Below are positions 1-64,000 of a stretch of DNA of 64,000 nt, piece by piece. The translations under genes were made by a program, and so were the position numbers. The notes under the pieces are model-generated. The model saw only the letters and a program-made list of their open reading frames with translations. It was not told the DNA's origin and searched no databases. Position 1 is the first letter of the stretch. Each line of letters opens with the position of its first letter. The DNA comes from a virus: positions 62,001 through 126,000 of IMG/VR virus record IMGVR_UViG_3300006737_000017. One strand, given 5' to 3'.

Positions 1-12
1 GAGTGGGATTGG

Positions 13-432
13 ATGGATAACAATAAGCAGAAGAGATTAGATAATACTTATCTGAAAATGGCAGAATGCTGGGCTGAATTATCTCATAGTAAAAGGTCTA
101 AGGTTGGAGCATTAATAGTAAAAGATCAGATGATTATATCAGATGGATATAATGGAACACCTACTGGCTTTGAAAATAGTTGCGAAATAGATGGTGTTAC
201 AAAATGGGAAGTTCTTCACGCTGAAGCTAATGCCATATTGAAATGTGCAAAGCATGGTACATCATTAAAAGGTGGTACTTTATACTTAACAATGTCTCCA
301 TGTAAAGATTGTGCTAAATTAATTTTTCAATCGGGGATAATTAGAGTAGTTTACAGAACTGAATATAGAGATAAAGAGGGTATAACATTCTTAAAAAGAT
401 CTGGTGTAGATATATCAAAGTTTTCTGCATAA
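13..432 (+). CDS. cd: dCMP deaminase (ComE/T4 cd-like)
   Basis: A 139-residue zinc-dependent deoxycytidylate deaminase that would convert dCMP to dUMP to feed dTMP synthesis in the cytoplasm. The zinc site is visible: HAEANA (His69, catalytic Glu71) and PCKDC (Cys97, Cys100). The length is slightly shorter than T4 Cd, and the protein appears complete. The start is 12 nt into the window, so its own promoter is not visible. A bipartite promoter follows directly after the stop, so this is the last gene of its unit. The family call is firm; dCMP rather than cytidine or other deaminase specificity is inferred from the ComE-like motif set and phage context. Confidence 0.93.
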   Translation: MDNNKQKRLDNTYLKMAECWAELSHSKRSKVGALIVKDQMIISDGYNGTPTGFENSCEIDGVTKWEVLHAEANAILKCAKHGTSLKGGTLYLTMSPCKDCAKLIFQSGIIRVVYRTEYRDKEGITFLKRSGVDISKFSA

Positions 433-434
433 AA

Positions 435-468
435 TTTGGATAAGTCGTAAATTTTTGTTATATTTATA
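435..468 (+). promoter_or_regulatory. Middle-type promoter P1
   Basis: TTTGGATAAGTC (435-446), 11 nt, TTATATTTATA (458-468). The -35-like TTGGAT and -10-like TATATT are 17 bp apart. It is one of ten copies with an identical 11-nt gap and precedes the gene at 487. Confidence 0.8.
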
Positions 469-486
469 CATAAAGAAAAACAAATT

Positions 487-660
487 ATGCTAGAATATTT
501 TTTCATAGGGATAATGACAATGTGGTTAATAGAATGGGGTTCACCATATCCATGGACAATGTTTGAAAGAGCATTGATAATTACCTTATGGCCAGTTGCA
601 TTTATGATTATGTTGCATGCATTATATAAAAGATTCGAAGATAACAATGAGGGAAATTGA
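487..660 (+). CDS. Small membrane protein, unknown function
   Basis: A 57-residue ORF that starts 19 nt after promoter P1 without a Shine-Dalgarno sequence. Two hydrophobic stretches are visible: residues about 4-14 (YFFIGIMTMWL) and about 30-45 (ALIITLWPVAFMIML). The tail is charged. It could be an inner-membrane protein acting early in infection. No family is recognised. Its 3' end overlaps the next small ORF by 14 nt, suggesting translational coupling. Confidence 0.6.
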   Translation: MLEYFFIGIMTMWLIEWGSPYPWTMFERALIITLWPVAFMIMLHALYKRFEDNNEGN

Positions 661-778
661 TAAAGTAAGATTTGCAATATTGAAAGCTAAGATAGAAAAA
701 AAGCCACCAATAATAATCCAAAAATTACAACAGAGATTAGATAAACTATCAAGGGATAAAAAAGATGGGAATGTATGA
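647..778 (+). CDS. Small basic hypothetical protein
   Basis: A 43-residue, lysine/arginine-rich ORF (MREIDKVRFAILKAKIEKKP...) overlapping the preceding stop and the following start. It is predicted helical, with heptad-like leucines near the C terminus (IIIQKLQQRLDKL). The tiled overlaps on both sides support expression as part of the P1 operon. No family is recognised, and the small size makes the call tentative. Confidence 0.5.
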   Translation: MREIDKVRFAILKAKIEKKPPIIIQKLQQRLDKLSRDKKDGNV

Positions 779-1004
779 AGATCTATTCTATGAGATTACA
801 GAATCTATAGAATCAAAAGGTTTAAGAAAAGAGTTTGATGCTCAACTCAACAAAATGAGCGAACAAGCAAAACACCGTTACAAAGAAACCAGAGATAGAT
901 GGGATTATGCCTATCAAAAAGTTATAAAAAAATATGAAAACGAAAGAAATCAAAAAATTCAAAAGACGCAGAGCACTAATCTGCAAGATGGTAAGAAAAA
1001 GTAA
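765..1004 (+). CDS. Hypothetical helical protein
   Basis: A 79-residue, highly charged and almost certainly all-helical protein (EFDAQLNKMSEQAKHRYKET...) with no cysteines and no membrane segment. Two candidate starts lie close together, ATG at 765 and ATG at 771; the first is given. It overlaps the preceding gene by 14 nt and the next by 17 nt if that gene starts at 988. Function unknown; probably an early accessory protein. Confidence 0.6.
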   Translation: MGMYEDLFYEITESIESKGLRKEFDAQLNKMSEQAKHRYKETRDRWDYAYQKVIKKYENERNQKIQKTQSTNLQDGKKK

Positions 1005-1326
1005 TTCAAACCCTGAATACTTCAGATACGAAGTAACCGTTGGGGAAACAGATGGTACAATTACTGTTCACCCAGTCTATGGGAAAGATATGCAAGATGC
1101 AATTACCAGATTATTACATCAGGAAAGAACTATCAAAATAGAAAAGAAAATGGAAAGGAATCCTTTGATATTCTTTCTAGTATGGATGGCTGTTATGGCA
1201 ATTCCAGTTTTAATTCATCAAGACTTGACTTATACACCATGGTTCATATTATATATGTTTGGTACTTTCACTGCAATATTTCTATTTGCAGGGTATTGGC
1301 AAAGTTATTTAGAAAGAGGACAATAA
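988..1326 (+). CDS. Membrane protein, unknown function
   Basis: A 112-residue protein with a soluble N-terminal half (YFRYEVTVGETDGTITVHPV..., likely beta) followed by two transmembrane segments (LIFFLVWMAVMAIPVLI and FILYMFGTFTAIFLFAGYW) and a short charged tail. An in-frame ATG at 934 would add 18 very basic residues, but it would overlap the previous gene by 71 nt, so 988 is preferred. It abuts the next membrane gene with no gap, so the two are probably co-translated. No family recognised. Confidence 0.6.
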   Translation: MVRKSNSNPEYFRYEVTVGETDGTITVHPVYGKDMQDAITRLLHQERTIKIEKKMERNPLIFFLVWMAVMAIPVLIHQDLTYTPWFILYMFGTFTAIFLFAGYWQSYLERGQ

Positions 1327-1560
1327 ATGCAAACATCAACAATATTAGCAGTAATAGGGCTAGCAGTATTCTTCATACTAATCTTAGTATTAGAAGTAAT
1401 GTCTACACCTACAATGAAAGAAAGAAAAGATGGAACAGAATACCTTCCACCTTTAAGCAAAAGACAAGAACAATATCAATTTTCAGCAAAGCTATGTTTC
1501 TATGGAATGCTAGGAATGATATTCACAATACTAATATCTGTATTGGAATCTTGCAATTAA
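1327..1560 (+). CDS. Small two-TM membrane protein
   Basis: A 77-residue protein with an N-terminal hydrophobic helix (STILAVIGLAVFFILILVLEV), a charged central loop rich in Lys/Arg, and a second hydrophobic helix (CFYGMLGMIFTILISVLESC). It follows another membrane protein with zero spacing, suggesting that the two act together in the inner membrane. The length and topology resemble small phage membrane modulators, but no family is recognised. The stop is followed immediately by a GC-rich hairpin element. Confidence 0.6.
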   Translation: MQTSTILAVIGLAVFFILILVLEVMSTPTMKERKDGTEYLPPLSKRQEQYQFSAKLCFYGMLGMIFTILISVLESCN

Positions 1561-1592
1561 CCCCCCGCGTATATAATATTACTTGGTACGCG
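1561..1592. repeat. GC-rich hairpin element sharing a 12-nt core with 5129-5166
   Basis: CGCGTA (1566-1571) pairs perfectly with TACGCG (1587-1592). On the - strand it reads CGCGTACCAAGT, then an AT-rich spacer, then TACGCG and a G run. This is the same element as the + strand one at 5129, with compensating changes in the stem. It could be a bidirectional terminator or a protein site. There is no U tract on the + strand. Confidence 0.5.
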
Positions 1593-1634
1593 ATTATGGT
1601 GCAAGCACCGTTATAAACAATTAGGAAGTAAGAT

Positions 1635-1880
1635 ATGATTATAAATCACAAAGAAAAACGATTTTCAGCAGGACAAAGAATACAATGGATGCAAAAAAAT
1701 CAAATGGTTCCTCATCCGCAAGGCAAGACAGATAGAAAAGGAGATATTTTACCAGTAATGCGCACAAAGCAATTAACCGGTACTATAATTCATACAAACA
1801 TTGGAGGATATGAAGTAAAACCAGACGACAGAGCATATCACATGAACGTTTCAGAAGAATTAGCAGTTTTAATAAAATAA
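1635..1880 (+). CDS. Hypothetical protein
   Basis: An 81-residue, basic, probably soluble protein. The second half (TGTIIHTNIGGYEVKPDDRAYHMNVSEELAVLI) looks like a small beta-rich domain. The start is preceded by a weak AGGAAG 8 nt upstream. It lies 8 nt before the SET-domain gene, in the same orientation and probably on the same transcript. No family recognised. Confidence 0.55.
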   Translation: MIINHKEKRFSAGQRIQWMQKNQMVPHPQGKTDRKGDILPVMRTKQLTGTIIHTNIGGYEVKPDDRAYHMNVSEELAVLIK

Positions 1881-1888
1881 TTGCAACC

Positions 1889-2203
1889 ATGAAATTTTGT
1901 ATAGGAAATTCAAGCATTGAAGGAAAAGGAATAATAGCAACAGAAGCAATTGCTAAAGGATCCATAATAGGTAAAGCATATGATATAATAGGCAAGACTC
2001 CGCAAGGTTATATAATCGGTAACTCGCATACATTAGGAACATATCATAATCATTCCATACAACCAACTGCAAAGCCTATTATTAAAAGAAATGAAATACA
2101 TTTTACAGCGATACACGATATACAACCTGGACAAGAAATTACATGCAATTACAATGCATACAGAATATTAAATATAACAAACTTAGAGAAACCAACATGG
2201 TAA
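1889..2203 (+). CDS. Minimal SET-domain protein (putative lysine methyltransferase)
   Basis: A 104-residue protein that is essentially a bare SET domain. The order of motifs matches the family: EGKGIIAT near the N terminus (GKG 12-14, S-adenosylmethionine side), then AIAKGSIIG, YHNHSIQPTA (NHS 54-56, the equivalent of the NHSxxPN motif), the hydrophobic strand IHFTAIHDI, and GQEITCNYN (81-89) with Tyr88 at the place of the catalytic tyrosine. Pre-SET and post-SET zinc cysteines are absent. SET proteins use SAM to methylate lysine side chains; the target here is unknown, perhaps a host nucleoid or ribosomal protein. The size is close to the small chlorella-virus vSET. The 3' end overlaps the next start (ATGGTAA). 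Confidence 0.8.
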   Translation: MKFCIGNSSIEGKGIIATEAIAKGSIIGKAYDIIGKTPQGYIIGNSHTLGTYHNHSIQPTAKPIIKRNEIHFTAIHDIQPGQEITCNYNAYRILNITNLEKPTW

Positions 2204-2391
2204 ACTGGAAATCAACAGACAATACATACACGTCTATAAAGAAACAAAACACTATACACAAAGCTAGAATGGCAAATGAATTACGTGCTAATGGCATATC
2301 CGTATCAGGTATTGCCACAATGCTGAATTTAAGCAAATCACGTATCTATGAGTATCTACGCAAGGACTTTATCGCACCGAATAACGGGTAA
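2197..2391 (+). CDS. Small helix-turn-helix DNA-binding protein
   Basis: A 64-residue protein whose C-terminal half is a resolvase/Hin-type helix-turn-helix: MANELRANGISVSGIATMLN followed by the recognition helix LSKSRIYEYLRK. It probably binds DNA as a small regulator. The start ATG at 2197 overlaps the SET gene stop (ATGGTAA), which decides against the upstream in-frame ATG at 2143 buried in that gene. No catalytic recombinase domain is present. The inverted-repeat operators at 2623 and 2644 are possible targets, but that link is only positional. Confidence 0.7.
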   Translation: MVNWKSTDNTYTSIKKQNTIHKARMANELRANGISVSGIATMLNLSKSRIYEYLRKDFIAPNNG

Positions 2392-2489
2392 TTAGTAATA
2401 CACACAGGCTGCATGAATACATCCACACTATATAACAGTATACCTATATATGAATATTCAAATAGCTAAAATAATTTGCTAAATAATAA

Positions 2490-2620
2490 AATAATGCTGG
2501 CCCGTGTGTCCCGAGGATGTACTTTTTTTGCCGGCTAATGAACTTTTACACTGGGCCCTTAGGTACGTCTCACCTACCCTATTACTGCAATAGCACAGGC
2601 TTAAACGGGCTTAAAACCGC
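2490..2620 (+). ncRNA. Structured GC-rich noncoding region (candidate RNA)
   Basis: The gene-free stretch 2392-2723 holds a block clearly richer in G+C than its surroundings. Helices are visible: GGCCCGTGT (2499-2507) with ACACTGGGCC (2548-2557, one bulge), TAGGT (2560-2564) with ACCTA (2572-2576) around a 7-nt loop, and a short CGG/CCG pair in the AAACGGGCTTAAAACCGC stretch. No ORF longer than a few codons covers it. It could be a small RNA or a long structured terminator of the SET/HTH operon; there is no clean U tract after the last stem. The rest of 2392-2489 is AT-rich with nothing recognisable. Confidence 0.4.
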
Positions 2621-2622
2621 AT

Positions 2623-2654
2623 GACAAATTGTCTCTTTATTTTGCCAAATTGTC
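2623..2654 (+). promoter_or_regulatory. Paired operator-like inverted repeats
   Basis: GACAAATTGTC at 2623-2633 and GCCAAATTGTC at 2644-2654 are centred 21 bp apart, about two helical turns. The second ends 10 bp before the TTTGGATA box of promoter P2. The same sequence at the same distance stands before promoter P4 (5361-5371). The symmetry GACAA-N-TTGTC suggests a dimeric repressor or activator. Confidence 0.6.
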
Positions 2655-2664
2655 ACCTAAAAAA

Positions 2665-2698
2665 TTTGGATATGTCAATTTTTTTTCTTATATTTATA
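2665..2698 (+). promoter_or_regulatory. Middle-type promoter P2
   Basis: TTTGGATATGTC (2665-2676), 11 nt, TTATATTTATA (2688-2698). It precedes the small gene at 2724 and is flanked upstream by two operator-like repeats. Confidence 0.8.
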
Positions 2699-2723
2699 TA
2701 TAACAAATTCAAACTCAAGATCT

Positions 2724-2900
2724 ATGAACAATCTTAAATTTTATCTCGGTGCTATTGTCTCTTATTACCTAGCTTATATAACAGGTACAGGAGAGATACT
2801 TAACTATGTTCCCTTTGCTGATCCATTAAATGAAATGGCTTTCTTTGTACTTATGATTACAACAGGCTCAGGATTCTTAATGTGCACTAGAAAATGTTAA
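2724..2900 (+). CDS. Small membrane protein
   Basis: A 58-residue protein directly behind promoter P2, without a Shine-Dalgarno sequence. Two hydrophobic segments are visible: about residues 6-19 (FYLGAIVSYYLAYI) and about 37-52 (MAFFVLMITTGSGFLM), followed by a short CTRKC tail. Its final Cys codon and stop are part of the recurrent TGTTAATAACTT sequence that also ends two other genes. Likely inner-membrane; no family recognised. Confidence 0.6.
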   Translation: MNNLKFYLGAIVSYYLAYITGTGEILNYVPFADPLNEMAFFVLMITTGSGFLMCTRKC

Positions 2901-2939
2901 TAACTTTACTGATATTGTTAATAACTAACCGCTAAATAA

Positions 2940-2973
2940 TTTGGATAAGTCGCAAAAATGTCTTATATTTATA
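2940..2973 (+). promoter_or_regulatory. Middle-type promoter P3
   Basis: TTTGGATAAGTC (2940-2951), 11 nt, TTATATTTATA (2963-2973). It drives the AAA+ ATPase gene at 3001. GTTAATAAC copies lie at 2896 and 2917, 44 and 23 nt upstream of the box. Confidence 0.8.
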
Positions 2974-3000
2974 TATAATTAATAACTAACACTACACTAC

Positions 3001-4197
3001 ATGAAGTACATTCTAAAAATTTCAACTGTTACTAAAACAGAAATCAAACTGGAATCAGGTAAAAATACCTTTACATTACCTGCTAGTCCAGAAGCTTTGA
3101 AAAAAGCTAAAGCTGCTATGAGGAAAGGAACCAACATTGCTCTTACTATAGATGGTGAGATGCTAAGCTTTGGTACCTCATCTGCTAAGACTAACGTTAC
3201 TAATGTTCCATCAGGACTAGAGAAATATTGGGACCAATACACTCCTCCTGTTAACAAGGAACATGCAGAGATGATGTCATTCATACACAATGACTCTGTT
3301 AAACTAAGACCTGAAATGCTAATGCTACCAGATCTACAATGGAAGTATCTCGTACGTTCTGTTATTAGAGGTAAAAACATTATGATGACCGGACCAGCTG
3401 GTTCAGGTAAAACAATGGCTGCTAAGGCTGTCGCTAATGCACTAGATAGACCAGAGTTCTATTTCAATCTAGGAGCTACTCAAGATCCAAGATCTACATT
3501 AGTTGGTAATACTCACTTCTCTAAAGATTCAGGGACTTTCTTCTCAGAGAGCTCTTTCGTTAAAGCAATCCAAACAGAGGATTCAATCATTCTATTAGAC
3601 GAACTATCAAGAGCTCACCCTGAAGCTTGGAATATCCTAATGACAGTATTAGACCCAGGTCAAAGATACTTAAGACTGGATGAAGCAGATAACTCACCAA
3701 CCATAAAGGTTGCCAAGGGAGTTACATTTATAGCTACTGCTAATATAGGTAATGAATATACATCTACAAGAGTAATGGACAGAGCATTACTAGATAGATT
3801 CACTATTATTGAAATGGGACTTCTCTCACAAGAAAAAGAGGAAGCATTACTTTGTATGCTATACCCAGAAGCAGATGTTACACTAATGAAAAATATTTCA
3901 GCAATAGTTTCTGCTACCAGAGATGAAATGAAAACAGAAGTACCAAGGATTTCAACATCAGTCTCTACAAGAACCTCAATAGAGTTCGCCTCTCTTGCTC
4001 ACGATGGCTTTTCACTCGAAGAAGCTGCTGAGGTTACAGTATATCCCTTATACGATGAAGCTGGAGGCTTAGATTCTGAAAGAACGTTTATAAAACAGCT
4101 AGTTCAGAAGTTTATACCAGCTAACACTGATGAAAACCTATTTAACACTGAAAAAGACGAATTATTCACTGAAGAAGATGTTAACAGTGCTTCATAA
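3001..4197 (+). CDS. MoxR-type AAA+ ATPase
   Basis: A 398-residue protein. Residues 1-110 form an uncharacterised N-terminal domain. The rest is an AAA+ module of the MoxR/CbbQ/AAA_5 type: Walker A GPAGSGKT (131-138), Walker B IILLDE (196-201), sensor-1 ATAN (245-248) and an arginine-finger region around MDRALLDRF. Such ATPases remodel or activate partner proteins by ATP hydrolysis in ring assemblies. The usual VWA-domain partner is not seen among the neighbours. It has its own promoter (P3), no Shine-Dalgarno sequence and a CACTACACTAC leader, and is followed by a structured noncoding region. The biochemical class is secure; the substrate is unknown. Confidence 0.88.
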   Translation: MKYILKISTVTKTEIKLESGKNTFTLPASPEALKKAKAAMRKGTNIALTIDGEMLSFGTSSAKTNVTNVPSGLEKYWDQYTPPVNKEHAEMMSFIHNDSVKLRPEMLMLPDLQWKYLVRSVIRGKNIMMTGPAGSGKTMAAKAVANALDRPEFYFNLGATQDPRSTLVGNTHFSKDSGTFFSESSFVKAIQTEDSIILLDELSRAHPEAWNILMTVLDPGQRYLRLDEADNSPTIKVAKGVTFIATANIGNEYTSTRVMDRALLDRFTIIEMGLLSQEKEEALLCMLYPEADVTLMKNISAIVSATRDEMKTEVPRISTSVSTRTSIEFASLAHDGFSLEEAAEVTVYPLYDEAGGLDSERTFIKQLVQKFIPANTDENLFNTEKDELFTEEDVNSAS

Positions 4198-4392
4198 CAA
4201 CAAAATCATGTAGTGGTGATTAAGGTCCAAACTCGCTTAAAAATGCCCACCAATAGTTTATTGTAAGCAGCGAGTTTGGACTCCTTAGGGAGGGGGGTTA
4301 GGCCGTTTATATGCCGAGCTCAATTTTTTTACCCGGGGTTTTTCTTTTACCCTACTATAAATTAAATTTAATTAAATAATATACTAAATACT
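4198..4392 (+). ncRNA. Noncoding region with long hairpin (candidate RNA or terminator)
   Basis: No ORF. A perfect 13-bp stem joins GTCCAAACTCGCT (4225-4237) and AGCGAGTTTGGAC (4269-4281), extended by TAAGG/CCTTA across a small bulge. The 31-nt loop is AT-rich. It is followed by a G-rich run (4288-4297), GAGCTC and two U tracts (4323-4330 and 4340-4344). The stem is longer and the loop larger than in an ordinary terminator, so a stable small RNA or 3'UTR element is possible. Confidence 0.5.
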
Positions 4393-4653
4393 ATGCACAT
4401 GCTAAATACTAAATTACACGAGAAAAGAACCTACAGAATAGAAGGAATATTTTGGGTTCCATCTTACAAAGACTTTGATTACGACGACTTTCAAGTGCAA
4501 GCTTACAACAAGCGTCAAGCAAAGCAAAAAGCTATGGCACATCCAATGTGGAACCTAGCTAAAAAGCCTCCTGCGATTAGCAGGGTCTATGACGAACACA
4601 GTATACTAGAAAGCATGGTAGATGATTATTGCAATTCAGATATAAACAGATAA
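4393..4653 (+). CDS. Hypothetical protein
   Basis: An 86-residue soluble protein with a beta-like start (KRTYRIEGIFWVPSYKDFDYDDFQVQAYNKRQAKQKAM). This pattern is seen in small phage proteins that pair a beta-hairpin with a helix carrying Lys/Arg-Gln-Ala repeats. There is no promoter box directly upstream, so it may be read through from the ATPase unit. It is the first of three small genes spaced 10 nt or less. Function unknown. Confidence 0.6.
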   Translation: MHMLNTKLHEKRTYRIEGIFWVPSYKDFDYDDFQVQAYNKRQAKQKAMAHPMWNLAKKPPAISRVYDEHSILESMVDDYCNSDINR

Positions 4654-4663
4654 TAAAATTAAT

Positions 4664-4927
4664 ATGAAAAAAACACAAGCAGAAATCCTATTAGGTAAAT
4701 TTAAGAAATTAGTAACAGCCTTAAAAACGCAGGAAGAACCTAACCCTCAATGGTTAAACAATGTAATTGCTGTACTAGAAAGGCATAGTTTATTAGATAC
4801 TATGACACAAATATGTGATGCATGGCATTCAGAGTTTGATTCAGCCTCACACGGTAATTTAGGTGATCAAATGATTAAAGCTAATGATCTATGGAAAACT
4901 GCTAAGGTACACCCTATGTTTATCTAA
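4664..4927 (+). CDS. Hypothetical protein
   Basis: An 87-residue, predominantly helical protein (EILLGKFKKLVTALKTQ..., WLNNVIAVLERHSLLDTMTQICDAWHSEF). No membrane segment, metal site or nucleotide-binding motif is visible. The stop overlaps the next start by one base (TAATG), so the two are probably translationally coupled. No family recognised. Confidence 0.6.
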   Translation: MKKTQAEILLGKFKKLVTALKTQEEPNPQWLNNVIAVLERHSLLDTMTQICDAWHSEFDSASHGNLGDQMIKANDLWKTAKVHPMFI

Positions 4928-5127
4928 TGATGCATTACAAGGTTATTGCTATACACGACAAGCTATACAAGGTAAAGAGAATATTGCCTGAAACTAGAAT
5001 AAAGATGATTGATGGTTGGGCCGATGTTCTGCGAACCCTTTACAAGGCTGATATTATATTTAAGCGAGATGGCCAGCTTTACATTTGCGAAAGTATTGAT
5101 GACATAGACCATGACCCTATACCTTAA
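4927..5127 (+). CDS. Hypothetical protein
   Basis: A 66-residue protein beginning with a beta-like MMHYKVIAIHDKLYKVKRI and ending in an acidic tail (ESIDDIDHDPIP). A second ATG at 4930 is an equally good start. It is coupled to the previous gene by TAATG and followed 1 nt later by a terminator hairpin, so it closes this small operon. Function unknown. Confidence 0.55.
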   Translation: MMHYKVIAIHDKLYKVKRILPETRIKMIDGWADVLRTLYKADIIFKRDGQLYICESIDDIDHDPIP

Positions 5128-5128
5128 C

Positions 5129-5166
5129 CGCGTACCAAGTTTTATAATAATGCGCGGGGGTTTTTT
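5129..5166 (+). terminator. Rho-independent terminator
   Basis: CGCGTA (5129-5134) pairs with TGCGCG (5151-5156, one G.U) and is followed by GGGG and TTTTTTT. The left arm continues as CGCGTACCAAGT, identical over 12 nt to the - strand of the element at 1561-1592. Confidence 0.7.
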
Positions 5167-5210
5167 GATATACATTTAACACAAGATTAATATTAAGATA
5201 ACATACCGAT

Positions 5211-5315
5211 ATGAAAGATAATATATTTATTAATATGAAACAAGAACCAATAGACGTTACACCTGTTCTATACATAGCTATTATGGCTATTGTATTTGCA
5301 TTAGGTATTTTATAG
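5211..5315 (+). CDS. Very small single-TM protein
   Basis: A 34-residue ORF (MKDNIFINMKQEPIDVTPV...) with one hydrophobic helix at the C-terminal end (VLYIAIMAIVFALGIL). It lies after a terminator, without a clear promoter or Shine-Dalgarno sequence, just before the operator pair of P4. Such short single-helix proteins are common in phage early regions but hard to verify. The call rests on the coherent hydrophobic segment and the otherwise empty stretch. Confidence 0.4.
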   Translation: MKDNIFINMKQEPIDVTPVLYIAIMAIVFALGIL

Positions 5316-5317
5316 TA

Positions 5318-5371
5318 GACAAATTGTCATATGCAATTGTTAATAACTTTTGCAAAAGTGGACAAATTGTC
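5318..5371 (+). promoter_or_regulatory. Paired operator-like inverted repeats
   Basis: GACAAATTGTC occurs exactly at 5318-5328 and 5361-5371, 43 bp apart (about four turns). The second copy continues as CACCT and ends 10 bp before the TTTGGATA box of P4, the same arrangement as at 2644-2665. Confidence 0.6.
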
Positions 5372-5381
5372 ACCTGTTTTA

Positions 5382-5415
5382 TTTGGATAAGTCGTATTTT
5401 TTGATTATATTTATA
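5382..5415 (+). promoter_or_regulatory. Middle-type promoter P4
   Basis: TTTGGATAAGTC (5382-5393), 11 nt, TTATATTTATA (5405-5415). It precedes the gene at 5456. Confidence 0.8.
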
Positions 5416-5455
5416 TATAAATAATTAACTAATCAAAACTTAAAAACTACTACGT

Positions 5456-5803
5456 ATGACTTATTTACAAAATTTACCTACTCTTACTGTTAAAGATCAA
5501 GCTTCTAAAATTACAGAATTAATTATTGAATTCATGGAATCAAATGGTTGGACTGAAATCGACGATGAAGGTAGAGGTCTTTTATTCGAAAGTGAAAAAG
5601 TTGGTTCAGAAGCTGAGGAGGAAGGACTCTTAGCTAATGATCAATATATTCAATTCTACAAAGGTTACTTCGGAGCTAACTCTGATCCTTCTGTTTTAGG
5701 TACTTGGATGTCAGACTCAGATGCTCACATCGATGCTATAGAAATGGAAGCACAAGCAGATGCTTATCTTACTCAAATTAAAAATTCAATCTTAAATAAA
5801 TAA
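5456..5803 (+). CDS. Hypothetical acidic protein
   Basis: A 115-residue, strongly acidic, cysteine-free soluble protein. The N-terminal helix (VKDQASKITELIIEFMESNGW) is followed by an acidic segment and a C-terminal helix (IDAIEMEAQADAYLTQIKNSIL). It is expressed from P4 with an ACTACTACGT-ATG leader lacking a Shine-Dalgarno sequence, and is followed 3 nt later by another acidic gene. The charge would suit a DNA mimic or a partner of a basic protein, but that is speculation. No family recognised. Confidence 0.6.
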   Translation: MTYLQNLPTLTVKDQASKITELIIEFMESNGWTEIDDEGRGLLFESEKVGSEAEEEGLLANDQYIQFYKGYFGANSDPSVLGTWMSDSDAHIDAIEMEAQADAYLTQIKNSILNK

Positions 5804-5806
5804 AAT

Positions 5807-6217
5807 ATGATATTCGAAATTAAAGACGATTTAATCTATTCCAATGAACTCGATGGTTGGGTATTCATTGAAGACTATCTACTAATGATAGTAAATGATG
5901 CTGCTGAAACAATGAAGTCTTCAGCTACATTAAAATTTGTTTCCGCTTCTGATTCAGAAGGTAATCGTTGGAAATATCCTACAATCAAAACTAGTAATGA
6001 AGGTAAAGCTGAAGATGTTTGTCAATCTCTTATTGACCAAGGCATTCCAGCTCAGGTTGATCTTTACGAAGACGACGATGGTTACCCAGGGCAATTAAGA
6101 CAGATCTGGTCTGTTACCATTCCTGATATGGTTTTCACAGATATCGATTTACCTCATCACATTGATGACACAGTTTACAAATGGGATTCTCAGACAATGT
6201 CCTATGTTACCTGTTAA
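5807..6217 (+). CDS. Hypothetical acidic protein
   Basis: A 136-residue acidic protein of mixed alpha/beta character (MIFEIKDDLIYSNELDGWVFIEDYLLMIVNDAAET..., QVDLYEDDDGYPGQLRQIWSVTI). No known motif is visible. It shares the P4 transcript with the preceding gene. Its last codons (TGT TAA) lie within the recurrent TGTTAATAACTT sequence. Function unknown. Confidence 0.6.
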   Translation: MIFEIKDDLIYSNELDGWVFIEDYLLMIVNDAAETMKSSATLKFVSASDSEGNRWKYPTIKTSNEGKAEDVCQSLIDQGIPAQVDLYEDDDGYPGQLRQIWSVTIPDMVFTDIDLPHHIDDTVYKWDSQTMSYVTC

Positions 6218-6246
6218 TAACTTATTAATAAGTTTCTCTCTTTTTA

Positions 6247-6280
6247 TTTGGATATGTCAAATAAATTTCTTATATTTAAC
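6247..6280 (+). promoter_or_regulatory. Middle-type promoter P5
   Basis: TTTGGATATGTC (6247-6258), 11 nt, TTATATTTAAC (6270-6280). It precedes the zinc-ribbon gene at 6302 and probably the tRNA and ligase. Confidence 0.78.
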
Positions 6281-6301
6281 TATAATTAAAAAATCACTAC
6301 T

Positions 6302-6526
6302 ATGGCACAATGCTTAAAATGTTTAGGACCAGTACCCCAGGGTCGATTAGACTTGGGTTACAAGGTTTGCATCAATTGCTCTACTACACAATCATACAGT
6401 TGTATTGCAATCACCAATCACAAGACTGGTAATAATATACAAATAGTTGACCAAGAAACGGCAGCTGCTTTTCGTAAAGCAACTCAACGTAAAGGTTACG
6501 GAATTATGGCTGGCTTAAAAGGATAA
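6302..6526 (+). CDS. Small zinc-ribbon protein
   Basis: A 74-residue protein with two CxxC pairs near the N terminus (CLKC at 4-7 and CINC at 23-26) that would hold one zinc ion, followed by a basic C-terminal part (AAAFRKATQRKGYG). Small zinc ribbons in phages commonly bind nucleic acid or RNA polymerase; the role here is not known. It is the first gene after P5, with a CACTACT-ATG leader and no Shine-Dalgarno sequence. Confidence 0.65.
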   Translation: MAQCLKCLGPVPQGRLDLGYKVCINCSTTQSYSCIAITNHKTGNNIQIVDQETAAAFRKATQRKGYGIMAGLKG

Positions 6527-6527
6527 T

Positions 6528-6635
6528 ATGAAAGGTTGCTTAACTATATTACTATTCGGTTTACTTATTGGTACTGGCCAATGGCTTTTGTTTCTTATAT
6601 GCCTTTGGTTGTACTCAATTTGCGATTGTGATTAA
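6528..6635 (+). CDS. Very small hydrophobic protein
   Basis: A 35-residue ORF starting 1 nt after the previous stop. It is almost entirely hydrophobic (CLTILLFGLLIGTGQWLLFL...) and ends in ICDCD. It could be a single-pass membrane peptide. It fits tightly between the zinc-ribbon gene and the tRNA, which supports it, but there is no independent evidence of translation. Confidence 0.4.
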   Translation: MKGCLTILLFGLLIGTGQWLLFLICLWLYSICDCD

Positions 6636-6638
6636 TCT

Positions 6639-6712
6639 GGACCAGTAGCTCAGCTGGATAGAGCATTAGCCTTCTAAGCTAACGGTCGAAGGTTCGAATC
6701 CTTCCTGGTTCA
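6639..6712 (+). tRNA. tRNA-Arg (anticodon UCU)
   Basis: A complete 74-nt cloverleaf without an encoded CCA. The acceptor GGACCAG/CTGGTTC has one G.U pair, the D arm is GCTC/GAGC, the anticodon stem TTAGC/GCTAA encloses CTTCTAA with anticodon TCT, the variable loop has 5 nt, the T arm is GAAGG/CCTTC with TTCGAAT, and the discriminator is A6712. It reads AGA, the arginine codon used most in these AT-rich genes. It sits on the same transcript as the ligase gene. Confidence 0.95.
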
Positions 6713-6738
6713 CTAACAATAAAATTAAAATTACTACT

Positions 6739-8049
6739 ATGAATAAATTTAATGAAGACGGTAAAATGATTTACCACCACCCATGGAGGTTTCTCCAACA
6801 CTTTGTAGAAGATATGAAAGGTACAACTTCTACGTTAAAGAAAAAAGAAATAATCGAAAGGTACTCTGAAAATGAGTTTGTACTTAAATGTCTTAGATAT
6901 ACCCTCGACCCTTTCAAGATGTATTATGTTACTAGTAAAAATTGCAAGAAGCTTTCTAGTTACAAATCGCACGATGGCTATGAAGATGTATTTCAAATGC
7001 TTGATGATTTAGATAATAGAGTTATAACTGGTCACGAAGCAATATCTCAAGTAAATGGTTTCTGCGAAGGAACAGAAGACTTTGTTAAAGAATTAGTTTA
7101 TTCTATCATAGACAAGAATCTTCAAATCAGAGCTAATGCTAAATTGATAAACAAAGTAATTCCCGGATTGATTCCTACATTCGAGTTAGCTCTTGCTAAT
7201 TCCTATGATCCTAAACATGTAAACTTAGAAGAAGATACTTGGTTAACCTCTAGAAAATTAGATGGTGTTAGATGTATTGCTATCTGCGATTCTAATGGCG
7301 AAGTTAAATTACACTCTAGGGCCGGTAAGGAATTTGACACTTTAGCTAAAGTTAAAAGAGATTTGAAATTTGCAATGAGACCTAATACTGTATGGGACGG
7401 TGAGATTTGTATTTTAGATAAAGATGGTAACGAATCCTTCCAAGGTATTATGAAAGAGATACGTAGAAAAGATCACACAATACCCAATCCAACGTTCTTA
7501 GTTTTCGATTACTTAACTCTTAACGAATTTAATACCGGGACAAGCACTAGAACGTTATCAGAAAGAAATGATGTAGTTTTAGATATGGATCACGTACATT
7601 CTTTACAAATGGAAAAAGTTACTAGTATCGAACAGATTCAATCGCTAGCTGATGAAGCTGACGCTTTAGGTCACGAAGGTATTATGATTCGTAAAGATTG
7701 CGAATACAAAGGTAAGCGTTCTAATGATATTCTTAAAGTAAAGAAAATGCACGATGAAGAATACGAGATAGTCGGTTATGATTTTGCTGAACACAGAGTT
7801 ATCGATAATGGTAAAGAAGTAAAAGAAAGAATGCTATCTCAAATATACATTGAGCACAAAGGAAACAGAGTTGGAGTTGGATCTGGCTTCTCTAAAGAAC
7901 AAAGAAGATACTATACTAAAAACTTCGATGAGCTTACAGGAAAGACTGCTACTATACAGTACTTTGAAGAAACCTTAAACGAGGATGGACTATACTCTTT
8001 AAGATTCCCAGTTGTAAAGCACATATACAACAACGGTAGAAATTGTTAA
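6739..8049 (+). CDS. lig: ATP-dependent DNA ligase
   Basis: A 436-residue ligase that seals nicks in double-stranded DNA using ATP. The nucleotidyltransferase motifs are clear: motif I RKLDGVR with the adenylated lysine at about residue 173, motif III WDGEICIL, motif IV EGIMIRKD and motif V ILKVKKMH. An OB-fold region follows (VGVGSGFSKEQR...). Residues 1-140 form a helical N-terminal DNA-binding domain like that of T4 gp30, and the length is in the T4/T7 range. Expression is probably from P5 through the tRNA. The leader ends TTACTACT-ATG without a Shine-Dalgarno sequence. Its C-terminal Cys codon and stop form another TGTTAATAACTT copy. Confidence 0.93.
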   Translation: MNKFNEDGKMIYHHPWRFLQHFVEDMKGTTSTLKKKEIIERYSENEFVLKCLRYTLDPFKMYYVTSKNCKKLSSYKSHDGYEDVFQMLDDLDNRVITGHEAISQVNGFCEGTEDFVKELVYSIIDKNLQIRANAKLINKVIPGLIPTFELALANSYDPKHVNLEEDTWLTSRKLDGVRCIAICDSNGEVKLHSRAGKEFDTLAKVKRDLKFAMRPNTVWDGEICILDKDGNESFQGIMKEIRRKDHTIPNPTFLVFDYLTLNEFNTGTSTRTLSERNDVVLDMDHVHSLQMEKVTSIEQIQSLADEADALGHEGIMIRKDCEYKGKRSNDILKVKKMHDEEYEIVGYDFAEHRVIDNGKEVKERMLSQIYIEHKGNRVGVGSGFSKEQRRYYTKNFDELTGKTATIQYFEETLNEDGLYSLRFPVVKHIYNNGRNC

Positions 8050-8077
8050 TAACTTTTTCAAAATAGTTCCCAAAAAA

Positions 8078-8111
8078 TTTCGATAAGTCGATTTTTTTGA
8101 TTATATTTATA
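8078..8111 (+). promoter_or_regulatory. Middle-type promoter P6 (variant TTTCGATA)
   Basis: TTTCGATAAGTC (8078-8089), 11 nt, TTATATTTATA (8101-8111). The upstream 25 nt (CAAAATAGTTC region) are nearly identical to those before P7. Confidence 0.75.
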
Positions 8112-8134
8112 TATAAATACTTAACTAATAATAA

Positions 8135-8614
8135 ATGACAAATAAGAAAATTTTATACATTGATATGGACGGAGTCCTTTGTGACTTCGATAGCAAGGCG
8201 GCTATGACCCCTAAACATGTCAAAGACAAATATGGTGATAATCTTCACCGAGTTCCTGGGTTCTATAGAGACCTCAACCCTCTGCCAGGAGCAATTAAAG
8301 CTTACAAAGAATTATGCAAACATTACGATGTTTACATTGCTTCAACACCAAGTTGGAGTAATCCTTCATGCTGGATAGATAAGAGACTTTGGGTTCAACA
8401 ATATCTTGGACAAGATGCTTATAAGAAACTTATCCTAACAAGTAACAAGGGTTTACTTAAAGGATGTGACGATGACGGGTTTCCTTATATTCTAATCGAT
8501 GACAATGTTTGGAACGGGGTTGAAGATTTCACAGGAAATCACATACACTTCGGAACTGATGTTAATGCTATGAACTGGGACGATGTCCTTAAATTACTTT
8601 TACCAAATGTTTAG
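8135..8614 (+). CDS. 5'(3')-deoxyribonucleotidase (HAD superfamily)
   Basis: A 159-residue HAD-fold phosphatase of the NT5C type, predicted to remove phosphate from deoxynucleoside monophosphates. The catalytic DxDG motif is YIDMDGVLCDFD (Asp10 nucleophile, Asp12 acid). The threonine/serine motif is ASTPSW, and the acidic motif IV is ILIDDNVWN. The length is typical of phage and bacterial members. It would recycle host nucleotides alongside the dCMP deaminase. It starts after P6 with no Shine-Dalgarno sequence and overlaps the next gene by 8 nt. Confidence 0.88.
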   Translation: MTNKKILYIDMDGVLCDFDSKAAMTPKHVKDKYGDNLHRVPGFYRDLNPLPGAIKAYKELCKHYDVYIASTPSWSNPSCWIDKRLWVQQYLGQDAYKKLILTSNKGLLKGCDDDGFPYILIDDNVWNGVEDFTGNHIHFGTDVNAMNWDDVLKLLLPNV

Positions 8615-9122
8615 ATCCTGGACTACAGAAGAAATATTATTATTAGACCAAGCTGTTAAGAATCACTTAACTACTGAAGATATTTATGAGCTTGCTAAAT
8701 TGATTGACAGATCTTATCAAGCAACTAGAAAGAAGATTCTAGAGATTGCTAACATCATTCCATCTAGTCGATTGGTTACTGTATTAAGAAGAAATGAGCA
8801 ATTAACTTATAATGAAACCTCAGACTTTCCCAAAGATATAGACCATAGTTATATACCACCGGTTATCTTTAATGACGTTCTTAAAATGCGTAAGAAGAAG
8901 CTCAAGCCTGGTGACAAAGTATTGCTAAGAACTATAGAGCATATCAAAGGAATGACCGAGTTTGAAACAGATGGTGCATTTGATTATGCTGACAAGATTC
9001 TTACAGTTGGCTTAGTTTCTGGTAAATCTTTTTATGCTATAGAAGATGAAAAGGATTATCCAATAAGGTTCCATTTGGACTTGGTAAAAGATATTTATTA
9101 TAAATGCACAGAGACAATATAG
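8607..9122 (+). CDS. SANT/Myb-like domain protein
   Basis: A 171-residue protein. The N terminus (RSWTTEEILLLDQAVKNH... LIDRSYQATRKKILEIA, about residues 2-45) has the tryptophan spacing and three-helix pattern of a SANT/Myb-like DNA-binding domain. The second half begins LKPGDKVLLRTIEHIKGMTEFE, reminiscent of a small SH3/KOW-like barrel. The start at 8607 overlaps the nucleotidase by 8 nt; the upstream in-frame ATG at 8583 lies deeper inside that gene. It may act on DNA or transcription; the precise role is unknown. Confidence 0.65.
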   Translation: MFRSWTTEEILLLDQAVKNHLTTEDIYELAKLIDRSYQATRKKILEIANIIPSSRLVTVLRRNEQLTYNETSDFPKDIDHSYIPPVIFNDVLKMRKKKLKPGDKVLLRTIEHIKGMTEFETDGAFDYADKILTVGLVSGKSFYAIEDEKDYPIRFHLDLVKDIYYKCTETI

Positions 9123-9364
9123 ACATATCACGTATGATTGAAATTTTCAATAAGATAGCACTTGATGAAGGGTTCAAAATGATTGTGAATGAAATTGATC
9201 CTTTACAGTTTTTTAGCTCAAAGGAAAAGTTTTTTAAGATGATAGATCATTTGATAGAGCATTATATAGAAACAGAAGAATATGAGAAATGCTCTATACT
9301 ACTACAAGTTAAAAAGGATCATGGCTATATAGACCCAGAGGTAGAAAAGGTTTTTTCAAAATAG
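9104..9364 (+). CDS. Hypothetical protein with UvrB/UvrC-like motif
   Basis: An 86-residue helical protein whose segment HLIEHYIETEEYEKCSILLQVKK resembles the short UvrB/UvrC interaction motif (a helical hairpin with EEYEKC). The same segment recurs in the protein at 10762 (DLIDYFVTTEEYEKCAKLLKMK), so the two are paralogues. It overlaps the previous gene by 19 nt. Such motifs mediate protein-protein contacts; the partner is unknown. The ORF ends just before P7. Confidence 0.6.
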   Translation: MHRDNIDISRMIEIFNKIALDEGFKMIVNEIDPLQFFSSKEKFFKMIDHLIEHYIETEEYEKCSILLQVKKDHGYIDPEVEKVFSK

Positions 9365-9375
9365 TTCTCTAAAAA

Positions 9376-9409
9376 TTTGGATATGTCGAAAATTTTAATT
9401 ATATTAGCA
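9376..9409 (+). promoter_or_regulatory. Middle-type promoter P7
   Basis: TTTGGATATGTC (9376-9387), 11 nt, TTATATTAGCA (9399-9409). It lies 160 nt before the next gene at 9570. Confidence 0.72.
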
Positions 9410-9410
9410 T

Positions 9411-9569
9411 ATAATTTATTATTTAATAATAACTCATACACTAACATAATTAAATAAAAACAATTTATTTATTATTATATAATTCAAAGAATTACACACC
9501 CACAAGGTGTATTAAAAAAGGGATAAGCCGAAACCCTAAATAGTAGGCAATATTAAATATTTTTACAAC
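9411..9569 (+). other. Long 5' untranslated leader, AT-rich
   Basis: No ORF. After P7 the leader is about 150 nt long, unusually long for this genome. Small inverted repeats are visible (ACACC/GGTGT around 9495-9510, and GGG/CCC flanking ATAAGCCGAAA near 9520-9535). The second half could be a small structured 5'UTR controlling the gene at 9570. Nothing matches a riboswitch class I know. Confidence 0.35.
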
Positions 9570-9932
9570 ATGCAAAAGCATAATAGAAAATTTCGTAGAG
9601 GAGGTCCTGGTAATCAACTTCCAATTAAACACAATCAAAAGAAACCATTCGAGCCAGGTAGATATGGTAAAAATTGGGGATCAATTAAAGTGGAACTAGC
9701 TAAGGGCAATAAAGCAATTAACCCTATAGCTCCTGCAACTCAACCTATTATAGGTACACTATGTATAGGAAATATGCAAGTAGACATTACTTTCTCTGAA
9801 GCTAATAGAATTATTGAAGAGCTTCACGATGCAAAGAATAGATACAACGTTGCAAATAGATTAGGTATGTTAGATGCTAAGTCTGGTACACCTGATTCAA
9901 TTAGATTAACCCAAAGCTCTAGAAGCTATTAA
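9570..9932 (+). CDS. Hypothetical basic protein
   Basis: A 120-residue protein with a strongly basic, low-complexity N terminus (about 45 residues, KHNRKFRRGGPGNQLPIKHN...) and a compact C-terminal domain (IIGTLCIGNMQVDITFSEANRIIEELHDAKNRYNVANRLGML). The basic arm suggests nucleic-acid contact. It follows the long P7 leader with no Shine-Dalgarno sequence. No family recognised. Confidence 0.6.
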   Translation: MQKHNRKFRRGGPGNQLPIKHNQKKPFEPGRYGKNWGSIKVELAKGNKAINPIAPATQPIIGTLCIGNMQVDITFSEANRIIEELHDAKNRYNVANRLGMLDAKSGTPDSIRLTQSSRSY

Positions 9933-9950
9933 AAGAAAGGAGTTACAAAA

Positions 9951-10190
9951 ATGACAGTAGAATTATTAACATTTGCATTAGGTTTATTATTAGGTGGTAT
10001 ATTAATGTTCATCTATCTTTGGAGACAAGGTAAAGGTTTGAAAGAATTATTAGCTGATAAAATGATTGCTAATAAATTATTGAAAGATCAAATTACTGGT
10101 AGCGGTAGACCTAATAAATCTTGGAACAATAAGTCTAAGAAAAGATATTACAATGGCAAAAAGAAAAAAACAACAAGTACAAACTCTTAA
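9951..10190 (+). CDS. Small membrane-anchored protein
   Basis: A 79-residue protein with one N-terminal transmembrane helix (LLTFALGLLLGGILMFIYLW) followed by a very basic cytoplasmic tail ending KKRYYNGKKKKTTSTNS. The start has a strong AAAGGAG Shine-Dalgarno sequence, unlike genes directly behind the middle promoters. It overlaps the next gene by 38 nt. Single-pass topology with a basic tail suggests membrane tethering of DNA or RNA, but this is unproven. Confidence 0.6.
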   Translation: MTVELLTFALGLLLGGILMFIYLWRQGKGLKELLADKMIANKLLKDQITGSGRPNKSWNNKSKKRYYNGKKKKTTSTNS

Positions 10191-10494
10191 TACTGATATT
10201 CAGAAAACTGTTTTAGATATATTAAATTCTGTTGACAATGTAGATCCTAAAGATATTTCTAAAGTAACTGTTGAAAAGTTTGATAAGATACTTTCCTTAA
10301 TTTCAGCAAACATTAAAATGTCCGCTGGTAATAGAAACTTTGATCAGAATGAATTTAGAATAGATAAGTCTACAGTTTTTAATTATAAGATGAAATATTC
10401 AACAACTGGAAATATTAGTAAAGAGGATATACAATCGTTAAATTTGTTTTATCAGAAACATAAAAATTTAACAAAAATCTTACTTGCTATTTGA
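10153..10494 (+). CDS. Hypothetical protein
   Basis: A 113-residue, mainly helical, basic protein (MAKRKKQQVQTLNTDIQKTVLDILNSVDNVD...). No known motif. The first 38 nt overlap the previous gene in another frame, and the stop codon overlaps the GATATTTATA box preceding the tmRNA. A later in-frame start would remove the basic N terminus, so the true start is uncertain. Function unknown. Confidence 0.55.
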   Translation: MAKRKKQQVQTLNTDIQKTVLDILNSVDNVDPKDISKVTVEKFDKILSLISANIKMSAGNRNFDQNEFRIDKSTVFNYKMKYSTTGNISKEDIQSLNLFYQKHKNLTKILLAI

Positions 10495-10502
10495 TATTTA
10501 TA
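10493..10502 (+). promoter_or_regulatory. Late-type promoter box upstream of tmRNA
   Basis: GATATTTATA, the sequence repeated before most virion transcription units, lies just upstream of the tmRNA acceptor piece. No TTTGGATA box accompanies it. Confidence 0.55.
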
Positions 10503-10504
10503 AT

Positions 10505-10735
10505 TGAATCGCTATTACTTATATTAGCTGCATTTATGGACCCGGGTTCGATTCCCGGCATCTCCACTAAAAGATTTACACGATATGGGGATGACTGGCT
10601 TTGACAGAATGATAAGGGTATAAGGAAGATTCACTGCAACAACTGGCACACAAGTTGAAATGGCGATGGCTGCCTAATTAGGCCCCCTGACCCAACGGTT
10701 GAAGAAGCATACCGTCTAAGCTTCGGAGGTAAGAG
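10505..10735 (+). ncRNA. ssrA: tmRNA, circularly permuted (two-piece ssrA)
   Basis: The 3' half of the tRNA-like domain comes first: GGAC, T stem CCGGG/CCCGG with loop TTCGATT (10542-10558), acceptor 3' strand CATCTCC (10559-10565) and discriminator A10566. After about 20 nt the 5' half begins: acceptor strand GGGGATG (10587-10593), pairing over 7 bp with the upstream strand and keeping the G3.U70 alanine identity pair, then the conserved ACTGGCTTTGACAG. A helix-2 pairing joins CTTATATT (10518-10525) with GGTATAAG (10617-10624), and CATT (10531) with AATG (10608). A tag frame (10636-10677) and an H-type pseudoknot follow (ACGGT 10695/ACCGT 10711 and GAAGC 10704/GCTTC 10720). The RNA should rescue stalled ribosomes after cleavage into two pieces. 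The outer ends are approximate. Confidence 0.88.
10636..10677 (+). other. tmRNA proteolysis-tag reading frame
   Basis: From a likely GCA resume codon the frame reads ATTGTQVEMAMAA followed by TAA. The C-terminal AMAA matches the small hydrophobic (ALAA/VAA type) degradation signals of tmRNA tags. The stop codon sits in a GCC-TAATTA-GGC hairpin, as in helix 5 of standard tmRNAs. The resume position is inferred. Confidence 0.7.
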
Positions 10736-10761
10736 GATAATTAAATAAAAGGAGTAACAAT

Positions 10762-11145
10762 ATGACACCAGAAGAATACGGCAAAGTAGAAGAATTCATG
10801 GAAGGTTATATGTTAGATTTAACTTACGATATAGTAACTAAGAAGATTGCTTTATCTGAATTAGTTAATACTGACGAAGAAGTTATATTGAGTTACGACC
10901 CATTTGCAATAGGAGAAATAGATCAGGCTTGGTTATTACAAGACTTAATAGACTATTTTGTTACCACAGAAGAATATGAAAAATGTGCAAAACTATTGAA
11001 GATGAAAATACAAGTCGAAAAAGGTACGCTAGATTTATCTGATAGGATATATTTAACAGATGAAGATTTCTTGAATGAAGAACAAGATATGATTATTCAA
11101 TCCTTAATCGATGAATTATTAAAAAATAATTTTAACAAAAATTAG
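10762..11145 (+). CDS. Hypothetical acidic protein, paralogue of 9104-9364
   Basis: A 127-residue acidic helical protein. Its middle segment (DLIDYFVTTEEYEKCAKLLKMK) matches the UvrB/UvrC-like segment of the protein at 9104, and the rest is rich in Asp/Glu. It begins with a perfect AAAAGGAG Shine-Dalgarno sequence right after the tmRNA, suggesting co-transcription with it. No catalytic motif is visible; probably an adaptor-type protein. Confidence 0.6.
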   Translation: MTPEEYGKVEEFMEGYMLDLTYDIVTKKIALSELVNTDEEVILSYDPFAIGEIDQAWLLQDLIDYFVTTEEYEKCAKLLKMKIQVEKGTLDLSDRIYLTDEDFLNEEQDMIIQSLIDELLKNNFNKN

Positions 11146-11155
11146 GAGTTATATT

Positions 11156-11332
11156 ATGAATCAACTACTGAAAGAAAAAATTGAAACAAAGCTTGAAAGA
11201 GTAATTGCAATGGCAAAGAAACAAGATGATGTTATTCTAAAAAGAGGCGACGTTATCAATGATGTAAGAAGTACTTTACGTACAATTGAAAAAGAAATAG
11301 AAGAAGTAAAAAGTCTAATACAAATAGTATAA
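11156..11332 (+). CDS. Small coiled-coil protein
   Basis: A 58-residue, wholly helical, heptad-patterned protein (LLKEKIETKLERVIAMAKKQ..., LRTIEKEIEEVKSLIQIV). It has a good TTAGGAG Shine-Dalgarno sequence. Its stop overlaps the start of the membrane protein at 11332 (TAATG), suggesting coupling. Such short coiled coils often act as oligomerisation partners or chaperones. No family recognised. Confidence 0.6.
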   Translation: MNQLLKEKIETKLERVIAMAKKQDDVILKRGDVINDVRSTLRTIEKEIEEVKSLIQIV

Positions 11333-12411
11333 TGAAGAAAAGACTCTTTCCTTTCTTAATAGGTTTATCAGCTCTATCAGTTTCTGGTAGTGCTGCATTC
11401 TATTCTGTGTTTGGATTGAGTAAACTATTTGCTGGAGCAAGTTTACAAGTTATAATAATGGCGGGTTCATTAGAATTTGCCAAACTAGTTACAGCATCAT
11501 TACTATATCAATATTGGGATACTATAAACAAATGGATGAGATTTTATTTATCTATTGCCGTATTCGTTCTTATGGTAATTACATCTGGTGGTATATACGG
11601 CTTCTTATCTGGAGCTTATCAAGAAACTGCAACAAAGTCGGAATTCTTAGACAAGTCCCTATTAGTATTACAAACAAAGCAAAGTCGATTCGAAGAACAA
11701 AAGGTAGATTTAGTTTTAGAAAAAGATCAATTGAATAAAACTATATCTGACTTAAGAACCTCATTATCTAATCCAGCATCAGTATCTTATTACTCTGAAG
11801 AAGCTGGACAAGTTATTACGACAACGTCTAGTTCTACAAGAAGAGCATTACAATCAGAACTAGCAACTACTATAGAAGATAGGAATGCTATAAACTTGAA
11901 AGTAGAAGCTGTGCAAGATTCTATAATGAGATTAGACACAGAACTATTAGAATTAGAAATAGGCAATGAAGAACAAAGAGAATTGGGGCCACTAAAATAT
12001 CTATCTGAACAAACTGGTAAAGATATGGGGCAAGTGGTTAATTGGTTCTTGTTACTAATTATATTTGTATTTGATCCATTAGCAATTGCATTAGTAATAG
12101 CTGCTAACTTTGCTTTTGCTCAAATTAAATCTAATAAAGTTACTAGTGAAGTAATAGAGGTTGAACCAACAATGTTTACAGGTGAAGTCACATGCTCAGT
12201 ACCACCTGGTCTAGAATATGACACGCCTTATACTCTAGATGAAATAAAAGAAAAATGGCAAGATGAACCAACTTTATACAAAGTCTATGGTGAAGATATA
12301 TTAGAAGACTTTGCAAAACTAAAAGCACAGTATAGAAAACAAGCAACTATACCCAATGCTGAATTTGAAAAACTAATTAATAAATACTATAAACATGGCA
12401 AAAAGAAATAA
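11332..12411 (+). CDS. Large membrane protein with periplasmic coiled coil
   Basis: A 359-residue protein with transmembrane segments at about 6-28, 37-60, 68-92 (FYLSIAVFVLMVITSGGIYGFL) and 237-262 (FLLLIIFVFDPLAIALVIAANFA). Between the third and fourth lies a roughly 130-residue coiled coil (DKSLLVLQTKQSRFEEQKVDLVLEKDQL...). The soluble C-terminal region is acidic, then basic. The architecture resembles phage membrane proteins of the DUF4407 kind, though that link is only by layout. It may remodel the host envelope or anchor replication. It overlaps the following gene by 17 nt. Confidence 0.7.
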   Translation: MKKRLFPFLIGLSALSVSGSAAFYSVFGLSKLFAGASLQVIIMAGSLEFAKLVTASLLYQYWDTINKWMRFYLSIAVFVLMVITSGGIYGFLSGAYQETATKSEFLDKSLLVLQTKQSRFEEQKVDLVLEKDQLNKTISDLRTSLSNPASVSYYSEEAGQVITTTSSSTRRALQSELATTIEDRNAINLKVEAVQDSIMRLDTELLELEIGNEEQRELGPLKYLSEQTGKDMGQVVNWFLLLIIFVFDPLAIALVIAANFAFAQIKSNKVTSEVIEVEPTMFTGEVTCSVPPGLEYDTPYTLDEIKEKWQDEPTLYKVYGEDILEDFAKLKAQYRKQATIPNAEFEKLINKYYKHGKKK

Positions 12412-12934
12412 AAAAATAAAGGTTGTAAATAGAGAACAAGAATATATTGTTGAATATAGAAAGGGTACAAAATGGAACGAAAGACCTGATTGCACCTACA
12501 GATATATGTCTTGTAAATTATGCGGTCACATGACAGTAGTAGGAGAAGACGCTACAGCAGTTACTTGTCACCATTGTGTTAATGAAATGGTAGAAGGCCC
12601 ACAATTTTCAGCAAGAAGAATAAGCTCTGGTCGCCCAGCTGGTTGGCATTTTATGGCTGAGTACGTTGATAAAGATGGTAACGTATTTCACAAAGGTAAA
12701 GAGCAACCTAAATTAAAAGGTACAATAGAAGCTACTGTCATTGTAAAAAAACAAAAAATTTCAAAGACAGAAAAGAATACTATGATCAGAGAAGCTAACA
12801 CTAGAATTCACAAATTAAAGAAAGACCTTAAGAATGCAAAGCTCAAGAAAGAAATCAAAAGTCTTACAAGAGAAATAACTAGATTATCTAAAATTGCAAG
12901 AGGTAAAATACCAAGGTCAAAAAGATTTAAGTAA
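12395..12934 (+). CDS. Zinc-finger protein, unknown function
   Basis: A 179-residue basic protein with two CxxC pairs (CKLCGH about 40-43 and CHHC about 58-61) forming a zinc ribbon, then a conserved-looking GRPAGWHFMAEYVDKDGNVFHKG segment, and a lysine-rich coiled-coil C terminus (RIHKLKKDLKNAKLKKEIKS...). It reads like a nucleic-acid or ribosome-associated factor. It is the last gene before promoter P8. The family is not named here because I do not recognise it with certainty. Confidence 0.65.
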   Translation: MAKRNKKIKVVNREQEYIVEYRKGTKWNERPDCTYRYMSCKLCGHMTVVGEDATAVTCHHCVNEMVEGPQFSARRISSGRPAGWHFMAEYVDKDGNVFHKGKEQPKLKGTIEATVIVKKQKISKTEKNTMIREANTRIHKLKKDLKNAKLKKEIKSLTREITRLSKIARGKIPRSKRFK

Positions 12935-12938
12935 ATTA

Positions 12939-12972
12939 TTTGGATAAGTCGAAAAAATTTATTATATTGTAT
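12939..12972 (+). promoter_or_regulatory. Middle-type promoter P8
   Basis: TTTGGATAAGTC (12939-12950), 11 nt, TTATATTGTAT (12962-12972). It drives 13007 onward, probably through the sigma-factor gene. Confidence 0.78.
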
Positions 12973-13006
12973 ACTAATAGAAAACAAAACTTATTAGGAG
13001 ATTACA

Positions 13007-13228
13007 ATGGCAACGCACGACAAACTTATTTACTATAGAAGCGAATTTAGTAGAGAAGCAAAAAAGATAGAAATGGAAATTCCTCCGAATTTAACAATAG
13101 CAGAGTTTAAGATTGTATGTAGAAGATTAGCTTCTTCTTTGGGTTATGCACCTGAATCAGTAGCTAATGAATTTGGAAGAGATAAAGAAGTTGGAAATAA
13201 AAAACAATTAAAATTATTATTTGACTAA
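13007..13228 (+). CDS. Hypothetical protein
   Basis: A 73-residue soluble protein (MATHDKLIYYRSEFSREAKKIEMEIPPNLTIAEFKIVCRRLASSLGY...). The beta-strand/helix/helix pattern resembles small phage helper proteins. It is the only first gene behind a middle promoter that carries a clear Shine-Dalgarno sequence (TAGGAG). It is followed 2 nt later by the lytic transglycosylase-like gene. Function unknown. Confidence 0.6.
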   Translation: MATHDKLIYYRSEFSREAKKIEMEIPPNLTIAEFKIVCRRLASSLGYAPESVANEFGRDKEVGNKKQLKLLFD

Positions 13229-13230
13229 AT

Positions 13231-13815
13231 ATGAAAAATTCAATTAAATTTTTTCTATGGATAGCTGTTATATTTTTATCGAGTATATTCGTTATTATTA
13301 CAATGGTATCTTATGAAAAGCAAATAGAAGATTTGCAAAATGAAAACGGCTCTTTAGATTATGCATTAAAATTTCAAAAAGAACAGTGTCAATATCACGT
13401 TCAAGAATTAATGCTTAAAATAGATTCTTTAGAAAAAGAGCTTATTTTTTATGAACCAAAAACTATTGGTGAAACTATAGATGAAATCTTAAATGCCATA
13501 ATTAGAGTAGAGTCTAGCAACAACGATTCAGCATACAATGTAAAAGAAGATGCAGTTGGATGTTTACAAATTAGACAAACTATGGTAGACGACGTTAACC
13601 GAATCTTAAGAAGAAATGGTTATGATAAAAGATATTCATACAATGATAGATGGGATAGAAAAAAATCTATAGAGATGTTTGATATCTTTTGTAATTACTA
13701 TGGTTTAACTACTGCAGAAGAAATGGCAAGGTGCTGGAACGGTGGACCAAGAGGAATTGATAATCCAGCAACATTAGGTTACTGGGATAAAGTACAAATG
13801 GAGATGAACTCATGA
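13231..13815 (+). CDS. Membrane-anchored lytic transglycosylase-like protein
   Basis: A 194-residue protein with an N-terminal transmembrane or signal-anchor helix (FFLWIAVIFLSSIFVIITMV, about 7-26), a short coiled coil (about 28-72) and an SLT/lysozyme-like domain. The domain shows IIRVESSNNDSAYN with candidate catalytic Glu94, the GCLQIRQTMVDDVNRI helix, and RCWNGGPRG (168-175), equivalent to the WNGG signature of lysozyme folds. It should cleave peptidoglycan from the periplasmic side. The non-cleaved anchor is reminiscent of signal-arrest-release endolysins. It overlaps the HD gene by 4 nt. The lysozyme-like call is good; endolysin versus entry role is open. Confidence 0.78.
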   Translation: MKNSIKFFLWIAVIFLSSIFVIITMVSYEKQIEDLQNENGSLDYALKFQKEQCQYHVQELMLKIDSLEKELIFYEPKTIGETIDEILNAIIRVESSNNDSAYNVKEDAVGCLQIRQTMVDDVNRILRRNGYDKRYSYNDRWDRKKSIEMFDIFCNYYGLTTAEEMARCWNGGPRGIDNPATLGYWDKVQMEMNS

Positions 13816-14558
13816 ATTTAGATGAAAGTAAAATATTAGAAAATTGGAATGATTTATTAAAAGTCATTAATGATAATTTTGATGGTGAAAGAAAAAAGAA
13901 TCTTAAAGCAATGTACAATAAGTTAGCTGAAAGAATGATGTTAGCTCCTGCTTCTGGTATTATACACTATCACAATTGTTTTGCTGGTGGATACGTTGAT
14001 CATGTTCTAAGAGTTATAGAGTGTGCAAAAAGACTGTCTAATCAATGGGATGAAATGGGAGCAGACAAAAATTATACAGACGAAGAATTAATTTTTTCTG
14101 CATTGAACCACGACTTAGGTAAAGTTGGAGATATGGAAAAAGACTATTATATTCCTAACCCAAGTGAATGGCATAGAAAGAATCAAGGCAAGCTTTACAA
14201 ATTTAACCCTGACTTAGATTACATGTCAGTACCAGATAGATCTTTATTTTTATTAGCACAGAATGGAATTTCATACACATACAATGAAGCAATGGGTATT
14301 AGATTGCACGATGGTTTATATGACGATTCTAATGTTCAATATCTAAAAACTTTTAATACAGACAAAGAAATTAAAAGTAATCTACCTACAATACTTCACC
14401 ATGCAGATCATATGGCTTCTAGGATTGAACATGATAATTATGTAAAGTCTGCTGGTAATAATCTTAAGCCTCAACCAAAGAGAAGAAAAGCTTCTCCTAA
14501 ACTAAATGGTGCATCAGATTCAGCAAACGACTTATTCAAAGATTTTTTTAAGGAGTAA
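13812..14558 (+). CDS. HD-domain phosphohydrolase
   Basis: A 248-residue protein with the HD-superfamily metal ligands in order: GGYVDHVLRV (His64), ALNHDLGKVGD (His100-Asp101) and LHHADHMASR (His196-His197, Asp199). HD proteins hydrolyse phosphoester bonds, often of nucleotides or signalling nucleotides; the substrate cannot be read from the sequence. The last 35 residues are low-complexity and basic. It is coupled to the transglycosylase gene by an ATGA overlap and lies in the P8 operon with the sigma factor. Confidence 0.82.
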   Translation: MNLDESKILENWNDLLKVINDNFDGERKKNLKAMYNKLAERMMLAPASGIIHYHNCFAGGYVDHVLRVIECAKRLSNQWDEMGADKNYTDEELIFSALNHDLGKVGDMEKDYYIPNPSEWHRKNQGKLYKFNPDLDYMSVPDRSLFLLAQNGISYTYNEAMGIRLHDGLYDDSNVQYLKTFNTDKEIKSNLPTILHHADHMASRIEHDNYVKSAGNNLKPQPKRRKASPKLNGASDSANDLFKDFFKE

Positions 14559-14561
14559 TAA

Positions 14562-14828
14562 ATGATATTAGAAATTATATTAATTAGTTTATTAATGTTG
14601 TCTATCTTTATAATTTATAGACAAGACCAAACTATAAAAAAGCAAATAGACTATATAGATTCTATAGAGACAAAGTTAATTAATAACTTTGAAATTATTA
14701 AAAGTTCTTTTATACGTATGAAAGAAATAGATCAAAAGGGCGGCTTTGAAAGTGACGACGAAGTAGGCCAAGTATTTACTAACATTAAAGAAGTCATAGA
14801 AGATTTAGAGAAAGAAGTAAATGGATAA
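14562..14828 (+). CDS. Small membrane-anchored coiled-coil protein
   Basis: An 88-residue protein with an N-terminal hydrophobic helix (MILEIILISLLMLSIFIIY), a helical stretch and an acidic tail (GGFESDDEVGQVFTNIKEVIEDLEKEV). Small proteins with this FESDDEVG-type tail are, from memory, common in T4-like marine phages next to the late sigma gene. It overlaps the sigma gene start by 8 nt, so it is probably coupled to it. Function unknown. Confidence 0.6.
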   Translation: MILEIILISLLMLSIFIIYRQDQTIKKQIDYIDSIETKLINNFEIIKSSFIRMKEIDQKGGFESDDEVGQVFTNIKEVIEDLEKEVNG

Positions 14829-15567
14829 TTTAAGCCCAGTAGATTTATTCTACAAAGAACTAGAAAAACCTAAAGAAGTTAAATTAACTAGAAGAGGTAG
14901 ACCTAGAAAAACTAAGATGTATTTTACACAAGTAACAGAAGATGCTATTATAGCATACAACCAAGAGTCTGATGTAAGAAAAAGAAACAAGGTTTGGAAT
15001 GATCATATTAATGGTGCAATATTCAAATTAGCAGAAAACATAATTAACAGGTTTAAGTTTATGTACATGGATGGTGGTATTGTAGAAGTTAAATCTGAAG
15101 TTGTTTCTTTCCTATTAACAAAGCTGCCTAAATATACTTCTGATAAAGGTAAAGCTTTTTCTTACTTTTCAATAGTAGCAAAAAATTATTTAATACAAAA
15201 TAACAATAAAAATTATAAAAGATTGATAAATAAAGCTGGTGTTAATCATATAGATTGGCAAAGAAATATAGGTAATGAAATGCATTTGTCTAAAACGCAT
15301 GATGGTATATTAGACTTTATGACTCAATTTATAGAATGGTATGAAGAAAAAATAGATCAAAAGTTTAGATTAGATAGGGACAAAGCTATTGCTTATGCAG
15401 TAATGGAATTATTTAAGAAAAGAGACAACATAGAAACTTATAATAAAAAAGCTCTTTATATTCTCATAAGAGAGATGACTGGAGCTAAAACACAGTATAT
15501 AACCAAAGTAGTAAAGCAGATAAAAAAAGAGTATGAAACTCTCTACTTAAAATACCAAACCAGATAG
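14821..15567 (+). CDS. gp55: Late-transcription sigma factor (gp55-like)
   Basis: A 248-residue protein resembling the gp55 family of T4-like phages, which replaces the host sigma factor and directs RNA polymerase to late promoters. The segment AFSYFSIVAKNYLIQNNNKNYKR (about 111-133) corresponds to sigma region 2, with the aromatic-rich helix used for DNA melting and -10 recognition. The N terminus is basic (RRGRPRKTK), and the C-terminal helices end in KQIKKEYETLYLKYQ. T4 gp55 recognises a single -10-like box, matching the lone GATATTTATA boxes before virion genes here. There is no region-4-like -35 reader. The call rests on family resemblance and context. Confidence 0.78.
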   Translation: MDNLSPVDLFYKELEKPKEVKLTRRGRPRKTKMYFTQVTEDAIIAYNQESDVRKRNKVWNDHINGAIFKLAENIINRFKFMYMDGGIVEVKSEVVSFLLTKLPKYTSDKGKAFSYFSIVAKNYLIQNNNKNYKRLINKAGVNHIDWQRNIGNEMHLSKTHDGILDFMTQFIEWYEEKIDQKFRLDRDKAIAYAVMELFKKRDNIETYNKKALYILIREMTGAKTQYITKVVKQIKKEYETLYLKYQTR

Positions 15568-15670
15568 TTATAATAAAGAAAAAGGTTATATAAAAGGTTT
15601 CTAAAAAAGGTTATGGTATTGAACTCCGAAAGCATGTTAATTTTATTAAGAAAATAACAAGGAGAATTAT

Positions 15671-16078
15671 ATGAAAAATTTGATTTTAACAATGATGCTA
15701 GTATGCGGCATGTTCGCAGCAAATGCACAAACAAGTGGTGACTGGTACGTAGGTACTGGAGATGTAGCAAATACAGCATGGACTGATTGGTCTGTGTCAC
15801 CTACAATTGGATATGGTGTTATGGACAACCTAATGGTTGGTTGCTCAGTATCTCAAGCAGATTCAACTGTTGATATGGATATTGATTTTCACGCAAGATA
15901 TTTTGTAAAAGGATATTTTGCTTATTTAGCAACAGACGGGCTATCTACGGATGGTATGTCTATTGGGGCAGGTAAGATGTTTACCTTACGTAATAATATT
16001 TACGTTGACCCTAAAGTGGTTTACAACACAGGAGAAAAAACTACAAACCTTACATTAGGGTTTGGGTTTAGATTCTAA
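15671..16078 (+). CDS. Phage-encoded outer-membrane beta-barrel protein
   Basis: A 135-residue protein with a signal peptide (MKNLILTMMLVCGMFAANAQ, cleavage likely after ANA) and alternating-residue beta strands throughout. It ends GFGFRF, whose terminal aromatic matches the C-terminal signal read by the BAM machinery. The mature part, about 116 residues, suits a small 8-strand barrel. Glutamine right after the cleavage site is common in Bacteroidota. It has a strong CAAGGAG Shine-Dalgarno sequence and is not a virion-type gene. It could change the host surface, for example superinfection exclusion or receptor masking, or aid lysis; that is inference. Confidence 0.72.
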   Translation: MKNLILTMMLVCGMFAANAQTSGDWYVGTGDVANTAWTDWSVSPTIGYGVMDNLMVGCSVSQADSTVDMDIDFHARYFVKGYFAYLATDGLSTDGMSIGAGKMFTLRNNIYVDPKVVYNTGEKTTNLTLGFGFRF

Positions 16079-16153
16079 TTAACCCATAATGGGTCAACAT
16101 GCTTTCGATGCAATTTTGCAACAGAATACTTATTAAAACAATAGGAGAAAACA

Positions 16154-16378
16154 ATGGATTCAGTAATTAAATACGTAAATGGTTTCTTTGGTGGTTTAGG
16201 TACTATTATGTTAGCTATCTTACCAGTAACGATTCTATGGCAAGTACTTACGGGTACTACTGTATTTGGAATGGATGTAATTGCAAATTTATCAGCTCTT
16301 GTAACTTCACTAGGTAATGGTGGTTTTGTAGGATTGGTAGTATTAGTAATTGTTGCTTCATTCTTTATGAAGAAATAG
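16154..16378 (+). CDS. Small two-TM protein (possible holin)
   Basis: A 74-residue protein with two hydrophobic helices (LGTIMLAILPVTILWQVL and GGFVGLVVLVIVASFFM) and a short KK tail. The size and topology fit class II holins, but no signature is present. A stronger holin candidate lies at 52337. It has an ATAGGAG Shine-Dalgarno sequence and is the last gene before a terminator. It lies beside the outer-membrane barrel gene, so an envelope role is likely. Confidence 0.6.
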   Translation: MDSVIKYVNGFFGGLGTIMLAILPVTILWQVLTGTTVFGMDVIANLSALVTSLGNGGFVGLVVLVIVASFFMKK

Positions 16379-16393
16379 TTATATAAATAAAAA

Positions 16394-16421
16394 GGGCCCT
16401 CGTTAATTCGGGGGCTTTTTT
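16394..16421 (+). terminator. Rho-independent terminator
   Basis: Stem GCCCTCG (16396-16402) / CGGGGGC (16409-16415, one G.U) with loop TTAATT and six T residues. It separates the host-takeover region from the tail genes. The loop and design match the terminator after gp23. Confidence 0.9.
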
Positions 16422-16431
16422 GTGTGTTTAA

Positions 16432-16441
16432 GATATTTATA
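16432..16441 (+). promoter_or_regulatory. Late-type promoter box
   Basis: GATATTTATA 17 nt before the first baseplate-module gene, directly after a terminator. No -35-like box. Confidence 0.6.
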
Positions 16442-16457
16442 ATAAAGGGAATGATAT

Positions 16458-16796
16458 ATGGATAAAGAAATATTTAAGGGAAAAACGTTTTCTGATTTGT
16501 GTGAGGATATATATACAAATTCTGTAAAGAAAGAAAAACAAATTTCAGCTTTGATAAAAGATTTACAACCAATGATCAAGTCAATTGGGGATGCAACTGT
16601 TATTGTACCGATAATAAAAGAATATTTAGAAGTTGGTGTAAAGAACGATGAGCATTTAATAAAGATGGCAGCTATAGTACAAAGGGCTCAATCTAGAGGC
16701 GATTCAACTGAGTCTGGTGGAATGCTTTTAACTGAAGAAGAAAAACGCCATCTATTAGAAACTGTTGAAGAACTAAACTCGGAAGATAAAAAATAA
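16458..16796 (+). CDS. Conserved T4-like hypothetical protein (gp5 neighbour)
   Basis: A 112-residue, helical, soluble protein (FSDLCEDIYTNSVKKEKQISALIKDLQPMIKSI...). A similar small protein stands before the baseplate spike gene in marine T4-like phages; I recognise the type but not a function. The start has a weak AAAGGGA. It overlaps the next gene by one base (AATGC), indicating coupling to the spike gene. Possibly a baseplate assembly factor. Confidence 0.6.
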   Translation: MDKEIFKGKTFSDLCEDIYTNSVKKEKQISALIKDLQPMIKSIGDATVIVPIIKEYLEVGVKNDEHLIKMAAIVQRAQSRGDSTESGGMLLTEEEKRHLLETVEELNSEDKK

Positions 16797-17830
16797 TGCA
16801 AGACGAAATAATACAATCATCATTTTCTTCAGCAGATGGAAACAAAAATGAAGGAAATAAAATACCTCTTTATATGGGAAGAGTTATTAATGTTCTATTA
16901 AACCCTGAAACAAAAGAGTCGGTTGGTAGAGTAGAATTAAGAGTAGCAGAAAGAGAAGATGAAGAGGACAATCAGTTTGAAGAAGTATTTGCATTTCCAA
17001 TAAATTTGTATAACTATACAATGCCGCTTATTAACGAGTCTGTATTGGTTCATAGAACTGAAGCTGGTAGATACTTTTACTTTTCAATACCTCCTCACAA
17101 TTTTTATGATCAAATAACAATTGATAATGAGGATGACACTGAGCTAGAAGGTGAGGAAGAAGATGTAAAAATAAACTTGCAATCTTTTGATTTAATATCT
17201 GCAAATGATGAATCAGATAAAGAAATATATGGAGAGACCTTTACAGAAGAAGTTAAAACTGCTACTGATGCTATATTAAGTAGAAACGTTCATGAAGGTG
17301 ATACACTAATACAAGGTAGATTTGGAAACTCTATAAAGCTTACTTCAAAGAATGAACTAAATGAAACTCCTTGGAGTATAGATGGAGAGGACGGTCAACC
17401 TGTAATAGCAATTAGAAATGGTTTAGAAAGATACGAAGATCCTACAACAGATAATTCATTTATATACCTATTATCAGATCAATCTTTTGATTTTGGCGAT
17501 ATAGCTTTCTCTCCTGAGAGTGGAAATCTTGGTGATACTATGGATGCTTATGTTGGAGGCCAAGTTATAATCGGAGCAGATAGATTAACATTGATGTCTA
17601 AAGCAGACGATATTTCTATATCATCTGCAGGATTAGTTAGTATAGCAACTGCAAAGTGGGCAGTAGATGTAGACGTCTTAATGGATCAAGTTAAAGCATT
17701 AGCAGAACAAGTTGAGGCTTTAACAGCTGGGTCAGCAACATTCACAACTGGAGTTGGTCCAACTGGTCCTGCTACTAATGCTGGTGACTGTGCAGCCATC
17801 ACTGTTGAAATATCTGGGATGGAGCAATAA
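16796..17830 (+). CDS. gp5: Baseplate central spike protein (gp5-like, no lysozyme domain)
   Basis: A 344-residue protein. Residues about 22-115 form an OB-fold-like domain (YMGRVINVLLNPETKESVGRVELRVAE...). Next comes a RFGNSIKLTS segment typical of gp5/VgrG-type spikes, then PWSIDGEDGQPVIAI and SFIYLLSDQSF, and a C-terminal beta/coil part (GGQVIIGADRLTLMSKADDISISSAGLVSIAT) suited to a triple-stranded spike. The lysozyme domain of T4 gp5 is missing, as in many marine relatives, so peptidoglycan cutting may be done elsewhere. It forms the membrane-puncturing tip of the baseplate hub. Family likeness is reasonable; homology was not tested. Confidence 0.68.
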   Translation: MQDEIIQSSFSSADGNKNEGNKIPLYMGRVINVLLNPETKESVGRVELRVAEREDEEDNQFEEVFAFPINLYNYTMPLINESVLVHRTEAGRYFYFSIPPHNFYDQITIDNEDDTELEGEEEDVKINLQSFDLISANDESDKEIYGETFTEEVKTATDAILSRNVHEGDTLIQGRFGNSIKLTSKNELNETPWSIDGEDGQPVIAIRNGLERYEDPTTDNSFIYLLSDQSFDFGDIAFSPESGNLGDTMDAYVGGQVIIGADRLTLMSKADDISISSAGLVSIATAKWAVDVDVLMDQVKALAEQVEALTAGSATFTTGVGPTGPATNAGDCAAITVEISGMEQ

Positions 17831-18366
17831 TGGCAATTAATTGGTCAGGTTTAGAATCGGATATTAAAGCTTGGTTCGAAGATGTAGGAGAAAAGACAGA
17901 AGATGATACTGCAAAATTTTTAGCAGACTCATATGGTCAAACTGTATCAACAGCTGCTGATCCAAATGGTAATCCTGTAATACCTCCTGGTAAAGAATCT
18001 GGAATAGAAAAAGCTTGGTCTTCTGCCTTTGCAGCACAGAAAGCAGTAGACAATAAATTAGGCCCTCCTGGGTGGGTATCTGTCGAAGGCGCTATACTTT
18101 TATTTTGGACTGCTTGTCCCTTTTCACCAGCACCCCCGCATCCTGGTACAGTAACGCCAATTTCAAATATTACAACTATGCCTGGATCTCCCGGTATAGC
18201 AGCAGCTATAGATAAAGCTTTTAATCAAGAAGATCCTGCTAAAGTTGCAAAGGAATTAGTTACTGGGTATAAAGCGCATGCTGCAACAATAGCTGGTTTG
18301 TACATAGGTCTTATACCACCTACAGCATCTACTCCATTAAACGTACCATGGGCAGGAATAAAATAA
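17830..18366 (+). CDS. Virion-associated hypothetical protein
   Basis: A 178-residue protein rich in Ala, Gly and Pro (FSPAPPHPGTVTPISNITTMPG...). The segment SVEGAILLFWTACPF may be hydrophobic core or membrane-active. The start overlaps the spike-gene stop (TAATG). Its position between the spike and gp25 suggests a baseplate or hub accessory role, perhaps linked to the spike. No family recognised. Confidence 0.6.
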   Translation: MAINWSGLESDIKAWFEDVGEKTEDDTAKFLADSYGQTVSTAADPNGNPVIPPGKESGIEKAWSSAFAAQKAVDNKLGPPGWVSVEGAILLFWTACPFSPAPPHPGTVTPISNITTMPGSPGIAAAIDKAFNQEDPAKVAKELVTGYKAHAATIAGLYIGLIPPTASTPLNVPWAGIK

Positions 18367-18374
18367 CCTTTAGT

Positions 18375-18384
18375 GATATTTATA
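18375..18384 (+). promoter_or_regulatory. Late-type promoter box
   Basis: GATATTTATA 33 nt before the gene at 18418; there is no -35-like element. Confidence 0.6.
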
Positions 18385-18417
18385 TATAGAAAAAGGTTTA
18401 TATAATAGGAGAATAAA

Positions 18418-18756
18418 ATGACAAAGAAAGACTTAGTACGTTTGATTAGAGAAGTAGTAAAACGAGAAGTAAAGACGCAAGTTAACAATGTATTAACTGA
18501 GATGGAAAATACCTCATCTAAAAAAATGAGTATTAATGAAGCAATAGAGCAAACAGCTGCAACAGACGTTCCAACTCTGAAAACATTTACAGCTGCTGAT
18601 GCAAGAGCAGGTTTTGCTGCAATGCAAACTGGCTTCAACCAACCACCACAGCAAACAGATTTACACGGTAAACCAGTTGACGTTAGTCAATTGCAAGGTG
18701 GACTAGATAAAGTATTAACAAGAGATTATTCAGAATTAGTAAAAAAGTTTAAGTAA
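18418..18756 (+). CDS. Hypothetical structural-module protein
   Basis: A 112-residue protein. The first 30 residues form an amphipathic basic helix (KKDLVRLIREVVKREVKTQVNNVL) similar in style to the N termini of the head-region proteins at 52011 and 58954. The rest is Ala/Gln-rich and flexible, with a C-terminal helix (LDKVLTRDYSELVKKF). Strong ATAGGAG Shine-Dalgarno sequence. Unknown role; possibly a small baseplate component or a packaged peptide. Confidence 0.6.
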   Translation: MTKKDLVRLIREVVKREVKTQVNNVLTEMENTSSKKMSINEAIEQTAATDVPTLKTFTAADARAGFAAMQTGFNQPPQQTDLHGKPVDVSQLQGGLDKVLTRDYSELVKKFK

Positions 18757-18762
18757 TAACAT

Positions 18763-19182
18763 ATGCCAGAAAATAACCCGATATTAATAAACCCAATTGA
18801 TCTTGAACCAGATGTTGCCATCGGTATTAGTTTACCTATGGATGCTTCAAATGGCGCAGCACTTCAAAGTACATTTTATACTAAAGATCAAATAAAGGCA
18901 AATATTACAAGTTTATTTTCAACTATGATTGGAGAAAGAGTTATGCAACCAACGTTTGGTACATATCTTTTCAATCTATTATTTGAACAAGTTAATACTG
19001 ATTTGAAAGAAAAACAAATAAGAAATGAAGTAGATAGAGCTATACAACAATGGGTACCAGAAGTAATTGTAAATGAAGTATCATTTCCTGAAGTTATAGA
19101 TGAAAGAAAAATATTAATTAAATTGAAATATAGTATACCACAGTATAACTTAGAAGACGAATTAACTTTAGAGGCACAATAA
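18763..19182 (+). CDS. gp25: Baseplate wedge protein gp25
   Basis: A 139-residue member of the gp25/GpW-like baseplate family, the sheath-initiating wedge component. The typical core is visible: TKDQIKANITSLFSTMIGERVMQPTFGTYLFNLLFEQ, with the conserved E-R-x-M-x-P-x-F-G segment at about 53-63. The terminal part (INEV-like IVNEVSFPEV..., KILIKLKYSIP) is also standard. It is followed 2 nt later by gp6, the usual partner and order in contractile tails. High certainty. Confidence 0.92.
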   Translation: MPENNPILINPIDLEPDVAIGISLPMDASNGAALQSTFYTKDQIKANITSLFSTMIGERVMQPTFGTYLFNLLFEQVNTDLKEKQIRNEVDRAIQQWVPEVIVNEVSFPEVIDERKILIKLKYSIPQYNLEDELTLEAQ

Positions 19183-19184
19183 TT

Positions 19185-21068
19185 ATGGCAAGTAAAGATA
19201 TTAAATATGTAGGTAGAGATTTTGATGGTTTTAAGTCTAACTTGATAGAGTTTGCTAAAAACTATTTTCCTAATACCTATAATGACTTTGATACTGCATC
19301 ACCTGGTACAATGTTTATTGAGATGGCGTCTTATGTAGGAGATGTACTTTCATATTACACAGATTATGCATTAAAAGAAAGTATGTTGCACAGAGCAACA
19401 GAGAGAAAGAATTTATACGACCTAGCACAAGGTTTTGGATATAAACCAAAAATTTCTGTAGCATCTACATGTAAATTAGATGTATATATAAAAATACCCG
19501 CATTACAAGTAGCGACAGAAGATAATGCATTCGGAGGAGCAGCATCAGCACCAGATTGGGACTATGCTCCAGTTATAGAACAAGGAATGGTAGTATCAAC
19601 AGATGGTGGTACAAAATTTTATACGATGAACTCAATCAATTTCCAAGCTTCATCATCCTCTGATACTACTGATGTAACTGTTCACACGATTAATGCAACT
19701 ACATCTAATCCGGAATATTATTTATTAAAGAAGACTGTATTAGTATCAAGTGGTGATATAAGAACTACTTCATATGGTGGAACTGGTACAAAATCTCAAA
19801 AGTTTACTATAAACGATGATAATGTAATAGGTATAAATGAAGTAACAGACGGCGACAGCAATAGATGGTATGAAGTTCCTTACCTAGCTCAAGACACTAT
19901 CTTTGGAGAAAATGTTAATAGCGCAGCTTTTGATCCAACAACAAGTGGAGAATCTTCTAAGACTCCATATATTTTAACGTTAAAGAAAACGCCAAGAAGA
20001 TTTGTAACAAGAATCAATGGTGATAATAAATTAGTTTTACAATTCGGTTCTGGTATTTCAACAATAGCAGATTCTTTAATATTACCAAACCCAAATAATG
20101 TAGGTACAAATTTACCAGGTTCATCTGATAATTTGAACAAAGCTTTTGACCCTTCTAATTTTATGAAAACCAAAACTTATGGTCAAGCTCCAACTGAAGC
20201 TCTTACAATAAAATATACAGTTGGATATGGCTTAGCTGGTAATGTATCAACTGGAACTATAACAAGTGTCAATTCGAAAACTATTACACAAAATTCAGAT
20301 GACGTATCAGATGCTCTAAAGAATATAGTAGAAACTTCTATAGCAGTAAACAATCCTGAACCAGCAAGTGGAGGAAAATCACAAGAAACAATAGAAGACG
20401 TTAGAGAAAATGCTCTTGCTCATTTTGCTACACAACAAAGAGCTGTAACTAAGGAAGATTATATAATAAGAGCATATTCAATGCCGCCTAAGTTTGGATC
20501 TGTTCCAAAAGTATTTATAACTCAAGACACGCAAATAGATATGAAAACAAGAGAAGAAGTGAATAATCCTCTTGCTTTGAATATGTACGTTTTGGGATAT
20601 GATCAAAATAAAAACTTAGCTAATTGCAACGAAGCTTCAAAAAAGAATTTGAAAAATTATTTATCACAATACAGAATGATGACTGATTCTATAAATATTA
20701 AAAATGGGTACATAATAAATCTAGGAGTAGACTTTGAAATTGTAGTACTAGCAGGCTTTAACTCTAGAACAGTCGTCTTAACTTGTATAGATAAATTAAA
20801 AGAATTAATGCATATAGATAATATGCAATTTATGCAACCAATTATTATAAAAGATTTACAATTAGAACTTTCAAAAATAGACGGTGTTCAGTCTGTTATG
20901 AAATTTGATATAAGAAATAAGTGGAGAACAAGCTTAGGTTATTCTGGGGTTAAATACAACTTAGAAGATGCTAATAAAGGTGGAATAATATATCCTTCAA
21001 AGGATCCGTCTATATTTGAAATAAAATATCCAAACATAGACATCCAAGGAAGAGCAACTACATATTAG
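19185..21068 (+). CDS. gp6: Baseplate wedge protein gp6
   Basis: A 627-residue protein of the gp6/GpJ-like baseplate family, which forms the inner ring of the baseplate. The N-terminal signature YVGRDFDGFKSNLIEFAKNY... and the conserved PGTMFIEMASYVGDVLSYYTDYALKESML (about 41-70) are clear. The C-terminal part has the family-typical AVTKEDYIIRAYSMPPKFGSV segment (about 415-435). The length is near T4 gp6 (660). It sits directly behind gp25, consistent with co-assembly. Confidence 0.9.
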   Translation: MASKDIKYVGRDFDGFKSNLIEFAKNYFPNTYNDFDTASPGTMFIEMASYVGDVLSYYTDYALKESMLHRATERKNLYDLAQGFGYKPKISVASTCKLDVYIKIPALQVATEDNAFGGAASAPDWDYAPVIEQGMVVSTDGGTKFYTMNSINFQASSSSDTTDVTVHTINATTSNPEYYLLKKTVLVSSGDIRTTSYGGTGTKSQKFTINDDNVIGINEVTDGDSNRWYEVPYLAQDTIFGENVNSAAFDPTTSGESSKTPYILTLKKTPRRFVTRINGDNKLVLQFGSGISTIADSLILPNPNNVGTNLPGSSDNLNKAFDPSNFMKTKTYGQAPTEALTIKYTVGYGLAGNVSTGTITSVNSKTITQNSDDVSDALKNIVETSIAVNNPEPASGGKSQETIEDVRENALAHFATQQRAVTKEDYIIRAYSMPPKFGSVPKVFITQDTQIDMKTREEVNNPLALNMYVLGYDQNKNLANCNEASKKNLKNYLSQYRMMTDSINIKNGYIINLGVDFEIVVLAGFNSRTVVLTCIDKLKELMHIDNMQFMQPIIIKDLQLELSKIDGVQSVMKFDIRNKWRTSLGYSGVKYNLEDANKGGIIYPSKDPSIFEIKYPNIDIQGRATTY

Positions 21069-21079
21069 AGGAATAACTT

Positions 21080-22156
21080 ATGATTTATAATATATACCCA
21101 ACAAAAGATACGACTGTTTATAATTACTCTGCGAGTATGAATACTGGTCTTGATCCAATATTGGAAATACAAAAAACTACGCCAATACAAGGTTCAAAAA
21201 GTATAGCAAGATCATTTTTACAAGTAGATTGGGAAAAGGGATACGCAGAACTTCAAGCTTTACCTGGCGATTTTACTACGGCTTTTGCTGCATCAAACTT
21301 TTCAAGTAATTTAATCTTACATTCTACAGAAGCAGAAAATATACCTTACTCTTATAAGATAGAAGCAATACCATTAAATCAATCTTGGGAAATGGGTATA
21401 GGTAAAAGAACGCATACTCCTATAACTGATAAAGGTTGTTCTTGGGGGTTTACCGATCTTTCCGGTTCAACTGAATGGGGTAATGAAGGCGGTTCTCCTA
21501 GTGCAACTATAACTCAAGCAAACATAATGACTCAATCTTTTGAGTTTGAATCGACAGATATAAAAATAGATGTATCCGAATCTTTAGCTGGCTGGCATTT
21601 GAATGCTAGTAATAATAATGGTATAATGCTAAGAATTACTTCTAGCCAAGAATCAGATTCATTAGAATATGGTACATTAAAATTCTTTTCAAAAGATACT
21701 AATACAATCTATACTCCAAAGTTGCAAATAGGGTGGGACGATTCTATATACTATACTGGTTCAATGGAGAAAGCTGAAACAGATGAAATATTAGTTTATA
21801 TAAAAAATAATAAATATGAATACAAAGAAAAAGAAGTAATAAGAGTAGAAGTTAGAGCTAGAGATATTTATCCTACACAAACATATGGAACTTCTTCAGC
21901 AGCATTAAAAGATTATTATTTACCAACTGGTTCTTTTTATTCTATAAAAGATGCAGAAACTGAAGAAGCTGTTATTGACTTCGATAGTTCATATACAAAA
22001 TTAAGTTGTTCTGGTTCTGGGCATTATTTCAATTTAGCAATGAATGCTCTACCTTCAGAAAGGCTATATAAAATAATATTAAAAGTAGACAATAGAAATT
22101 ATAATGGTCAAGTAGAATACTTCGACTCTAATCATGTATTCAAAGTAGTTAGGTAA
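21080..22156 (+). CDS. DNRLRE-like structural protein
   Basis: A 358-residue beta-rich protein. Residues 1-190 read like a DNRLRE/carbohydrate-binding module (TKDTTVYNYSASMNTGLDPILEIQK..., SIARSFLQVDW, ESLAGWHLNASNNNGIMLRI). The rest forms another beta domain ending YFDSNHVFKVVR. Such modules bind polysaccharide or act as baseplate-fibre connectors. It lies in the place occupied by gp7/gp8-type wedge genes in T4, but I see no direct resemblance to them. Weak AGAGGAATA Shine-Dalgarno sequence. Confidence 0.65.
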   Translation: MIYNIYPTKDTTVYNYSASMNTGLDPILEIQKTTPIQGSKSIARSFLQVDWEKGYAELQALPGDFTTAFAASNFSSNLILHSTEAENIPYSYKIEAIPLNQSWEMGIGKRTHTPITDKGCSWGFTDLSGSTEWGNEGGSPSATITQANIMTQSFEFESTDIKIDVSESLAGWHLNASNNNGIMLRITSSQESDSLEYGTLKFFSKDTNTIYTPKLQIGWDDSIYYTGSMEKAETDEILVYIKNNKYEYKEKEVIRVEVRARDIYPTQTYGTSSAALKDYYLPTGSFYSIKDAETEEAVIDFDSSYTKLSCSGSGHYFNLAMNALPSERLYKIILKVDNRNYNGQVEYFDSNHVFKVVR

Positions 22157-22161
22157 AAGAT

Positions 22162-23808
22162 ATGCCAAGAAAAATATTTTCAATAGAAGACATACAGGAG
22201 ATATACAATAAAGAGCGCGTTAATAAAAAACGCCAACAGTCCGAGTATGAAAAAAGTAGAAATCAAGAAAATACAACTGGGCCAACTGCTAATTCTAACA
22301 ATGTAGTTTTAATAAGCAACAGAGAAGAAATTGTAACAGATTTTAATGTATCTGCCGATAGAGAATACTATGATAGAAAATCTTTTGAAAGCACATTTGA
22401 TACAGAGATTGCACAATTAAAAACTGGAGCTCCACCAGTGGAACAAGATCCAGATCCAAGCCCACCACCTGCTCCAACAGTCGTTCAAGTTAGATGTACA
22501 AATCATCATTGGACATTAGATGGAGGGAAGGGGAGAACTGAAAAAGACAAACCATCTTGGCATCATAATCATCACCCATTAGGTAACAACCCCGATGGTG
22601 GTGCATTAGTAATACCAAATGATCACCCTCTTTTCTTTTTAAGAAGATGTGAACCTGCTGATGCAAGGAGGACTTTTAATTTTGAATGGAAAGTAGATGG
22701 CAAAGTAGTTTCAGAAGCTCCATATTTTCACATGTTTAATGCAAGCGATCAAAAACCCGAAGGCAATTCTTGGAGAAAGGCTCCGGATATTATAGTAGAA
22801 GTAAGAGTTTGGAATGAATCTGGCGAAAAGACTGCAAAGATGAAAATGAGATGTGCAAGCAGCATAGGCGATGATAATCATTTAGAAGATGATGGAAAAC
22901 CAAAACCAAGATGGAAGTGGAAAGGTACAAGATACTTTAGAGAAGAAGAATTTTGGAAAGGTGGTTGGAGAGTTTACACTGATTATCAACTTGACACAAG
23001 GTATAAACCTAGAAAAGTTTATCTTAGCAAAATAACTTTAGAAGATTTTGATAAATTGTCTTACACTAAACCTTCAAAGTTTGCAGCTAAACCTTGGAAT
23101 AATAGTAAAGGTATATCTAAGCAATTATTACCAGAGATGAAAAAGCCAGAAAGAAACGATTCGGACTATGCTCATCATTCTAAGAATTGGTCTAAGTGGA
23201 GAAGAGAACACTCTTCAATATTCCATTCAAGTAGATACAATCCTTGGAACCGTAATAAATTTTCCTTTATAGGTGAAGTATATATAAATGGTGATTGGGT
23301 TACTTTTCCAAAAATTTGGTCTGGGTATGAAAGCGAATCTGCATTAAAGGATAAGTATGACGCAAAAAACTTTATGAGATTAGATGAAGATGGAAATCCT
23401 GCTAAAGTACGCTCTAATACAAAGGACGGGGAAAAAGTTGGAACTACATTAATGCAAAAAATAAATAAGCCTATATTTGTAACAGCACCACTTGGAGAAG
23501 TAGTTAAATTTGGTTTTAAGTATGGATTCAAAAAATCTTCTACAAACAAGGGAGAATTAGAATATGTAATTTTTACAGGCCATAAAGCTCACACAGTAAA
23601 AGAATCAGATGGCGAAAAAGTTTGGTTAAATATAAAATTAAGACCGCATATTATAAAATACGACAAAGACGTTTATGAATACGAAATGCCTGATGGAGAG
23701 GAAAAAACTGACGGAGAATTTACTAAGTCAACAGCAACAAGTAGAAGTGAAAAAGGAACAACTACTAGTAATCGTAGAGATATGAATCGTGGAGGGGGAG
23801 GATACTAA
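22162..23808 (+). CDS. Baseplate-region structural protein, unknown
   Basis: A 548-residue protein. The N terminus is a charged helix (SIEDIQEIYNKERVNKKRQQ). After a proline-rich linker (DPDPSPPPAPTVVQVRC) comes a His/Trp/Cys-rich region (TNHHWTLDGG..., SWHHNHHPLG, FLRRCEPADARRTFNFEWKVDGKVV) with an Ig/PKD-like pattern. The tail is basic and glycine-rich (MNRGGGGY). The histidine cluster could bind metal. It overlaps the next gene start by one base. No family recognised; the virion role is inferred from position. Confidence 0.6.
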   Translation: MPRKIFSIEDIQEIYNKERVNKKRQQSEYEKSRNQENTTGPTANSNNVVLISNREEIVTDFNVSADREYYDRKSFESTFDTEIAQLKTGAPPVEQDPDPSPPPAPTVVQVRCTNHHWTLDGGKGRTEKDKPSWHHNHHPLGNNPDGGALVIPNDHPLFFLRRCEPADARRTFNFEWKVDGKVVSEAPYFHMFNASDQKPEGNSWRKAPDIIVEVRVWNESGEKTAKMKMRCASSIGDDNHLEDDGKPKPRWKWKGTRYFREEEFWKGGWRVYTDYQLDTRYKPRKVYLSKITLEDFDKLSYTKPSKFAAKPWNNSKGISKQLLPEMKKPERNDSDYAHHSKNWSKWRREHSSIFHSSRYNPWNRNKFSFIGEVYINGDWVTFPKIWSGYESESALKDKYDAKNFMRLDEDGNPAKVRSNTKDGEKVGTTLMQKINKPIFVTAPLGEVVKFGFKYGFKKSSTNKGELEYVIFTGHKAHTVKESDGEKVWLNIKLRPHIIKYDKDVYEYEMPDGEEKTDGEFTKSTATSRSEKGTTTSNRRDMNRGGGGY

Positions 23809-26800
23809 TGGCACAGAAAGATAAAACTTCTATGAATCAAATAGCACCATTGATGAAAGAATTTGATGGTGATAGACATGACAAGTTAAAATCTGTTGAA
23901 AAGGTATTAGATAAGCGTAGCCCAAGAGATGGAGATTTTTTATACTTAAAAGTTTTTAATGGTGAAACTTTATTAAATACTCATTGGCTTAAAATAGCTG
24001 AATACGATTGTATAACTATTCCTAACGAAAGAGAATTATCTGTAGATTGGTATGACCTTTTATTAGATGAACTAAGATATAGCCCTGGTAATTATTCTAT
24101 CGACTATTGCGTAAAAAGGATGGCTTGTTGGCCAAACGAATTTGTTAGAGTAAATGAAATTTCCAAGAATAAAATGGAAATTAGAGTAGATGCAATACAC
24201 GAAGATGCTCTTACTAATATAAGAAAACCTTTAATACAAGGTAAATATTATGCACCACTAGATATATTTCACGAAAGAGAGGGTTTAGTAAAAGCTGTTT
24301 CTTGGGTATACGATGAACACTTTGAAGATGAAACTTTAATCGTAAAGCTAGGCGATAAAATTCCTAGGAAAATTAAAGTTGGAGATGAAATAGAATTATG
24401 GGATGAAATTTCAAGTGTAAGAAAACTAGATATAATTTTAGAAGTATCACTACCAACAGGTCTAGAACCATACACAGAACTTAGAGGACCGCAAGTAACA
24501 TTAGATGTTAATACAGAAGTTGGAAAGCCAACTGAATTGGAATCTTGGGAATCTATATTAACAGGATCAGCTGAAGTAAATCAAAACTTGTCAACGAAGA
24601 TATTATCTGGTTCTGGATATGAATTAAATATAGACTACAGAAAATTCGATAATTTTATACATTTCAGTTCTGCAAAGGAAAGGTTGGTAAACTTTGAATA
24701 CAAGGTTAGATTAGTAGAATACTATGAGTCTAAATCTTTAGGTCACTCAACAAGTTTAACTGGTCAAGCTTCATCCTCAGTTACTGCTTCAGCAATATAC
24801 ATTTCTGAATCAGCAAATTACAGTACAGAAAAACAACATATAATAGGAAGCTTTGATCACTTTGAAAAATATCTTTATGAGCAATCTGGTAGTGGGCATA
24901 CAGAAGATAGTATAGTTTATTATTCTACAACTTGGCCAAAATACGATAACCCAGTTGCAAACGGCTATCCAAAATATATTAACCACTCTTACTCTTCTTC
25001 TGAAGCTCAAACTTGGTTAACTGGTTCTTTCTTATCTGCTTCAAATTACGACGAAAGTAATATGAATATATTAAGAAAAACGATACCAGCAGTTCAAAGA
25101 GCAGATCAAAATAATTCTGGTTTTGTTTTATTTGTAGATATGATTGCTCAACACTTTGATATCTTGTACAATTATATAGACAACTTGAAACACCAAAGAA
25201 CAAGAGATGAAGATCTTAATACTGGTATATCTAAAGATTTACTATTTGAAACATTAAAATCTTTTGGTTGGAAGCCAAAGTCTGGTTTAGATTTAGAAAA
25301 GATTTGGGAATATTGGTTAGGAACAAGTAGAACTGGTGGTTACGCTGGACCAGGAACCACGGCTTGGGATGCTGATAATTCAGCTACATATGCATCAACT
25401 GCTACTACATCAAGTGCTTGGTCTACAGAACCAACTCCAAAAAGAGATTTAGAATTAGAACCTATTTCAAGAGTTATTAACAACTTACCTTATTTATTAA
25501 AAACTAAAGGTAGTAAGAGAGGTCTTAAAGCATTATTAGCTTGTTATGGTATACCAAGTTCTTTCTTCAAGATTCAGGAATTCGGAGGACCAGATCCACA
25601 AAGACACACAGCAACAACTTCTTCTCATACAAGAGAGATAGACGTTTCCAATCATGCATTACAATTTCAAGGTGGACTATATAATCAAGATGCAAAAGTT
25701 TGTTTCTTAAGTGGTTCATGGGATAATGCTGATGCAATACAATCTGTAGAATTTAGAATCAAAACCAATTATCAAAATTCTCAATCTTTGTTTGCAACTA
25801 ACATAGCTGGTAATGCTCCATCAAGGCAGCAAGTATTTTTATTGCCATCTAAATCAGCAGATGACCCAGATACTAAATATGCCTTTGTTAAGTATATGTT
25901 TGCAGACGTAGATTCAGCAACGTATAAATCGGGATCTCTTGGTAAACTTCCAATATTAGATAATGATTGGTGGAACCTAGCGCTTATCAATGATGACGAA
26001 GGTAAAAAGATAAAATTAGTTTGTCAAAAAGCTCCTGATCATGCAAATGGTAATATAACTCATAAGGATTCTATAGAAATAGATTATTTAGATACAGATC
26101 AAGGTTATGGATGGGGTCACTCATCGGTAAATGAATGGAGATTTGGAAAGAAATTCCAAGTTACAAATACCCATTTTAATAGTTCTGCATCAAATTGCGA
26201 TTTCTTTTCTGGAAGCTTACAAGAATTAAGATTTTGGTCAAACGAATTAGATGATTATTCTATAGACTTACATACTAGAGCAGCAACATCTATATATGGA
26301 AATTCTTATTCTGGTTCTTTTGACAATCTTGTACTTAGACTTCCATTGGGAACGGATAATAACATAGATCACAATACAGCATCGATAAATACATTTACTT
26401 CAACACACCCAGATCAAACGAAAACTGGTATATCAACTCAAACAGTTTATATGTCTGGGTCATTTGAATGGGAGGATGAAAATGAAACTTATTATGTTAC
26501 TACTCCAAACTCTTTTGGCCTAAGACCAGTATCTAATAAGATTAGAATAGAAGCTAATACTGTAAATGGAACACTAGATCCATTTGAATCTCAAGAGTCA
26601 AGTTCGTCAGATACAAATCCTATAGACTTAGCTGATCTATATGTATCAGTATCTCCACAAGACGATTTAGATTTAGACATAGGTTTACAATATGGCGATA
26701 TAAATATGGATAACTATGTAGGAGATCCAAGAGAAAAGTATGCAACAGATTATTCTCAACTGAGAAAATTAAGAGCAGATTACTTTAAGAAGTTTACATC

Positions 26801-27587
26801 AGTTCAAAAGATACAAGCTTATGTAAAAACGCTATCTTATATAAACAATGCATTATTCCAACAAATAGATGCTATGCTTCCAGCAAGAGGAACTAACGTA
26901 GTTGGTTTAATGGTAAAACCCACTTTATTAGAAAGATCAAAAGTTTCACTTGAACCGTCTTTCTCTTTCCAAGAAAATCATTACTTAGGTAAAACCGCAA
27001 GGTCTGATCAAAATCTAGAACACTATACCCAAAGTATAGATGTAATGCCAGATAGGTATATGGAAGAAAGCGATGATTATGATGCAATGTATTATGAATT
27101 CGAAGATGGGTCTGGTGCTGCACAATGGTTTTCTACTTTAACTGATACTGTAAAAACTGAAGCTGGTCATGAACCAAACCATTATACATTTAACATAGCA
27201 ACGATAAATCAAGATGGTACTGGTAGAGATAAAAACTTAGACGGATCACAATTAACAATGTCAGTTGCAGGAGTAATGCCACAAGCATATGATCAACCAA
27301 CTGATAATAAGTATTATCAAATCAGATATTACTACAGCTCTTCTCTTAGCTCTTCATTAAAAAAATGGTATTCATCTTCTTATGAACCAACTCAAATAGT
27401 TCAACAAGACGTATTTTTAGGTTTTAACAATTCGTTTGTAGCAGGTTGTAAGATGACATCACCAGACTTTAATGCCGCAAGCGAGGATACAATAGATGGT
27501 GGTCCAGTAGTAGAATACATAGAAGGAAACCCGAATACACTAATTAGTAAAAATCCAGGCTTATCTGGTGACCTATTAGTTAGATAA
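23808..27587 (+). CDS. Large baseplate/tail protein with lectin-like domain
   Basis: A 1259-residue protein. The N-terminal half (about 1-480) is a charged mixed domain containing HTEDSIVYYSTTWPKYDNP. A PYLLKTKGSKRGLKALLACYGIP motif (about 563-585) resembles the linker segment of marine phage wedge or fibre-attachment proteins. A concanavalin-like/LamG fold follows (LQFQGGLYNQDAKVCFLSGSW..., EFRIKTNYQNSQSLFATN, WWNLALINDDEGKKIKLV, SLQELRFWSNELDDYSIDLH, about 620-850). The C-terminal part is helical, then beta. The size and position suggest a gp7/gp10-like wedge or fibre connector that binds surface glycans. Confidence 0.65.
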   Translation: MAQKDKTSMNQIAPLMKEFDGDRHDKLKSVEKVLDKRSPRDGDFLYLKVFNGETLLNTHWLKIAEYDCITIPNERELSVDWYDLLLDELRYSPGNYSIDYCVKRMACWPNEFVRVNEISKNKMEIRVDAIHEDALTNIRKPLIQGKYYAPLDIFHEREGLVKAVSWVYDEHFEDETLIVKLGDKIPRKIKVGDEIELWDEISSVRKLDIILEVSLPTGLEPYTELRGPQVTLDVNTEVGKPTELESWESILTGSAEVNQNLSTKILSGSGYELNIDYRKFDNFIHFSSAKERLVNFEYKVRLVEYYESKSLGHSTSLTGQASSSVTASAIYISESANYSTEKQHIIGSFDHFEKYLYEQSGSGHTEDSIVYYSTTWPKYDNPVANGYPKYINHSYSSSEAQTWLTGSFLSASNYDESNMNILRKTIPAVQRADQNNSGFVLFVDMIAQHFDILYNYIDNLKHQRTRDEDLNTGISKDLLFETLKSFGWKPKSGLDLEKIWEYWLGTSRTGGYAGPGTTAWDADNSATYASTATTSSAWSTEPTPKRDLELEPISRVINNLPYLLKTKGSKRGLKALLACYGIPSSFFKIQEFGGPDPQRHTATTSSHTREIDVSNHALQFQGGLYNQDAKVCFLSGSWDNADAIQSVEFRIKTNYQNSQSLFATNIAGNAPSRQQVFLLPSKSADDPDTKYAFVKYMFADVDSATYKSGSLGKLPILDNDWWNLALINDDEGKKIKLVCQKAPDHANGNITHKDSIEIDYLDTDQGYGWGHSSVNEWRFGKKFQVTNTHFNSSASNCDFFSGSLQELRFWSNELDDYSIDLHTRAATSIYGNSYSGSFDNLVLRLPLGTDNNIDHNTASINTFTSTHPDQTKTGISTQTVYMSGSFEWEDENETYYVTTPNSFGLRPVSNKIRIEANTVNGTLDPFESQESSSSDTNPIDLADLYVSVSPQDDLDLDIGLQYGDINMDNYVGDPREKYATDYSQLRKLRADYFKKFTSVQKIQAYVKTLSYINNALFQQIDAMLPARGTNVVGLMVKPTLLERSKVSLEPSFSFQENHYLGKTARSDQNLEHYTQSIDVMPDRYMEESDDYDAMYYEFEDGSGAAQWFSTLTDTVKTEAGHEPNHYTFNIATINQDGTGRDKNLDGSQLTMSVAGVMPQAYDQPTDNKYYQIRYYYSSSLSSSLKKWYSSSYEPTQIVQQDVFLGFNNSFVAGCKMTSPDFNAASEDTIDGGPVVEYIEGNPNTLISKNPGLSGDLLVR

Positions 27588-27601
27588 AATTAAAGAACAT
27601 G

Positions 27602-27611
27602 GATATTTATT
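27602..27611 (+). promoter_or_regulatory. Late-type promoter box (GATATTTATT)
   Basis: One mismatch from GATATTTATA, 27 nt before the gene at 27638. Confidence 0.5.
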
Positions 27612-27637
27612 AGTATAAAAAGAATAGAGGAAATACA

Positions 27638-28285
27638 ATGGGATACTTAGACAATACAAGTTTAACAGTTGATGCAATCCTTACCAAAAAAGGAAGACAG
27701 CTGTTATCAGAGGGCGCATTAGAAATTACAAAATTTGCCCTAGCTGATGATGAAATAGATTATAGATTATGGGATTCTGCTCATTCATTGGGTACGAATT
27801 ACTATGGACAAGCAATAGAAAATATGCCGTTATTAGAAGCATTTGCAAATGAAAATCAAATGATGAGGTATAAGTTAATTAGTTTACCAAAAAACACTAC
27901 TAAACTACCATTAGTACAAGCTGGTCAAACGTCTATATCTCATGTAAGACCTGGTGTACAAACAACAATTATTCCAACAACTGCCAACATAGCAAACGGA
28001 AACAGAACAGCAGGATATACATGTATATTATCAAATTCTGCAATTGCAACACTTACAGTTGCTCCAGGTGGAAACGTAGAACAAGAATCTACATTCTCTG
28101 CAATTGGCGATGATGCTGCAACATCTGTATCTGTAGTTGGAACAAGATTTTTAATTACATCTAAAGTAGTTACTGTAGATACTGCAACTACTATCACAAT
28201 TGTAGGAAATGAAACAGGGGGTTCTTTAACGATACCTTACACTGTTAAGAAAGATCCTGAGTTGGATATAGTAACTAGCGTATAA
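27638..28285 (+). CDS. Virion structural protein, unknown
   Basis: A 215-residue protein. The N-terminal segment MGYLDNTSLTVDAILTKKGRQLLSEGALEITKFALADDEIDY is, from memory, a recurring start in marine phage tail proteins. The C-terminal 110 residues are Thr/Val-rich beta repeats (TATLTVAPGG..., TVDTATTITIVGNETGG) in the style of an Ig-like domain. Strong AGAGGAA Shine-Dalgarno sequence behind a late box. It probably decorates the tail or a fibre; function unproven. Confidence 0.62.
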   Translation: MGYLDNTSLTVDAILTKKGRQLLSEGALEITKFALADDEIDYRLWDSAHSLGTNYYGQAIENMPLLEAFANENQMMRYKLISLPKNTTKLPLVQAGQTSISHVRPGVQTTIIPTTANIANGNRTAGYTCILSNSAIATLTVAPGGNVEQESTFSAIGDDAATSVSVVGTRFLITSKVVTVDTATTITIVGNETGGSLTIPYTVKKDPELDIVTSV

Positions 28286-28297
28286 GAGGAATAGAAA

Positions 28298-29407
28298 ATG
28301 GCACAAAGAAGATCAAGACTAAATAAAAGAGCTTTACTAGAAGCAAGAAGTCGTAGAAGATTTAGAGGTATTACTACAAAAACCTATAATAGATTCGATG
28401 ATGAAGATATTATAGAATCAGATGTAGCTAAATCGATTACTTCGGCTTTATGGTCTGACAACGTTAGTACACTTACTACGTTCCATACGTCGTCGACTCA
28501 GTCACCGCATCCATCAACATCTCAATCGTATCAAGCAGAGATATACTCTGTAGATCCTGCAACAAATACTTCATCATCTGTACAATTTAACATTGCTTGG
28601 GGACATTATGCTGGCTCTGGGTCTATTACTTCTTCAGGAGCTTCTGATCAAGGTAATACTCCTTCAAAAGCGGTTTATACTTCTTTTGCAAATCAATTAC
28701 TTGCAGCAGGAGATGATAAATTTACAATAGATACTACAGATAACGATTATATGTATTTTATTACAGTAGCTAGAAATCGTTTCAAAGAAAAGATGAACCC
28801 TAATGGATGGGAATTAAAATTAGACGTTGGTTCTGCAACTTGCCATTTAATAGATGACAGTAGATACAATGCTAATTCTTCTACAAATGGAAACAGGGTA
28901 TACAATATAATTTCGGGTACATTAGCTGCAGGACAATCTGCAACTACAACTAATATGGGGTTATTTTATCCTGATCTTGGTATCTTAGCTATATCTCATC
29001 AAAATATTAATGCTGTATCTGGTTTTGATATTGCTTCTACAATTACACAAAGTAATTACTCAGTAGCACCAGTAGAACCTTTTGTTGATCCAGTAAAAGC
29101 TATGTTTACAGCAATTTCTGGTTCAGATGGTGCTTATTTCCAAGGAAGAGCAGAAGAAGATATTTCATCAACGCATTATTTTGTAAGAGTTAAAAATTCA
29201 GAATATAATTTTTCAAACAATCCAACCTTCGCAACTACTGTTGGAACATTGCAAAATGCAAGTATGGTTGGTGATCCTTCTGTTTATATTACAACAGTTG
29301 GTTTATATAATGACGAAAATGAATTAGTTGCAACTGCAAAACTTAGCAAACCGCTAAAGAAAACTTTTGCAAGAGAAGCAACAATTAGGGTTAAACTTGA
29401 TTATTAA
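28298..29407 (+). CDS. Tail protein with shared C-terminal module
   Basis: A 369-residue protein with a basic N terminus (RRSRLNKRALLEARSRRRFRG) and a beta-rich body. Its last 80 residues (NNPTFATTVGTLQ..., VYITTVGLYNDENELVATAKLSKPLKK...TIRVKLDY) are homologous to the end of the next protein (YITTIGLYNDSHELVAVGKLAQPIKN). This shared module is probably an attachment or trimerisation domain by which both join the same tail structure. The virion role is inferred from the late box and Shine-Dalgarno sequence. Confidence 0.62.
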   Translation: MAQRRSRLNKRALLEARSRRRFRGITTKTYNRFDDEDIIESDVAKSITSALWSDNVSTLTTFHTSSTQSPHPSTSQSYQAEIYSVDPATNTSSSVQFNIAWGHYAGSGSITSSGASDQGNTPSKAVYTSFANQLLAAGDDKFTIDTTDNDYMYFITVARNRFKEKMNPNGWELKLDVGSATCHLIDDSRYNANSSTNGNRVYNIISGTLAAGQSATTTNMGLFYPDLGILAISHQNINAVSGFDIASTITQSNYSVAPVEPFVDPVKAMFTAISGSDGAYFQGRAEEDISSTHYFVRVKNSEYNFSNNPTFATTVGTLQNASMVGDPSVYITTVGLYNDENELVATAKLSKPLKKTFAREATIRVKLDY

Positions 29408-29424
29408 TAAGTACAAGCTATGAT

Positions 29425-31251
29425 ATGTCAGAAATTTTCAAAACATTCAAAGGTGGTGAAAAAAAGATTACGCCAACCGTTACCCATAAAGAATGGGAAG
29501 TAGATAAAGAAAACTCTGCAAGCTTAGGTGTTGAATATTTTCAAGGGTTAGCTTATGATCACAAAGCAGCACAAACTGGAAGTTACCAATTCAATACGTC
29601 AGACCCTCATTTCGGCGGCACAGTCAGTAATGCAATAACTACACATAGAGGTAGAGAATATTATTCATACGGAATTCATAAAAGTATAGACCATTTGTAC
29701 TATGGTTTGAATGACAATCCCTATGACTCTTTTTGTAACGATGAACCTCATAAAATGGCAAAGGAATTAGATGGAATAGTTTTTGTTTTATCTATACCGT
29801 CTTCTATATATGGAGAAGAAATAAAACCTGGTAGTTTAATAATAAGCAGATCGTCTTACGTTTTAACAGATGATGGCAAAGGTAATTTAAGAGATTTATT
29901 AGATACTACTGGTTCAACTGCATCAACTACTTTATCTTCATCTTTGTTATACGCACCCTTTACTGATTACTGGAGACACACTGGAGAATGGTTTAGCCCT
30001 GGCGGTCCAAGATTCGTAGCAACAAGTTCTACTTTTATTGAAGCAGCTGGAGACTATGAAGCTTGTGCATATAATGTAAAATGGTACGGAGATCCAGCTC
30101 ATATTAATGGAGCAACAAGAGGACATGTAACTTTTCATGGTTCTCATAGTTTACAAGAAAGCAATTCTATAGATAACCCTTCTGATAGTTCTTTTGTTAG
30201 AATAAAAGGAACGAAAGATTTAGATTTAGAATCTGACTTTGCAATTTCATTATGGGTCAAATGTCCAGAATCTCAATCTGTTTCCGAAAGTTATTCTGGC
30301 CCTTGGGATTATGAAAATGGAACCAATTCTAGAATTACAAGAACGCTAAGAACTGGTAGGCAAAGAAATACCATATTAACAACTAGAGAATGGTGGGGAA
30401 ATAATTGTCCTATATCTTTAGAAATAATAAACAGTCTATCTGCAGACAAGGGTAAATTAAGAGTTACATATAAATCTAAAACCGAAGGTTGGATTAACAA
30501 TCTTACTTCAACTAATACCTTTAATGATTCAGAATGGCACCACATCTTACTAACCGTTGGAGGTGGAACTTGTTATTTAATTGTAGATGGTAATACAGAA
30601 GCAAGTGGCGATTACATACCTTCTCACCTTAATACAAGATGGCCAGTAGATATGCATCTGGGAGCAAGACCTTATAATTACAAACAAAGATATAGAAATC
30701 AACAATATCAAAAGTGGTTTAATCAAAAAGATCAAAAAAATTACATAGATCCTTTTTCTGGGTCAATATCTTCAGTAAGATTATACGATGAATTTATAAA
30801 CCCTAGTAATACTAACTTGATTAATTGTATTAGTGCTAGCGTTAACCAAGACAATTACGTTGGAAATGTTTTCTATGAACATGGTATAGCAACCATAACT
30901 ACGCCAAACAATACAGATGGCGTAAGTTATCAAGTTAACTGGGGTAATGATGCAACAGAAAAGATAACTTTCAAAGGTACACATAAAATAAAAGAACATC
31001 TTTATATTTGCAATATATTAGATGGAGAATTTAATGCAACGTATAATCCAACTGCAAGAGAAAAGTTTGATGCAAGAAATGATAACTTACAAGCATATAC
31101 TACTCATTCAGAATTTAACCCTTATATCACAACTATAGGTTTGTATAATGATAGTCACGAATTAGTAGCAGTTGGAAAATTAGCTCAACCTATAAAAAAT
31201 CAAGATGATTATGATAACACTTTTCAAATAAGATTTGATACAACAATATAA
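29425..31251 (+). CDS. Tail fibre-like protein with LamG-type lectin domain
   Basis: A 608-residue protein. The middle (about 225-470) is a LamG/concanavalin-like domain: SFVRIKGTKDLDLESDFAIS...WVKCPES, NDSEWHHILLTVGGGTCYLIVDGNTEASG, DMHLGARPY, SGSISSVRLYDEFI. The C-terminal module is shared with the protein at 28298. LamG domains in tail proteins usually bind host glycans. The N-terminal 220 residues are unclassified (GGEKKITPTVTHKEWEVDKENS...). The start has no strong Shine-Dalgarno sequence, so it may depend on the upstream gene. Confidence 0.68.
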   Translation: MSEIFKTFKGGEKKITPTVTHKEWEVDKENSASLGVEYFQGLAYDHKAAQTGSYQFNTSDPHFGGTVSNAITTHRGREYYSYGIHKSIDHLYYGLNDNPYDSFCNDEPHKMAKELDGIVFVLSIPSSIYGEEIKPGSLIISRSSYVLTDDGKGNLRDLLDTTGSTASTTLSSSLLYAPFTDYWRHTGEWFSPGGPRFVATSSTFIEAAGDYEACAYNVKWYGDPAHINGATRGHVTFHGSHSLQESNSIDNPSDSSFVRIKGTKDLDLESDFAISLWVKCPESQSVSESYSGPWDYENGTNSRITRTLRTGRQRNTILTTREWWGNNCPISLEIINSLSADKGKLRVTYKSKTEGWINNLTSTNTFNDSEWHHILLTVGGGTCYLIVDGNTEASGDYIPSHLNTRWPVDMHLGARPYNYKQRYRNQQYQKWFNQKDQKNYIDPFSGSISSVRLYDEFINPSNTNLINCISASVNQDNYVGNVFYEHGIATITTPNNTDGVSYQVNWGNDATEKITFKGTHKIKEHLYICNILDGEFNATYNPTAREKFDARNDNLQAYTTHSEFNPYITTIGLYNDSHELVAVGKLAQPIKNQDDYDNTFQIRFDTTI

Positions 31252-31252
31252 A

Positions 31253-31690
31253 ATGAGTCATTGGTTATATAAAAATAAAATTCTAGAAGAAGCGCCTGAA
31301 GGCGTATTTGGTTTTGTTTATTTAATTACAAACGATAAAACTGGTAAAATGTATATTGGTAGAAAATACTTTGGCAAAACTAGAAGAGTTAAAAAGAAAG
31401 GAAGTAAAAGAAGAAAAGTCATAAGAAAGGATTCAGATTGGAGAACTTATATAGGCAGTTCCAAAACTTTACAAGAAAGCATTCAAAAAAATAAAAAACA
31501 ATTTAATTTCAAGATATTAGCTTTTGGTAAAACGAAAGGTCAAGTTAATTATATAGAAGAAAATTTACATCATAAATTTCATGTAGCAAACTCAAGCAAG
31601 TTCTATAATGATTGCATAGGACCAAGAAGATTTGCAAGAGTAAATCTAGACAAAGAAACTATAAACGTTATAAATAAAATTGCGTTATAA
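31253..31690 (+). CDS. GIY-YIG endonuclease-like protein
   Basis: A 145-residue protein with the GIY-YIG nuclease signature: GFVYLITNDKTGKMYIGRKYF (the VY and YIG strands, Tyr23 and Tyr34-Gly36), Arg37, a lysine-rich insert, WRTYIGSS, and the IEENLHH helix carrying the likely metal-binding Glu (about 102). Such phage enzymes are homing or processing endonucleases. It lies between a tail gene and the primase, a typical spot for a mobile endonuclease, yet no intron or duplicated flank is visible. The ATG at 31253 is chosen because the upstream ATG at 31235 lies in the previous gene. Confidence 0.8.
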   Translation: MSHWLYKNKILEEAPEGVFGFVYLITNDKTGKMYIGRKYFGKTRRVKKKGSKRRKVIRKDSDWRTYIGSSKTLQESIQKNKKQFNFKILAFGKTKGQVNYIEENLHHKFHVANSSKFYNDCIGPRRFARVNLDKETINVINKIAL

Positions 31691-31724
31691 TTTGGATAAG
31701 TCCAAAAAATTTATTATATTGTAG
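31691..31724 (+). promoter_or_regulatory. Middle-type promoter P9
   Basis: TTTGGATAAGTC (31691-31702), 11 nt, TTATATTGTAG (31714-31724). It is the only such promoter within the tail region and starts the primase/recombination unit; the expected transcript start is at or next to the ATG at 31728. Confidence 0.78.
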
Positions 31725-31727
31725 TAA

Positions 31728-32648
31728 ATGAAAAAATCAAGATTAAAGAGGTTACTAGCAGCTCTACTAGGTAGAGGCTCTGAAAAGAATAAAGGCGATG
31801 TTTGGCACAAATGCCCTTTTTGTAAACACCCAAAAAATAAACTTAGCGTAAACTTAATAAGTGAAAAATGGCACTGCTGGCATTGTAATGCTAAAGGTAG
31901 AAAATTATTTGTACTGCTTAAAAAGCTAAATGCTAATTCAAAACAAATAGAAGAATTAAACGATATACTTGGTGAAAGATCTTTTGCAATTGTAAATAAA
32001 AAAAGAGACGATTATGTTTCCTTGCCATTAGAATTTATTCCTCTATTAAATGGTAATATAAATTCTCCTCATTATAAAAATGCAATACATTATTTGAAAG
32101 GTAGAGGATTAAATAAAATAGACATACTTAGACATAATATAGGCTACGCAGAAAATGGTGAATATAATGGTATGATAATAATACCAAGCTATGACGCAGA
32201 CGGCGTAGTTAATTACTTTGTAAGTAGAGCTTTTTATGAAACAAATTATAAACACAAAAACCCTAATGTTTCAAAAGACGTAGTAGGTTTTGATATGTTA
32301 ATAGATTGGAAAAAAGATATAAATTTAGTTGAAGGAGCTTTTGATGCAATAGCAACTGGTGATAATACAATACCTCTATTCGGTAAAATATTACCAGATA
32401 ATCTAAGTAAAAAGATAATAGAAAATAAAGTTAAAAGGATTAATATAATACTAGATTCTGATGCAAAGAAAGCAGCAATAAAACATTCAGAATATTTTAT
32501 GGGTAATGGTATAGATGTACATCTAATAGATTTACCAGGAAAAGATCCAAGTGAATTAGGAAAAGACGTAGTTAATAGATTGATCAGTGAATCAAAGAAA
32601 TTAACTTTCGGTAAGATAATGGAGTATAAAATTAATGCAGCATGTTAA
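31728..32648 (+). CDS. gp61: DNA primase (zinc-binding plus TOPRIM)
   Basis: A 306-residue bacterial-type primase resembling T4 gp61: an N-terminal zinc-binding domain with CPFC (Cys29, Cys32) and CWHC (Cys50, Cys53), then the core, and a TOPRIM domain with NLVEGAFDAIA (conserved Glu about 201) and IILDSDA (about 243-249). It should make RNA primers for lagging-strand synthesis with the phage helicase, which is not in this window. It has its own middle promoter with essentially no leader and overlaps the recombination gene by 14 nt. The call is strong; the gp61 orthology is inferred. Confidence 0.86.
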   Translation: MKKSRLKRLLAALLGRGSEKNKGDVWHKCPFCKHPKNKLSVNLISEKWHCWHCNAKGRKLFVLLKKLNANSKQIEELNDILGERSFAIVNKKRDDYVSLPLEFIPLLNGNINSPHYKNAIHYLKGRGLNKIDILRHNIGYAENGEYNGMIIIPSYDADGVVNYFVSRAFYETNYKHKNPNVSKDVVGFDMLIDWKKDINLVEGAFDAIATGDNTIPLFGKILPDNLSKKIIENKVKRINIILDSDAKKAAIKHSEYFMGNGIDVHLIDLPGKDPSELGKDVVNRLISESKKLTFGKIMEYKINAAC

Positions 32649-35600
32649 AGTCGATTTTGAAAATGTAAATAAAATTTTACACATTGCAGACGTTCATATA
32701 AGAAATTACCAACGTCACAAAGAATATAGGTCAATATTCAAAGAATTGTATAAAGCTGCAAAGGCTTTACCTAACAATTCTTTGATTTATATTGCGGGAG
32801 ATATAGTACATAACAAAACAGATATATCACCAGAGCTAATAGAGATAACCTCAGAATTTCTAAAGAAACTAGCAGACATAAAACCTACTATACTTATCAA
32901 AGGTAACCATGACACCAATCTAAACAACGATACGAGACTAGATACACTGTCTCCTATAGTTAAGAACTTAAATCATAAAAATTTATTTTACTTAGATAAG
33001 ACCGATGTATACAGAATTGCAGATTGCAACTTTTCTGTATTTGAAATTGCAGATGAGGTAAGCAATTATATTAAAGCAAAAGATATAGATGGAAAAAATA
33101 AAATAGCCTTGTTTCACGGAGCTATAGACTCATCAGCAACTGACGCTGGCTTTAAGGTAGCAAATGAAGAACATAAAATAGATTTATTTGAAGATTACGA
33201 TTTAGTCTTGCTTGGTGATATACACAAAAGACAATTTCTAAATAAAGAAAAAACCATTTGTTATGCTGGTAGTTTGATACAACAAAATTTTGGTGAAGCT
33301 TATGAAAATCATGGCTATATAGTTTGGGATGTTAAAACTAAAAGTTACGAAGAATTTAGTATAAAAAATGAATATGGATATTACACAATCCATATAAAAG
33401 ATGGTATTATAAATCAAGACCTAAGTGATATACCAAAATATCCTAGATTAAGGTTTAAGATTGTAAATACAACTCAAGCACAAATAAAAGAAGTTGTAAA
33501 AGAAATAAGAAAAAAATGCAAAGTTCAAGATGTAATAATAATTAGAGAAGATAAAATAAAAGGTTCATCGGAAAATAAATCTTCTAGAAGAATAACCAAA
33601 GACGTTCGTAATGTAGAGTATCAAAACGAAATGATAGAAGAATACTTGAATAAAAACCACGAAATAGAACCAAGCATATTATCTGAGATAAAGTCTATAA
33701 ATAGAAACTTGAATAATAATTTGTCAGATATAGAAATAGGTAGGGGTATAGATTGGAAACCTGTAAAATTTGAATTTTCAAATATGTTTTCATATGGACC
33801 GGGTAACGTTGTAAACTTTGAAAAGTTAAATGGTTTAATTGGAATATTTGCACAAAATCATATAGGTAAATCTGCTTTATTAGATTCTTTGTCTTTTTGT
33901 TTATTTGATAGATGCAGTAGAGGAAAAAAAGCTGATGACATAATGAATACTCAAAAATCAACTTTTTCTTGTAAGTTGCATTTTAAGATAGAAGAGGTAG
34001 ACTATTATATAGAAAGAACTGCTAAGAGAAGAAGAAATAATACAAAGATTAGAGTTGACGTTGACTTTTGGTATATCGATGAAGGTGGAGAAAGGGTCGA
34101 TTTGAATGGTGAACAAAGAAGAGACACCGACAAAAATATCAGGGGTATAGTTGGAGAATACGAAGATTTTATTTTAACGGCTTTATCTGTACAAGGTAAT
34201 AATACAGGCTTTATAGAAAAAACACAAACAGAAAGAAAAGAGTTGCTTTCTCAATTTTTAGATATAACCGTATTTGAAGAATTATATCAATTAGCAAATG
34301 AAGATATAAAAGAAGTTCAAATACTATTAAAAGATTTTAATAAGACTGATTATGATTCCGAGTTAATAGAAGCAGAAGACCAACTAAAAGATAGTAAAGC
34401 AGAATACAAGCAATCTAGTAAAACTGTTTCTAGAATAAAATCTAATATAAAAGACAAAGACGAAGAGCTTAAAGAATTGTACAAATCTTTGAGAAAAGTT
34501 AAAAAGGATTTAGACATAGTAGACTTAAAGAAGAGAAAAGAAGAACTTGAAGAGGAAGCGGTATTAGACTTAAGTAAACTTAATAAATACAAAGACTATA
34601 CAGAAAAAAATAAAGTTGAGTATAAAAATATTAGTTTAGAACTTTCCAAAATAGATATTGAAAAAGCAAAAGCAAACCAAAAAAACTATTTAGCTGATGA
34701 AAAGGTAATGCAAAAGTTAAATACTAAATTAAAATTGTTAAAGTCTGAAGTTAAAAATGCTAAAGAAAAACTTGATGCAATAGGTACATTCGACCCCAAC
34801 TGTGACTTTTGTAAAAATAATTCTTTTGTAAAAAGTGCAGAAAGAATAAAATTGCAAATAGATCAATGCAAAATTGAATACATAGCTCTAATGAAAGATA
34901 TTTCTAAGTGCAATCAAAAACTAGAATCTTATGGAGAATTTGAAGATTTGATAGATGAGTATGCAAAATTAGAAAAAAAGGTTTCAACTATACAAGTTTA
35001 TCAATCTGAAATAAAAGTTAAGACTGTAACAAGGAAGTCAAATATAAAACGTTGCAAATCTGAAATAAGAGCTATAGATAAAGATATAAAGAAATATTAC
35101 GAAAATGAAGAGGTTATCCTTTTTAATGAAAAAGTCAATAAAGAAATTGCAAAGAAAGAGTTATCTAAAACAAAGTGGGAAGCTGACTTAGAATTAAAGG
35201 AAGAAGACCTAGTTGAAAAACATTCTTCTGTTAGTTTATGGAAAACTAAAATTGAAACTATAAATAATACAATTGAAAAAGCTCATCAATTGGAAATAAA
35301 ATTAAAGTCATATGAATATTACCTAGAAGCAATTCAAAGAGACGGTATACCCTATGAAATAATTTCAGAAGTCCTTCCATATATACAAGACGAAGTTAAC
35401 ACTATACTTTCTCAGATGGTTGACTTTACTATAGAATTTGAAGTAGACGGTAAATCAGTTTTAACCTATATCGTTTACGACAATAAAAAGTGGTCTTTAG
35501 AATTAACTTCTGGTATGGAAAAGTTCATATCTTCTTTAGCAATACGTGTTGCACTAATAAACGTTTCAAATTTACCAAGGCCGAATTTTTTAGCAATAGA

Positions 35601-35778
35601 CGAAGGTTTTGGAACATTAGATTCTGAAAACTTAAGTTCAATGGAAAGCATGTTTAGTTATTTGAAATCGGAGTTTGATTACATAATAATTATTTCTCAT
35701 ATAGAATCTCTAAAAGATGTAACAGATTCTTTAATAGAGATAAATAGGAAAGGCGAATTCTCCAACGTTATTCACTAG
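32635..35778 (+). CDS. gp47-gp46: Fused Mre11-Rad50 recombination nuclease (gp47-gp46)
   Basis: A 1047-residue single chain. Residues 12-250 form an SbcD/Mre11 metallophosphoesterase: HIADVHI (Asp19, His21), IAGDIVHNKT (Asp56), IKGNHD (Asn91-His92-Asp93), LFHGAID and LLGDIHKRQ. Residues about 375-1047 form a Rad50/SbcC ATPase: a Walker A-like AQNHIGKSALLD near 411, coiled-coil arms, a zinc hook CDFC (about 722-725), TSGMEKFISSLAIR near 961 as signature motif, and Walker B NFLAIDEGFGTLD near 983. T4 makes these as separate gp47 and gp46 to resect DNA ends for recombination-dependent replication. No frame break or start occurs at the junction. Confidence 0.9.
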   Translation: MQHVKVDFENVNKILHIADVHIRNYQRHKEYRSIFKELYKAAKALPNNSLIYIAGDIVHNKTDISPELIEITSEFLKKLADIKPTILIKGNHDTNLNNDTRLDTLSPIVKNLNHKNLFYLDKTDVYRIADCNFSVFEIADEVSNYIKAKDIDGKNKIALFHGAIDSSATDAGFKVANEEHKIDLFEDYDLVLLGDIHKRQFLNKEKTICYAGSLIQQNFGEAYENHGYIVWDVKTKSYEEFSIKNEYGYYTIHIKDGIINQDLSDIPKYPRLRFKIVNTTQAQIKEVVKEIRKKCKVQDVIIIREDKIKGSSENKSSRRITKDVRNVEYQNEMIEEYLNKNHEIEPSILSEIKSINRNLNNNLSDIEIGRGIDWKPVKFEFSNMFSYGPGNVVNFEKLNGLIGIFAQNHIGKSALLDSLSFCLFDRCSRGKKADDIMNTQKSTFSCKLHFKIEEVDYYIERTAKRRRNNTKIRVDVDFWYIDEGGERVDLNGEQRRDTDKNIRGIVGEYEDFILTALSVQGNNTGFIEKTQTERKELLSQFLDITVFEELYQLANEDIKEVQILLKDFNKTDYDSELIEAEDQLKDSKAEYKQSSKTVSRIKSNIKDKDEELKELYKSLRKVKKDLDIVDLKKRKEELEEEAVLDLSKLNKYKDYTEKNKVEYKNISLELSKIDIEKAKANQKNYLADEKVMQKLNTKLKLLKSEVKNAKEKLDAIGTFDPNCDFCKNNSFVKSAERIKLQIDQCKIEYIALMKDISKCNQKLESYGEFEDLIDEYAKLEKKVSTIQVYQSEIKVKTVTRKSNIKRCKSEIRAIDKDIKKYYENEEVILFNEKVNKEIAKKELSKTKWEADLELKEEDLVEKHSSVSLWKTKIETINNTIEKAHQLEIKLKSYEYYLEAIQRDGIPYEIISEVLPYIQDEVNTILSQMVDFTIEFEVDGKSVLTYIVYDNKKWSLELTSGMEKFISSLAIRVALINVSNLPRPNFLAIDEGFGTLDSENLSSMESMFSYLKSEFDYIIIISHIESLKDVTDSLIEINRKGEFSNVIH

Positions 35779-35781
35779 CTC

Positions 35782-35791
35782 TATATTTATA
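35782..35791 (+). promoter_or_regulatory. Late-type promoter box (TATATTTATA)
   Basis: One base from GATATTTATA, 44 nt before the structural gene at 35836, restoring late transcription after the replication genes. Confidence 0.55.
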
Positions 35792-35835
35792 TATGAAACA
35801 TTAGATAGACTATTGTTGATATATCGGAGAAACTC

Positions 35836-37947
35836 ATGGGACGAAAAAGAAGTTCAAGAAAATATTTGGCTGAGACACCTGTACTTATAGTAGATAATAA
35901 GTACGAATCTCAGTATTTTCAAGTGTCCGATTTTCCAACACAATTACATGCTGGTAAAAATATGTTTAGACTTAGTGGTAACTCTGATTTACTATTAAGA
36001 GGTAGTATAGTAGAAATAGAAATTATGCCAGAAAATGGCGTAGAACCTATATATCACGAAGTAAACAATTACACAGACAATTCTAATAGAAAATTAATAT
36101 CTATATACGTTTATCCAGAAGATTTAACTGGTCTTGCAACTGTTACTATAAGAGGAACAGCGACTAGAAGACCTGGTGGTAGATTTGTAAGAGGTTCTTT
36201 TCAAGGAAGACCTAATGTAAAGTGGTCAAGAGAAATATATGTTGATCCTTCAAAACCTAATACTACACCTATAGTATTTGGTCATCAACCAAGAATAACA
36301 ATAACAGAAAATGTAAAACCTTATTTAAGCGAATCTTTTTCACAAGATTTAGGTTTTAACACTATAACTGATGCACAAGAATCTTCTACATTTACTTACA
36401 CTCATACGCCAGCTCAAACTTACAATAACGTTGGAGCAACAAGAGGCGGAGGAGGACAAGCAGCAAATAGCGGATATTCTTATAGTACACCACCTCAAAC
36501 AACAATTCAATCTAGTAACTTTCAATTTAGTTCTTCAATGATTGGTGGAACTTTAATGTTTCCAGACCCTTCTTCTGGTAACACGCCTGCTTTACCTAAT
36601 GTCACAATTACAGTTCCAGCATTAAAACAAAATGGTCAACCAAACACTAGAGATTACACTTGTTCTATAGTATCTGTTGTAAATACTACTACTTGCATAG
36701 TTGATAAACCCTATTCATTTGAATATAGTTATACTCAACCTGGTACAACTTCAAGAGGTACACCTGCTGTATCTTCTTTCCCTCAATCTATTTATGCAAC
36801 ACACACAGCTACACAAATGGCAGCTACTGCTTACTCTGCAAGTTGGCAAGGTGAACCAACGCTTTATACAGAAAACAATTACAATCTTGTTTCTTATGCA
36901 AATATAGTTATGGGTAACTTAGCACCAATGGCTGGGGATGTATACAGAGTTAAAACTTGTATGAAATCTCATGGTATGCAAACTTGGGATATACTAGCAG
37001 ACGAGATAGTTGAACAAAGAGAATTGCTTGCAAACCCTTCTAACATTTTTAGATTAGAAAGAACTGGTAGATTTATAAACCAAAGTACAATAGATGATTA
37101 TTGGGCAGCAACATCTACTAAAGCAGGAGGATCAACAGAATTAAAAGCAGACTCTGAAGTTTTAATGGAAGGTATGATTATATCTGGATCTAAAGATTTA
37201 GCTAATGAATCTAATCGTAATAATCAATATGTTAGAGTAAGATGTAAAAAACCAGTTGAGGTTTTTAGAAATTGCGAATATCAAGTGTCTTTCAAAGCAA
37301 GAGCCTTTGCAGAAGTAGATGATGGTTCAGATGTAGGAAGAGAATATATGAAAGTGTTTATGTCTGGGTCTGGAGTTGATTATGATCCAATAGGTTCAGC
37401 GGACTTGGGTAGAAGAATGGACAGTAACGAATTAAGAGCTCCTTATGTAGCACCGGTTTCACTAATTGGCAGACCTTATATGGCTGGACCAAGTATACCT
37501 ATGGCACAAGTTGCAAATATACCAAGATCTAGTACGATTGCAACTGCTACATCAACAACTACTTTGTCAATACCAGACTTTACGGAAAACTCTGCACCAG
37601 CTTATGATAGCGACAATGTAGTTTACACTTTTACAGCAGATCACGACGGTTTTGTAGTTCCAGTGTTTGCAGTTCACTTTGGAAAATGGTTAATAAGCGA
37701 AGTTTCAATAAAAGCTATTTCTGAAGATGGCTTTACACCGAATCATACTATAATAGAAGCAAGAGTACCAGAATATCAAGAGGATGATGTATTAGATTTC
37801 AAATTTGAATTTTTCGATTATAACGGAGTAAGAGCAGATTTAATATTAGTATCTGAAAGTATAGATTTTGCAGGTGGAAATACTTATATAAATGGAGAAG
37901 GATTTTTAGGTGAAGGTATAATATTTGACGGACAGATAGGAGCATAA
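35836..37947 (+). CDS. Large tail/fibre structural protein, unknown
   Basis: A 703-residue beta-rich protein. The N-terminal 130 residues look like an Ig-like adapter (FPTQLHAGKNMFRLSGNSDLLLRGSIVEIEIMPENG..., VTIRGTATRRPGG). The middle is Thr/Ser/Gly-rich and probably flexible, and the C-terminal 250 residues form another compact domain (KPVEVFRNCEYQVSFKARAFAEVD...). It begins the long-fibre cluster with a TCGGAG Shine-Dalgarno sequence, 3 nt before the 1577-residue fibre. It is plausibly the proximal fibre attachment protein. No family recognised. Confidence 0.6.
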   Translation: MGRKRSSRKYLAETPVLIVDNKYESQYFQVSDFPTQLHAGKNMFRLSGNSDLLLRGSIVEIEIMPENGVEPIYHEVNNYTDNSNRKLISIYVYPEDLTGLATVTIRGTATRRPGGRFVRGSFQGRPNVKWSREIYVDPSKPNTTPIVFGHQPRITITENVKPYLSESFSQDLGFNTITDAQESSTFTYTHTPAQTYNNVGATRGGGGQAANSGYSYSTPPQTTIQSSNFQFSSSMIGGTLMFPDPSSGNTPALPNVTITVPALKQNGQPNTRDYTCSIVSVVNTTTCIVDKPYSFEYSYTQPGTTSRGTPAVSSFPQSIYATHTATQMAATAYSASWQGEPTLYTENNYNLVSYANIVMGNLAPMAGDVYRVKTCMKSHGMQTWDILADEIVEQRELLANPSNIFRLERTGRFINQSTIDDYWAATSTKAGGSTELKADSEVLMEGMIISGSKDLANESNRNNQYVRVRCKKPVEVFRNCEYQVSFKARAFAEVDDGSDVGREYMKVFMSGSGVDYDPIGSADLGRRMDSNELRAPYVAPVSLIGRPYMAGPSIPMAQVANIPRSSTIATATSTTTLSIPDFTENSAPAYDSDNVVYTFTADHDGFVVPVFAVHFGKWLISEVSIKAISEDGFTPNHTIIEARVPEYQEDDVLDFKFEFFDYNGVRADLILVSESIDFAGGNTYINGEGFLGEGIIFDGQIGA

Positions 37948-37950
37948 AAA

Positions 37951-40900
37951 ATGGCAAATTTAAGAACATTAAATTATCAAGGATTCAAAGCTGCAAGTTC
38001 TTCTTTAGGAACTTCTGGTTGGATGTTCTGGTCTGGCTCCAAAACCTTAACCGGATCGGGGGGAGCACCGGACACAGATTACGACGGTATAGGTTTAGAA
38101 GCAGTATTACATTCAGAAAGTTATTTTAGATACTCTGCATCTTCTGCTGGTTCAGGTTTAGATATTAGAACCGATACGTTTTTCTTAGGAAGTAGTGATG
38201 CTTTCTTATCTGGTTCTGGAGATGGTAAGATTGCTATATCATCTTCTAATTTCGAATTGTCAAATACTGGTAATGTAACAATGCAAGGGTCTATTACGGC
38301 TACGGCTGGTGGTACACTTGGGGGATGGGTAATAGGAACAGACATTCTATCAGCTTCTGCAGGAACCTTTGAATTAGATTCTGATGGACCTTTTCATATT
38401 TCATCTTCTGGTTTTCAAGTAGATACTGCTGGAGCAATAACAGCAAGTGCTGGAAAAATTGGTGGATGGATAATTTCTGATAAAACTTTAAGTGCACCTA
38501 ATGATAATATAGCTTCAGAAGCTGGTATATTTTTAGAAGCAGATGCCCACCCAAGAATTAGAATAAATCGTACTAGCTCGCCATCTGATAACTATATAAA
38601 TCTATTTTTTAGTGCTGATTCGAATTGGGGAATAGAAGGTAAGGAAGATGGTAATAGAGTATTTGGATTAGGTAACCCTAACAACACTGGAAATACAATT
38701 GCAGGCTGGGCATTTGATAATGCAAAATTAACATCTGGTCCATTAATGATAAATTCTGCTAATGCTTATATATCTTCATCTGCTGGAGATGGTTGGTTAA
38801 TATCTTCATCAGCAGACCCAGCTGACGAAGCAGGCTTTATTTCAAGTTCATTATTTAAGGTAAGATCTTCTGGACAGATGACAGCTTCTGCTGCAAACAT
38901 TGAAGGAAAGATAACTGCTAATGAAGGAGAGATAGCTGGATGGGCAATAGAGACTGGTAAATTGCATTCTGGACCATTAGAATTAAATTCTACAAATGGG
39001 TATATATCTTCCTCTGCTGGTAGCAAATGGATGATATCTTCATCAGCAGAAACTTCTGATCCTACTGGTTTTATAAGCTCATCTCAATTCAAAGTTTCTG
39101 CAGATGGTAGAATGTCAGCATCAGCTGGTAAAATTGCAAGTTGGAATATAAATGGAGACGACCTTGCATCAATTGGAGAACACATAGAACTAAAAGGAGA
39201 TGCATCTCCTGAAATTATAGTAACAGGTCCGAGTAATCAACATAAAGTTAGAATGTACTATACGGATGATGCTAATTATGGTATCCAAGCAAATTCTGGT
39301 TCAGCTACAAAAGTATTCCAATTAGGATCTACTAATCAAATTGCAGGATGGGATTTTACTAATGAAAAGCTGCAAGGTGGAGTAATGATAATTAAAAAAG
39401 ATGGAACCATAGAATCAGATGGTTTTGCATCTAACGTTCCGGGAACTGGTTTTAGATTAACAGCTGCATCGGGAGGTTTCCTTGAAGTAGAAAACGCAAG
39501 AATTAGAGGGACACTTTCAACAGCTGTATTTGAAAAAGAAGCAGTAACTGCAGTAGGAGGTCAATTATATGTTGCAAATTCTACAACATTAACTGGGTCT
39601 GTATTTCCAACAACATTGCAACCTTCCGGGTATACTTCTTCAGAGTATCCTCCTAATGAAACAACAATGTCAGTAGTTAATGTTACTGGTTTTGCAAATG
39701 GTGAAATACTATCAGCAAAGAAAATGAATAGTACAGGTTTTGCAACTGAATATATGAAAGTAATTTCATCTTCTAGATACGGGGATGCAGAAAACGATTT
39801 AACTGGTGCTATATATGTAGAAAGAGGATTAGGTACTTCATTTGCAGGAACATCTGGTTCACTTGGAGATAGTGGTTCATCTGCTCAAAGTTATTCAGGT
39901 TCACAAGTAATAGTTTCTACTGGTAAACTTGGAACTGGTTATATTAGATTAAACGCAAACCCTAATGATCCCTATACACCATACATAGACATAGTAGAAA
40001 GAACGGGTTCTGATGTTTATGATGTAGATCTAAAAGCAAGGCTTGGAGATTTATCTGGTGTTACCGATTCTAAATTTAGCGATGGCGTAAGCGGTTATGG
40101 TTTATATACACAGAATGGATATTTTTCTGGTAAAATAGAAGTAGCAAGTTTACCGGCTTTACCTACTACCACACCATCTTATCATTACGATTTTAACGTA
40201 GGAGCAGGAACAATAGTATATAACACAGTAGGACAAGACTTAAACGATATTAGTGGTTCTATTGTAAACGCAAATGAATGTTGGGTATCTGGAAGTGGAA
40301 ACTTTATAACTGGTGGTACATCTATAAATTTTGAATCTGGTAAAAGTACTCGTATAGAAATAGAAGATAGAGAATGGTATTATCCTGGTGGTTCAACGAC
40401 TCCGCTACACTCTGCAAGTATATCTGTTTGGGTAAAACCTGAAAATGTTGCACATACTCAACCTCAAATAGTATGGGAAGCTGGAGGAGGATCAAATGGA
40501 GACGCTTTATATATTTCAGGTAGCCATATCTGGTGGACAGCTTGGGAGGGCTCTTCAAATAATTATGACACATTAAAAGTTTCTGCATCTATAGAATCTA
40601 GCGTTTGGACTCACGTTGCAGCATCACGATATCATGGTACTGCAAGTATTTATATAAACGGAGTACATCAAGCAACTGAAACAGGCCACCCGGATATAGA
40701 CAGTGGCGGTATAGTTTACTCGGGTTTTAGTGGTATTGGAGCATCTCATAATGATAGTGCAATAATAACTTCTAGCTTTAGACAAACATCAGGAGTTGTT
40801 TCTGGTGATGGGATATACTGTTATACTGGATCTATCGATGAGCTTAGAGTTTTTGGCCATTACAAATTAACAGACAATGAAATCTCTGCTTTATACCAAT

Positions 40901-42684
40901 CGCCAGCAGGAACTGTAGGTGGAACAACAGTTATAGAAGGTGGCAGAATTAAAACTGGAAAGGTTCAATCAACAAATTACGGAGCATCAGCTGGCTCTGA
41001 ATTAGACTTAGATAATGGAACAATTAAACTGGGAGGCTCATCTGCACCAGACTTTGCAGTAGATGAAACTGGAGCATTAACAGCTTCTGCTGGTACAATA
41101 GCTGGTTGGACAATAGCCTCAGACAAATTATCTAAAAACAACGCAGAGATAGATTCAGCTGGTTCATTAACTTTGGGTACAACTAATGATATTGTAAAAC
41201 TAGATTCACAAGATGGAACTTATAGACTATGGGCAGGTAACGCAACTGCCGGGTCAGCACCATTCAGTGTAACAAAAGCAGGAGTATTAGCAGCAACTGG
41301 TGCTAATATATCTGGAGATATAACAGTAACTGGTGGAGCATTAACAGCTTCTATAATGGACTTCCCTTCTGAAGAAAATTTAATTGGGTATTACCCTTTG
41401 CATAATTCTGTAACAACAGATAATGGTAATGATAGAGTATTAGATTATTCGGGTAACGATTACCATGGAGAAGATGATGCTGGAAGTATATCTGGAGGAA
41501 CAACATTTGTGGCAGGAACATCTGCAGGACCATTACCAGGAGCCGCTCAATTTGATGGATCAGATTCTAGAATAGATATAAATGCATTAAAAGCTGGTTT
41601 AACTTCTAACATGGATATATCTTTATCTTTTTGGATTAAGGAAACAAGCAATGCAGGTGATATAATACCATTTGGTTTTCATGATGGTGGAAATAATGAT
41701 TTAATTTGGGTTATGAATGATGGTTCAACGGATAATCTAACCGAACTAATTGTAAATCAAGTATCTCTTGGAACATTGGCATCTGGAGTTGAATTTACAA
41801 ACCAATGGCACCATATAGTACTAGTAATGGCAGACGGTTCTCAAGCTAAACTATATATTGATGGTGAATATGTAGGTGCTTATACTACTGCCAATGTAGA
41901 AACAGCCAATTTAGATTCAGGCCAGATAGATGAAATTCTATTAGGAGGAGAATTAGATTCAGCTGCTGGATCACCAACTAATGACCTTACAGGTTATATG
42001 TCTGAGTTCCGTGTATATAAGTCTGCATTGACAGCAGATAATGCAAGAGCGTTATTTAATTTACCGGCCGGACCTAACTCTGCTGGGACAACTATATCTG
42101 GTGATAAAATAACAACTGGAAAGATACACTCTAACAATTGGGCAGCATCAGCTGGTTCTCAATTAGATTTAGACAATGGAATAATTAGACTTGGTGGTTC
42201 TTCATCTCCATCATTCCAAGTAGACCAAGCAGGAGCACTAACAGCTTCTGCCGGTAAAGTTGCAGGCTGGACAATTGGTGCTTCATCGATAACTTCAACA
42301 ACTTCAGTTGATGGTGGTTCAACGATATTAAAATCAAATGGGCAAATAACTGCATCAAGCATGCTATTATCTGGGTCCGCAACAGCTACAAACTTTGCAA
42401 CTAAAGTAGTAACTGTAGATTCTGGAAATTTATCTTCTTATAGAAGAGCAAATGGCGATGGCTACAATTTAGTATTTGATGGATCTCAAGGTGGAGAAAG
42501 AATTATGCATATGATTTTAGATGTAGACCCAGGAAAAATTAAGGGGTTTGATTTAGTTAATTCTTCTGCATCAGTTGAATCTCAGATTGTAATAGATGTA
42601 ATTACAACTGTAACAGGTTTTGATAACGGTGTCGTCAATAGTTCGTTTACAGCAATGAACGCAGTAAGGGAAGCACAACCATAA
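37951..42684 (+). CDS. Giant tail-fibre protein with repeats and two LamG domains
   Basis: A 1577-residue fibre. The N-terminal 500 residues are built of repeated units reading ITASAGKIGGWII-S...L with SSAG...WMISSSAE-type turns, suggesting a repetitive beta-helical shaft. Two concanavalin/LamG-like domains follow: SISVWVKPENVAH... SIYINGVHQATETGH (about 825-945) and ISLSFWIKETSNAG... QAKLYIDGEYVGAYTT (about 1215-1320). Each is followed by another TIAGWTI/KVAGWTI shaft unit. The lectin domains are likely host-glycan receptors. It overlaps no neighbour and is followed by the S74-capped fibre. Confidence 0.72.
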   Translation: MANLRTLNYQGFKAASSSLGTSGWMFWSGSKTLTGSGGAPDTDYDGIGLEAVLHSESYFRYSASSAGSGLDIRTDTFFLGSSDAFLSGSGDGKIAISSSNFELSNTGNVTMQGSITATAGGTLGGWVIGTDILSASAGTFELDSDGPFHISSSGFQVDTAGAITASAGKIGGWIISDKTLSAPNDNIASEAGIFLEADAHPRIRINRTSSPSDNYINLFFSADSNWGIEGKEDGNRVFGLGNPNNTGNTIAGWAFDNAKLTSGPLMINSANAYISSSAGDGWLISSSADPADEAGFISSSLFKVRSSGQMTASAANIEGKITANEGEIAGWAIETGKLHSGPLELNSTNGYISSSAGSKWMISSSAETSDPTGFISSSQFKVSADGRMSASAGKIASWNINGDDLASIGEHIELKGDASPEIIVTGPSNQHKVRMYYTDDANYGIQANSGSATKVFQLGSTNQIAGWDFTNEKLQGGVMIIKKDGTIESDGFASNVPGTGFRLTAASGGFLEVENARIRGTLSTAVFEKEAVTAVGGQLYVANSTTLTGSVFPTTLQPSGYTSSEYPPNETTMSVVNVTGFANGEILSAKKMNSTGFATEYMKVISSSRYGDAENDLTGAIYVERGLGTSFAGTSGSLGDSGSSAQSYSGSQVIVSTGKLGTGYIRLNANPNDPYTPYIDIVERTGSDVYDVDLKARLGDLSGVTDSKFSDGVSGYGLYTQNGYFSGKIEVASLPALPTTTPSYHYDFNVGAGTIVYNTVGQDLNDISGSIVNANECWVSGSGNFITGGTSINFESGKSTRIEIEDREWYYPGGSTTPLHSASISVWVKPENVAHTQPQIVWEAGGGSNGDALYISGSHIWWTAWEGSSNNYDTLKVSASIESSVWTHVAASRYHGTASIYINGVHQATETGHPDIDSGGIVYSGFSGIGASHNDSAIITSSFRQTSGVVSGDGIYCYTGSIDELRVFGHYKLTDNEISALYQSPAGTVGGTTVIEGGRIKTGKVQSTNYGASAGSELDLDNGTIKLGGSSAPDFAVDETGALTASAGTIAGWTIASDKLSKNNAEIDSAGSLTLGTTNDIVKLDSQDGTYRLWAGNATAGSAPFSVTKAGVLAATGANISGDITVTGGALTASIMDFPSEENLIGYYPLHNSVTTDNGNDRVLDYSGNDYHGEDDAGSISGGTTFVAGTSAGPLPGAAQFDGSDSRIDINALKAGLTSNMDISLSFWIKETSNAGDIIPFGFHDGGNNDLIWVMNDGSTDNLTELIVNQVSLGTLASGVEFTNQWHHIVLVMADGSQAKLYIDGEYVGAYTTANVETANLDSGQIDEILLGGELDSAAGSPTNDLTGYMSEFRVYKSALTADNARALFNLPAGPNSAGTTISGDKITTGKIHSNNWAASAGSQLDLDNGIIRLGGSSSPSFQVDQAGALTASAGKVAGWTIGASSITSTTSVDGGSTILKSNGQITASSMLLSGSATATNFATKVVTVDSGNLSSYRRANGDGYNLVFDGSQGGERIMHMILDVDPGKIKGFDLVNSSASVESQIVIDVITTVTGFDNGVVNSSFTAMNAVREAQP

Positions 42685-42696
42685 TAGGAGAATAAA

Positions 42697-43836
42697 ATGG
42701 CAACAGTAACAATGACAAATGGGCATAGGTATAAATTTGCAGCTTCGGCTGGAGCACCTGTGTTAGTAGAATCTTCAGACAATGTAGGAGATGTAAATTA
42801 TTTCCACAACGCAGTTCACATGGAAGACATAGAGGCCGATCAAGGAAGTTTAGGGTTTCTTACGGTTAAAGGTGATAATGGTAATACAAGTTATGGACCT
42901 CAAATATTATGTTGGAATATTGGATCAGGTGATGCAGGAATAAGCTTTAGATGCGATAGCCAATACTGGACAATTGGACAAGACAATAGCGATGGAAATA
43001 GCTTTGGTATTTATGAATCATATGTTATGGGTAGTTTACGTGCAATAGGTATAGATACATCTAGAAATGTTACTATTGACAATGATTTATATGTAAACGA
43101 TTATGCTAGAATAGATGCATTAAGAGTAGGGACTACTTCTACTGACCCAGGAGATGGCAATTTATACGTTGAAAATGATATTACATTGAAAGCTGGAGGA
43201 GATATACTTTTCGAAGCTGGTAATGGTCAAATAAGTTGGACGCATGCTGGGTCTGGTGGTAATCATGATTATTTGAAAATGGCTCAAGGAAATGAAGATA
43301 GAGCTTATATAAAATTGTTTGATTATGGAAACGAACATTCGCAAAGAGCTTATTTCTTTTATGATACAGATACTAATTTTATAGGAATACAACAACACAG
43401 AGACGATTCGGGCACTAGCCATTGGCCAGTATTCTACGTTAATCAATATGGAACTGTATATGCTACAGGTACTTACAATCAAACTTCAGATGAAAGGTTA
43501 AAGGAAGAAGTAAAAACTATTGAAAGTTCATTGGATACAATAAAAAAGTTAAGAGGGGTAAGCTTTACTTGGAACGATAAATCCTCAACACCTGGTGTAA
43601 AATCTTTTGGTATGATAGCTCAAGAAACAGAAACTGTAATTCCAGAATTAGTTAATACTGAAACAAAATTGGCAACAAAAAATGACAGCCCTGATAATAC
43701 ACCAACTTCTAATATAGATAATGCAAAAAGTATATCTTATGCAAATCTAGCTGGTCATTTTGTAGAAGCAATTAAAGAACAACAAGTAATTATAGAAGAT
43801 TTGAAAGCTAGAATAATAGCATTAGAGGCTAAATAA
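42697..43836 (+). CDS. Tail fibre tip with S74 intramolecular chaperone
   Basis: A 379-residue fibre protein whose C-terminal 115 residues form a peptidase S74/endosialidase-type intramolecular chaperone: NQTSDERLKEEVKTIESSLDTIKKLRGVSFTWND, FGMIAQETETVIPELV, a YANLAGHFVEAIKEQQ helix, and a coiled-coil end. In this family the domain trimerises the fibre and then cuts itself off at the Ser of the TSDERLK motif (about residue 266). The N-terminal 250 residues are beta-rich (SFGIYESYVMGSLRAIGIDTSRNVTID). Strong ATAGGAG Shine-Dalgarno sequence. Confidence 0.85.
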   Translation: MATVTMTNGHRYKFAASAGAPVLVESSDNVGDVNYFHNAVHMEDIEADQGSLGFLTVKGDNGNTSYGPQILCWNIGSGDAGISFRCDSQYWTIGQDNSDGNSFGIYESYVMGSLRAIGIDTSRNVTIDNDLYVNDYARIDALRVGTTSTDPGDGNLYVENDITLKAGGDILFEAGNGQISWTHAGSGGNHDYLKMAQGNEDRAYIKLFDYGNEHSQRAYFFYDTDTNFIGIQQHRDDSGTSHWPVFYVNQYGTVYATGTYNQTSDERLKEEVKTIESSLDTIKKLRGVSFTWNDKSSTPGVKSFGMIAQETETVIPELVNTETKLATKNDSPDNTPTSNIDNAKSISYANLAGHFVEAIKEQQVIIEDLKARIIALEAK

Positions 43837-43994
43837 TGAAAGAGAATAAATCTAAAGGTTTGGGTGATACTATAGCAAAAATAACAAAAGCTACAGGTAT
43901 TCAAAAAATAGTTAAAAAAACTATTGGTAATGATTGTGGCTGCGACGAAAGACAGGAACTATTGAATAAGAAATTCCCTTATAAGAAAGGTTAG
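43836..43994 (+). CDS. Small Cys-containing conserved protein
   Basis: A 52-residue basic protein (GLGDTIAKITKATGIQKIVKKTIGNDCGCDERQELLNKKFPYKKG). The NDCGCDERxxxLNKxFPYK ending is a pattern I associate with small phage proteins from Bacteroidota and marine phages. The CGC pair could bind metal or form a disulphide. The start is coupled to the fibre stop (TAATG). Function unknown; perhaps a minor virion component. Confidence 0.6.
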   Translation: MKENKSKGLGDTIAKITKATGIQKIVKKTIGNDCGCDERQELLNKKFPYKKG

Positions 43995-43996
43995 AT

Positions 43997-44006
43997 GATA
44001 TTTATA
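43997..44006 (+). promoter_or_regulatory. Late-type box abutting a start codon
   Basis: GATATTTATA ends 1 nt before the ATG at 44008. As a -10 element it would start transcription at or inside the first codons, so it may serve the gene at 44282 or a leaderless message. Confidence 0.4.
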
Positions 44007-44007
44007 T

Positions 44008-44301
44008 ATGGCACAAAAAGTAAAATGGGAAGAAGCTAATTTTAAGTGGAATGATAACCCTCATCTATGGGATCTAGTACAGATAATAGAAGAGGTTACT
44101 ACCACTGGAGGAGCAATAGCTCCAGAATTAGTTAAAAAGTTAGATAAGAAGAAAAAAAAGAAACTAGTCCGTTTAATAATGCACAAAAACGGTACAAAAA
44201 TCTATGACGAAGAAAAAGAAGTTAAAAGCTTACATCTTAAAGTAAAAGACATAGAAATAATAGCCGAGGAGATAAAAAGACATGTACAAATTATACACTG
44301 A
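44008..44301 (+). CDS. Hypothetical protein
   Basis: A 97-residue basic, helical protein (KWEEANFKWNDNPHLWDLVQIIEEVTTTGG..., LVKKLDKKKKKKLVRLIMHKNGTKIYDEEKEVKS). From memory, similar proteins occur near fibre genes in marine T4-like phages. The gene ends inside the next gene (20-nt overlap). The start at 44008 lies 1 nt after a late-type box, so initiation might be leaderless. Function unknown; possibly fibre assembly. Confidence 0.58.
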   Translation: MAQKVKWEEANFKWNDNPHLWDLVQIIEEVTTTGGAIAPELVKKLDKKKKKKLVRLIMHKNGTKIYDEEKEVKSLHLKVKDIEIIAEEIKRHVQIIH

Positions 44302-44842
44302 TAAAATAGAAAACTTTGAAGCAAAAATTGAGTTACAAGGAGCTTCATTAAAAAAGTCTAAAGCTAGGTTGGTAATTGAAGCAGAAGATTTTAATATAAT
44401 GTTTAATGGTAAAATTTCTGAGTCTGGTAATGTTAGTGTACCCGTTAAAAGATTAAAGGGTTTAATAGATGAAAATAGCAAAGGATCTATTAAATTAGAA
44501 GTAATTGCTGAAGATACATTTTTTACACCTTGGGAATCTACTTTCAAAGTAGAAGCAAGTAAAAAAGTTACAGTAGAAGTTAAATCTCAATCTTCTCCTT
44601 CTTTAGTAGAAAATAACTCAAAAGTAGAAATATTATCACAACCAACGTTAACAGAAAAAGAACATGTAATTAATTTGTTAAAAATGTTAATAAAAGAAAA
44701 TATAAACATTAAGAATCTTTCTATAAAGAAAACTGAGGTTAATACTATAGTAGCTGAATATATCCAAGCTAATCCTATAAATGATAATCAAAAAACGCCA
44801 ATTATAGAGAAAGTAGTAAAGATATTAGAAAAACGTAAATAG
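44282..44842 (+). CDS. Hypothetical protein of the fibre cluster
   Basis: A 186-residue protein. The first 95 residues form a beta sandwich-like domain (FEAKIELQGASLKKSKARLVIEAEDFNIMFNGKIS... GSIKLEVIAEDTFFTPWESTFKV), then a linker, then a helical C terminus (EKEHVINLLKMLIKENINIKNL...). The layout suits a scaffold or assembly helper for the following giant fibre. A weak Shine-Dalgarno sequence (GAGGAGATAAAAAGACATG) lies in the overlapping gene. No family recognised. Confidence 0.58.
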   Translation: MYKLYTDKIENFEAKIELQGASLKKSKARLVIEAEDFNIMFNGKISESGNVSVPVKRLKGLIDENSKGSIKLEVIAEDTFFTPWESTFKVEASKKVTVEVKSQSSPSLVENNSKVEILSQPTLTEKEHVINLLKMLIKENINIKNLSIKKTEVNTIVAEYIQANPINDNQKTPIIEKVVKILEKRK

Positions 44843-44851
44843 AGGTTATAA

Positions 44852-47800
44852 ATGGCTGGATCAGACGACTTTACAGGCCAAAATATTCAAGACACTTATC
44901 AAAGGGTTTTGCAATTATCATCGAGCGGAGCAGTTGCAGATGGTACAGGATCTTTAGTGCCACTGTTAAGAGTAACATCTTCATATGCTGTTTCATCTTC
45001 AGTCGAGATATTAAAGGAGCTATCTTCTTCATATGCAGAAACCGCAAGTTTTGCAAATAGCTTTGAAGTTACAGGACCACTTACAGCAAGCAATATAAGC
45101 GCAAGTGGTAGAGTAACTACATCAGATATTACATTGTTTAATACTAATGCTGGAAACCAAGAGATAGCTTGGTTCGGTGGAACAAATCAAGACGTTGAAA
45201 AAATCTATTGGGATGGTAACAATATAAATATTACTATACAAGACGAGGATATATTGCAAACTCATGTAGGAGGTGTAAACGTTAAAGGTACTTTAAGCGC
45301 AAGTACTGCAGTAAATACCGAAAAGATTATAACTACAAATAGTAATAATAACATAGAAATAAACCCAGCTGGTACAGGTGAAATAGATTTAGTAACTGGT
45401 AAAGTAAACATAAAAACTTCTGGGCCATTAGTACTACCTAAATTAAATTTATACAATAATGCTGGAACGTATTCTCAATCTATAAGTTGGACTCCCAGTT
45501 CAAACAAGCTTATTTCCATCCCAGACGAAGCTGGATCATTTGTAATAGAATCTCCTGGTAATGTAATATCAACAACTGCAATAAGCGCATCTGGTATTGT
45601 TTCTTCAAGTGGACTAAGATTACCAAACGGAGGAGCAATAACTTGGGGAGGTGTTGGTTACGCTTTATCAGTAACAAATAATAATCTGCAATTAGGATCA
45701 GGAGCTAACGTTGATGTAGAAGGTTATTTATCTGTCGGGGGAGCTATTACTTCATCAGCAGTATCATCTAGCGGTTTAATTGAAGCTAATAATATATTAT
45801 CTTCTGGCAGACTTTATTTTGGAGAATTTGGCGGATCTAACAAATTTTTTGGTATATCTGGAACTGGGTTAGCCCTTGAAAATACCTCATACCTTAAAAC
45901 GCCTTCTATAACTGCTTCCGGTGATATATCTACAAGTGCAGATCTTAAAGGTGGTAATTTATATTTAGGTCATAGTTCAAGAACCATAGCTAACACTGGT
46001 CACAGTAGTATAGGTAATCTTAATGTAAATGCTTCAAGAATTTTATATTTGCAACATGCGGAAGGATACAATTGTGCTATCGGAGGATATGAAGCACAAG
46101 AAACATTAATAGTTGAAGGTCAAAATGCTCAACAATCAGTTACGATTACAGCTAATAAAGGTCTTACAGTAAATGGAGCAATTACTTCATCTGGTAATAT
46201 AAGTTCAAGTGGTAATATCATAACGGAAAATGCACAAATCGCAACAAATTTATCAGTTGGCGGTTTTATTACTTCAAATATTGATAACACATTTGGAAAT
46301 ATATTTTCTGTAGCTACAACAAACCTAACAGCTTCAAGTAATATAAGTGCAAGTGGTAATGTATATGCTCATTCGGCATTTCTTCCGAATGGTGCTTCAA
46401 TTCAATTTGCTGATGAAACAGCTAATGAAGTAAGATTAAGAGGAGTTCAAGGAGCATTAGCAATAATGAGTGGTTCTAATACGGGTATAAGTATTAATCC
46501 AGGTGTAGGCCACATAACAGCATCAGGACATATAAGTTCAAGTGCAAATATTTATGGACAAGGGTATTATCTAAACGATGTTTCAATTTTAACTGAAAAT
46601 TCAAATATAGTTTATATAGGAGATACTGCAGCAGGTTCAGATTTTGATAGAGTAGAAGTATTACACCCATTAAGAACTCATCATCCAATAACAGCTTCAG
46701 CAGTTATTAGTCAAAGCGATATCGGCCATGCTACAAATATATTAGGTGGTGATTTACTTGTTTATGGTAAAATAAAATCTGTTGGTTCAGAACTTACGAT
46801 TATGTCTGGGTCGATAACAGCTTCTGCAAATATATCAACCTCTGCAGCTGTACAAGCTTTAACAGGTTCATTCGGTACTAATACTACAACTATAACAGAT
46901 AGAATAGAAACTACAGGCTTTATTAGTACAACAACTGGACTTCAAGCTCCGGGACTTACTGCATCTCATAAATTATTACAACTGGGATCAGCGGTAGATA
47001 CAAGACAAGAATTAGTAGTTTATGGAAAGATAGAACAAAAAGGATCAGGCCTAACTATTATGTCTGGTTCTATAACGGCTTCATCAGATATTTCAATGTC
47101 TGGAGACAGTAGTATTATAACTAGGACAGGATCTTTCAATCATATTATTACAGACGGAAATACTATTGAATTTAGAAATGCAGGGACTGGAGCAAAAGAA
47201 GGTTCGTTAAAGTTTGATTCAACAAATGGTTTACAAGTAAAAGATGAAAATGATGCAGAAGGTAAATTAAAAAGTAAATTTATAACTGCAACTGAAACTT
47301 TAATTTCTACGGGTAATGCAGAGTTTACAGGACCACTAACTGCATCAGGTGATATTAGTGCAAGTGGTACAATTAGAACTAGTGGAAACATCTTATCTAG
47401 TGGAGCAATAACAGCAAATTCAATAGCAGCACCAGGGTTCACAGCATCCCATAGATTATTACAATTAGGCTCAGAAGTTGATACAAAACAGGAATTAATA
47501 GTTTACGGAAAGATACAACAAAAAGGTTCTGGTTTAACGATTATGTCTGGGTCGATAACCGCTTCTGCTGACATTTCAATGTCTGGACCTGGTAGACAGA
47601 TTATTACAGAAACAGGATCTTTCAACCATATAATCACAGATGGTGATACTATTGAATTTAGAAATAAAGGAACTGGTGCTAAAATGGGATCGTTAAAATT
47701 TGATACAAGTAACGGTTTACAAGTTAAAGCAGCAGACGATTCTTCTGGTAAAACAAAAATAGGAGTTTTAGATGTAGATGATCAGTTCGTAGTTTCCGGA

Positions 47801-49558
47801 GATCAGGCAAGATTCGATGCACCAGTCACAGCTTCTATAATAAGTTGTAGTACAGAAGCAACAATGGGTGCTATGTCTGTAAGAGGAGCACTTGAAAGTT
47901 TTAATACTATAGAATCTTCAAAATTTATTACATCTCAACAAGGTCTAAGAGCACCGGGCTTTACTGCATCAGCAAAATTATTGCAATTAGGAGCAGCAGA
48001 TAATGAAAGACAAGAATTAATTGTTTTTGGTAAATTGCAAATAAAAGGATCTGATATTACTATGATGTCCGGTTCTATTACGGCATCTTCTGATATAAGT
48101 ACAAGCGCTGGTGTAGTAGCTTTATCTGGTTCATTCGGAACTGGAACAACTACAATCACCGATAGAATACAAACATCTGGTGATATACAATCCTCTGGGG
48201 AAATTACTGGAACTGTTGTAAATGGTACAAAGGGTGTATTCTCTGATGACATGGTTGTTGCAAATAGAATACAAACGAACCTAGAATTCAGAGCTCCAGG
48301 CTTTACTGCATCAAATAAATTATTACAACTGGGAGCACCAGACAATGAAAGACAAGAATTAATCATTCATGGTATAATTAGACAAAAGGGTTCTGAACTT
48401 ACAATAATGTCAGGATCTATTACAGCTTCTGGTGATATAAGCTCAAGTGCAACAATTGCAGGATTAACAGGTTCGTTCGGAACTGGTACTACAACGATAA
48501 CAGATTACATACATACAACCGGAACTGTATCTGGTAGTGGTATTCTAACTTCTGGAAATGTAACAGCATTAGGAGGCATTGCAACCGATGGAGAAGTAGA
48601 AGCAGTTACAGTGTCAGCTGGTTCTGGAGGAGTTAGTTCAAAGGGTACAATTACTACTCAAGGTCTAATAAACGCAGGTACTGGTTTAAGAGCTCCCGGC
48701 TTTACAGCTTCACATAAACTATTACAAATAGGTTCAGCGGTAGATACAAAACAAGAATTAATTGTTCACGGAAAATTACAAGTAAGAGGTTCAGACTTTA
48801 CAATTATGTCTGGGTCAATAACAGCTTCAGGTGATATTTCTGCATCGGGTAACGTAATGGCTGGTGGAGGAGGAACAGGATCCTTTGATCATATAATAAC
48901 TTCACAAAATACTATTGAATTTAGAAACCCTGGAACTAAATCACCAGTTGGGTTTGTAAGCTTTGATGCAACAAATGGTATGCAACCAATGGATGCTTCA
49001 AGAGCAAATCTTCCAAGATTAGCAGATAAATTTGCAACAGCAAGAACAATAGATGGTGTAAGCTTTGACGGATCTGCAAATATAACTACTAATCAGTATA
49101 TGGGTACAACCCAATTTCAAAAGGTTTTAATGAATGAATTCAATTATCAAACTAACGATTATGTAAGTTTATTAATTGGACCTAAATTCATATATCTAAC
49201 AAATCTTAATGAAGAAAAAGCAACTACTATTTATGCTACTGTTCAAATACCAATTGGAAGAACCTTAACAGCAGTAGCTCCTTTTGGTTCAACTGCTCCA
49301 GCTAACTCTGTTGCTAAAAATTATGTAACCTTAAGAGGGATTAATATTGATGGAACTTATAACTCAGACCCAATAACGTTTATTAGAAAATTGAAAACCG
49401 TTGTTCCTGAGCTTACTTTGCTAGGCATGGAATATCCAGTAGATGCAACAACGGCTAAAAAACCAAAGCATGAATCCACTAGAAATAATTATTTGATGAT
49501 AGGAGTAGTATTACAACCAGGAGCTAACTTTAGAGGATTGGTACTAACTTACTCTTAA
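44852..49558 (+). CDS. Giant repetitive tail-fibre protein
   Basis: A 1568-residue fibre. It is dominated by SGSITASGDISASG-type strands and by about six copies of a roughly 45-residue unit (PGFTASHKLLQLG..., QELIVYGKIQQKG, LTIMSGSITAS) between residues 630 and 1330. Some copies are followed by TGSFNHIITDGNTIEFRN. This suggests a long triple beta-helix shaft. The C-terminal 190 residues are unique (NYQTNDYVSLLIGPKFIYLTNLNEEKATTIY...) and probably form the receptor-binding head. The first 60 residues would attach it to the tail. No sequence-based family name is certain. Confidence 0.72.
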   Translation: MAGSDDFTGQNIQDTYQRVLQLSSSGAVADGTGSLVPLLRVTSSYAVSSSVEILKELSSSYAETASFANSFEVTGPLTASNISASGRVTTSDITLFNTNAGNQEIAWFGGTNQDVEKIYWDGNNINITIQDEDILQTHVGGVNVKGTLSASTAVNTEKIITTNSNNNIEINPAGTGEIDLVTGKVNIKTSGPLVLPKLNLYNNAGTYSQSISWTPSSNKLISIPDEAGSFVIESPGNVISTTAISASGIVSSSGLRLPNGGAITWGGVGYALSVTNNNLQLGSGANVDVEGYLSVGGAITSSAVSSSGLIEANNILSSGRLYFGEFGGSNKFFGISGTGLALENTSYLKTPSITASGDISTSADLKGGNLYLGHSSRTIANTGHSSIGNLNVNASRILYLQHAEGYNCAIGGYEAQETLIVEGQNAQQSVTITANKGLTVNGAITSSGNISSSGNIITENAQIATNLSVGGFITSNIDNTFGNIFSVATTNLTASSNISASGNVYAHSAFLPNGASIQFADETANEVRLRGVQGALAIMSGSNTGISINPGVGHITASGHISSSANIYGQGYYLNDVSILTENSNIVYIGDTAAGSDFDRVEVLHPLRTHHPITASAVISQSDIGHATNILGGDLLVYGKIKSVGSELTIMSGSITASANISTSAAVQALTGSFGTNTTTITDRIETTGFISTTTGLQAPGLTASHKLLQLGSAVDTRQELVVYGKIEQKGSGLTIMSGSITASSDISMSGDSSIITRTGSFNHIITDGNTIEFRNAGTGAKEGSLKFDSTNGLQVKDENDAEGKLKSKFITATETLISTGNAEFTGPLTASGDISASGTIRTSGNILSSGAITANSIAAPGFTASHRLLQLGSEVDTKQELIVYGKIQQKGSGLTIMSGSITASADISMSGPGRQIITETGSFNHIITDGDTIEFRNKGTGAKMGSLKFDTSNGLQVKAADDSSGKTKIGVLDVDDQFVVSGDQARFDAPVTASIISCSTEATMGAMSVRGALESFNTIESSKFITSQQGLRAPGFTASAKLLQLGAADNERQELIVFGKLQIKGSDITMMSGSITASSDISTSAGVVALSGSFGTGTTTITDRIQTSGDIQSSGEITGTVVNGTKGVFSDDMVVANRIQTNLEFRAPGFTASNKLLQLGAPDNERQELIIHGIIRQKGSELTIMSGSITASGDISSSATIAGLTGSFGTGTTTITDYIHTTGTVSGSGILTSGNVTALGGIATDGEVEAVTVSAGSGGVSSKGTITTQGLINAGTGLRAPGFTASHKLLQIGSAVDTKQELIVHGKLQVRGSDFTIMSGSITASGDISASGNVMAGGGGTGSFDHIITSQNTIEFRNPGTKSPVGFVSFDATNGMQPMDASRANLPRLADKFATARTIDGVSFDGSANITTNQYMGTTQFQKVLMNEFNYQTNDYVSLLIGPKFIYLTNLNEEKATTIYATVQIPIGRTLTAVAPFGSTAPANSVAKNYVTLRGINIDGTYNSDPITFIRKLKTVVPELTLLGMEYPVDATTAKKPKHESTRNNYLMIGVVLQPGANFRGLVLTYS
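46735..48850 (+). repeat. Coding tandem repeats in the fibre shaft
   Basis: Six diverged copies of a unit encoding KLLQLG..QELIVYGKI..KGS.LTIMSGSITAS begin near 46735 (partial), 46945, 47430, 47940, 48290 and 48690, separated by variable segments. Copies differ by many silent changes, so the duplications are old. Unequal recombination here could change shaft length. Confidence 0.7.
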
Positions 49559-49564
49559 TAGACT

Positions 49565-49574
49565 GATATTTATA
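49565..49574 (+). promoter_or_regulatory. Late-type promoter box
   Basis: GATATTTATA directly after the fibre stop, 4 nt before the kinase start codon at 49579. It probably drives the head-gene cluster; the first message may be leaderless for the kinase. Confidence 0.5.
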
Positions 49575-49578
49575 CTAT

Positions 49579-50283
49579 ATGATAAAATTAAAAGACATAA
49601 TAACAGAAGGAGTCTATGATCCAGGAATATTCAAAGCAGTATTTACTGCAGGTGGTCCTGGTAGTGGAAAGTCTTATACTGCTTCAACATTGTTTGGCAT
49701 GCCTGAAAAAATGCCCTATGTTTCTGCAAAAGGATTAAAGGGTGTAAATTCAGATTCGGCATTTGAAACTTATTTAGATAAAGCCGGTTTATCTCAAGAT
49801 ATAAAATCCTTGAATGCAGACGAATATGCAAAAGCAATGGAATTAAGAAATCAAGCAAAACGTGTAACTGTAAAAAGAATGCACAGTTATATAAATGGAA
49901 AACTTGGTATGTTAATAGATGGAACGGGAAAAAATTATGATAAAATTGCAAATATGAAAAAGCAATTGCAATTACACGGTTACGATTGTTATATGATATT
50001 TGTAAATACTACTTTAGAAGTAGCAATAGAAAGAAATGATAAAAGACCAAGAAAAGTTCCTTTAGATATATTGAAAAAATCTTGGAAAGATGTACAAAAC
50101 AATTTAGGCAGATTCCAAACGCTATTTGGTGCAAGTCAAATATTAATAGTTGACAATTCAACTTACAAAGAGTTTTCATCAGTGGTTAAAAAAGCAGCTT
50201 CAAGTTTTGTAAACAAACCTATCAAAAATCACATTGCTAAAAAATGGATAAAAAAAGAATTAGAACTAAAGAAGAAAATATGA
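49579..50283 (+). CDS. P-loop kinase (zeta-toxin/AAA_33-like), candidate processed head protein
   Basis: A 234-residue P-loop phosphotransferase. Walker A is GGPGSGKS (25-32). LIDGTGKNYDKI (about 112-124) resembles the Walker B-like loop of zeta-toxin/polynucleotide-kinase relatives. ERNDKRPRKVPLDILKKSWKDV is the lid region with arginines. The N terminus MIKLKDIITE|G is an amphipathic leader ending in an (I/L)xE|(A/G) site, the T4 gp21 protease consensus. It is tandemly duplicated with the next gene, and both lie directly before the terminase/portal cluster. Substrate unknown: RNA, nucleotide or cell-wall precursor are possible. Packaging in the head is inference. Confidence 0.72.
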   Translation: MIKLKDIITEGVYDPGIFKAVFTAGGPGSGKSYTASTLFGMPEKMPYVSAKGLKGVNSDSAFETYLDKAGLSQDIKSLNADEYAKAMELRNQAKRVTVKRMHSYINGKLGMLIDGTGKNYDKIANMKKQLQLHGYDCYMIFVNTTLEVAIERNDKRPRKVPLDILKKSWKDVQNNLGRFQTLFGASQILIVDNSTYKEFSSVVKKAASSFVNKPIKNHIAKKWIKKELELKKKI

Positions 50284-51449
50284 ATTTAGGTCAATGGCTA
50301 GCAGATAATATATTAGAAGATGAAATAGTAGATTTCGTTTCAACTGGTAAAGTTAATTCTTTACTAGAAGTAAATTCTATAGGTTCTGCTGAAGTAGATG
50401 ATGGGCCAACAACTTTTTACAAGTCATATAAAGAATATGAAAAATTTACAAAAGCTCAAGCTGAAAAGATGGGAATGAAAGTTATAAATTTTGTAATTGG
50501 TGAAAACCCATTAGATACTAGTTATACAAATTCTAATATGCCAACATATTTTCCAGCTGGTATACCGGGAGAATCAACTCCAGCAGGTGGTAAAGATTAC
50601 AAATTTACTAAAGCGTATTCTTTATGGAGAAAGCGTATAAAGGACATAGCATTATTGGTTGGCTTTGAATTTTTAGATCACTTAGAGAAAAAAGAAATAC
50701 CTTCGAAAACTCCAAGTAACGATAAGATAGATGAACCAGTAAAACCTTCAAGCAATCCTCTAACAGAGGCTGTAAAGAACGAGCATGCATTCAAAGCTAT
50801 ATTCTTAGCTGGAGGTCCAGGATCTGGTAAATCAACAGTAATAAATAAATTATTTGGAATACCACCAAAGAATAAAGTACAATCGGGCCTAACTACAGCA
50901 GGGTTAAAGATAGTAAATTCAGATTCAGCTTATGAATATCTAAAAGCAAAAAATAAAATACCTCCATCGGAAAACGATATGACTGATGCTCAAAGATCAA
51001 TGGGCGGCAAGCTAATGGCTAAGTCTGTAAAGATTGCAAAGAAACAATTGGAAAATTATTTAGATGGAAAGCTTGGTATTATAATAGATGGAACTGGAGC
51101 TTCGTCAAATGCTCTTGGAAAAAAGAAAGCAAGAATAGAAGATTTAGGATACGATTGTTATATGATATTTGTATCTACTTCTTTAGAAACTGCTTTAGAA
51201 AGAAATAGAAATAGAAAAGAAAGAACATTGCTAGATAAGGTAGTTGAAAGATCTTGGCAAGCGGTTATGGATAATTTGAAAACTTATAAATCTATGTTTG
51301 GTTCAAATTTTGCAGAAGTATCAACAGAAGGAAAGGAATCAGACAAATTACCACCTGGAGTTAAATCTGGTATAAATAAGTTTTTAAGAAAACCTCCAAA
51401 AAATAAAGTAGCTAAAAAATGGCTTAAACATGCAAGGGAGTTGTTATAA
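50280..51449 (+). CDS. P-loop kinase with N-terminal extension, paralogue of 49579
   Basis: A 389-residue protein. Residues about 165-389 repeat the neighbouring kinase: GGPGSGKS (178-185), IIIDGTGASSNAL and YDCYMIFVSTSLETALERNRNRKERTLLDKVVERSW. The first 160 residues are a different acidic/helical domain (MNLGQWLADNILEDEIVDFV..., KAYSLWRKRIKDIALLVGFEFLDHLEKK). At the junction stands NPLTE|AVKN (Glu163|Ala164), aligned with the ITE|G site of the first kinase at the same distance from its P-loop. The ATG at 50280 overlaps the previous stop (ATGA); the upstream ATG at 50244 is rejected. Confidence 0.72.
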   Translation: MNLGQWLADNILEDEIVDFVSTGKVNSLLEVNSIGSAEVDDGPTTFYKSYKEYEKFTKAQAEKMGMKVINFVIGENPLDTSYTNSNMPTYFPAGIPGESTPAGGKDYKFTKAYSLWRKRIKDIALLVGFEFLDHLEKKEIPSKTPSNDKIDEPVKPSSNPLTEAVKNEHAFKAIFLAGGPGSGKSTVINKLFGIPPKNKVQSGLTTAGLKIVNSDSAYEYLKAKNKIPPSENDMTDAQRSMGGKLMAKSVKIAKKQLENYLDGKLGIIIDGTGASSNALGKKKARIEDLGYDCYMIFVSTSLETALERNRNRKERTLLDKVVERSWQAVMDNLKTYKSMFGSNFAEVSTEGKESDKLPPGVKSGINKFLRKPPKNKVAKKWLKHARELL

Positions 51450-52024
51450 TGAGAAAAGCAATAGATGATGCAAAAGTTCAGAGAATGAGAAATTTAGTAT
51501 CTGGGAACTATACATCTAAAACTAAAATAAGAAGTGGATATACGAAAAAAAGAATCGTAAGAAAAGAAGGTGATGTTTGGGAAGAGAACAAAAAAACTTG
51601 GACTATAAAAAACGGAATTAAACAGACAATAAATAAACTTGATAAGATAAGAGTAGAAAGTACAGTTCCTTTATGTTGTCCTAAATGCAATAAGAGAATG
51701 AAGCACGAAGCTGATAAATTTGCATATAGTCACTTTAAGTTTTGCATGAATTGCTTATCCGAATTTGAAACTTCTATAAAAATGAAAGGAAGAGACAATT
51801 GGTTTAAGTATAAGAAAGGAGTACAAGATGCTAATTTCCAATCTTGGTTAAAAGAAGTTTCTGGTGAATATGAAGATTTTCTAAAGCATAGAACTTCTAA
51901 GTCTATGATTAGTGAAGCTGGAGATATAGAAGATTGGGGATCTGGTCAAAGTGAAAAGCAATTAAGAGAAAAGTTTGATAAAGAAATTAAAGAAATAATG
52001 GAAAGAAGAAATGGCAATAAGTAA
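51449..52024 (+). CDS. Zinc-finger protein of the head cluster
   Basis: A 191-residue basic protein with CPKC (Cys77, Cys80) and CMNC (Cys99, Cys102) forming one zinc site, a basic N-terminal 50 residues, and SFMISEAGD-like SMISE|AGD (Glu156|Ala157) fitting the gp21 protease consensus near the C terminus. I recall similar zinc-finger proteins beside terminase genes in marine T4-like phages. It overlaps both neighbours by a few bases. The role could be DNA binding in packaging; unproven. Confidence 0.62.
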   Translation: MRKAIDDAKVQRMRNLVSGNYTSKTKIRSGYTKKRIVRKEGDVWEENKKTWTIKNGIKQTINKLDKIRVESTVPLCCPKCNKRMKHEADKFAYSHFKFCMNCLSEFETSIKMKGRDNWFKYKKGVQDANFQSWLKEVSGEYEDFLKHRTSKSMISEAGDIEDWGSGQSEKQLREKFDKEIKEIMERRNGNK

Positions 52025-52322
52025 AAAACAAATTAAGGAAATCTTAAAAGAAGAATTAATTAGAATTAAAGAAGCTTCAATAACTAGAGGTTTTCAAAAA
52101 GCTATAGAAGCTTACCAGGATGTGCAATTAAAACAGCAACAATTAAGAAAAGCTTTTGTCGCTGAAAAGAATCCAAAAACAAAAGAAAGGCTAAAACAAC
52201 AATTAATAAAAATGCACAAGGTTGTTCAAAAAGCTGAATCTGAATTTCAAAGAGTTCTAAGAGACGAACCAGTAGATTTAGATGAAAAAGTTGTTTGGGT
52301 AGGAAAACGTAAAAATAAATAA
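52011..52322 (+). CDS. Small helical protein with protease-type leader
   Basis: A 103-residue basic, all-helical protein. The first 21 residues form an amphipathic helix (ISKKQIKEILKEELIRIKE) ending in IKE|A (Glu21|Ala22), a match to the (I/L)xE|(A/G) maturation consensus and similar to capsid-targeting leaders of T4 internal proteins. The rest is a Gln/Lys-rich coiled coil (DVQLKQQQLRKAFVAEKN...). It overlaps the zinc-finger gene by 14 nt and lies just before the holin. Candidate internal head protein. Confidence 0.58.
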   Translation: MAISKKQIKEILKEELIRIKEASITRGFQKAIEAYQDVQLKQQQLRKAFVAEKNPKTKERLKQQLIKMHKVVQKAESEFQRVLRDEPVDLDEKVVWVGKRKNK

Positions 52323-52336
52323 AAGGAGAAAAAGTT

Positions 52337-52732
52337 ATGGGACTAGGATTAGGAAAATTATTTTCAGGTGGCGCCGGAGAACTGGTAGAATCAGTTGGTG
52401 GTGTACTTGATAATCTTACAACTTCAAAAGAAGAAAAGCTAGAAGCAAAGCGTAAAATGAAACAATTAATTTCAGATTACGAAACTAAAATGGAAGAAAA
52501 TATTACAAACCGTTGGACAGCAGATATGAATTCTGATTCTTGGTTAAGTAAAAACGTTAGACCATTAGTATTAATATTTTTAGTAGTATGCACAATGCTA
52601 TTAATATTTATAGATGCAGGTGCAATTAAATTTACAGTAGAAGAAAAATGGACCGATCTTTTACAACTAGTATTGATTACTGTAATCGGTGCTTATTTTG
52701 GTGGTCGTTCATTCGAAAAACGTAAAAAATAA
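52337..52732 (+). CDS. Holin of the 3TM/GTA type
   Basis: A 131-residue membrane protein resembling the GTA_holin_3TM family: an N-terminal amphipathic part (FSGGAGELVESVGGVLDNLTTSKEEKLEAKRKM...), WLSKNVRPLVLIFLVVCTMLLIFIDAG as first TM, a turn, and LQLVLITVIGAYFGGRSFEKRKK as second TM with a basic tail. The WLSKNVRP motif before the first TM is characteristic. It should make holes in the inner membrane for lysis. It lies 2 nt before the terminase gene. Strong AAAAGGAG Shine-Dalgarno sequence. Confidence 0.82.
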   Translation: MGLGLGKLFSGGAGELVESVGGVLDNLTTSKEEKLEAKRKMKQLISDYETKMEENITNRWTADMNSDSWLSKNVRPLVLIFLVVCTMLLIFIDAGAIKFTVEEKWTDLLQLVLITVIGAYFGGRSFEKRKK

Positions 52733-52734
52733 TT

Positions 52735-54303
52735 ATGGCACAAAATCTAAAACAAATAATAGCTTCCGAGTATAAAAAGTGCGCTTCTGATCCAATGCAC
52801 TTTATGAGAAAGTATGGGTATATACAACATCCAACTAGAGGAAAAATATTATTTGATTTATACCCGTTTCAAGAAAAATCTTTAGATCAAATTTCTAAAC
52901 ATGATTATAGTATTATATTAAAATCTAGGCAACTTGGTATATCAACATTAACTGCTGGATATGCACTATGGTGTATGTTATTTAATGAAGACTTTAACGT
53001 TTTAGTAATTGCAACAAAACAAGACGTAGCAAAGAACCTTGTAACAAAAGTTAGAGTTATGCATCAATATTTACCATCATGGTTAAAAGGTAAAGTTTCA
53101 GAAGATAATAAGCTTTCATTAAGATTGCAAAATGGATCACAGATAAAAGCAATATCTTCATCTCCAGATGCAGGTAGATCAGAAGCACTATCATTATTAG
53201 TAATGGATGAAGCTGCATTCATAGATCACATAGATGAAATATGGGCATCTTCTCAACAAACATTAGCAACTGGTGGTAAATGTATTGCTTTATCAACTCC
53301 TAATGGTATGGGTAATTGGTTTCATAAACAATGGGTAAAAGCTGAGAATGGTGAAAATGCTTTTCAAACTATAAGGCTTCACTGGACAGTACACCCAGAA
53401 AGAGATCAAGCTTGGAGAGACGATCAAAATGAATTACTAGGAGCAGCAATGGCAGCACAAGAATGTGATTGTGATTTCCTATCTTCAGGTAATTCAGTAA
53501 TATCTGGTGAACTATTACAATGGTATAAAGAAAGTATGTGCCAAGATCCATTAGAGCAAAGAGGTCCAAATGGTGAATTTTGGATATGGGAATACCCTGA
53601 TTACTCTAGAGATTATATGATAGTAGCCGATGTTGCTCGTGGAGACGGTGGAGACTTTTCAACATTTCATATAATAGATGTAGAAACTGTAACACAAGTT
53701 GCAGAGTATAAAGGTCAACCTGGTACTAAAGAATTTGGTAATATGTTAGTAAATGTAGCAACTGAATACAATGAAGCTTTATTAGTTATAGAGAATGCAA
53801 ACGTTGGATGGGCAGCTTTACAACCTGCAATAGATAGAGGCTATAGAAATTTATATTATACATATAAACATGAAGGAGTATCAGATCCAGCAACACAATT
53901 AACAAAAGGTTATGATATGAAAGACCGGTCACAAATGACTCCTGGGTTTACAACATCATCTAGGACAAGACCGCTTTTGGTATCAAAACTTGATATTTAT
54001 TTTAGAGAGAAGTCCTGTACTGTGAAGTCAAAAAGACTAGTAGATGAACTAACTGTTTTTGTATGGAATGGTAATAGGCCAGAAGCACAAAGAGGCTATA
54101 ACGATGACCTTGTAATGGCTTTTGCAATTTCTTTATTTGTTAGAGATCATGCATTGAAACTAAGAAATGAAGGAATAGAGTTAAATAGATTGGCACTAAA
54201 TAACTTTAATAGAACTAGTGGCATATATAATAATACTCCTCAACAGAGCGAATGGACAATGAACAATGGTCGCGAAGAAGAGGACTTAACTTGGCTTTTA
54301 TAA
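52735..54303 (+). CDS. gp17: Terminase large subunit gp17
   Basis: A 522-residue packaging motor ATPase/nuclease. The N-terminal ATPase has YPFQEKSLDQ (adenine-binding region), the Walker A variant SRQLGIST (64-71), Walker B SLLVMDEAAF (about 152-161) and coupling motif STPNG. The RNase H-like nuclease has IVADVARGDGGDFSTF (catalytic Asp about 298), a second acidic site at LLVIENANVGW and YNDDLVMAFAI near the end. T4 gp17 has the same order. It pumps DNA into the prohead through the portal encoded next door and cuts concatemers. Confidence 0.96.
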   Translation: MAQNLKQIIASEYKKCASDPMHFMRKYGYIQHPTRGKILFDLYPFQEKSLDQISKHDYSIILKSRQLGISTLTAGYALWCMLFNEDFNVLVIATKQDVAKNLVTKVRVMHQYLPSWLKGKVSEDNKLSLRLQNGSQIKAISSSPDAGRSEALSLLVMDEAAFIDHIDEIWASSQQTLATGGKCIALSTPNGMGNWFHKQWVKAENGENAFQTIRLHWTVHPERDQAWRDDQNELLGAAMAAQECDCDFLSSGNSVISGELLQWYKESMCQDPLEQRGPNGEFWIWEYPDYSRDYMIVADVARGDGGDFSTFHIIDVETVTQVAEYKGQPGTKEFGNMLVNVATEYNEALLVIENANVGWAALQPAIDRGYRNLYYTYKHEGVSDPATQLTKGYDMKDRSQMTPGFTTSSRTRPLLVSKLDIYFREKSCTVKSKRLVDELTVFVWNGNRPEAQRGYNDDLVMAFAISLFVRDHALKLRNEGIELNRLALNNFNRTSGIYNNTPQQSEWTMNNGREEEDLTWLL

Positions 54304-54318
54304 AGGGTTAGAAATAAA

Positions 54319-56133
54319 ATGGAAAACAATACATTTTTTAATAGATTAAGAGGGTTATTTTCAACTAATACTATTGTCCGTAGGATTGGCAATAATAAAC
54401 TAAAGGTTATAGATGTAAATAAAGCCCAAGCAAAAGAAAAACTTTCAACAAACAGATTAATAGATAGGTTTAGTAAACTGCATTCTACAATGGGAGCAGT
54501 TAATCCAGCTAATGATCCAAACTTTCACACGTTAAAATTACAACTATATGGTGATTATGAAATAATGGATGAAGATTCAATTATATCAGCAGCATTAGAT
54601 ATCTATGCAGATGAATCTACTTTAAGAGATGAGTTTGGTGATGTACTAACTATCAACAGTAAAAATGAAGAAGTGAAAAAAATTCTTCACAATTTATTTT
54701 ACGATATAATAAATATTGAATTTAACTTATGGCCATGGGTTCGTAACATGTGTAAATATGGAGACTTCTATTTGAAGTTGGATATTGCTGAAAAGATGGG
54801 TATAATTGGTGTAACTCCTATATCTAGTTATGAAATGTATAGGCATGAAAATTTTGACCCTAACAATCCGGAGCTAGTACAATTTGTACAAGATGCTTCG
54901 ATGGGTGGACAATCTGGTTACAATTCTAAAGTTGCTAAAGTAGAATATGATAATTATGAAATAGCTCACTTTAGATTATTATCAGATACAAACTTTTTAC
55001 CTTATGGTAAATCTATGATTGAGCCATCAAGAAAGTGTTGGAAACAACTAACTCTTATGGAAGATGCAATGATGATCCATAGAATTATGAGAGCACCAGA
55101 AAAAAGAATATTCAAAGTTGATATAGGTAATATACCTCCAGCAGAAGTAGATACATATATGCAAAGAGTTATAAATAAATCAAAGAAAACTCCTTATGTA
55201 GATACTAAAACTGGACAATACGATTTGAAATATAATATGAATAATATGATGGAAGATTTCTATTTACCTGTAAGAGGTGGTCAATCTGGTACAGAAATAG
55301 ATACACTTTCGGGTATGGAATGGACAGGTATCGATGACGTTAATTATCTAAAAGAAAGAATGTTTGCTGCATTGAAAATACCTAAAGCTTTTATTGGGTA
55401 TGAAGAAGGCGTAGAAGGTAAAGCAACTCTTGCAGCACAAGACGTTAGGTTTGCAAGAACGATAGAAAGAATACAAAGAATATTAGTTTCAGAGCTTACA
55501 AAAATAGCAATTGTACATTTATATTCTCAAGGGTATAACGATGAAGATCTAGCAGATTTCGATTTGCAATTAACAAACCCTTCTACGATTTATCAACAAG
55601 AACAAATTGAATTATGGAATAGTAAAATACAATTAGCTAGAGAAATAAAAGATACTCAAATACTTTCAGAAGATTGGGTTTATAAAAATGTATTCGAATT
55701 ATCTGATGAAGATATTCAATCCGAAAGGGAAAAAGTAATTGCAGATGCTAAAGAAAGATTTAGAAAAATGCAATTAGAACAAGAAGGTAATGATCCATCC
55801 GTTTCTAAAGAATCACTTGGTACACCACATGCTCTTGCAATGGTAGATCAAGAAGAAGAAAGAGAACCTGGAGATGCAAATGCTTTTGAAATAAAAGGCA
55901 AAGTAGGCAGACCAGATGAAGGACCAAAATCAGGCCAACAAGATTCTGCAAGAGGAAGAGATCCTCTTGGTAAGGAAATTAGAAATAGAGAAGGTAAATT
56001 AAGTAATAATGTTAGAAGAAGAACAAACGCTTTGAAAAGAGAGTCAAATCTTTCTATAGCAAAAAATTTATTTAATAAAAGCAAAAACACTTCTATATTG
56101 AATGAAAACAGTCTATTAGATGATAACATTTAA
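54319..56133 (+). CDS. gp20: Portal vertex protein gp20
   Basis: A 604-residue portal protein of the T4 gp20 family, forming the dodecameric DNA gate at one capsid vertex. Family-typical segments are EDSIISAALDIYADESTL (about 80-97), PWVRNMCKYGDFYLKLD, YEIAHFRLLSDTNFLPYGKSMIEPSRKCWKQLTLMEDAMMIHRIMRAPEKRIFKVDIGN (about 213-272) and GVEGKATLAAQDVRFARTIERIQRI. The C-terminal 110 residues are charged and disordered-looking. The length is slightly above T4 (524). It follows the terminase by 15 nt. Confidence 0.96.
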   Translation: MENNTFFNRLRGLFSTNTIVRRIGNNKLKVIDVNKAQAKEKLSTNRLIDRFSKLHSTMGAVNPANDPNFHTLKLQLYGDYEIMDEDSIISAALDIYADESTLRDEFGDVLTINSKNEEVKKILHNLFYDIINIEFNLWPWVRNMCKYGDFYLKLDIAEKMGIIGVTPISSYEMYRHENFDPNNPELVQFVQDASMGGQSGYNSKVAKVEYDNYEIAHFRLLSDTNFLPYGKSMIEPSRKCWKQLTLMEDAMMIHRIMRAPEKRIFKVDIGNIPPAEVDTYMQRVINKSKKTPYVDTKTGQYDLKYNMNNMMEDFYLPVRGGQSGTEIDTLSGMEWTGIDDVNYLKERMFAALKIPKAFIGYEEGVEGKATLAAQDVRFARTIERIQRILVSELTKIAIVHLYSQGYNDEDLADFDLQLTNPSTIYQQEQIELWNSKIQLAREIKDTQILSEDWVYKNVFELSDEDIQSEREKVIADAKERFRKMQLEQEGNDPSVSKESLGTPHALAMVDQEEEREPGDANAFEIKGKVGRPDEGPKSGQQDSARGRDPLGKEIRNREGKLSNNVRRRTNALKRESNLSIAKNLFNKSKNTSILNENSLLDDNI

Positions 56134-56142
56134 TAGTTATAT

Positions 56143-56152
56143 GATATTTATA
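56143..56152 (+). promoter_or_regulatory. Late-type promoter box
   Basis: GATATTTATA 17 nt before the ATG at 56170, right after gp20. Confidence 0.58.
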
Positions 56153-56169
56153 AGAAATAGGCAGAGAAG

Positions 56170-57030
56170 ATGAAATATAAAAAATTGAAACACTCTAAAT
56201 TCAAAAATACAGGTGTATTGTTTGAACTACTGGTAAGACAAATTACTAGTGACACTTTGAACGGTGTAAAGAAATCTCCTGCTATAAAAATATTAGAAAC
56301 GCATTTTAATTCTAAAACTAATATTAGAAAAGAAATACAAATGTATCATACTTTGCAAAATCAAAAGTTTAATACAGAAGATAAAGCTAATAGATTTATA
56401 GATGCAGTTATAAGAGAATATGCTAAAATTAATAGAACAGCATTAAGAAAAGAGAAATATAATTTGATTAAAGAAATAAAGCTAAATTATAATCTAGAAG
56501 CTTTTTTCAAAACTAAAATTTCAAATTATAAAATGAATGCATCTATTGCTAAAACTTTAGATAAAGATTATGTAAACCCAGCAGATAAGGTAAGATCAAG
56601 ATATACTATCATAGAATCTATAACTGGTAAATCTTCAGAAGTTGGAAAACAAAAAGCAACTGTCTTAAAAGAATTTTCACAAGGCGATAAAGATCTAAGG
56701 ATATTATCTTATAATATATTGCTAGAAAAGTTCAATGCTAAATATGGAAAACTTAGTATTTCGCAAAAGAGATTGTTAAAAGAATATATTAATAATGTTT
56801 CAAATACTGAGAGGTTAAAGAAATATGCAGACTCTGAAGTTATAAAGCTTGCAAATAGCTTAAGTAAATGTGAAACAAGGGTTAATGATAAAATTGTAAA
56901 AATAAAAATAGCTGAAGTAAAAACGCAATTGTTAAAAATACAAGGCGAAAAGAAAATAAAAGATTTACATCTAGTTTCTTTGCTTCGTTCTTATGATTTA
57001 ATAAAGGAGTTGAAAAATGTCTCTAAATAA
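56170..57030 (+). CDS. Conserved T4-like head-cluster protein, unknown
   Basis: A 286-residue basic, all-helical protein (MKYKKLKHSKFKNTGVLFELLVRQITSDTLNG..., RLKKYADSEVIKLANSLSKCETRVNDKIVKIKI). Proteins beginning with a KFKNTGVLFELLVRQIT-like segment follow the portal gene in marine T4-like phages as I recall, so it may be a prohead or neck component. No enzymatic motif is visible. It overlaps the next gene by 14 nt. Confidence 0.62.
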   Translation: MKYKKLKHSKFKNTGVLFELLVRQITSDTLNGVKKSPAIKILETHFNSKTNIRKEIQMYHTLQNQKFNTEDKANRFIDAVIREYAKINRTALRKEKYNLIKEIKLNYNLEAFFKTKISNYKMNASIAKTLDKDYVNPADKVRSRYTIIESITGKSSEVGKQKATVLKEFSQGDKDLRILSYNILLEKFNAKYGKLSISQKRLLKEYINNVSNTERLKKYADSEVIKLANSLSKCETRVNDKIVKIKIAEVKTQLLKIQGEKKIKDLHLVSLLRSYDLIKELKNVSK

Positions 57031-57463
57031 AAAATTGAAAGAATTAGAAGATAAATTCAAAGAGGAAGAAATAGAAGAAGCAAACACAACTGCAGATGCA
57101 GGAGGTGAATACAATACAAAATATGCTTTTGGCAAAAAGAAAAAGAAAGACTTAGAAGTTGGCGGTTATAAGAAAGTTAAAGAGTCTAAGTTTATGACTT
57201 TAGCAAAAGCAACTTTGATGAATGAAGTATCTTATAAAGAATATAAGAAAGACGAATCAGCAACTTCAAAACAAAAAGTAAATAGAGCTATAAAAGAAAT
57301 TAATAGTAAGCTATATAAAATTGAACATATAGTCAACCAGAATATAAAATTAAAATCTGAATCGGGAGTAGATGAATCTAAATATTGGAAATCTACTAGA
57401 AGTAATCTTGCAAAGATATCAGAGAAAATGAATAGAATATCAAATAGGTTAAGAAGATTTTAA
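57017..57463 (+). CDS. Head-cluster protein with gp21-type site (gp67/68 position)
   Basis: A 148-residue basic, helical protein. Its leader ends EEEIEE|ANTTADAGG (Glu21|Ala22), matching the (I/L)xE|(A/G) consensus of T4 prohead protease. The body has GGYKKVKESKFMTLAKATLMNEVSYKEYKKDES and a C-terminal coiled coil (VNRAIKEINSKLYKIEHIVNQNIKL). In T4 the small prohead core proteins gp67 and gp68 lie between gp20 and gp21 and are processed by gp21; this gene holds that position. Orthology is not shown. Confidence 0.6.
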   Translation: MSLNKKLKELEDKFKEEEIEEANTTADAGGEYNTKYAFGKKKKKDLEVGGYKKVKESKFMTLAKATLMNEVSYKEYKKDESATSKQKVNRAIKEINSKLYKIEHIVNQNIKLKSESGVDESKYWKSTRSNLAKISEKMNRISNRLRRF

Positions 57464-57600
57464 TGAAAAAGAAAAAGACTATATTAAAAGAAAAACTAGA
57501 AAAAGAAGATCTAGCAAGAATACGAAAAATAATTCGTTCTGAAATTGCTGAACTGTTTTTTGATTTATATAGAAAAAGAACCGTTTGGAGCAAGCAATGA
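57463..57600 (+). CDS. Small basic head-cluster protein
   Basis: A 45-residue basic helical ORF (MKKKKTILKEKLEKEDLARIRKIIRSEIAELFFDLYRKRTVWSKQ). The IIRSEIAELFFDLYRKRTVW ending is, from memory, shared with small proteins next to the protease gene in other T4-like marine phages. It starts by overlapping the previous stop (TAATG) and overlaps the protease start by 4 nt. Likely a prohead core component analogous in position to gp68. Confidence 0.6.
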   Translation: MKKKKTILKEKLEKEDLARIRKIIRSEIAELFFDLYRKRTVWSKQ

Positions 57601-58229
57601 AAAATATTTTAATAGATACTATACCATTTAATGTAAGCCCAGAACTGATCAAAGAATCAGAAGAAAAAAATAACGGAAGAGTTATTGTTACTGGTGTTCT
57701 ACAAAGAGCTGGAGCTAAAAATCAAAATGGTAGAATTTATCCAAAAGAAATTTTAGTTAGAGAAGCTGAAAAATATGCAAAGACTGAAATAGCAGAAAGA
57801 AGAGCTTTAGGCGAATTAGATCACCCAGATTCTTCTGTTGTTAATTTGCAAAATGCTTCACACAATATAAATAAGATATGGTGGAAAGACAACGATTTAA
57901 TGGGACAAGTAGAAGTACTTGGAACTCCTTCTGGTAATATACTAAAGGAATTGTTAAAAGCTAATATAAAATTGGGAATATCTTCTAGAGGTATGGGATC
58001 CGTTAAACAATTATCCGAAGATGGCACATTAGAAGTACAAGGCGATTTTGAATTAGTTTGTTGGGATTTTGTAAGTAACCCTTCAACTCATGGAGCTTTT
58101 ATGCATCCAGTAAACGAATCTGTTACAAAAACTATTGTAAATAATAAATACGAAAAAGTAAACTCTATAATAAACGAAATACTTTGCGACTTAACATGCA
58201 AATGTTCTTTACCTAGAAGGAGAAAATAA
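57597..58229 (+). CDS. gp21: Prohead core protease gp21
   Basis: A 210-residue S80-family (herpes-assemblin-like) serine protease that cleaves scaffold and capsid proteins after (I/L)xE during head maturation. The motifs are GELDHPDSSV (catalytic His76) and LGISSRGMGSV (nucleophile Ser129 or Ser130). NGRIYPKEIL at the N terminus is also family-typical. The ATG at 57597 is the start because GGAG stands 6 nt upstream; an in-frame TTG at 57585 is weaker. The C-terminal CDLTCKCSLPRRRK tail is unusual. Confidence 0.93.
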   Translation: MKNILIDTIPFNVSPELIKESEEKNNGRVIVTGVLQRAGAKNQNGRIYPKEILVREAEKYAKTEIAERRALGELDHPDSSVVNLQNASHNINKIWWKDNDLMGQVEVLGTPSGNILKELLKANIKLGISSRGMGSVKQLSEDGTLEVQGDFELVCWDFVSNPSTHGAFMHPVNESVTKTIVNNKYEKVNSIINEILCDLTCKCSLPRRRK

Positions 58230-58951
58230 TGAAATTAAAAAGAATACTAAAAGAAAATGAAGAAGCTCAAGCTAAGTCTTTAACAAGAGAACAGAAAAGA
58301 GCTATTATCGATTCAGTTTCTAAATTCAATGAATACGGTAAATCTGTATACAGAGAATCAGATATTAAAGAAATGGTTAAAACAATAAAAGAGCTTTCAG
58401 CAAATGCTTCTGAATTAGCTGTAAACGAAGCTGGTGATTGGTTTGATGGTATCTCCGTAAAAAGAGATATGAAAGAAGTAAACGCTTCGGTTAGTTTATT
58501 TGAAAAGACTGCAAATGAAATAGCAACACTTCAACAAAGACTAGAATCTGTATTTGAAGATGTAGGTCATAAGCTTGGTAAATATTACGAAATCAAAGAA
58601 GAACTAGATAAGATAGACGATAAAGAAGCTGAAACTGATTATGACGACCTCGAAGATAAAGACATAGATAACGACGGAGACACAGATGATTCAGATGAGT
58701 ACTTACATCACAAACTAGGAGTTGTAGCAAAGAAAACTGAAGGTATATCTTTAAGCAAATTGAAAAATGAAGCTGCTCCTAAAATGAGAAAGAATCCAGA
58801 AGCTGAAAAAATTGACAAAATATATAAAGCAGCATATCTTCTAAGAAAAGGTGGAGCTGGTAATAGATATGGAAAAGAATTTGAATCTGCTAAAAAGAAA
58901 GCACTTAAAGCTTTAGCAGATATGTATAAATATTCAAAGATAGGAGTGTAA
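58229..58951 (+). CDS. Head-cluster protein with EF-hand-like loop
   Basis: A 240-residue acidic, helical protein. The leader MKLKRILKENEEAQAK is of the amphipathic type seen in neighbouring head proteins. An EF-hand/dockerin-like loop stands near 147-160 (DKDIDNDGDTDDSDEYLHH), with Asp/Asn at the calcium positions. The C terminus is basic (KIDKIYKAAYLLRKGGAGNRYGKEFESAKKKALKAL). It overlaps gp21 by one base. Probably a prohead or internal protein; the calcium loop is seen, its use is inference. Confidence 0.6.
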   Translation: MKLKRILKENEEAQAKSLTREQKRAIIDSVSKFNEYGKSVYRESDIKEMVKTIKELSANASELAVNEAGDWFDGISVKRDMKEVNASVSLFEKTANEIATLQQRLESVFEDVGHKLGKYYEIKEELDKIDDKEAETDYDDLEDKDIDNDGDTDDSDEYLHHKLGVVAKKTEGISLSKLKNEAAPKMRKNPEAEKIDKIYKAAYLLRKGGAGNRYGKEFESAKKKALKALADMYKYSKIGV

Positions 58952-58953
58952 CA

Positions 58954-59910
58954 ATGAATTCTGAAACAATTAGAAAAATAATTAAAGAAGAATTACAAGC
59001 TCTTCTACTAACAGAAAAATTTCAATCTAAAAAGCTTACAAATTTATACTCTTTACTTTCAGCTGAAAGATGGTCTGGAGGAAAAAAGATATTTGATAAA
59101 ATAGCTAGAGCTAAATCTTTTGATTGGGCAAATACACCGGACTCTGCAGTTAAGAAAGCAACATCTGGTAATGCAGATGCTAATACCTTAAATATATTTG
59201 TAGTAACTAAGGCAAAGCAAAATACTAGAGATAGAAGCTACGGTTATAATACTGTTAGGCCTGGTTTACTTGGTATGACTTTAGGAAAGAAAGTATTAGG
59301 TGGTAATGGTAACATAGTTTCTAAAAGAGGCGATAGAGCTGGAGAAGATTATACTAAGAAAGGTATTCATAACTTCAAAGCTTTCAATGAATTTTCAGAC
59401 GAAGTTTATCAAATAAACATAGTTGGCATTCCAAGCTCAGCTGATGTTCAAAAATCAAGAGCAGAAGCAAAAGATGGTGCAGCTGCTTTAATGACAGCAA
59501 GAGATGTACTAAGAAAGAATAAACAAAGATATCAAGATGCTTTAACTATGAAAGCTGGAGAAGGCGGTTGGAAATCAGCAAGAGATATGGTAAAAAGAGC
59601 AACAGATATATTTACAAATGCAATTGGTAATCACACTAAAATGTTATCTAATGGTATGTACATGAATACATGGAATAACGAATATGGTAATGCTTCAAAT
59701 TTATATAGTAGCATAATGGATAAATTCAAAAGATTCCAAGAGCAAAACAAATCTGCTATGAAATATAAAGCTGATGGAAGAGAAATGAAATATCATACAG
59801 ATAGAATGGCTGGAACATTAAAAGACATGCAAGATTTATTCAAAGATTTTGCTAAAAGAATGAAACAATTGGAAAATGCTAAACCAGAAAAAATCAAAGC
59901 AGGTTGGTAA
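58954..59910 (+). CDS. Head-cluster protein, unknown
   Basis: A 318-residue basic, helical protein. The N terminus is an amphipathic helix (SETIRKIIKEELQALLLTE) similar to the leaders at 52011 and 18418, ending in LTE|K, which lacks Ala/Gly after the site. The centre is glycine/lysine-rich (GLLGMTLGKKVLGGNGNIVSKRGDRAG), and the rest is long helices. It lies between gp21 and gp22 in the late cluster, so an internal head or scaffold-associated protein is likely. No family recognised. Confidence 0.6.
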   Translation: MNSETIRKIIKEELQALLLTEKFQSKKLTNLYSLLSAERWSGGKKIFDKIARAKSFDWANTPDSAVKKATSGNADANTLNIFVVTKAKQNTRDRSYGYNTVRPGLLGMTLGKKVLGGNGNIVSKRGDRAGEDYTKKGIHNFKAFNEFSDEVYQINIVGIPSSADVQKSRAEAKDGAAALMTARDVLRKNKQRYQDALTMKAGEGGWKSARDMVKRATDIFTNAIGNHTKMLSNGMYMNTWNNEYGNASNLYSSIMDKFKRFQEQNKSAMKYKADGREMKYHTDRMAGTLKDMQDLFKDFAKRMKQLENAKPEKIKAGW

Positions 59911-59952
59911 TAAAAAATAATCATCGCTCTCAATAAAAAAGTTGGCTTATTC

Positions 59953-59986
59953 TTTGGATAAGTCAATTTTTTTTGTTATATTAGTA
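59953..59986 (+). promoter_or_regulatory. Middle-type promoter P10 (inside the head cluster)
   Basis: TTTGGATAAGTC (59953-59964), 11 nt, TTATATTAGTA (59976-59986). It gives the bS21 homologue at 60021 middle-type expression separate from its late neighbours. Confidence 0.78.
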
Positions 59987-60020
59987 CTAATAATATTAAT
60001 TCACTAAAAACAATAATACT

Positions 60021-60356
60021 ATGGGTAAATTTATTCCTAAAGACAGGTCTGGTAAGCCTATTAAAAATTACCGCAAAAGACACGAATTTATAATGCCGGG
60101 AGTTCCATCTGGAGTCAAAGTTCCAGGGACATCGTCTGGAGATGTAGAAAAAGCTCTTAAAATATTTAAGAGACAAATGAAAGACAGCGGAACATTAGAA
60201 GAATTAAGAGATAGAAGATATTTCATTAAGGAATCTAAGAAAAGAGTTATACAAAAAGAAAAAGCAGTAAGAGCTCAACAAAAGCATGACAGATGGAGAA
60301 AAGCTCATGATAAAAATCACATCTGGACTGCAATAATAGACGGCAAGGCGCAATAA
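60021..60356 (+). CDS. rpsU: Phage bS21 ribosomal-protein homologue
   Basis: A 111-residue protein. Residues 41-91 (GDVEKALKIFKRQMKDSGTLEELRDRRYFIKESKKRVIQKEKAVRAQQK) follow the bS21 pattern: the VxxALKxFKR helix, the SG-L-EELRxRRYF turn and the basic second helix. Host bS21 is about 60-70 residues; here there is a 40-residue basic N-terminal extension and a 20-residue tail. bS21 binds the 30S platform next to the anti-SD sequence, so the phage copy could replace the host protein and change mRNA choice. It has its own middle promoter and terminator and no Shine-Dalgarno sequence. Phage bS21 genes are known from other marine phages. Confidence 0.85.
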   Translation: MGKFIPKDRSGKPIKNYRKRHEFIMPGVPSGVKVPGTSSGDVEKALKIFKRQMKDSGTLEELRDRRYFIKESKKRVIQKEKAVRAQQKHDRWRKAHDKNHIWTAIIDGKAQ

Positions 60357-60376
60357 TAACCATTTAAGGCATCTAA

Positions 60377-60421
60377 TTTAGGTAATATATAAAAATATTG
60401 CCTAAATTGTTGCGGTTTTTT
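60377..60421 (+). terminator. Rho-independent terminator after bS21
   Basis: TTTAGGTAATAT (60377-60388) pairs with ATATTGCCTAAA (60395-60406) over 12 bp with one G.U, followed by TTGTTGCGG and seven T residues. It isolates the bS21 unit from gp22. Confidence 0.7.
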
Positions 60422-60442
60422 TAGTCTTTTCATATATTCCTA

Positions 60443-60452
60443 TATATTTATA
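60443..60452 (+). promoter_or_regulatory. Late-type promoter box (TATATTTATA)
   Basis: One base from the GATATTTATA consensus, 120 nt before gp22. The leader that follows carries a TAAGGTT/AACCTTA hairpin at 60532-60551 near the gp22 Shine-Dalgarno sequence. Confidence 0.5.
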
Positions 60453-60572
60453 TTCACAAACGATATACAAAAATGCGTTATCTATTCTAATATAATGCAG
60501 TATATGAAAAACAATCGATATTAAGGTTCATAATAACCTTACTTCCAAATTACATATTAAAGGAGAGAAATA

Positions 60573-61508
60573 ATGTCAAAAGACTTATTGAAAGAAGCTA
60601 TTGCTGACGCGAAGGCTGTTAGAGAAACTGCAATTGCAAACGCAAAATTAGCTTTAGAAGAAGCTTTTACTCCAAAACTACAATCTATGCTATCTGCAAA
60701 GATACAGGAAGAAGAAGAATTAGAGGAAACTGAATTAGCTGACGAAGATACTGCACCGAATGCAGAGGAAATGGCAATGGCTGATGAAACAACTGATTTA
60801 GCTGCTGAAAATGATGAAACAGAAGAAGCAGCAGAACCTGCAGAAGAGATGGCTTATGGTGAAGGTGAAGAAGTAGAAGAAGGTGAAGACACTGAGGAAG
60901 GTATCAAAGAAGACGAAGAAGTTGAAGAAACTGAAGACGTTGAAGAAGATGCTGAACTAGAAGAAATCATCAAAGAATTAGAGGAAGAGGATGACGAAGT
61001 ATCAGAAGAAGAAACTATGGACGAAGCTGAAGATGTTGAAGAAGCTGAAGAAGTAGAAGAAGACGAAGATATGGACGAAAGCCTAGACCTTGACGAAGTA
61101 ATTAAATCATTACAAGAAGAAGAAATGGAAGAAGAAGAAGTTGAAGAAGTTGATGAACTTGAAGAAGCATATAAGACTATTAGATCTTTGAAAGCTACAA
61201 TCAATGAAGTTAATTTGCTTAATGCAAAACTTTTATTTTCTAACAAATTATTCAGAAGTAACGACTTAAATGAATCGCAAAAAATGAAAGTAATCGAAAC
61301 TTTCGATAGAGCAGGTTCTGTAAGAGAAGTTAAATTAGTTTATACTACTTTAGCTGAATCATTAACAGCATATACTCCATCAAGAAAGAAAAGAGTAACT
61401 GAAGGCTTTGCATCAAAAACTTCTAAATCGACTGCACCTAAGAAAGGTGTTATAGTTGAAAGTAATGACTTTGCTAATAGAATGAAAAAATTAGCTGGTC
61501 TATTGTAA
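60573..61508 (+). CDS. gp22: Prohead core scaffold protein gp22
   Basis: A 311-residue scaffold. The N terminus (MSKDLLKEAIADAKAVRETAIANAKLALEEAFTPKLQSML) is typical of marine T4-like gp22. The centre (about 48-205) is an extreme Glu/Asp repeat region. The C terminus NDFANRMKKLAGLL is the conserved end that contacts the capsid protein. It forms the inner core that gp23 assembles around and is then degraded by gp21; LKE|A and LEE|A sites near the N terminus fit this. It has an AAAGGAG Shine-Dalgarno sequence, and gp23 follows at once. Confidence 0.92.
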   Translation: MSKDLLKEAIADAKAVRETAIANAKLALEEAFTPKLQSMLSAKIQEEEELEETELADEDTAPNAEEMAMADETTDLAAENDETEEAAEPAEEMAYGEGEEVEEGEDTEEGIKEDEEVEETEDVEEDAELEEIIKELEEEDDEVSEEETMDEAEDVEEAEEVEEDEDMDESLDLDEVIKSLQEEEMEEEEVEEVDELEEAYKTIRSLKATINEVNLLNAKLLFSNKLFRSNDLNESQKMKVIETFDRAGSVREVKLVYTTLAESLTAYTPSRKKRVTEGFASKTSKSTAPKKGVIVESNDFANRMKKLAGLL

Positions 61509-61547
61509 AACGAATTAATAATTTTAGAAATTAATAGGAGACAAAAA

Positions 61548-63164
61548 ATGTCAAATCAAATTTCAAACTTACTAAATGAAAGCTCTAATCAGTTTCGTGC
61601 ACAAAGAAACGAGACTAAAGCTTTAGTTAGTAAATGGAACTCAACTGGTCTTCTTGAAGGTATCGATAAAGAATACGATAAGCATAATACTGCAATCCTT
61701 TTAGAAAACCAAGCGAAACAATTAATTTCCGAAGCAAATGCTACTTCTACTACTTCAGCTGAAGAATGGAACGGCGTTGCTCTTCCACTAGTTAGAAGAA
61801 TCTTCGGTGAATTAAGCGCTAAAGAATTTGTTAGCGTACAACCAATGAACTTACCATCAGGACTAGTATTCTGGTTAGATTTCAAATATGGATCTGATAT
61901 CCAGGGCGATGCTAATGGTAAGAAATTTACAGATGGAACTGATATCTTAGGTGATACTTCATCTTCATCTACACCAACAGGTGGTATTTACGGTAGAGGT
62001 AAAGCTGGATATACAGCTGGACAAGGTTCTGCTACTGCTGTAACTGCTGCTCACGCAACTGCATCTTGGGAAGATGTTGGATATGACGGTGCACTTTCTG
62101 CATCTGCTGCTGCAGGTACAATTATGAAAGTAACTTTAGCATCAACTAACTATCCAACAGATTTCGATTCTGATATGGTTAAGTCTGCTGCTATCTCTTG
62201 TTCAGATGGTGGTAAATTCGATGTAGCTGATAACTTATCTGCTTACAACTTTACTGAAGGAACTAACTCATACTTCTTTACTTCAAAAGATACTGCTGGT
62301 GGAGCTGCTCCAACTGCAATCGGAAAGATCTTCTTTACGAAAGCTCCAGCTGATAACTTATCAAGAGGTGACTTCGAAGCTAATGACGCTGAGCCAACAA
62401 CTAATGATTTAGGTATTCCTCAAATCGATGTTGCTTTAAGACAAGAAGCTTTAGTTGCTAAGACTAGAAAGTTAAAAGTTGTATGGACTCCAGAATTTGC
62501 TCAAGATTTGAATGCTTATCATTCAATTGATGCAGAGGCTGAGTTAACTTCAATGTTATCTGAATACATCTCAATGGAAATCGATATGGAAATCTTAGAG
62601 ATGGTTGATTCAGCTGCATTACATGAAGATACTTGGATTGCTGAATTAGGTAAAACAGCTACTGCTGGTTCTGATGTATTAGCTGATGCTGGAAATGCTG
62701 CTGCTTATACTCAAGCTACTTGGTTCCAAACGTTAGGTACTAAATTACAGAAAGTTTCTAATAAGATTCACGCTTCAACAATGAGAGGAGGAGCAAACTT
62801 CGTAGTATGTTCTCCAGATGTTGCAACAATCTTAGAATCTTTAACTGGGTTTGGGGCTGATACTGATGGTCTTAAAAATCAATTTGCTATGGGTGTTCAA
62901 AAGATCGGTGCTATCAATAACAGATACACTGTATACAAGAACCCTTACTGGCAAGATAACGTTTTATTAATGGGCTTTAGAGGATCTCAATTCCTTGAAA
63001 CTGGAGCAGTTTATGCACCGTATATTCCATTAATTATGACGCCATTGGTTTATGATCCTACTAACTTTACGCCAAGAAAAGGTGTAATGACTAGGTATGC
63101 TAAGAAAGTAGTAAGACCTGAATTCTACGGTAAGATCAACATCGGTCAATTGAATACTATATAA
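61548..63164 (+). CDS. gp23: Major capsid protein gp23
   Basis: A 538-residue HK97-fold major capsid protein of the T4 gp23 family. The pro-segment ends at QLISE|ANATS (Glu62|Ala63), matching gp21 cleavage and the T4 position (65|66). Then come SAEEWNGVALPLVRRIFGELSAKEFVSVQPMNLPSGLVFWLDFKYG (about 70-115), a Ser/Ala/Thr-rich insertion domain, the VALRQEALVAKTRKLKVVWTPEFAQDLNAYH segment and the C-terminal KVVRPEFYGKINI. Late Shine-Dalgarno ATAGGAG. Followed by a strong terminator. Confidence 0.97.
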   Translation: MSNQISNLLNESSNQFRAQRNETKALVSKWNSTGLLEGIDKEYDKHNTAILLENQAKQLISEANATSTTSAEEWNGVALPLVRRIFGELSAKEFVSVQPMNLPSGLVFWLDFKYGSDIQGDANGKKFTDGTDILGDTSSSSTPTGGIYGRGKAGYTAGQGSATAVTAAHATASWEDVGYDGALSASAAAGTIMKVTLASTNYPTDFDSDMVKSAAISCSDGGKFDVADNLSAYNFTEGTNSYFFTSKDTAGGAAPTAIGKIFFTKAPADNLSRGDFEANDAEPTTNDLGIPQIDVALRQEALVAKTRKLKVVWTPEFAQDLNAYHSIDAEAELTSMLSEYISMEIDMEILEMVDSAALHEDTWIAELGKTATAGSDVLADAGNAAAYTQATWFQTLGTKLQKVSNKIHASTMRGGANFVVCSPDVATILESLTGFGADTDGLKNQFAMGVQKIGAINNRYTVYKNPYWQDNVLLMGFRGSQFLETGAVYAPYIPLIMTPLVYDPTNFTPRKGVMTRYAKKVVRPEFYGKINIGQLNTI

Positions 63165-63212
63165 TTAAATAATTAATTTTCTTATATATTAATAATTGAA
63201 TATTGTTAATTA

Positions 63213-63240
63213 GGGCCCCCTTAATTGGGGGCTCTTTTTT
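63213..63240 (+). terminator. Rho-independent terminator after gp23
   Basis: GCCCCC (63215-63220), loop TTAATT, GGGGGC (63227-63232), then TC and six T residues. Same loop and style as the terminator at 16394. Confidence 0.92.
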
Positions 63241-63259
63241 GTGTTATCTTGACTTACTT

Positions 63260-63269
63260 GATATTTATA
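63260..63269 (+). promoter_or_regulatory. Late-type promoter box
   Basis: GATATTTATA 22 nt before phoH, directly after the gp23 terminator. No -35-like box. Confidence 0.6.
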
Positions 63270-63291
63270 CTAAATAGAATAGGAGAAAGTT

Positions 63292-63969
63292 ATGTCAACT
63301 CATTTCGCAAAAGCAGCAGGAGCAAAGAATAATAAGAAAGGTTATAGATTCTTATTATCTTTGAACGAAGAACAAAAGTTAACCAAACCTTATATACTTG
63401 ATAATGATATATCTATTATAACTGGTAAAGCTGGTTCTGGTAAAACTTTACTTGCATGTCAAATTGCATTGCAAGGTGTACTTGAAAAAAGATATAAAAA
63501 AATTATCATAACTAGACCAACGGTTTCAAAAGAGGATCTTGGTTTTTTACCTGGTGGTATAGAAGATAAGATGGCACCATGGGTATCTCCAATATATGGA
63601 AACATGTATCAGCTATTAAGAAGAGAAAGAGTAGATCAAATGATAAGGGCAGATCAAATAGAAATAGTTCCAGTCTCTTACATGAGAGGAAGAACTTTCT
63701 TGGATTCTGTTATTATTATAGATGAATGTCAAAACTTAGATGATACGCAAACTCTTATGATTTTACAAAGATTAGGAAGAGATTCGAAAATGATATTCTG
63801 TGGTGACACAGACCAAATCGATATGAAAAATTCTACAGATAGCGGTTTAAGATTTTTACAATCTATAAAGAATGTAGAAGGCTTTTATGTAAAAGAATTA
63901 GAAACAAATCATAGACACCCAATTCTTGATAATATACTACCAATCTATGACAAATATTTCAAAAGTTAA
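63292..63969 (+). CDS. phoH: PhoH-like P-loop ATPase
   Basis: A 225-residue PhoH-family protein. Walker A is TGKAGSGKTLL (about 45-55), Walker B IIIDECQNL (about 142-150) and sensor-like FCGDTDQID (about 170-178). The RPTVSKEDLGFLPGGIEDKMAPWVSPIYGNM segment is the family hallmark. PhoH proteins couple ATP to RNA-related functions and are common in marine phages; their role in infection is unclear. The ORF is complete, ending 31 nt before the window edge. It has an ATAGGAG Shine-Dalgarno sequence and a late box, so it is expressed late. Nothing is recognisable in the last 31 nt. Confidence 0.93.
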   Translation: MSTHFAKAAGAKNNKKGYRFLLSLNEEQKLTKPYILDNDISIITGKAGSGKTLLACQIALQGVLEKRYKKIIITRPTVSKEDLGFLPGGIEDKMAPWVSPIYGNMYQLLRRERVDQMIRADQIEIVPVSYMRGRTFLDSVIIIDECQNLDDTQTLMILQRLGRDSKMIFCGDTDQIDMKNSTDSGLRFLQSIKNVEGFYVKELETNHRHPILDNILPIYDKYFKS

Positions 63970-64000
63970 GTCTTCAGCTTGATAATTATATACACAACTG

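Follow-up and report, generated by a model that had tools for sequence, protein, structure and literature searches.

Features of the two-piece gene

The window, the whole 64,000-nucleotide stretch of DNA analysed here, covers positions 62001 to 126000 of a virus record of 138,299 bases with T4-like portal, terminase, and major capsid proteins. On the plus strand of this window, ARAGORN places a permuted tmRNA with the tag GTQVEMAMAA, flanked by two open reading frames without a family match. The outer ends of the call (10474 and 10768) are generous, and the true mature ends may differ from them. The features of the locus, in order, are the following.

6739-8049 (+): ATP-dependent DNA ligase gene, ending about 2.4 kb ahead of the tmRNA call
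10153-10494 (+): upstream open reading frame, 113 aa, no family match
10474-10768 (+): extent of the permuted tmRNA gene in the ARAGORN call
10517-10677 (+): match to Rfam RF04321, 66.9 bits
10518-10523 (+): P2b 3' strand CUUAUA in the acceptor piece, partner 10619-10624; 96.1% paired, compensatory changes in 4 of 6 pairs
10531-10535 (+): P2a 3' strand CAUUU in the acceptor piece, partner 10607-10611; 93.4% paired, compensatory changes in 4 of 5 pairs
10542-10558 (+): T arm CCGGG-UUCGAUU-CCCGG with canonical T loop; 100% paired, with compensatory changes
10559-10566 (+): acceptor 3' strand CAUCUCC (10559-10565) and discriminator A73 (10566); 100% paired
10567-10586 (+): spacer, expected to be excised; 15-21 nt in most relatives (ARAGORN bounds)
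10587-10593 (+): acceptor 5' strand GGGGAUG (G1-G7), pairing with the acceptor 3' strand; the coding piece begins here
10594-10607 (+): D-loop-like motif ACUGGCUUUGACAG, from the RF04321 match and motif scores
10607-10611 (+): P2a 5' strand GAAUG, pairing in the 43-relative alignment
10619-10624 (+): P2b 5' strand UAUAAG, pairing in the 43-relative alignment
10645-10677 (+): tag frame GTQVEMAMAA-stop (ARAGORN), resume codon GGC preceded by ACAACU
10672-10683 (+): P5 stop-codon hairpin GCCU-AAUU-AGGC; 99.4% paired
10695-10724 (+): H-type pseudoknot; S1 98.1% paired, S2 covaries
10695-10699 and 10711-10715 (+): pseudoknot stem S1, ACGGU with ACCGU; 98.1% paired
10704-10708 and 10720-10724 (+): pseudoknot stem S2, GAAGC with GCUUC; covaries in relatives
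10762-11145 (+): downstream open reading frame, 127 aa, no family match

The gene order is permuted, with the T arm and acceptor 3' half (10542-10566) placed ahead of the 5' half (10587-10593) and a spacer between them. The two halves form a 7-bp acceptor stem that includes the G3.U70 pair (G10589 with U10563). No CCA end is encoded; the acceptor strand is followed by A-C-U-A. Within the coding piece, the D-loop motif ACTGGCTTTGACAG begins at 10594 and the path from G1 to the tag is compact, at 55-64 nt in the short-tag family. One pseudoknot was found, after the stop, and none in the stretch leading from the 5' end to the tag. The first-pass annotation had marked out the T arm, acceptor strands, D-loop motif, stop hairpin, and pseudoknot, and all of them lie where it placed them. 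Its tag needs one correction: the leading residues ATT fall upstream of the resume point in the tag given by ARAGORN.

Detection and conservation in relatives

The Rfam model tmRNA_permuted (RF04321), which merges the known permuted lineages, matches the gene above its 47-bit cut-off with an E value of 1e-10 in 64 kb. As a yardstick, the same model gives at most 38.8 bits for the one-piece tmRNAs of 395 Bacteroidota genomes (with the sole permuted hit set aside), 47.9 bits for the standard tmRNAs of 114 Gammaproteobacteria, and 41.9 bits among 79 cyanobacteria; alphaproteobacterial permuted genes score 96-166 bits and a betaproteobacterial-type gene 141. When the window was shuffled 150 times with dinucleotides preserved (9.6 Mb), ARAGORN made no tmRNA call of any kind. 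The single-sequence folding energy of the gene gives no signal (z = -0.16), so support for the gene comes from comparison. Among 50,697 phage records, BLASTN with the gene as query recovered the T-arm half alone.

Relatives were gathered in two ways: through the DNA ligase gene, and through a pattern of acceptor 3' end, short spacer, and 5' half. The pattern matched 70 IMG/VR contigs, 57 of which have a permuted ARAGORN call and 54 of which carry homologues of window proteins nearby, in the stretch covered. The nearest relatives by ligase (L089, L090, L091, and L147) have the tmRNA about 2.4 kb past the ligase gene, as in the window. No tmRNA call was made in L094, despite a ligase that is 72% identical.

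To examine the fold, we aligned 43 distinct genes and scored the 32 pairs of the proposed two-piece structure. Standard pairs occupy 97.9% of pair cells, compared with 41-52% in slid controls. Compensatory changes occur in 14 of the 32 pairs, with 130 cells changed on both sides, a level reached by none of 500 shuffles. The helices that join both pieces, P2a and P2b, hold much of this covariation. All 43 genes keep the 7-bp acceptor pairing. Invariant among them are G3.U70, the A that follows the acceptor strand, and the GGC codon of the tag, while acceptor position 5 varies (C-G, U-A, G-C). Pseudoknot stem S2 is likewise variable, occurring as GAAGC/GCUUC, GGGAC/GUCCC, GAGGU/ACCUC, GAGAC/GUCUC, and others. 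The ARAGORN call, the RF04321 match, the empty shuffles, and the fold across 43 relatives bear out the phage-encoded permuted tmRNA proposed in the first-pass annotation, which had itself named the Rfam tmRNA models as a check. The permuted tmRNA is a real, conserved gene of marine T4-like phages.

The pattern also matched 12 genome contigs. Five of these are one-piece Bacteroidota tmRNAs by ARAGORN, another (L225) looks by sequence like a further one-piece Bacteroidota tmRNA with a chance upstream CTCCAC, and five others look coincidental. One contig of a Pelagibacter metagenome-assembled genome (L224/L234 in G006) carries a phage-type permuted tmRNA. This contig is probably mis-binned, since it duplicates viral contig L177 and G006 contains a separate alpha-type permuted gene of its own (L233).

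Several branches differ in spacer or tag. In three contigs (L162:3480-3844, L203:4512-4957, and L210:4366-4924), a complete tRNA-Ala (UGC) gene lies inside an 88-90 nt spacer between the tmRNA halves, so that processing of the tRNA would free both tmRNA pieces too. Six contigs (L002, L006, L177, L203, L207, and L210) have tags of a constant 37 aa ending in AMAA or AMAV, such as GTQIKSVKAGIFASLAAIRLLATETVATEESVYAMAA; ARAGORN gives a partial or wrong tag in all six. Both branches would be forms absent from the literature searched. A separate group of permuted phage tmRNAs (L102-L105), with the tag ANDNFALAA and a canonical T loop, groups away from the window family.

Lineage of the phage gene and its host

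Permuted tmRNAs have been described from three main bacterial clades and from mitochondria (PMC11915505). A 2022 study described two-piece tmRNAs in mostly marine phages and assigned their lineages to alphaproteobacteria, cyanobacteria, and gammaproteobacteria; they account for 53 of its 133 phage tmRNA structures, so a permuted tmRNA in a phage is not new as such (PMC9004378). The methylophage Melnitz and pelagimyophage ssrA genes are likewise permuted and carried by marine T4-like phages, and have been proposed to serve ribosome upkeep or host-protein tagging. Their authors assign them to an alphaproteobacterial lineage and link them to a glutamine riboswitch (PMC9004378), whereas the window sequence is of Bacteroidia type and an Rfam search of the window found no riboswitch. 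We found no description of a Bacteroidota-type permuted tmRNA in the openly readable main texts searched, and an earlier notice is possible.

The gene shares its order and its acceptor and T-arm pairing with the alphaproteobacterial, betaproteobacterial, and cyanobacterial genes behind RF04321 (PMC11915505), and the first-pass annotation had named these three groups as the known holders of permuted genes. Its sequence is of another kind, which that annotation did not foresee. In the alpha- and betaproteobacterial permuted genes sampled, the T loop is altered (GGCGGUA or GGCAGUA) and the D loop is (C/U)AGGNUCGAC; their model scores are higher and, in the examples examined, the distance from G1 to the tag is visibly longer. 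In contrast, the window has the canonical T loop UUCGAUU and the D loop CUGGCUUUGAC and lacks the loops typical of those lineages. The resemblance is instead to the one-piece tmRNA of Bacteroidia (RF00023), seen in the GGGGNNGACTGGTTTTGACAG-like 5' end, the ACTGGC/AATGGC-like resume site, and tags that start with G and end in ALAA or AMAA, like that of the window. The Bacteroidia genes differ in being unpermuted, about 366-400 nt long, and in having a long segment from the 5' end to the tag.

We scored the D-loop motif and the resume site with position-specific matrices built from Bacteroidia, other Bacteroidota, alphaproteobacterial permuted, gammaproteobacterial, cyanobacterial, and Gastranaerophilales-like genes. 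On the sum of the two motif scores, Bacteroidia is the best group for 42 of 46 distinct phage genes and other Bacteroidota for the remaining 4. The gathering pattern itself requires TGGNTTTGAC, which biases the D-loop comparison for most relatives and leaves the resume-site comparison unaffected. By the resume site alone, Bacteroidia is the best group for 36 of the 46 and other Bacteroidota for 8; tags are miscalled in the last two. For the window, the D-loop motif scores +17 bits as Bacteroidia and -19 as alphaproteobacterial permuted, and the resume site scores low for Bacteroidia, at +2, with the next group at -7. Across the main phage family, the D-loop motif scores -10 to -31 bits against the alpha class.

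A free tree of 72 alignable columns places the phage permuted rows and the Bacteroidia rows in one group (99/96). On the same 72 columns, which include no cyanobacterial permuted genes, a clade uniting the phage genes with the alpha- and betaproteobacterial permuted genes is not rejected by the AU test (p = 0.49). An apparent rejection of a single origin (p = 0.001) was traced to an acceptor block mis-anchored in the CCTCCACCTCCAC rows, and re-anchoring gave the value above. The most likely ancestor of the gene is a one-piece tmRNA of Bacteroidia type, ahead of the alpha- and betaproteobacterial permuted lineages. This suggests an independent permutation within phages, which is the better reading and not a proven one, because the motifs, the T loop, and the tree favor Bacteroidia but the AU test does not reject a single origin.

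The strongest alternative is that phages took up a permuted tmRNA of alphaproteobacterial, betaproteobacterial, or cyanobacterial origin and that its sequence later became Bacteroidia-like, in which case the host could lie outside Bacteroidota. Besides the AU result, it draws on the closest single phage match, recorded from Microcystis, on the fact that phages do carry alpha-type permuted ssrA (PMC9004378), and on the makeup of the comparison set: no cyanobacterial permuted gene was recovered over the RF04321 cut-off in 79 genomes or by pattern in 244. The T and D loops, the negative alpha-class D-loop scores, and the short G1-to-tag distance speak against such an ancestry, and we consider it possible but rather unlikely.

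Descent from a Bacteroidia-type gene can be set beside the bacterial genomes. The standard tmRNA model matches in all 61 Bacteroidota genomes searched with it, in 60 of them over the cut-off, and among 395 Bacteroidota genomes a single permuted hit exceeds the RF04321 cut-off, in a prophage. The earlier statement that Bacteroidota tmRNA genes are one-piece thus holds for these genomes. The prophage, integrated in genome G240 (L235, L313, and L314), carries its permuted tmRNA beside tRNA-Met and tRNA-Ile, with the tag GKVIQMNNAPVRLAA, which resembles tags in some viral contigs. Integrase, DNA polymerase, RIIA, primase, and DnaB helicase genes form its context on a 1.6-Mb contig, host metabolic genes adjoin it, and G240 has a one-piece tmRNA elsewhere.

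Cultured phages of Bacteroidota provide further comparisons. In Maribacter phage Panino (L317, PP540027.1), the tmRNA annotated in GenBank is permuted by ARAGORN; the record says SsrA only, and the tmRNA passages of the Panino paper do not mention permutation (PMC11590407). Like the window gene, it combines a permuted order with a Bacteroidota-like D loop and resume region, and its cultured host belongs to Bacteroidota; it differs in being carried by a podovirus with another genome and in its 16-aa tag, GKVMNVSFAPTVRQFA. A permuted tmRNA in a Bacteroidota phage, which the first-pass annotation had thought would be new, was therefore already present in culture. The tmRNAs of the marine Bacteroidota phages Cellulophaga phage Calle (Calle_2) and phi38:1 (L315 and L316) have a similar 5' end, but are one-piece, with an unusual predicted 22-aa tag ending in GV rather than AA.

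Each of the portal, terminase, and major capsid proteins has its nearest records in Microcystis phage Mel-JY01 (50-57%), which is the single best match, and Flavobacterium phage immuto (49-55%), a kinship of about 50% protein identity; Rhodothermus phage RM378 ranks further down. ARAGORN found no tmRNA in the immuto record, which was scanned except for about 600 bases. Judged from these structural-protein records, the host is probably, though not certainly, a marine Bacteroidota bacterium. A gene of this kind in the Bacteroidota prophage and in Maribacter phage Panino points the same way. The phage had been called Bacteroidota-like partly on its promoters. The presence of Flavobacterium phages among its nearest cultured relatives agrees with that view, but the promoter argument fails, as the Bacteroidota -33/-7 motif is not enriched in the window (4 found versus 3.6 expected). 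The late promoter of T4 type, TATAAATA, is overrepresented (30 versus 15), and no promoter-like excess surrounds the tmRNA gene.

Proposed function and meaning

The gene order, the conserved two-piece fold, and the coding capacity are observed, and we consider it very likely that this is a working permuted ssrA gene of Bacteroidia-type origin in a T4-like phage, most likely one of a marine Bacteroidota bacterium. Processing, charging, rescue, and tagging are inferred from established tmRNA biology. One precursor would be transcribed from the permuted gene. The spacer would be cut out by host RNase P, acting on the 5' side of G10587, and by a tRNA 3'-processing nuclease acting after A10566, and CCA would be added after A73. 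Held by the P2 helices and the 7-bp acceptor stem, the two pieces would then stay together. Alanyl-tRNA synthetase is predicted to charge the RNA via G3.U70, and host SmpB would carry it to ribosomes stalled on broken mRNA, where translation would switch to GTQVEMAMAA and the product would be routed to a host protease. The likeliest benefit would be that ribosomes are freed while host mRNA is degraded.

The RNA could instead act as a decoy, its tRNA-like domain binding SmpB or the synthetase and blocking the host tmRNA with little or no tagging, thereby switching off the host rescue step. Mycobacteriophage DS6A offers a precedent in a tmRNA consisting of the tRNA-like domain only, which has been likened to an inhibitor of the endogenous tmRNA (PMC4131195; PMC11915505). 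Further, SmpB was not found in the 138-kb phage record, and the phage RNA would thus compete for the SmpB of the host. A decoy would need none of the tag frame ending in AA, the stop hairpin, or the pseudoknot, yet these are conserved with compensatory changes in the 43 relatives, which makes this role improbable. A passenger or decaying copy without function would fit the lack of a tmRNA in some phage relatives such as L094, but the strong covariation, the unchanged location next to the same genes in close relatives, and the presence in dozens of divergent contigs leave it very little likelihood.

We see roughly even chances that the gene represents a further independent permutation of the Bacteroidia one-piece gene, housed by phages and prophages and not by the core genome of the bacteria, so that the split form would be essentially a viral property. 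In this phage-borne family, the split form may thus have originated separately, in phages. If so, it would add an origin of gene permutation, and phages would be a place where such rearrangements arise or persist. With its annotation corrected, Maribacter phage Panino becomes a cultured model for permuted tmRNA, and a two-piece phage ssrA entering a cell with a one-piece ssrA would offer a simple host system for testing the purpose of viral tmRNA.
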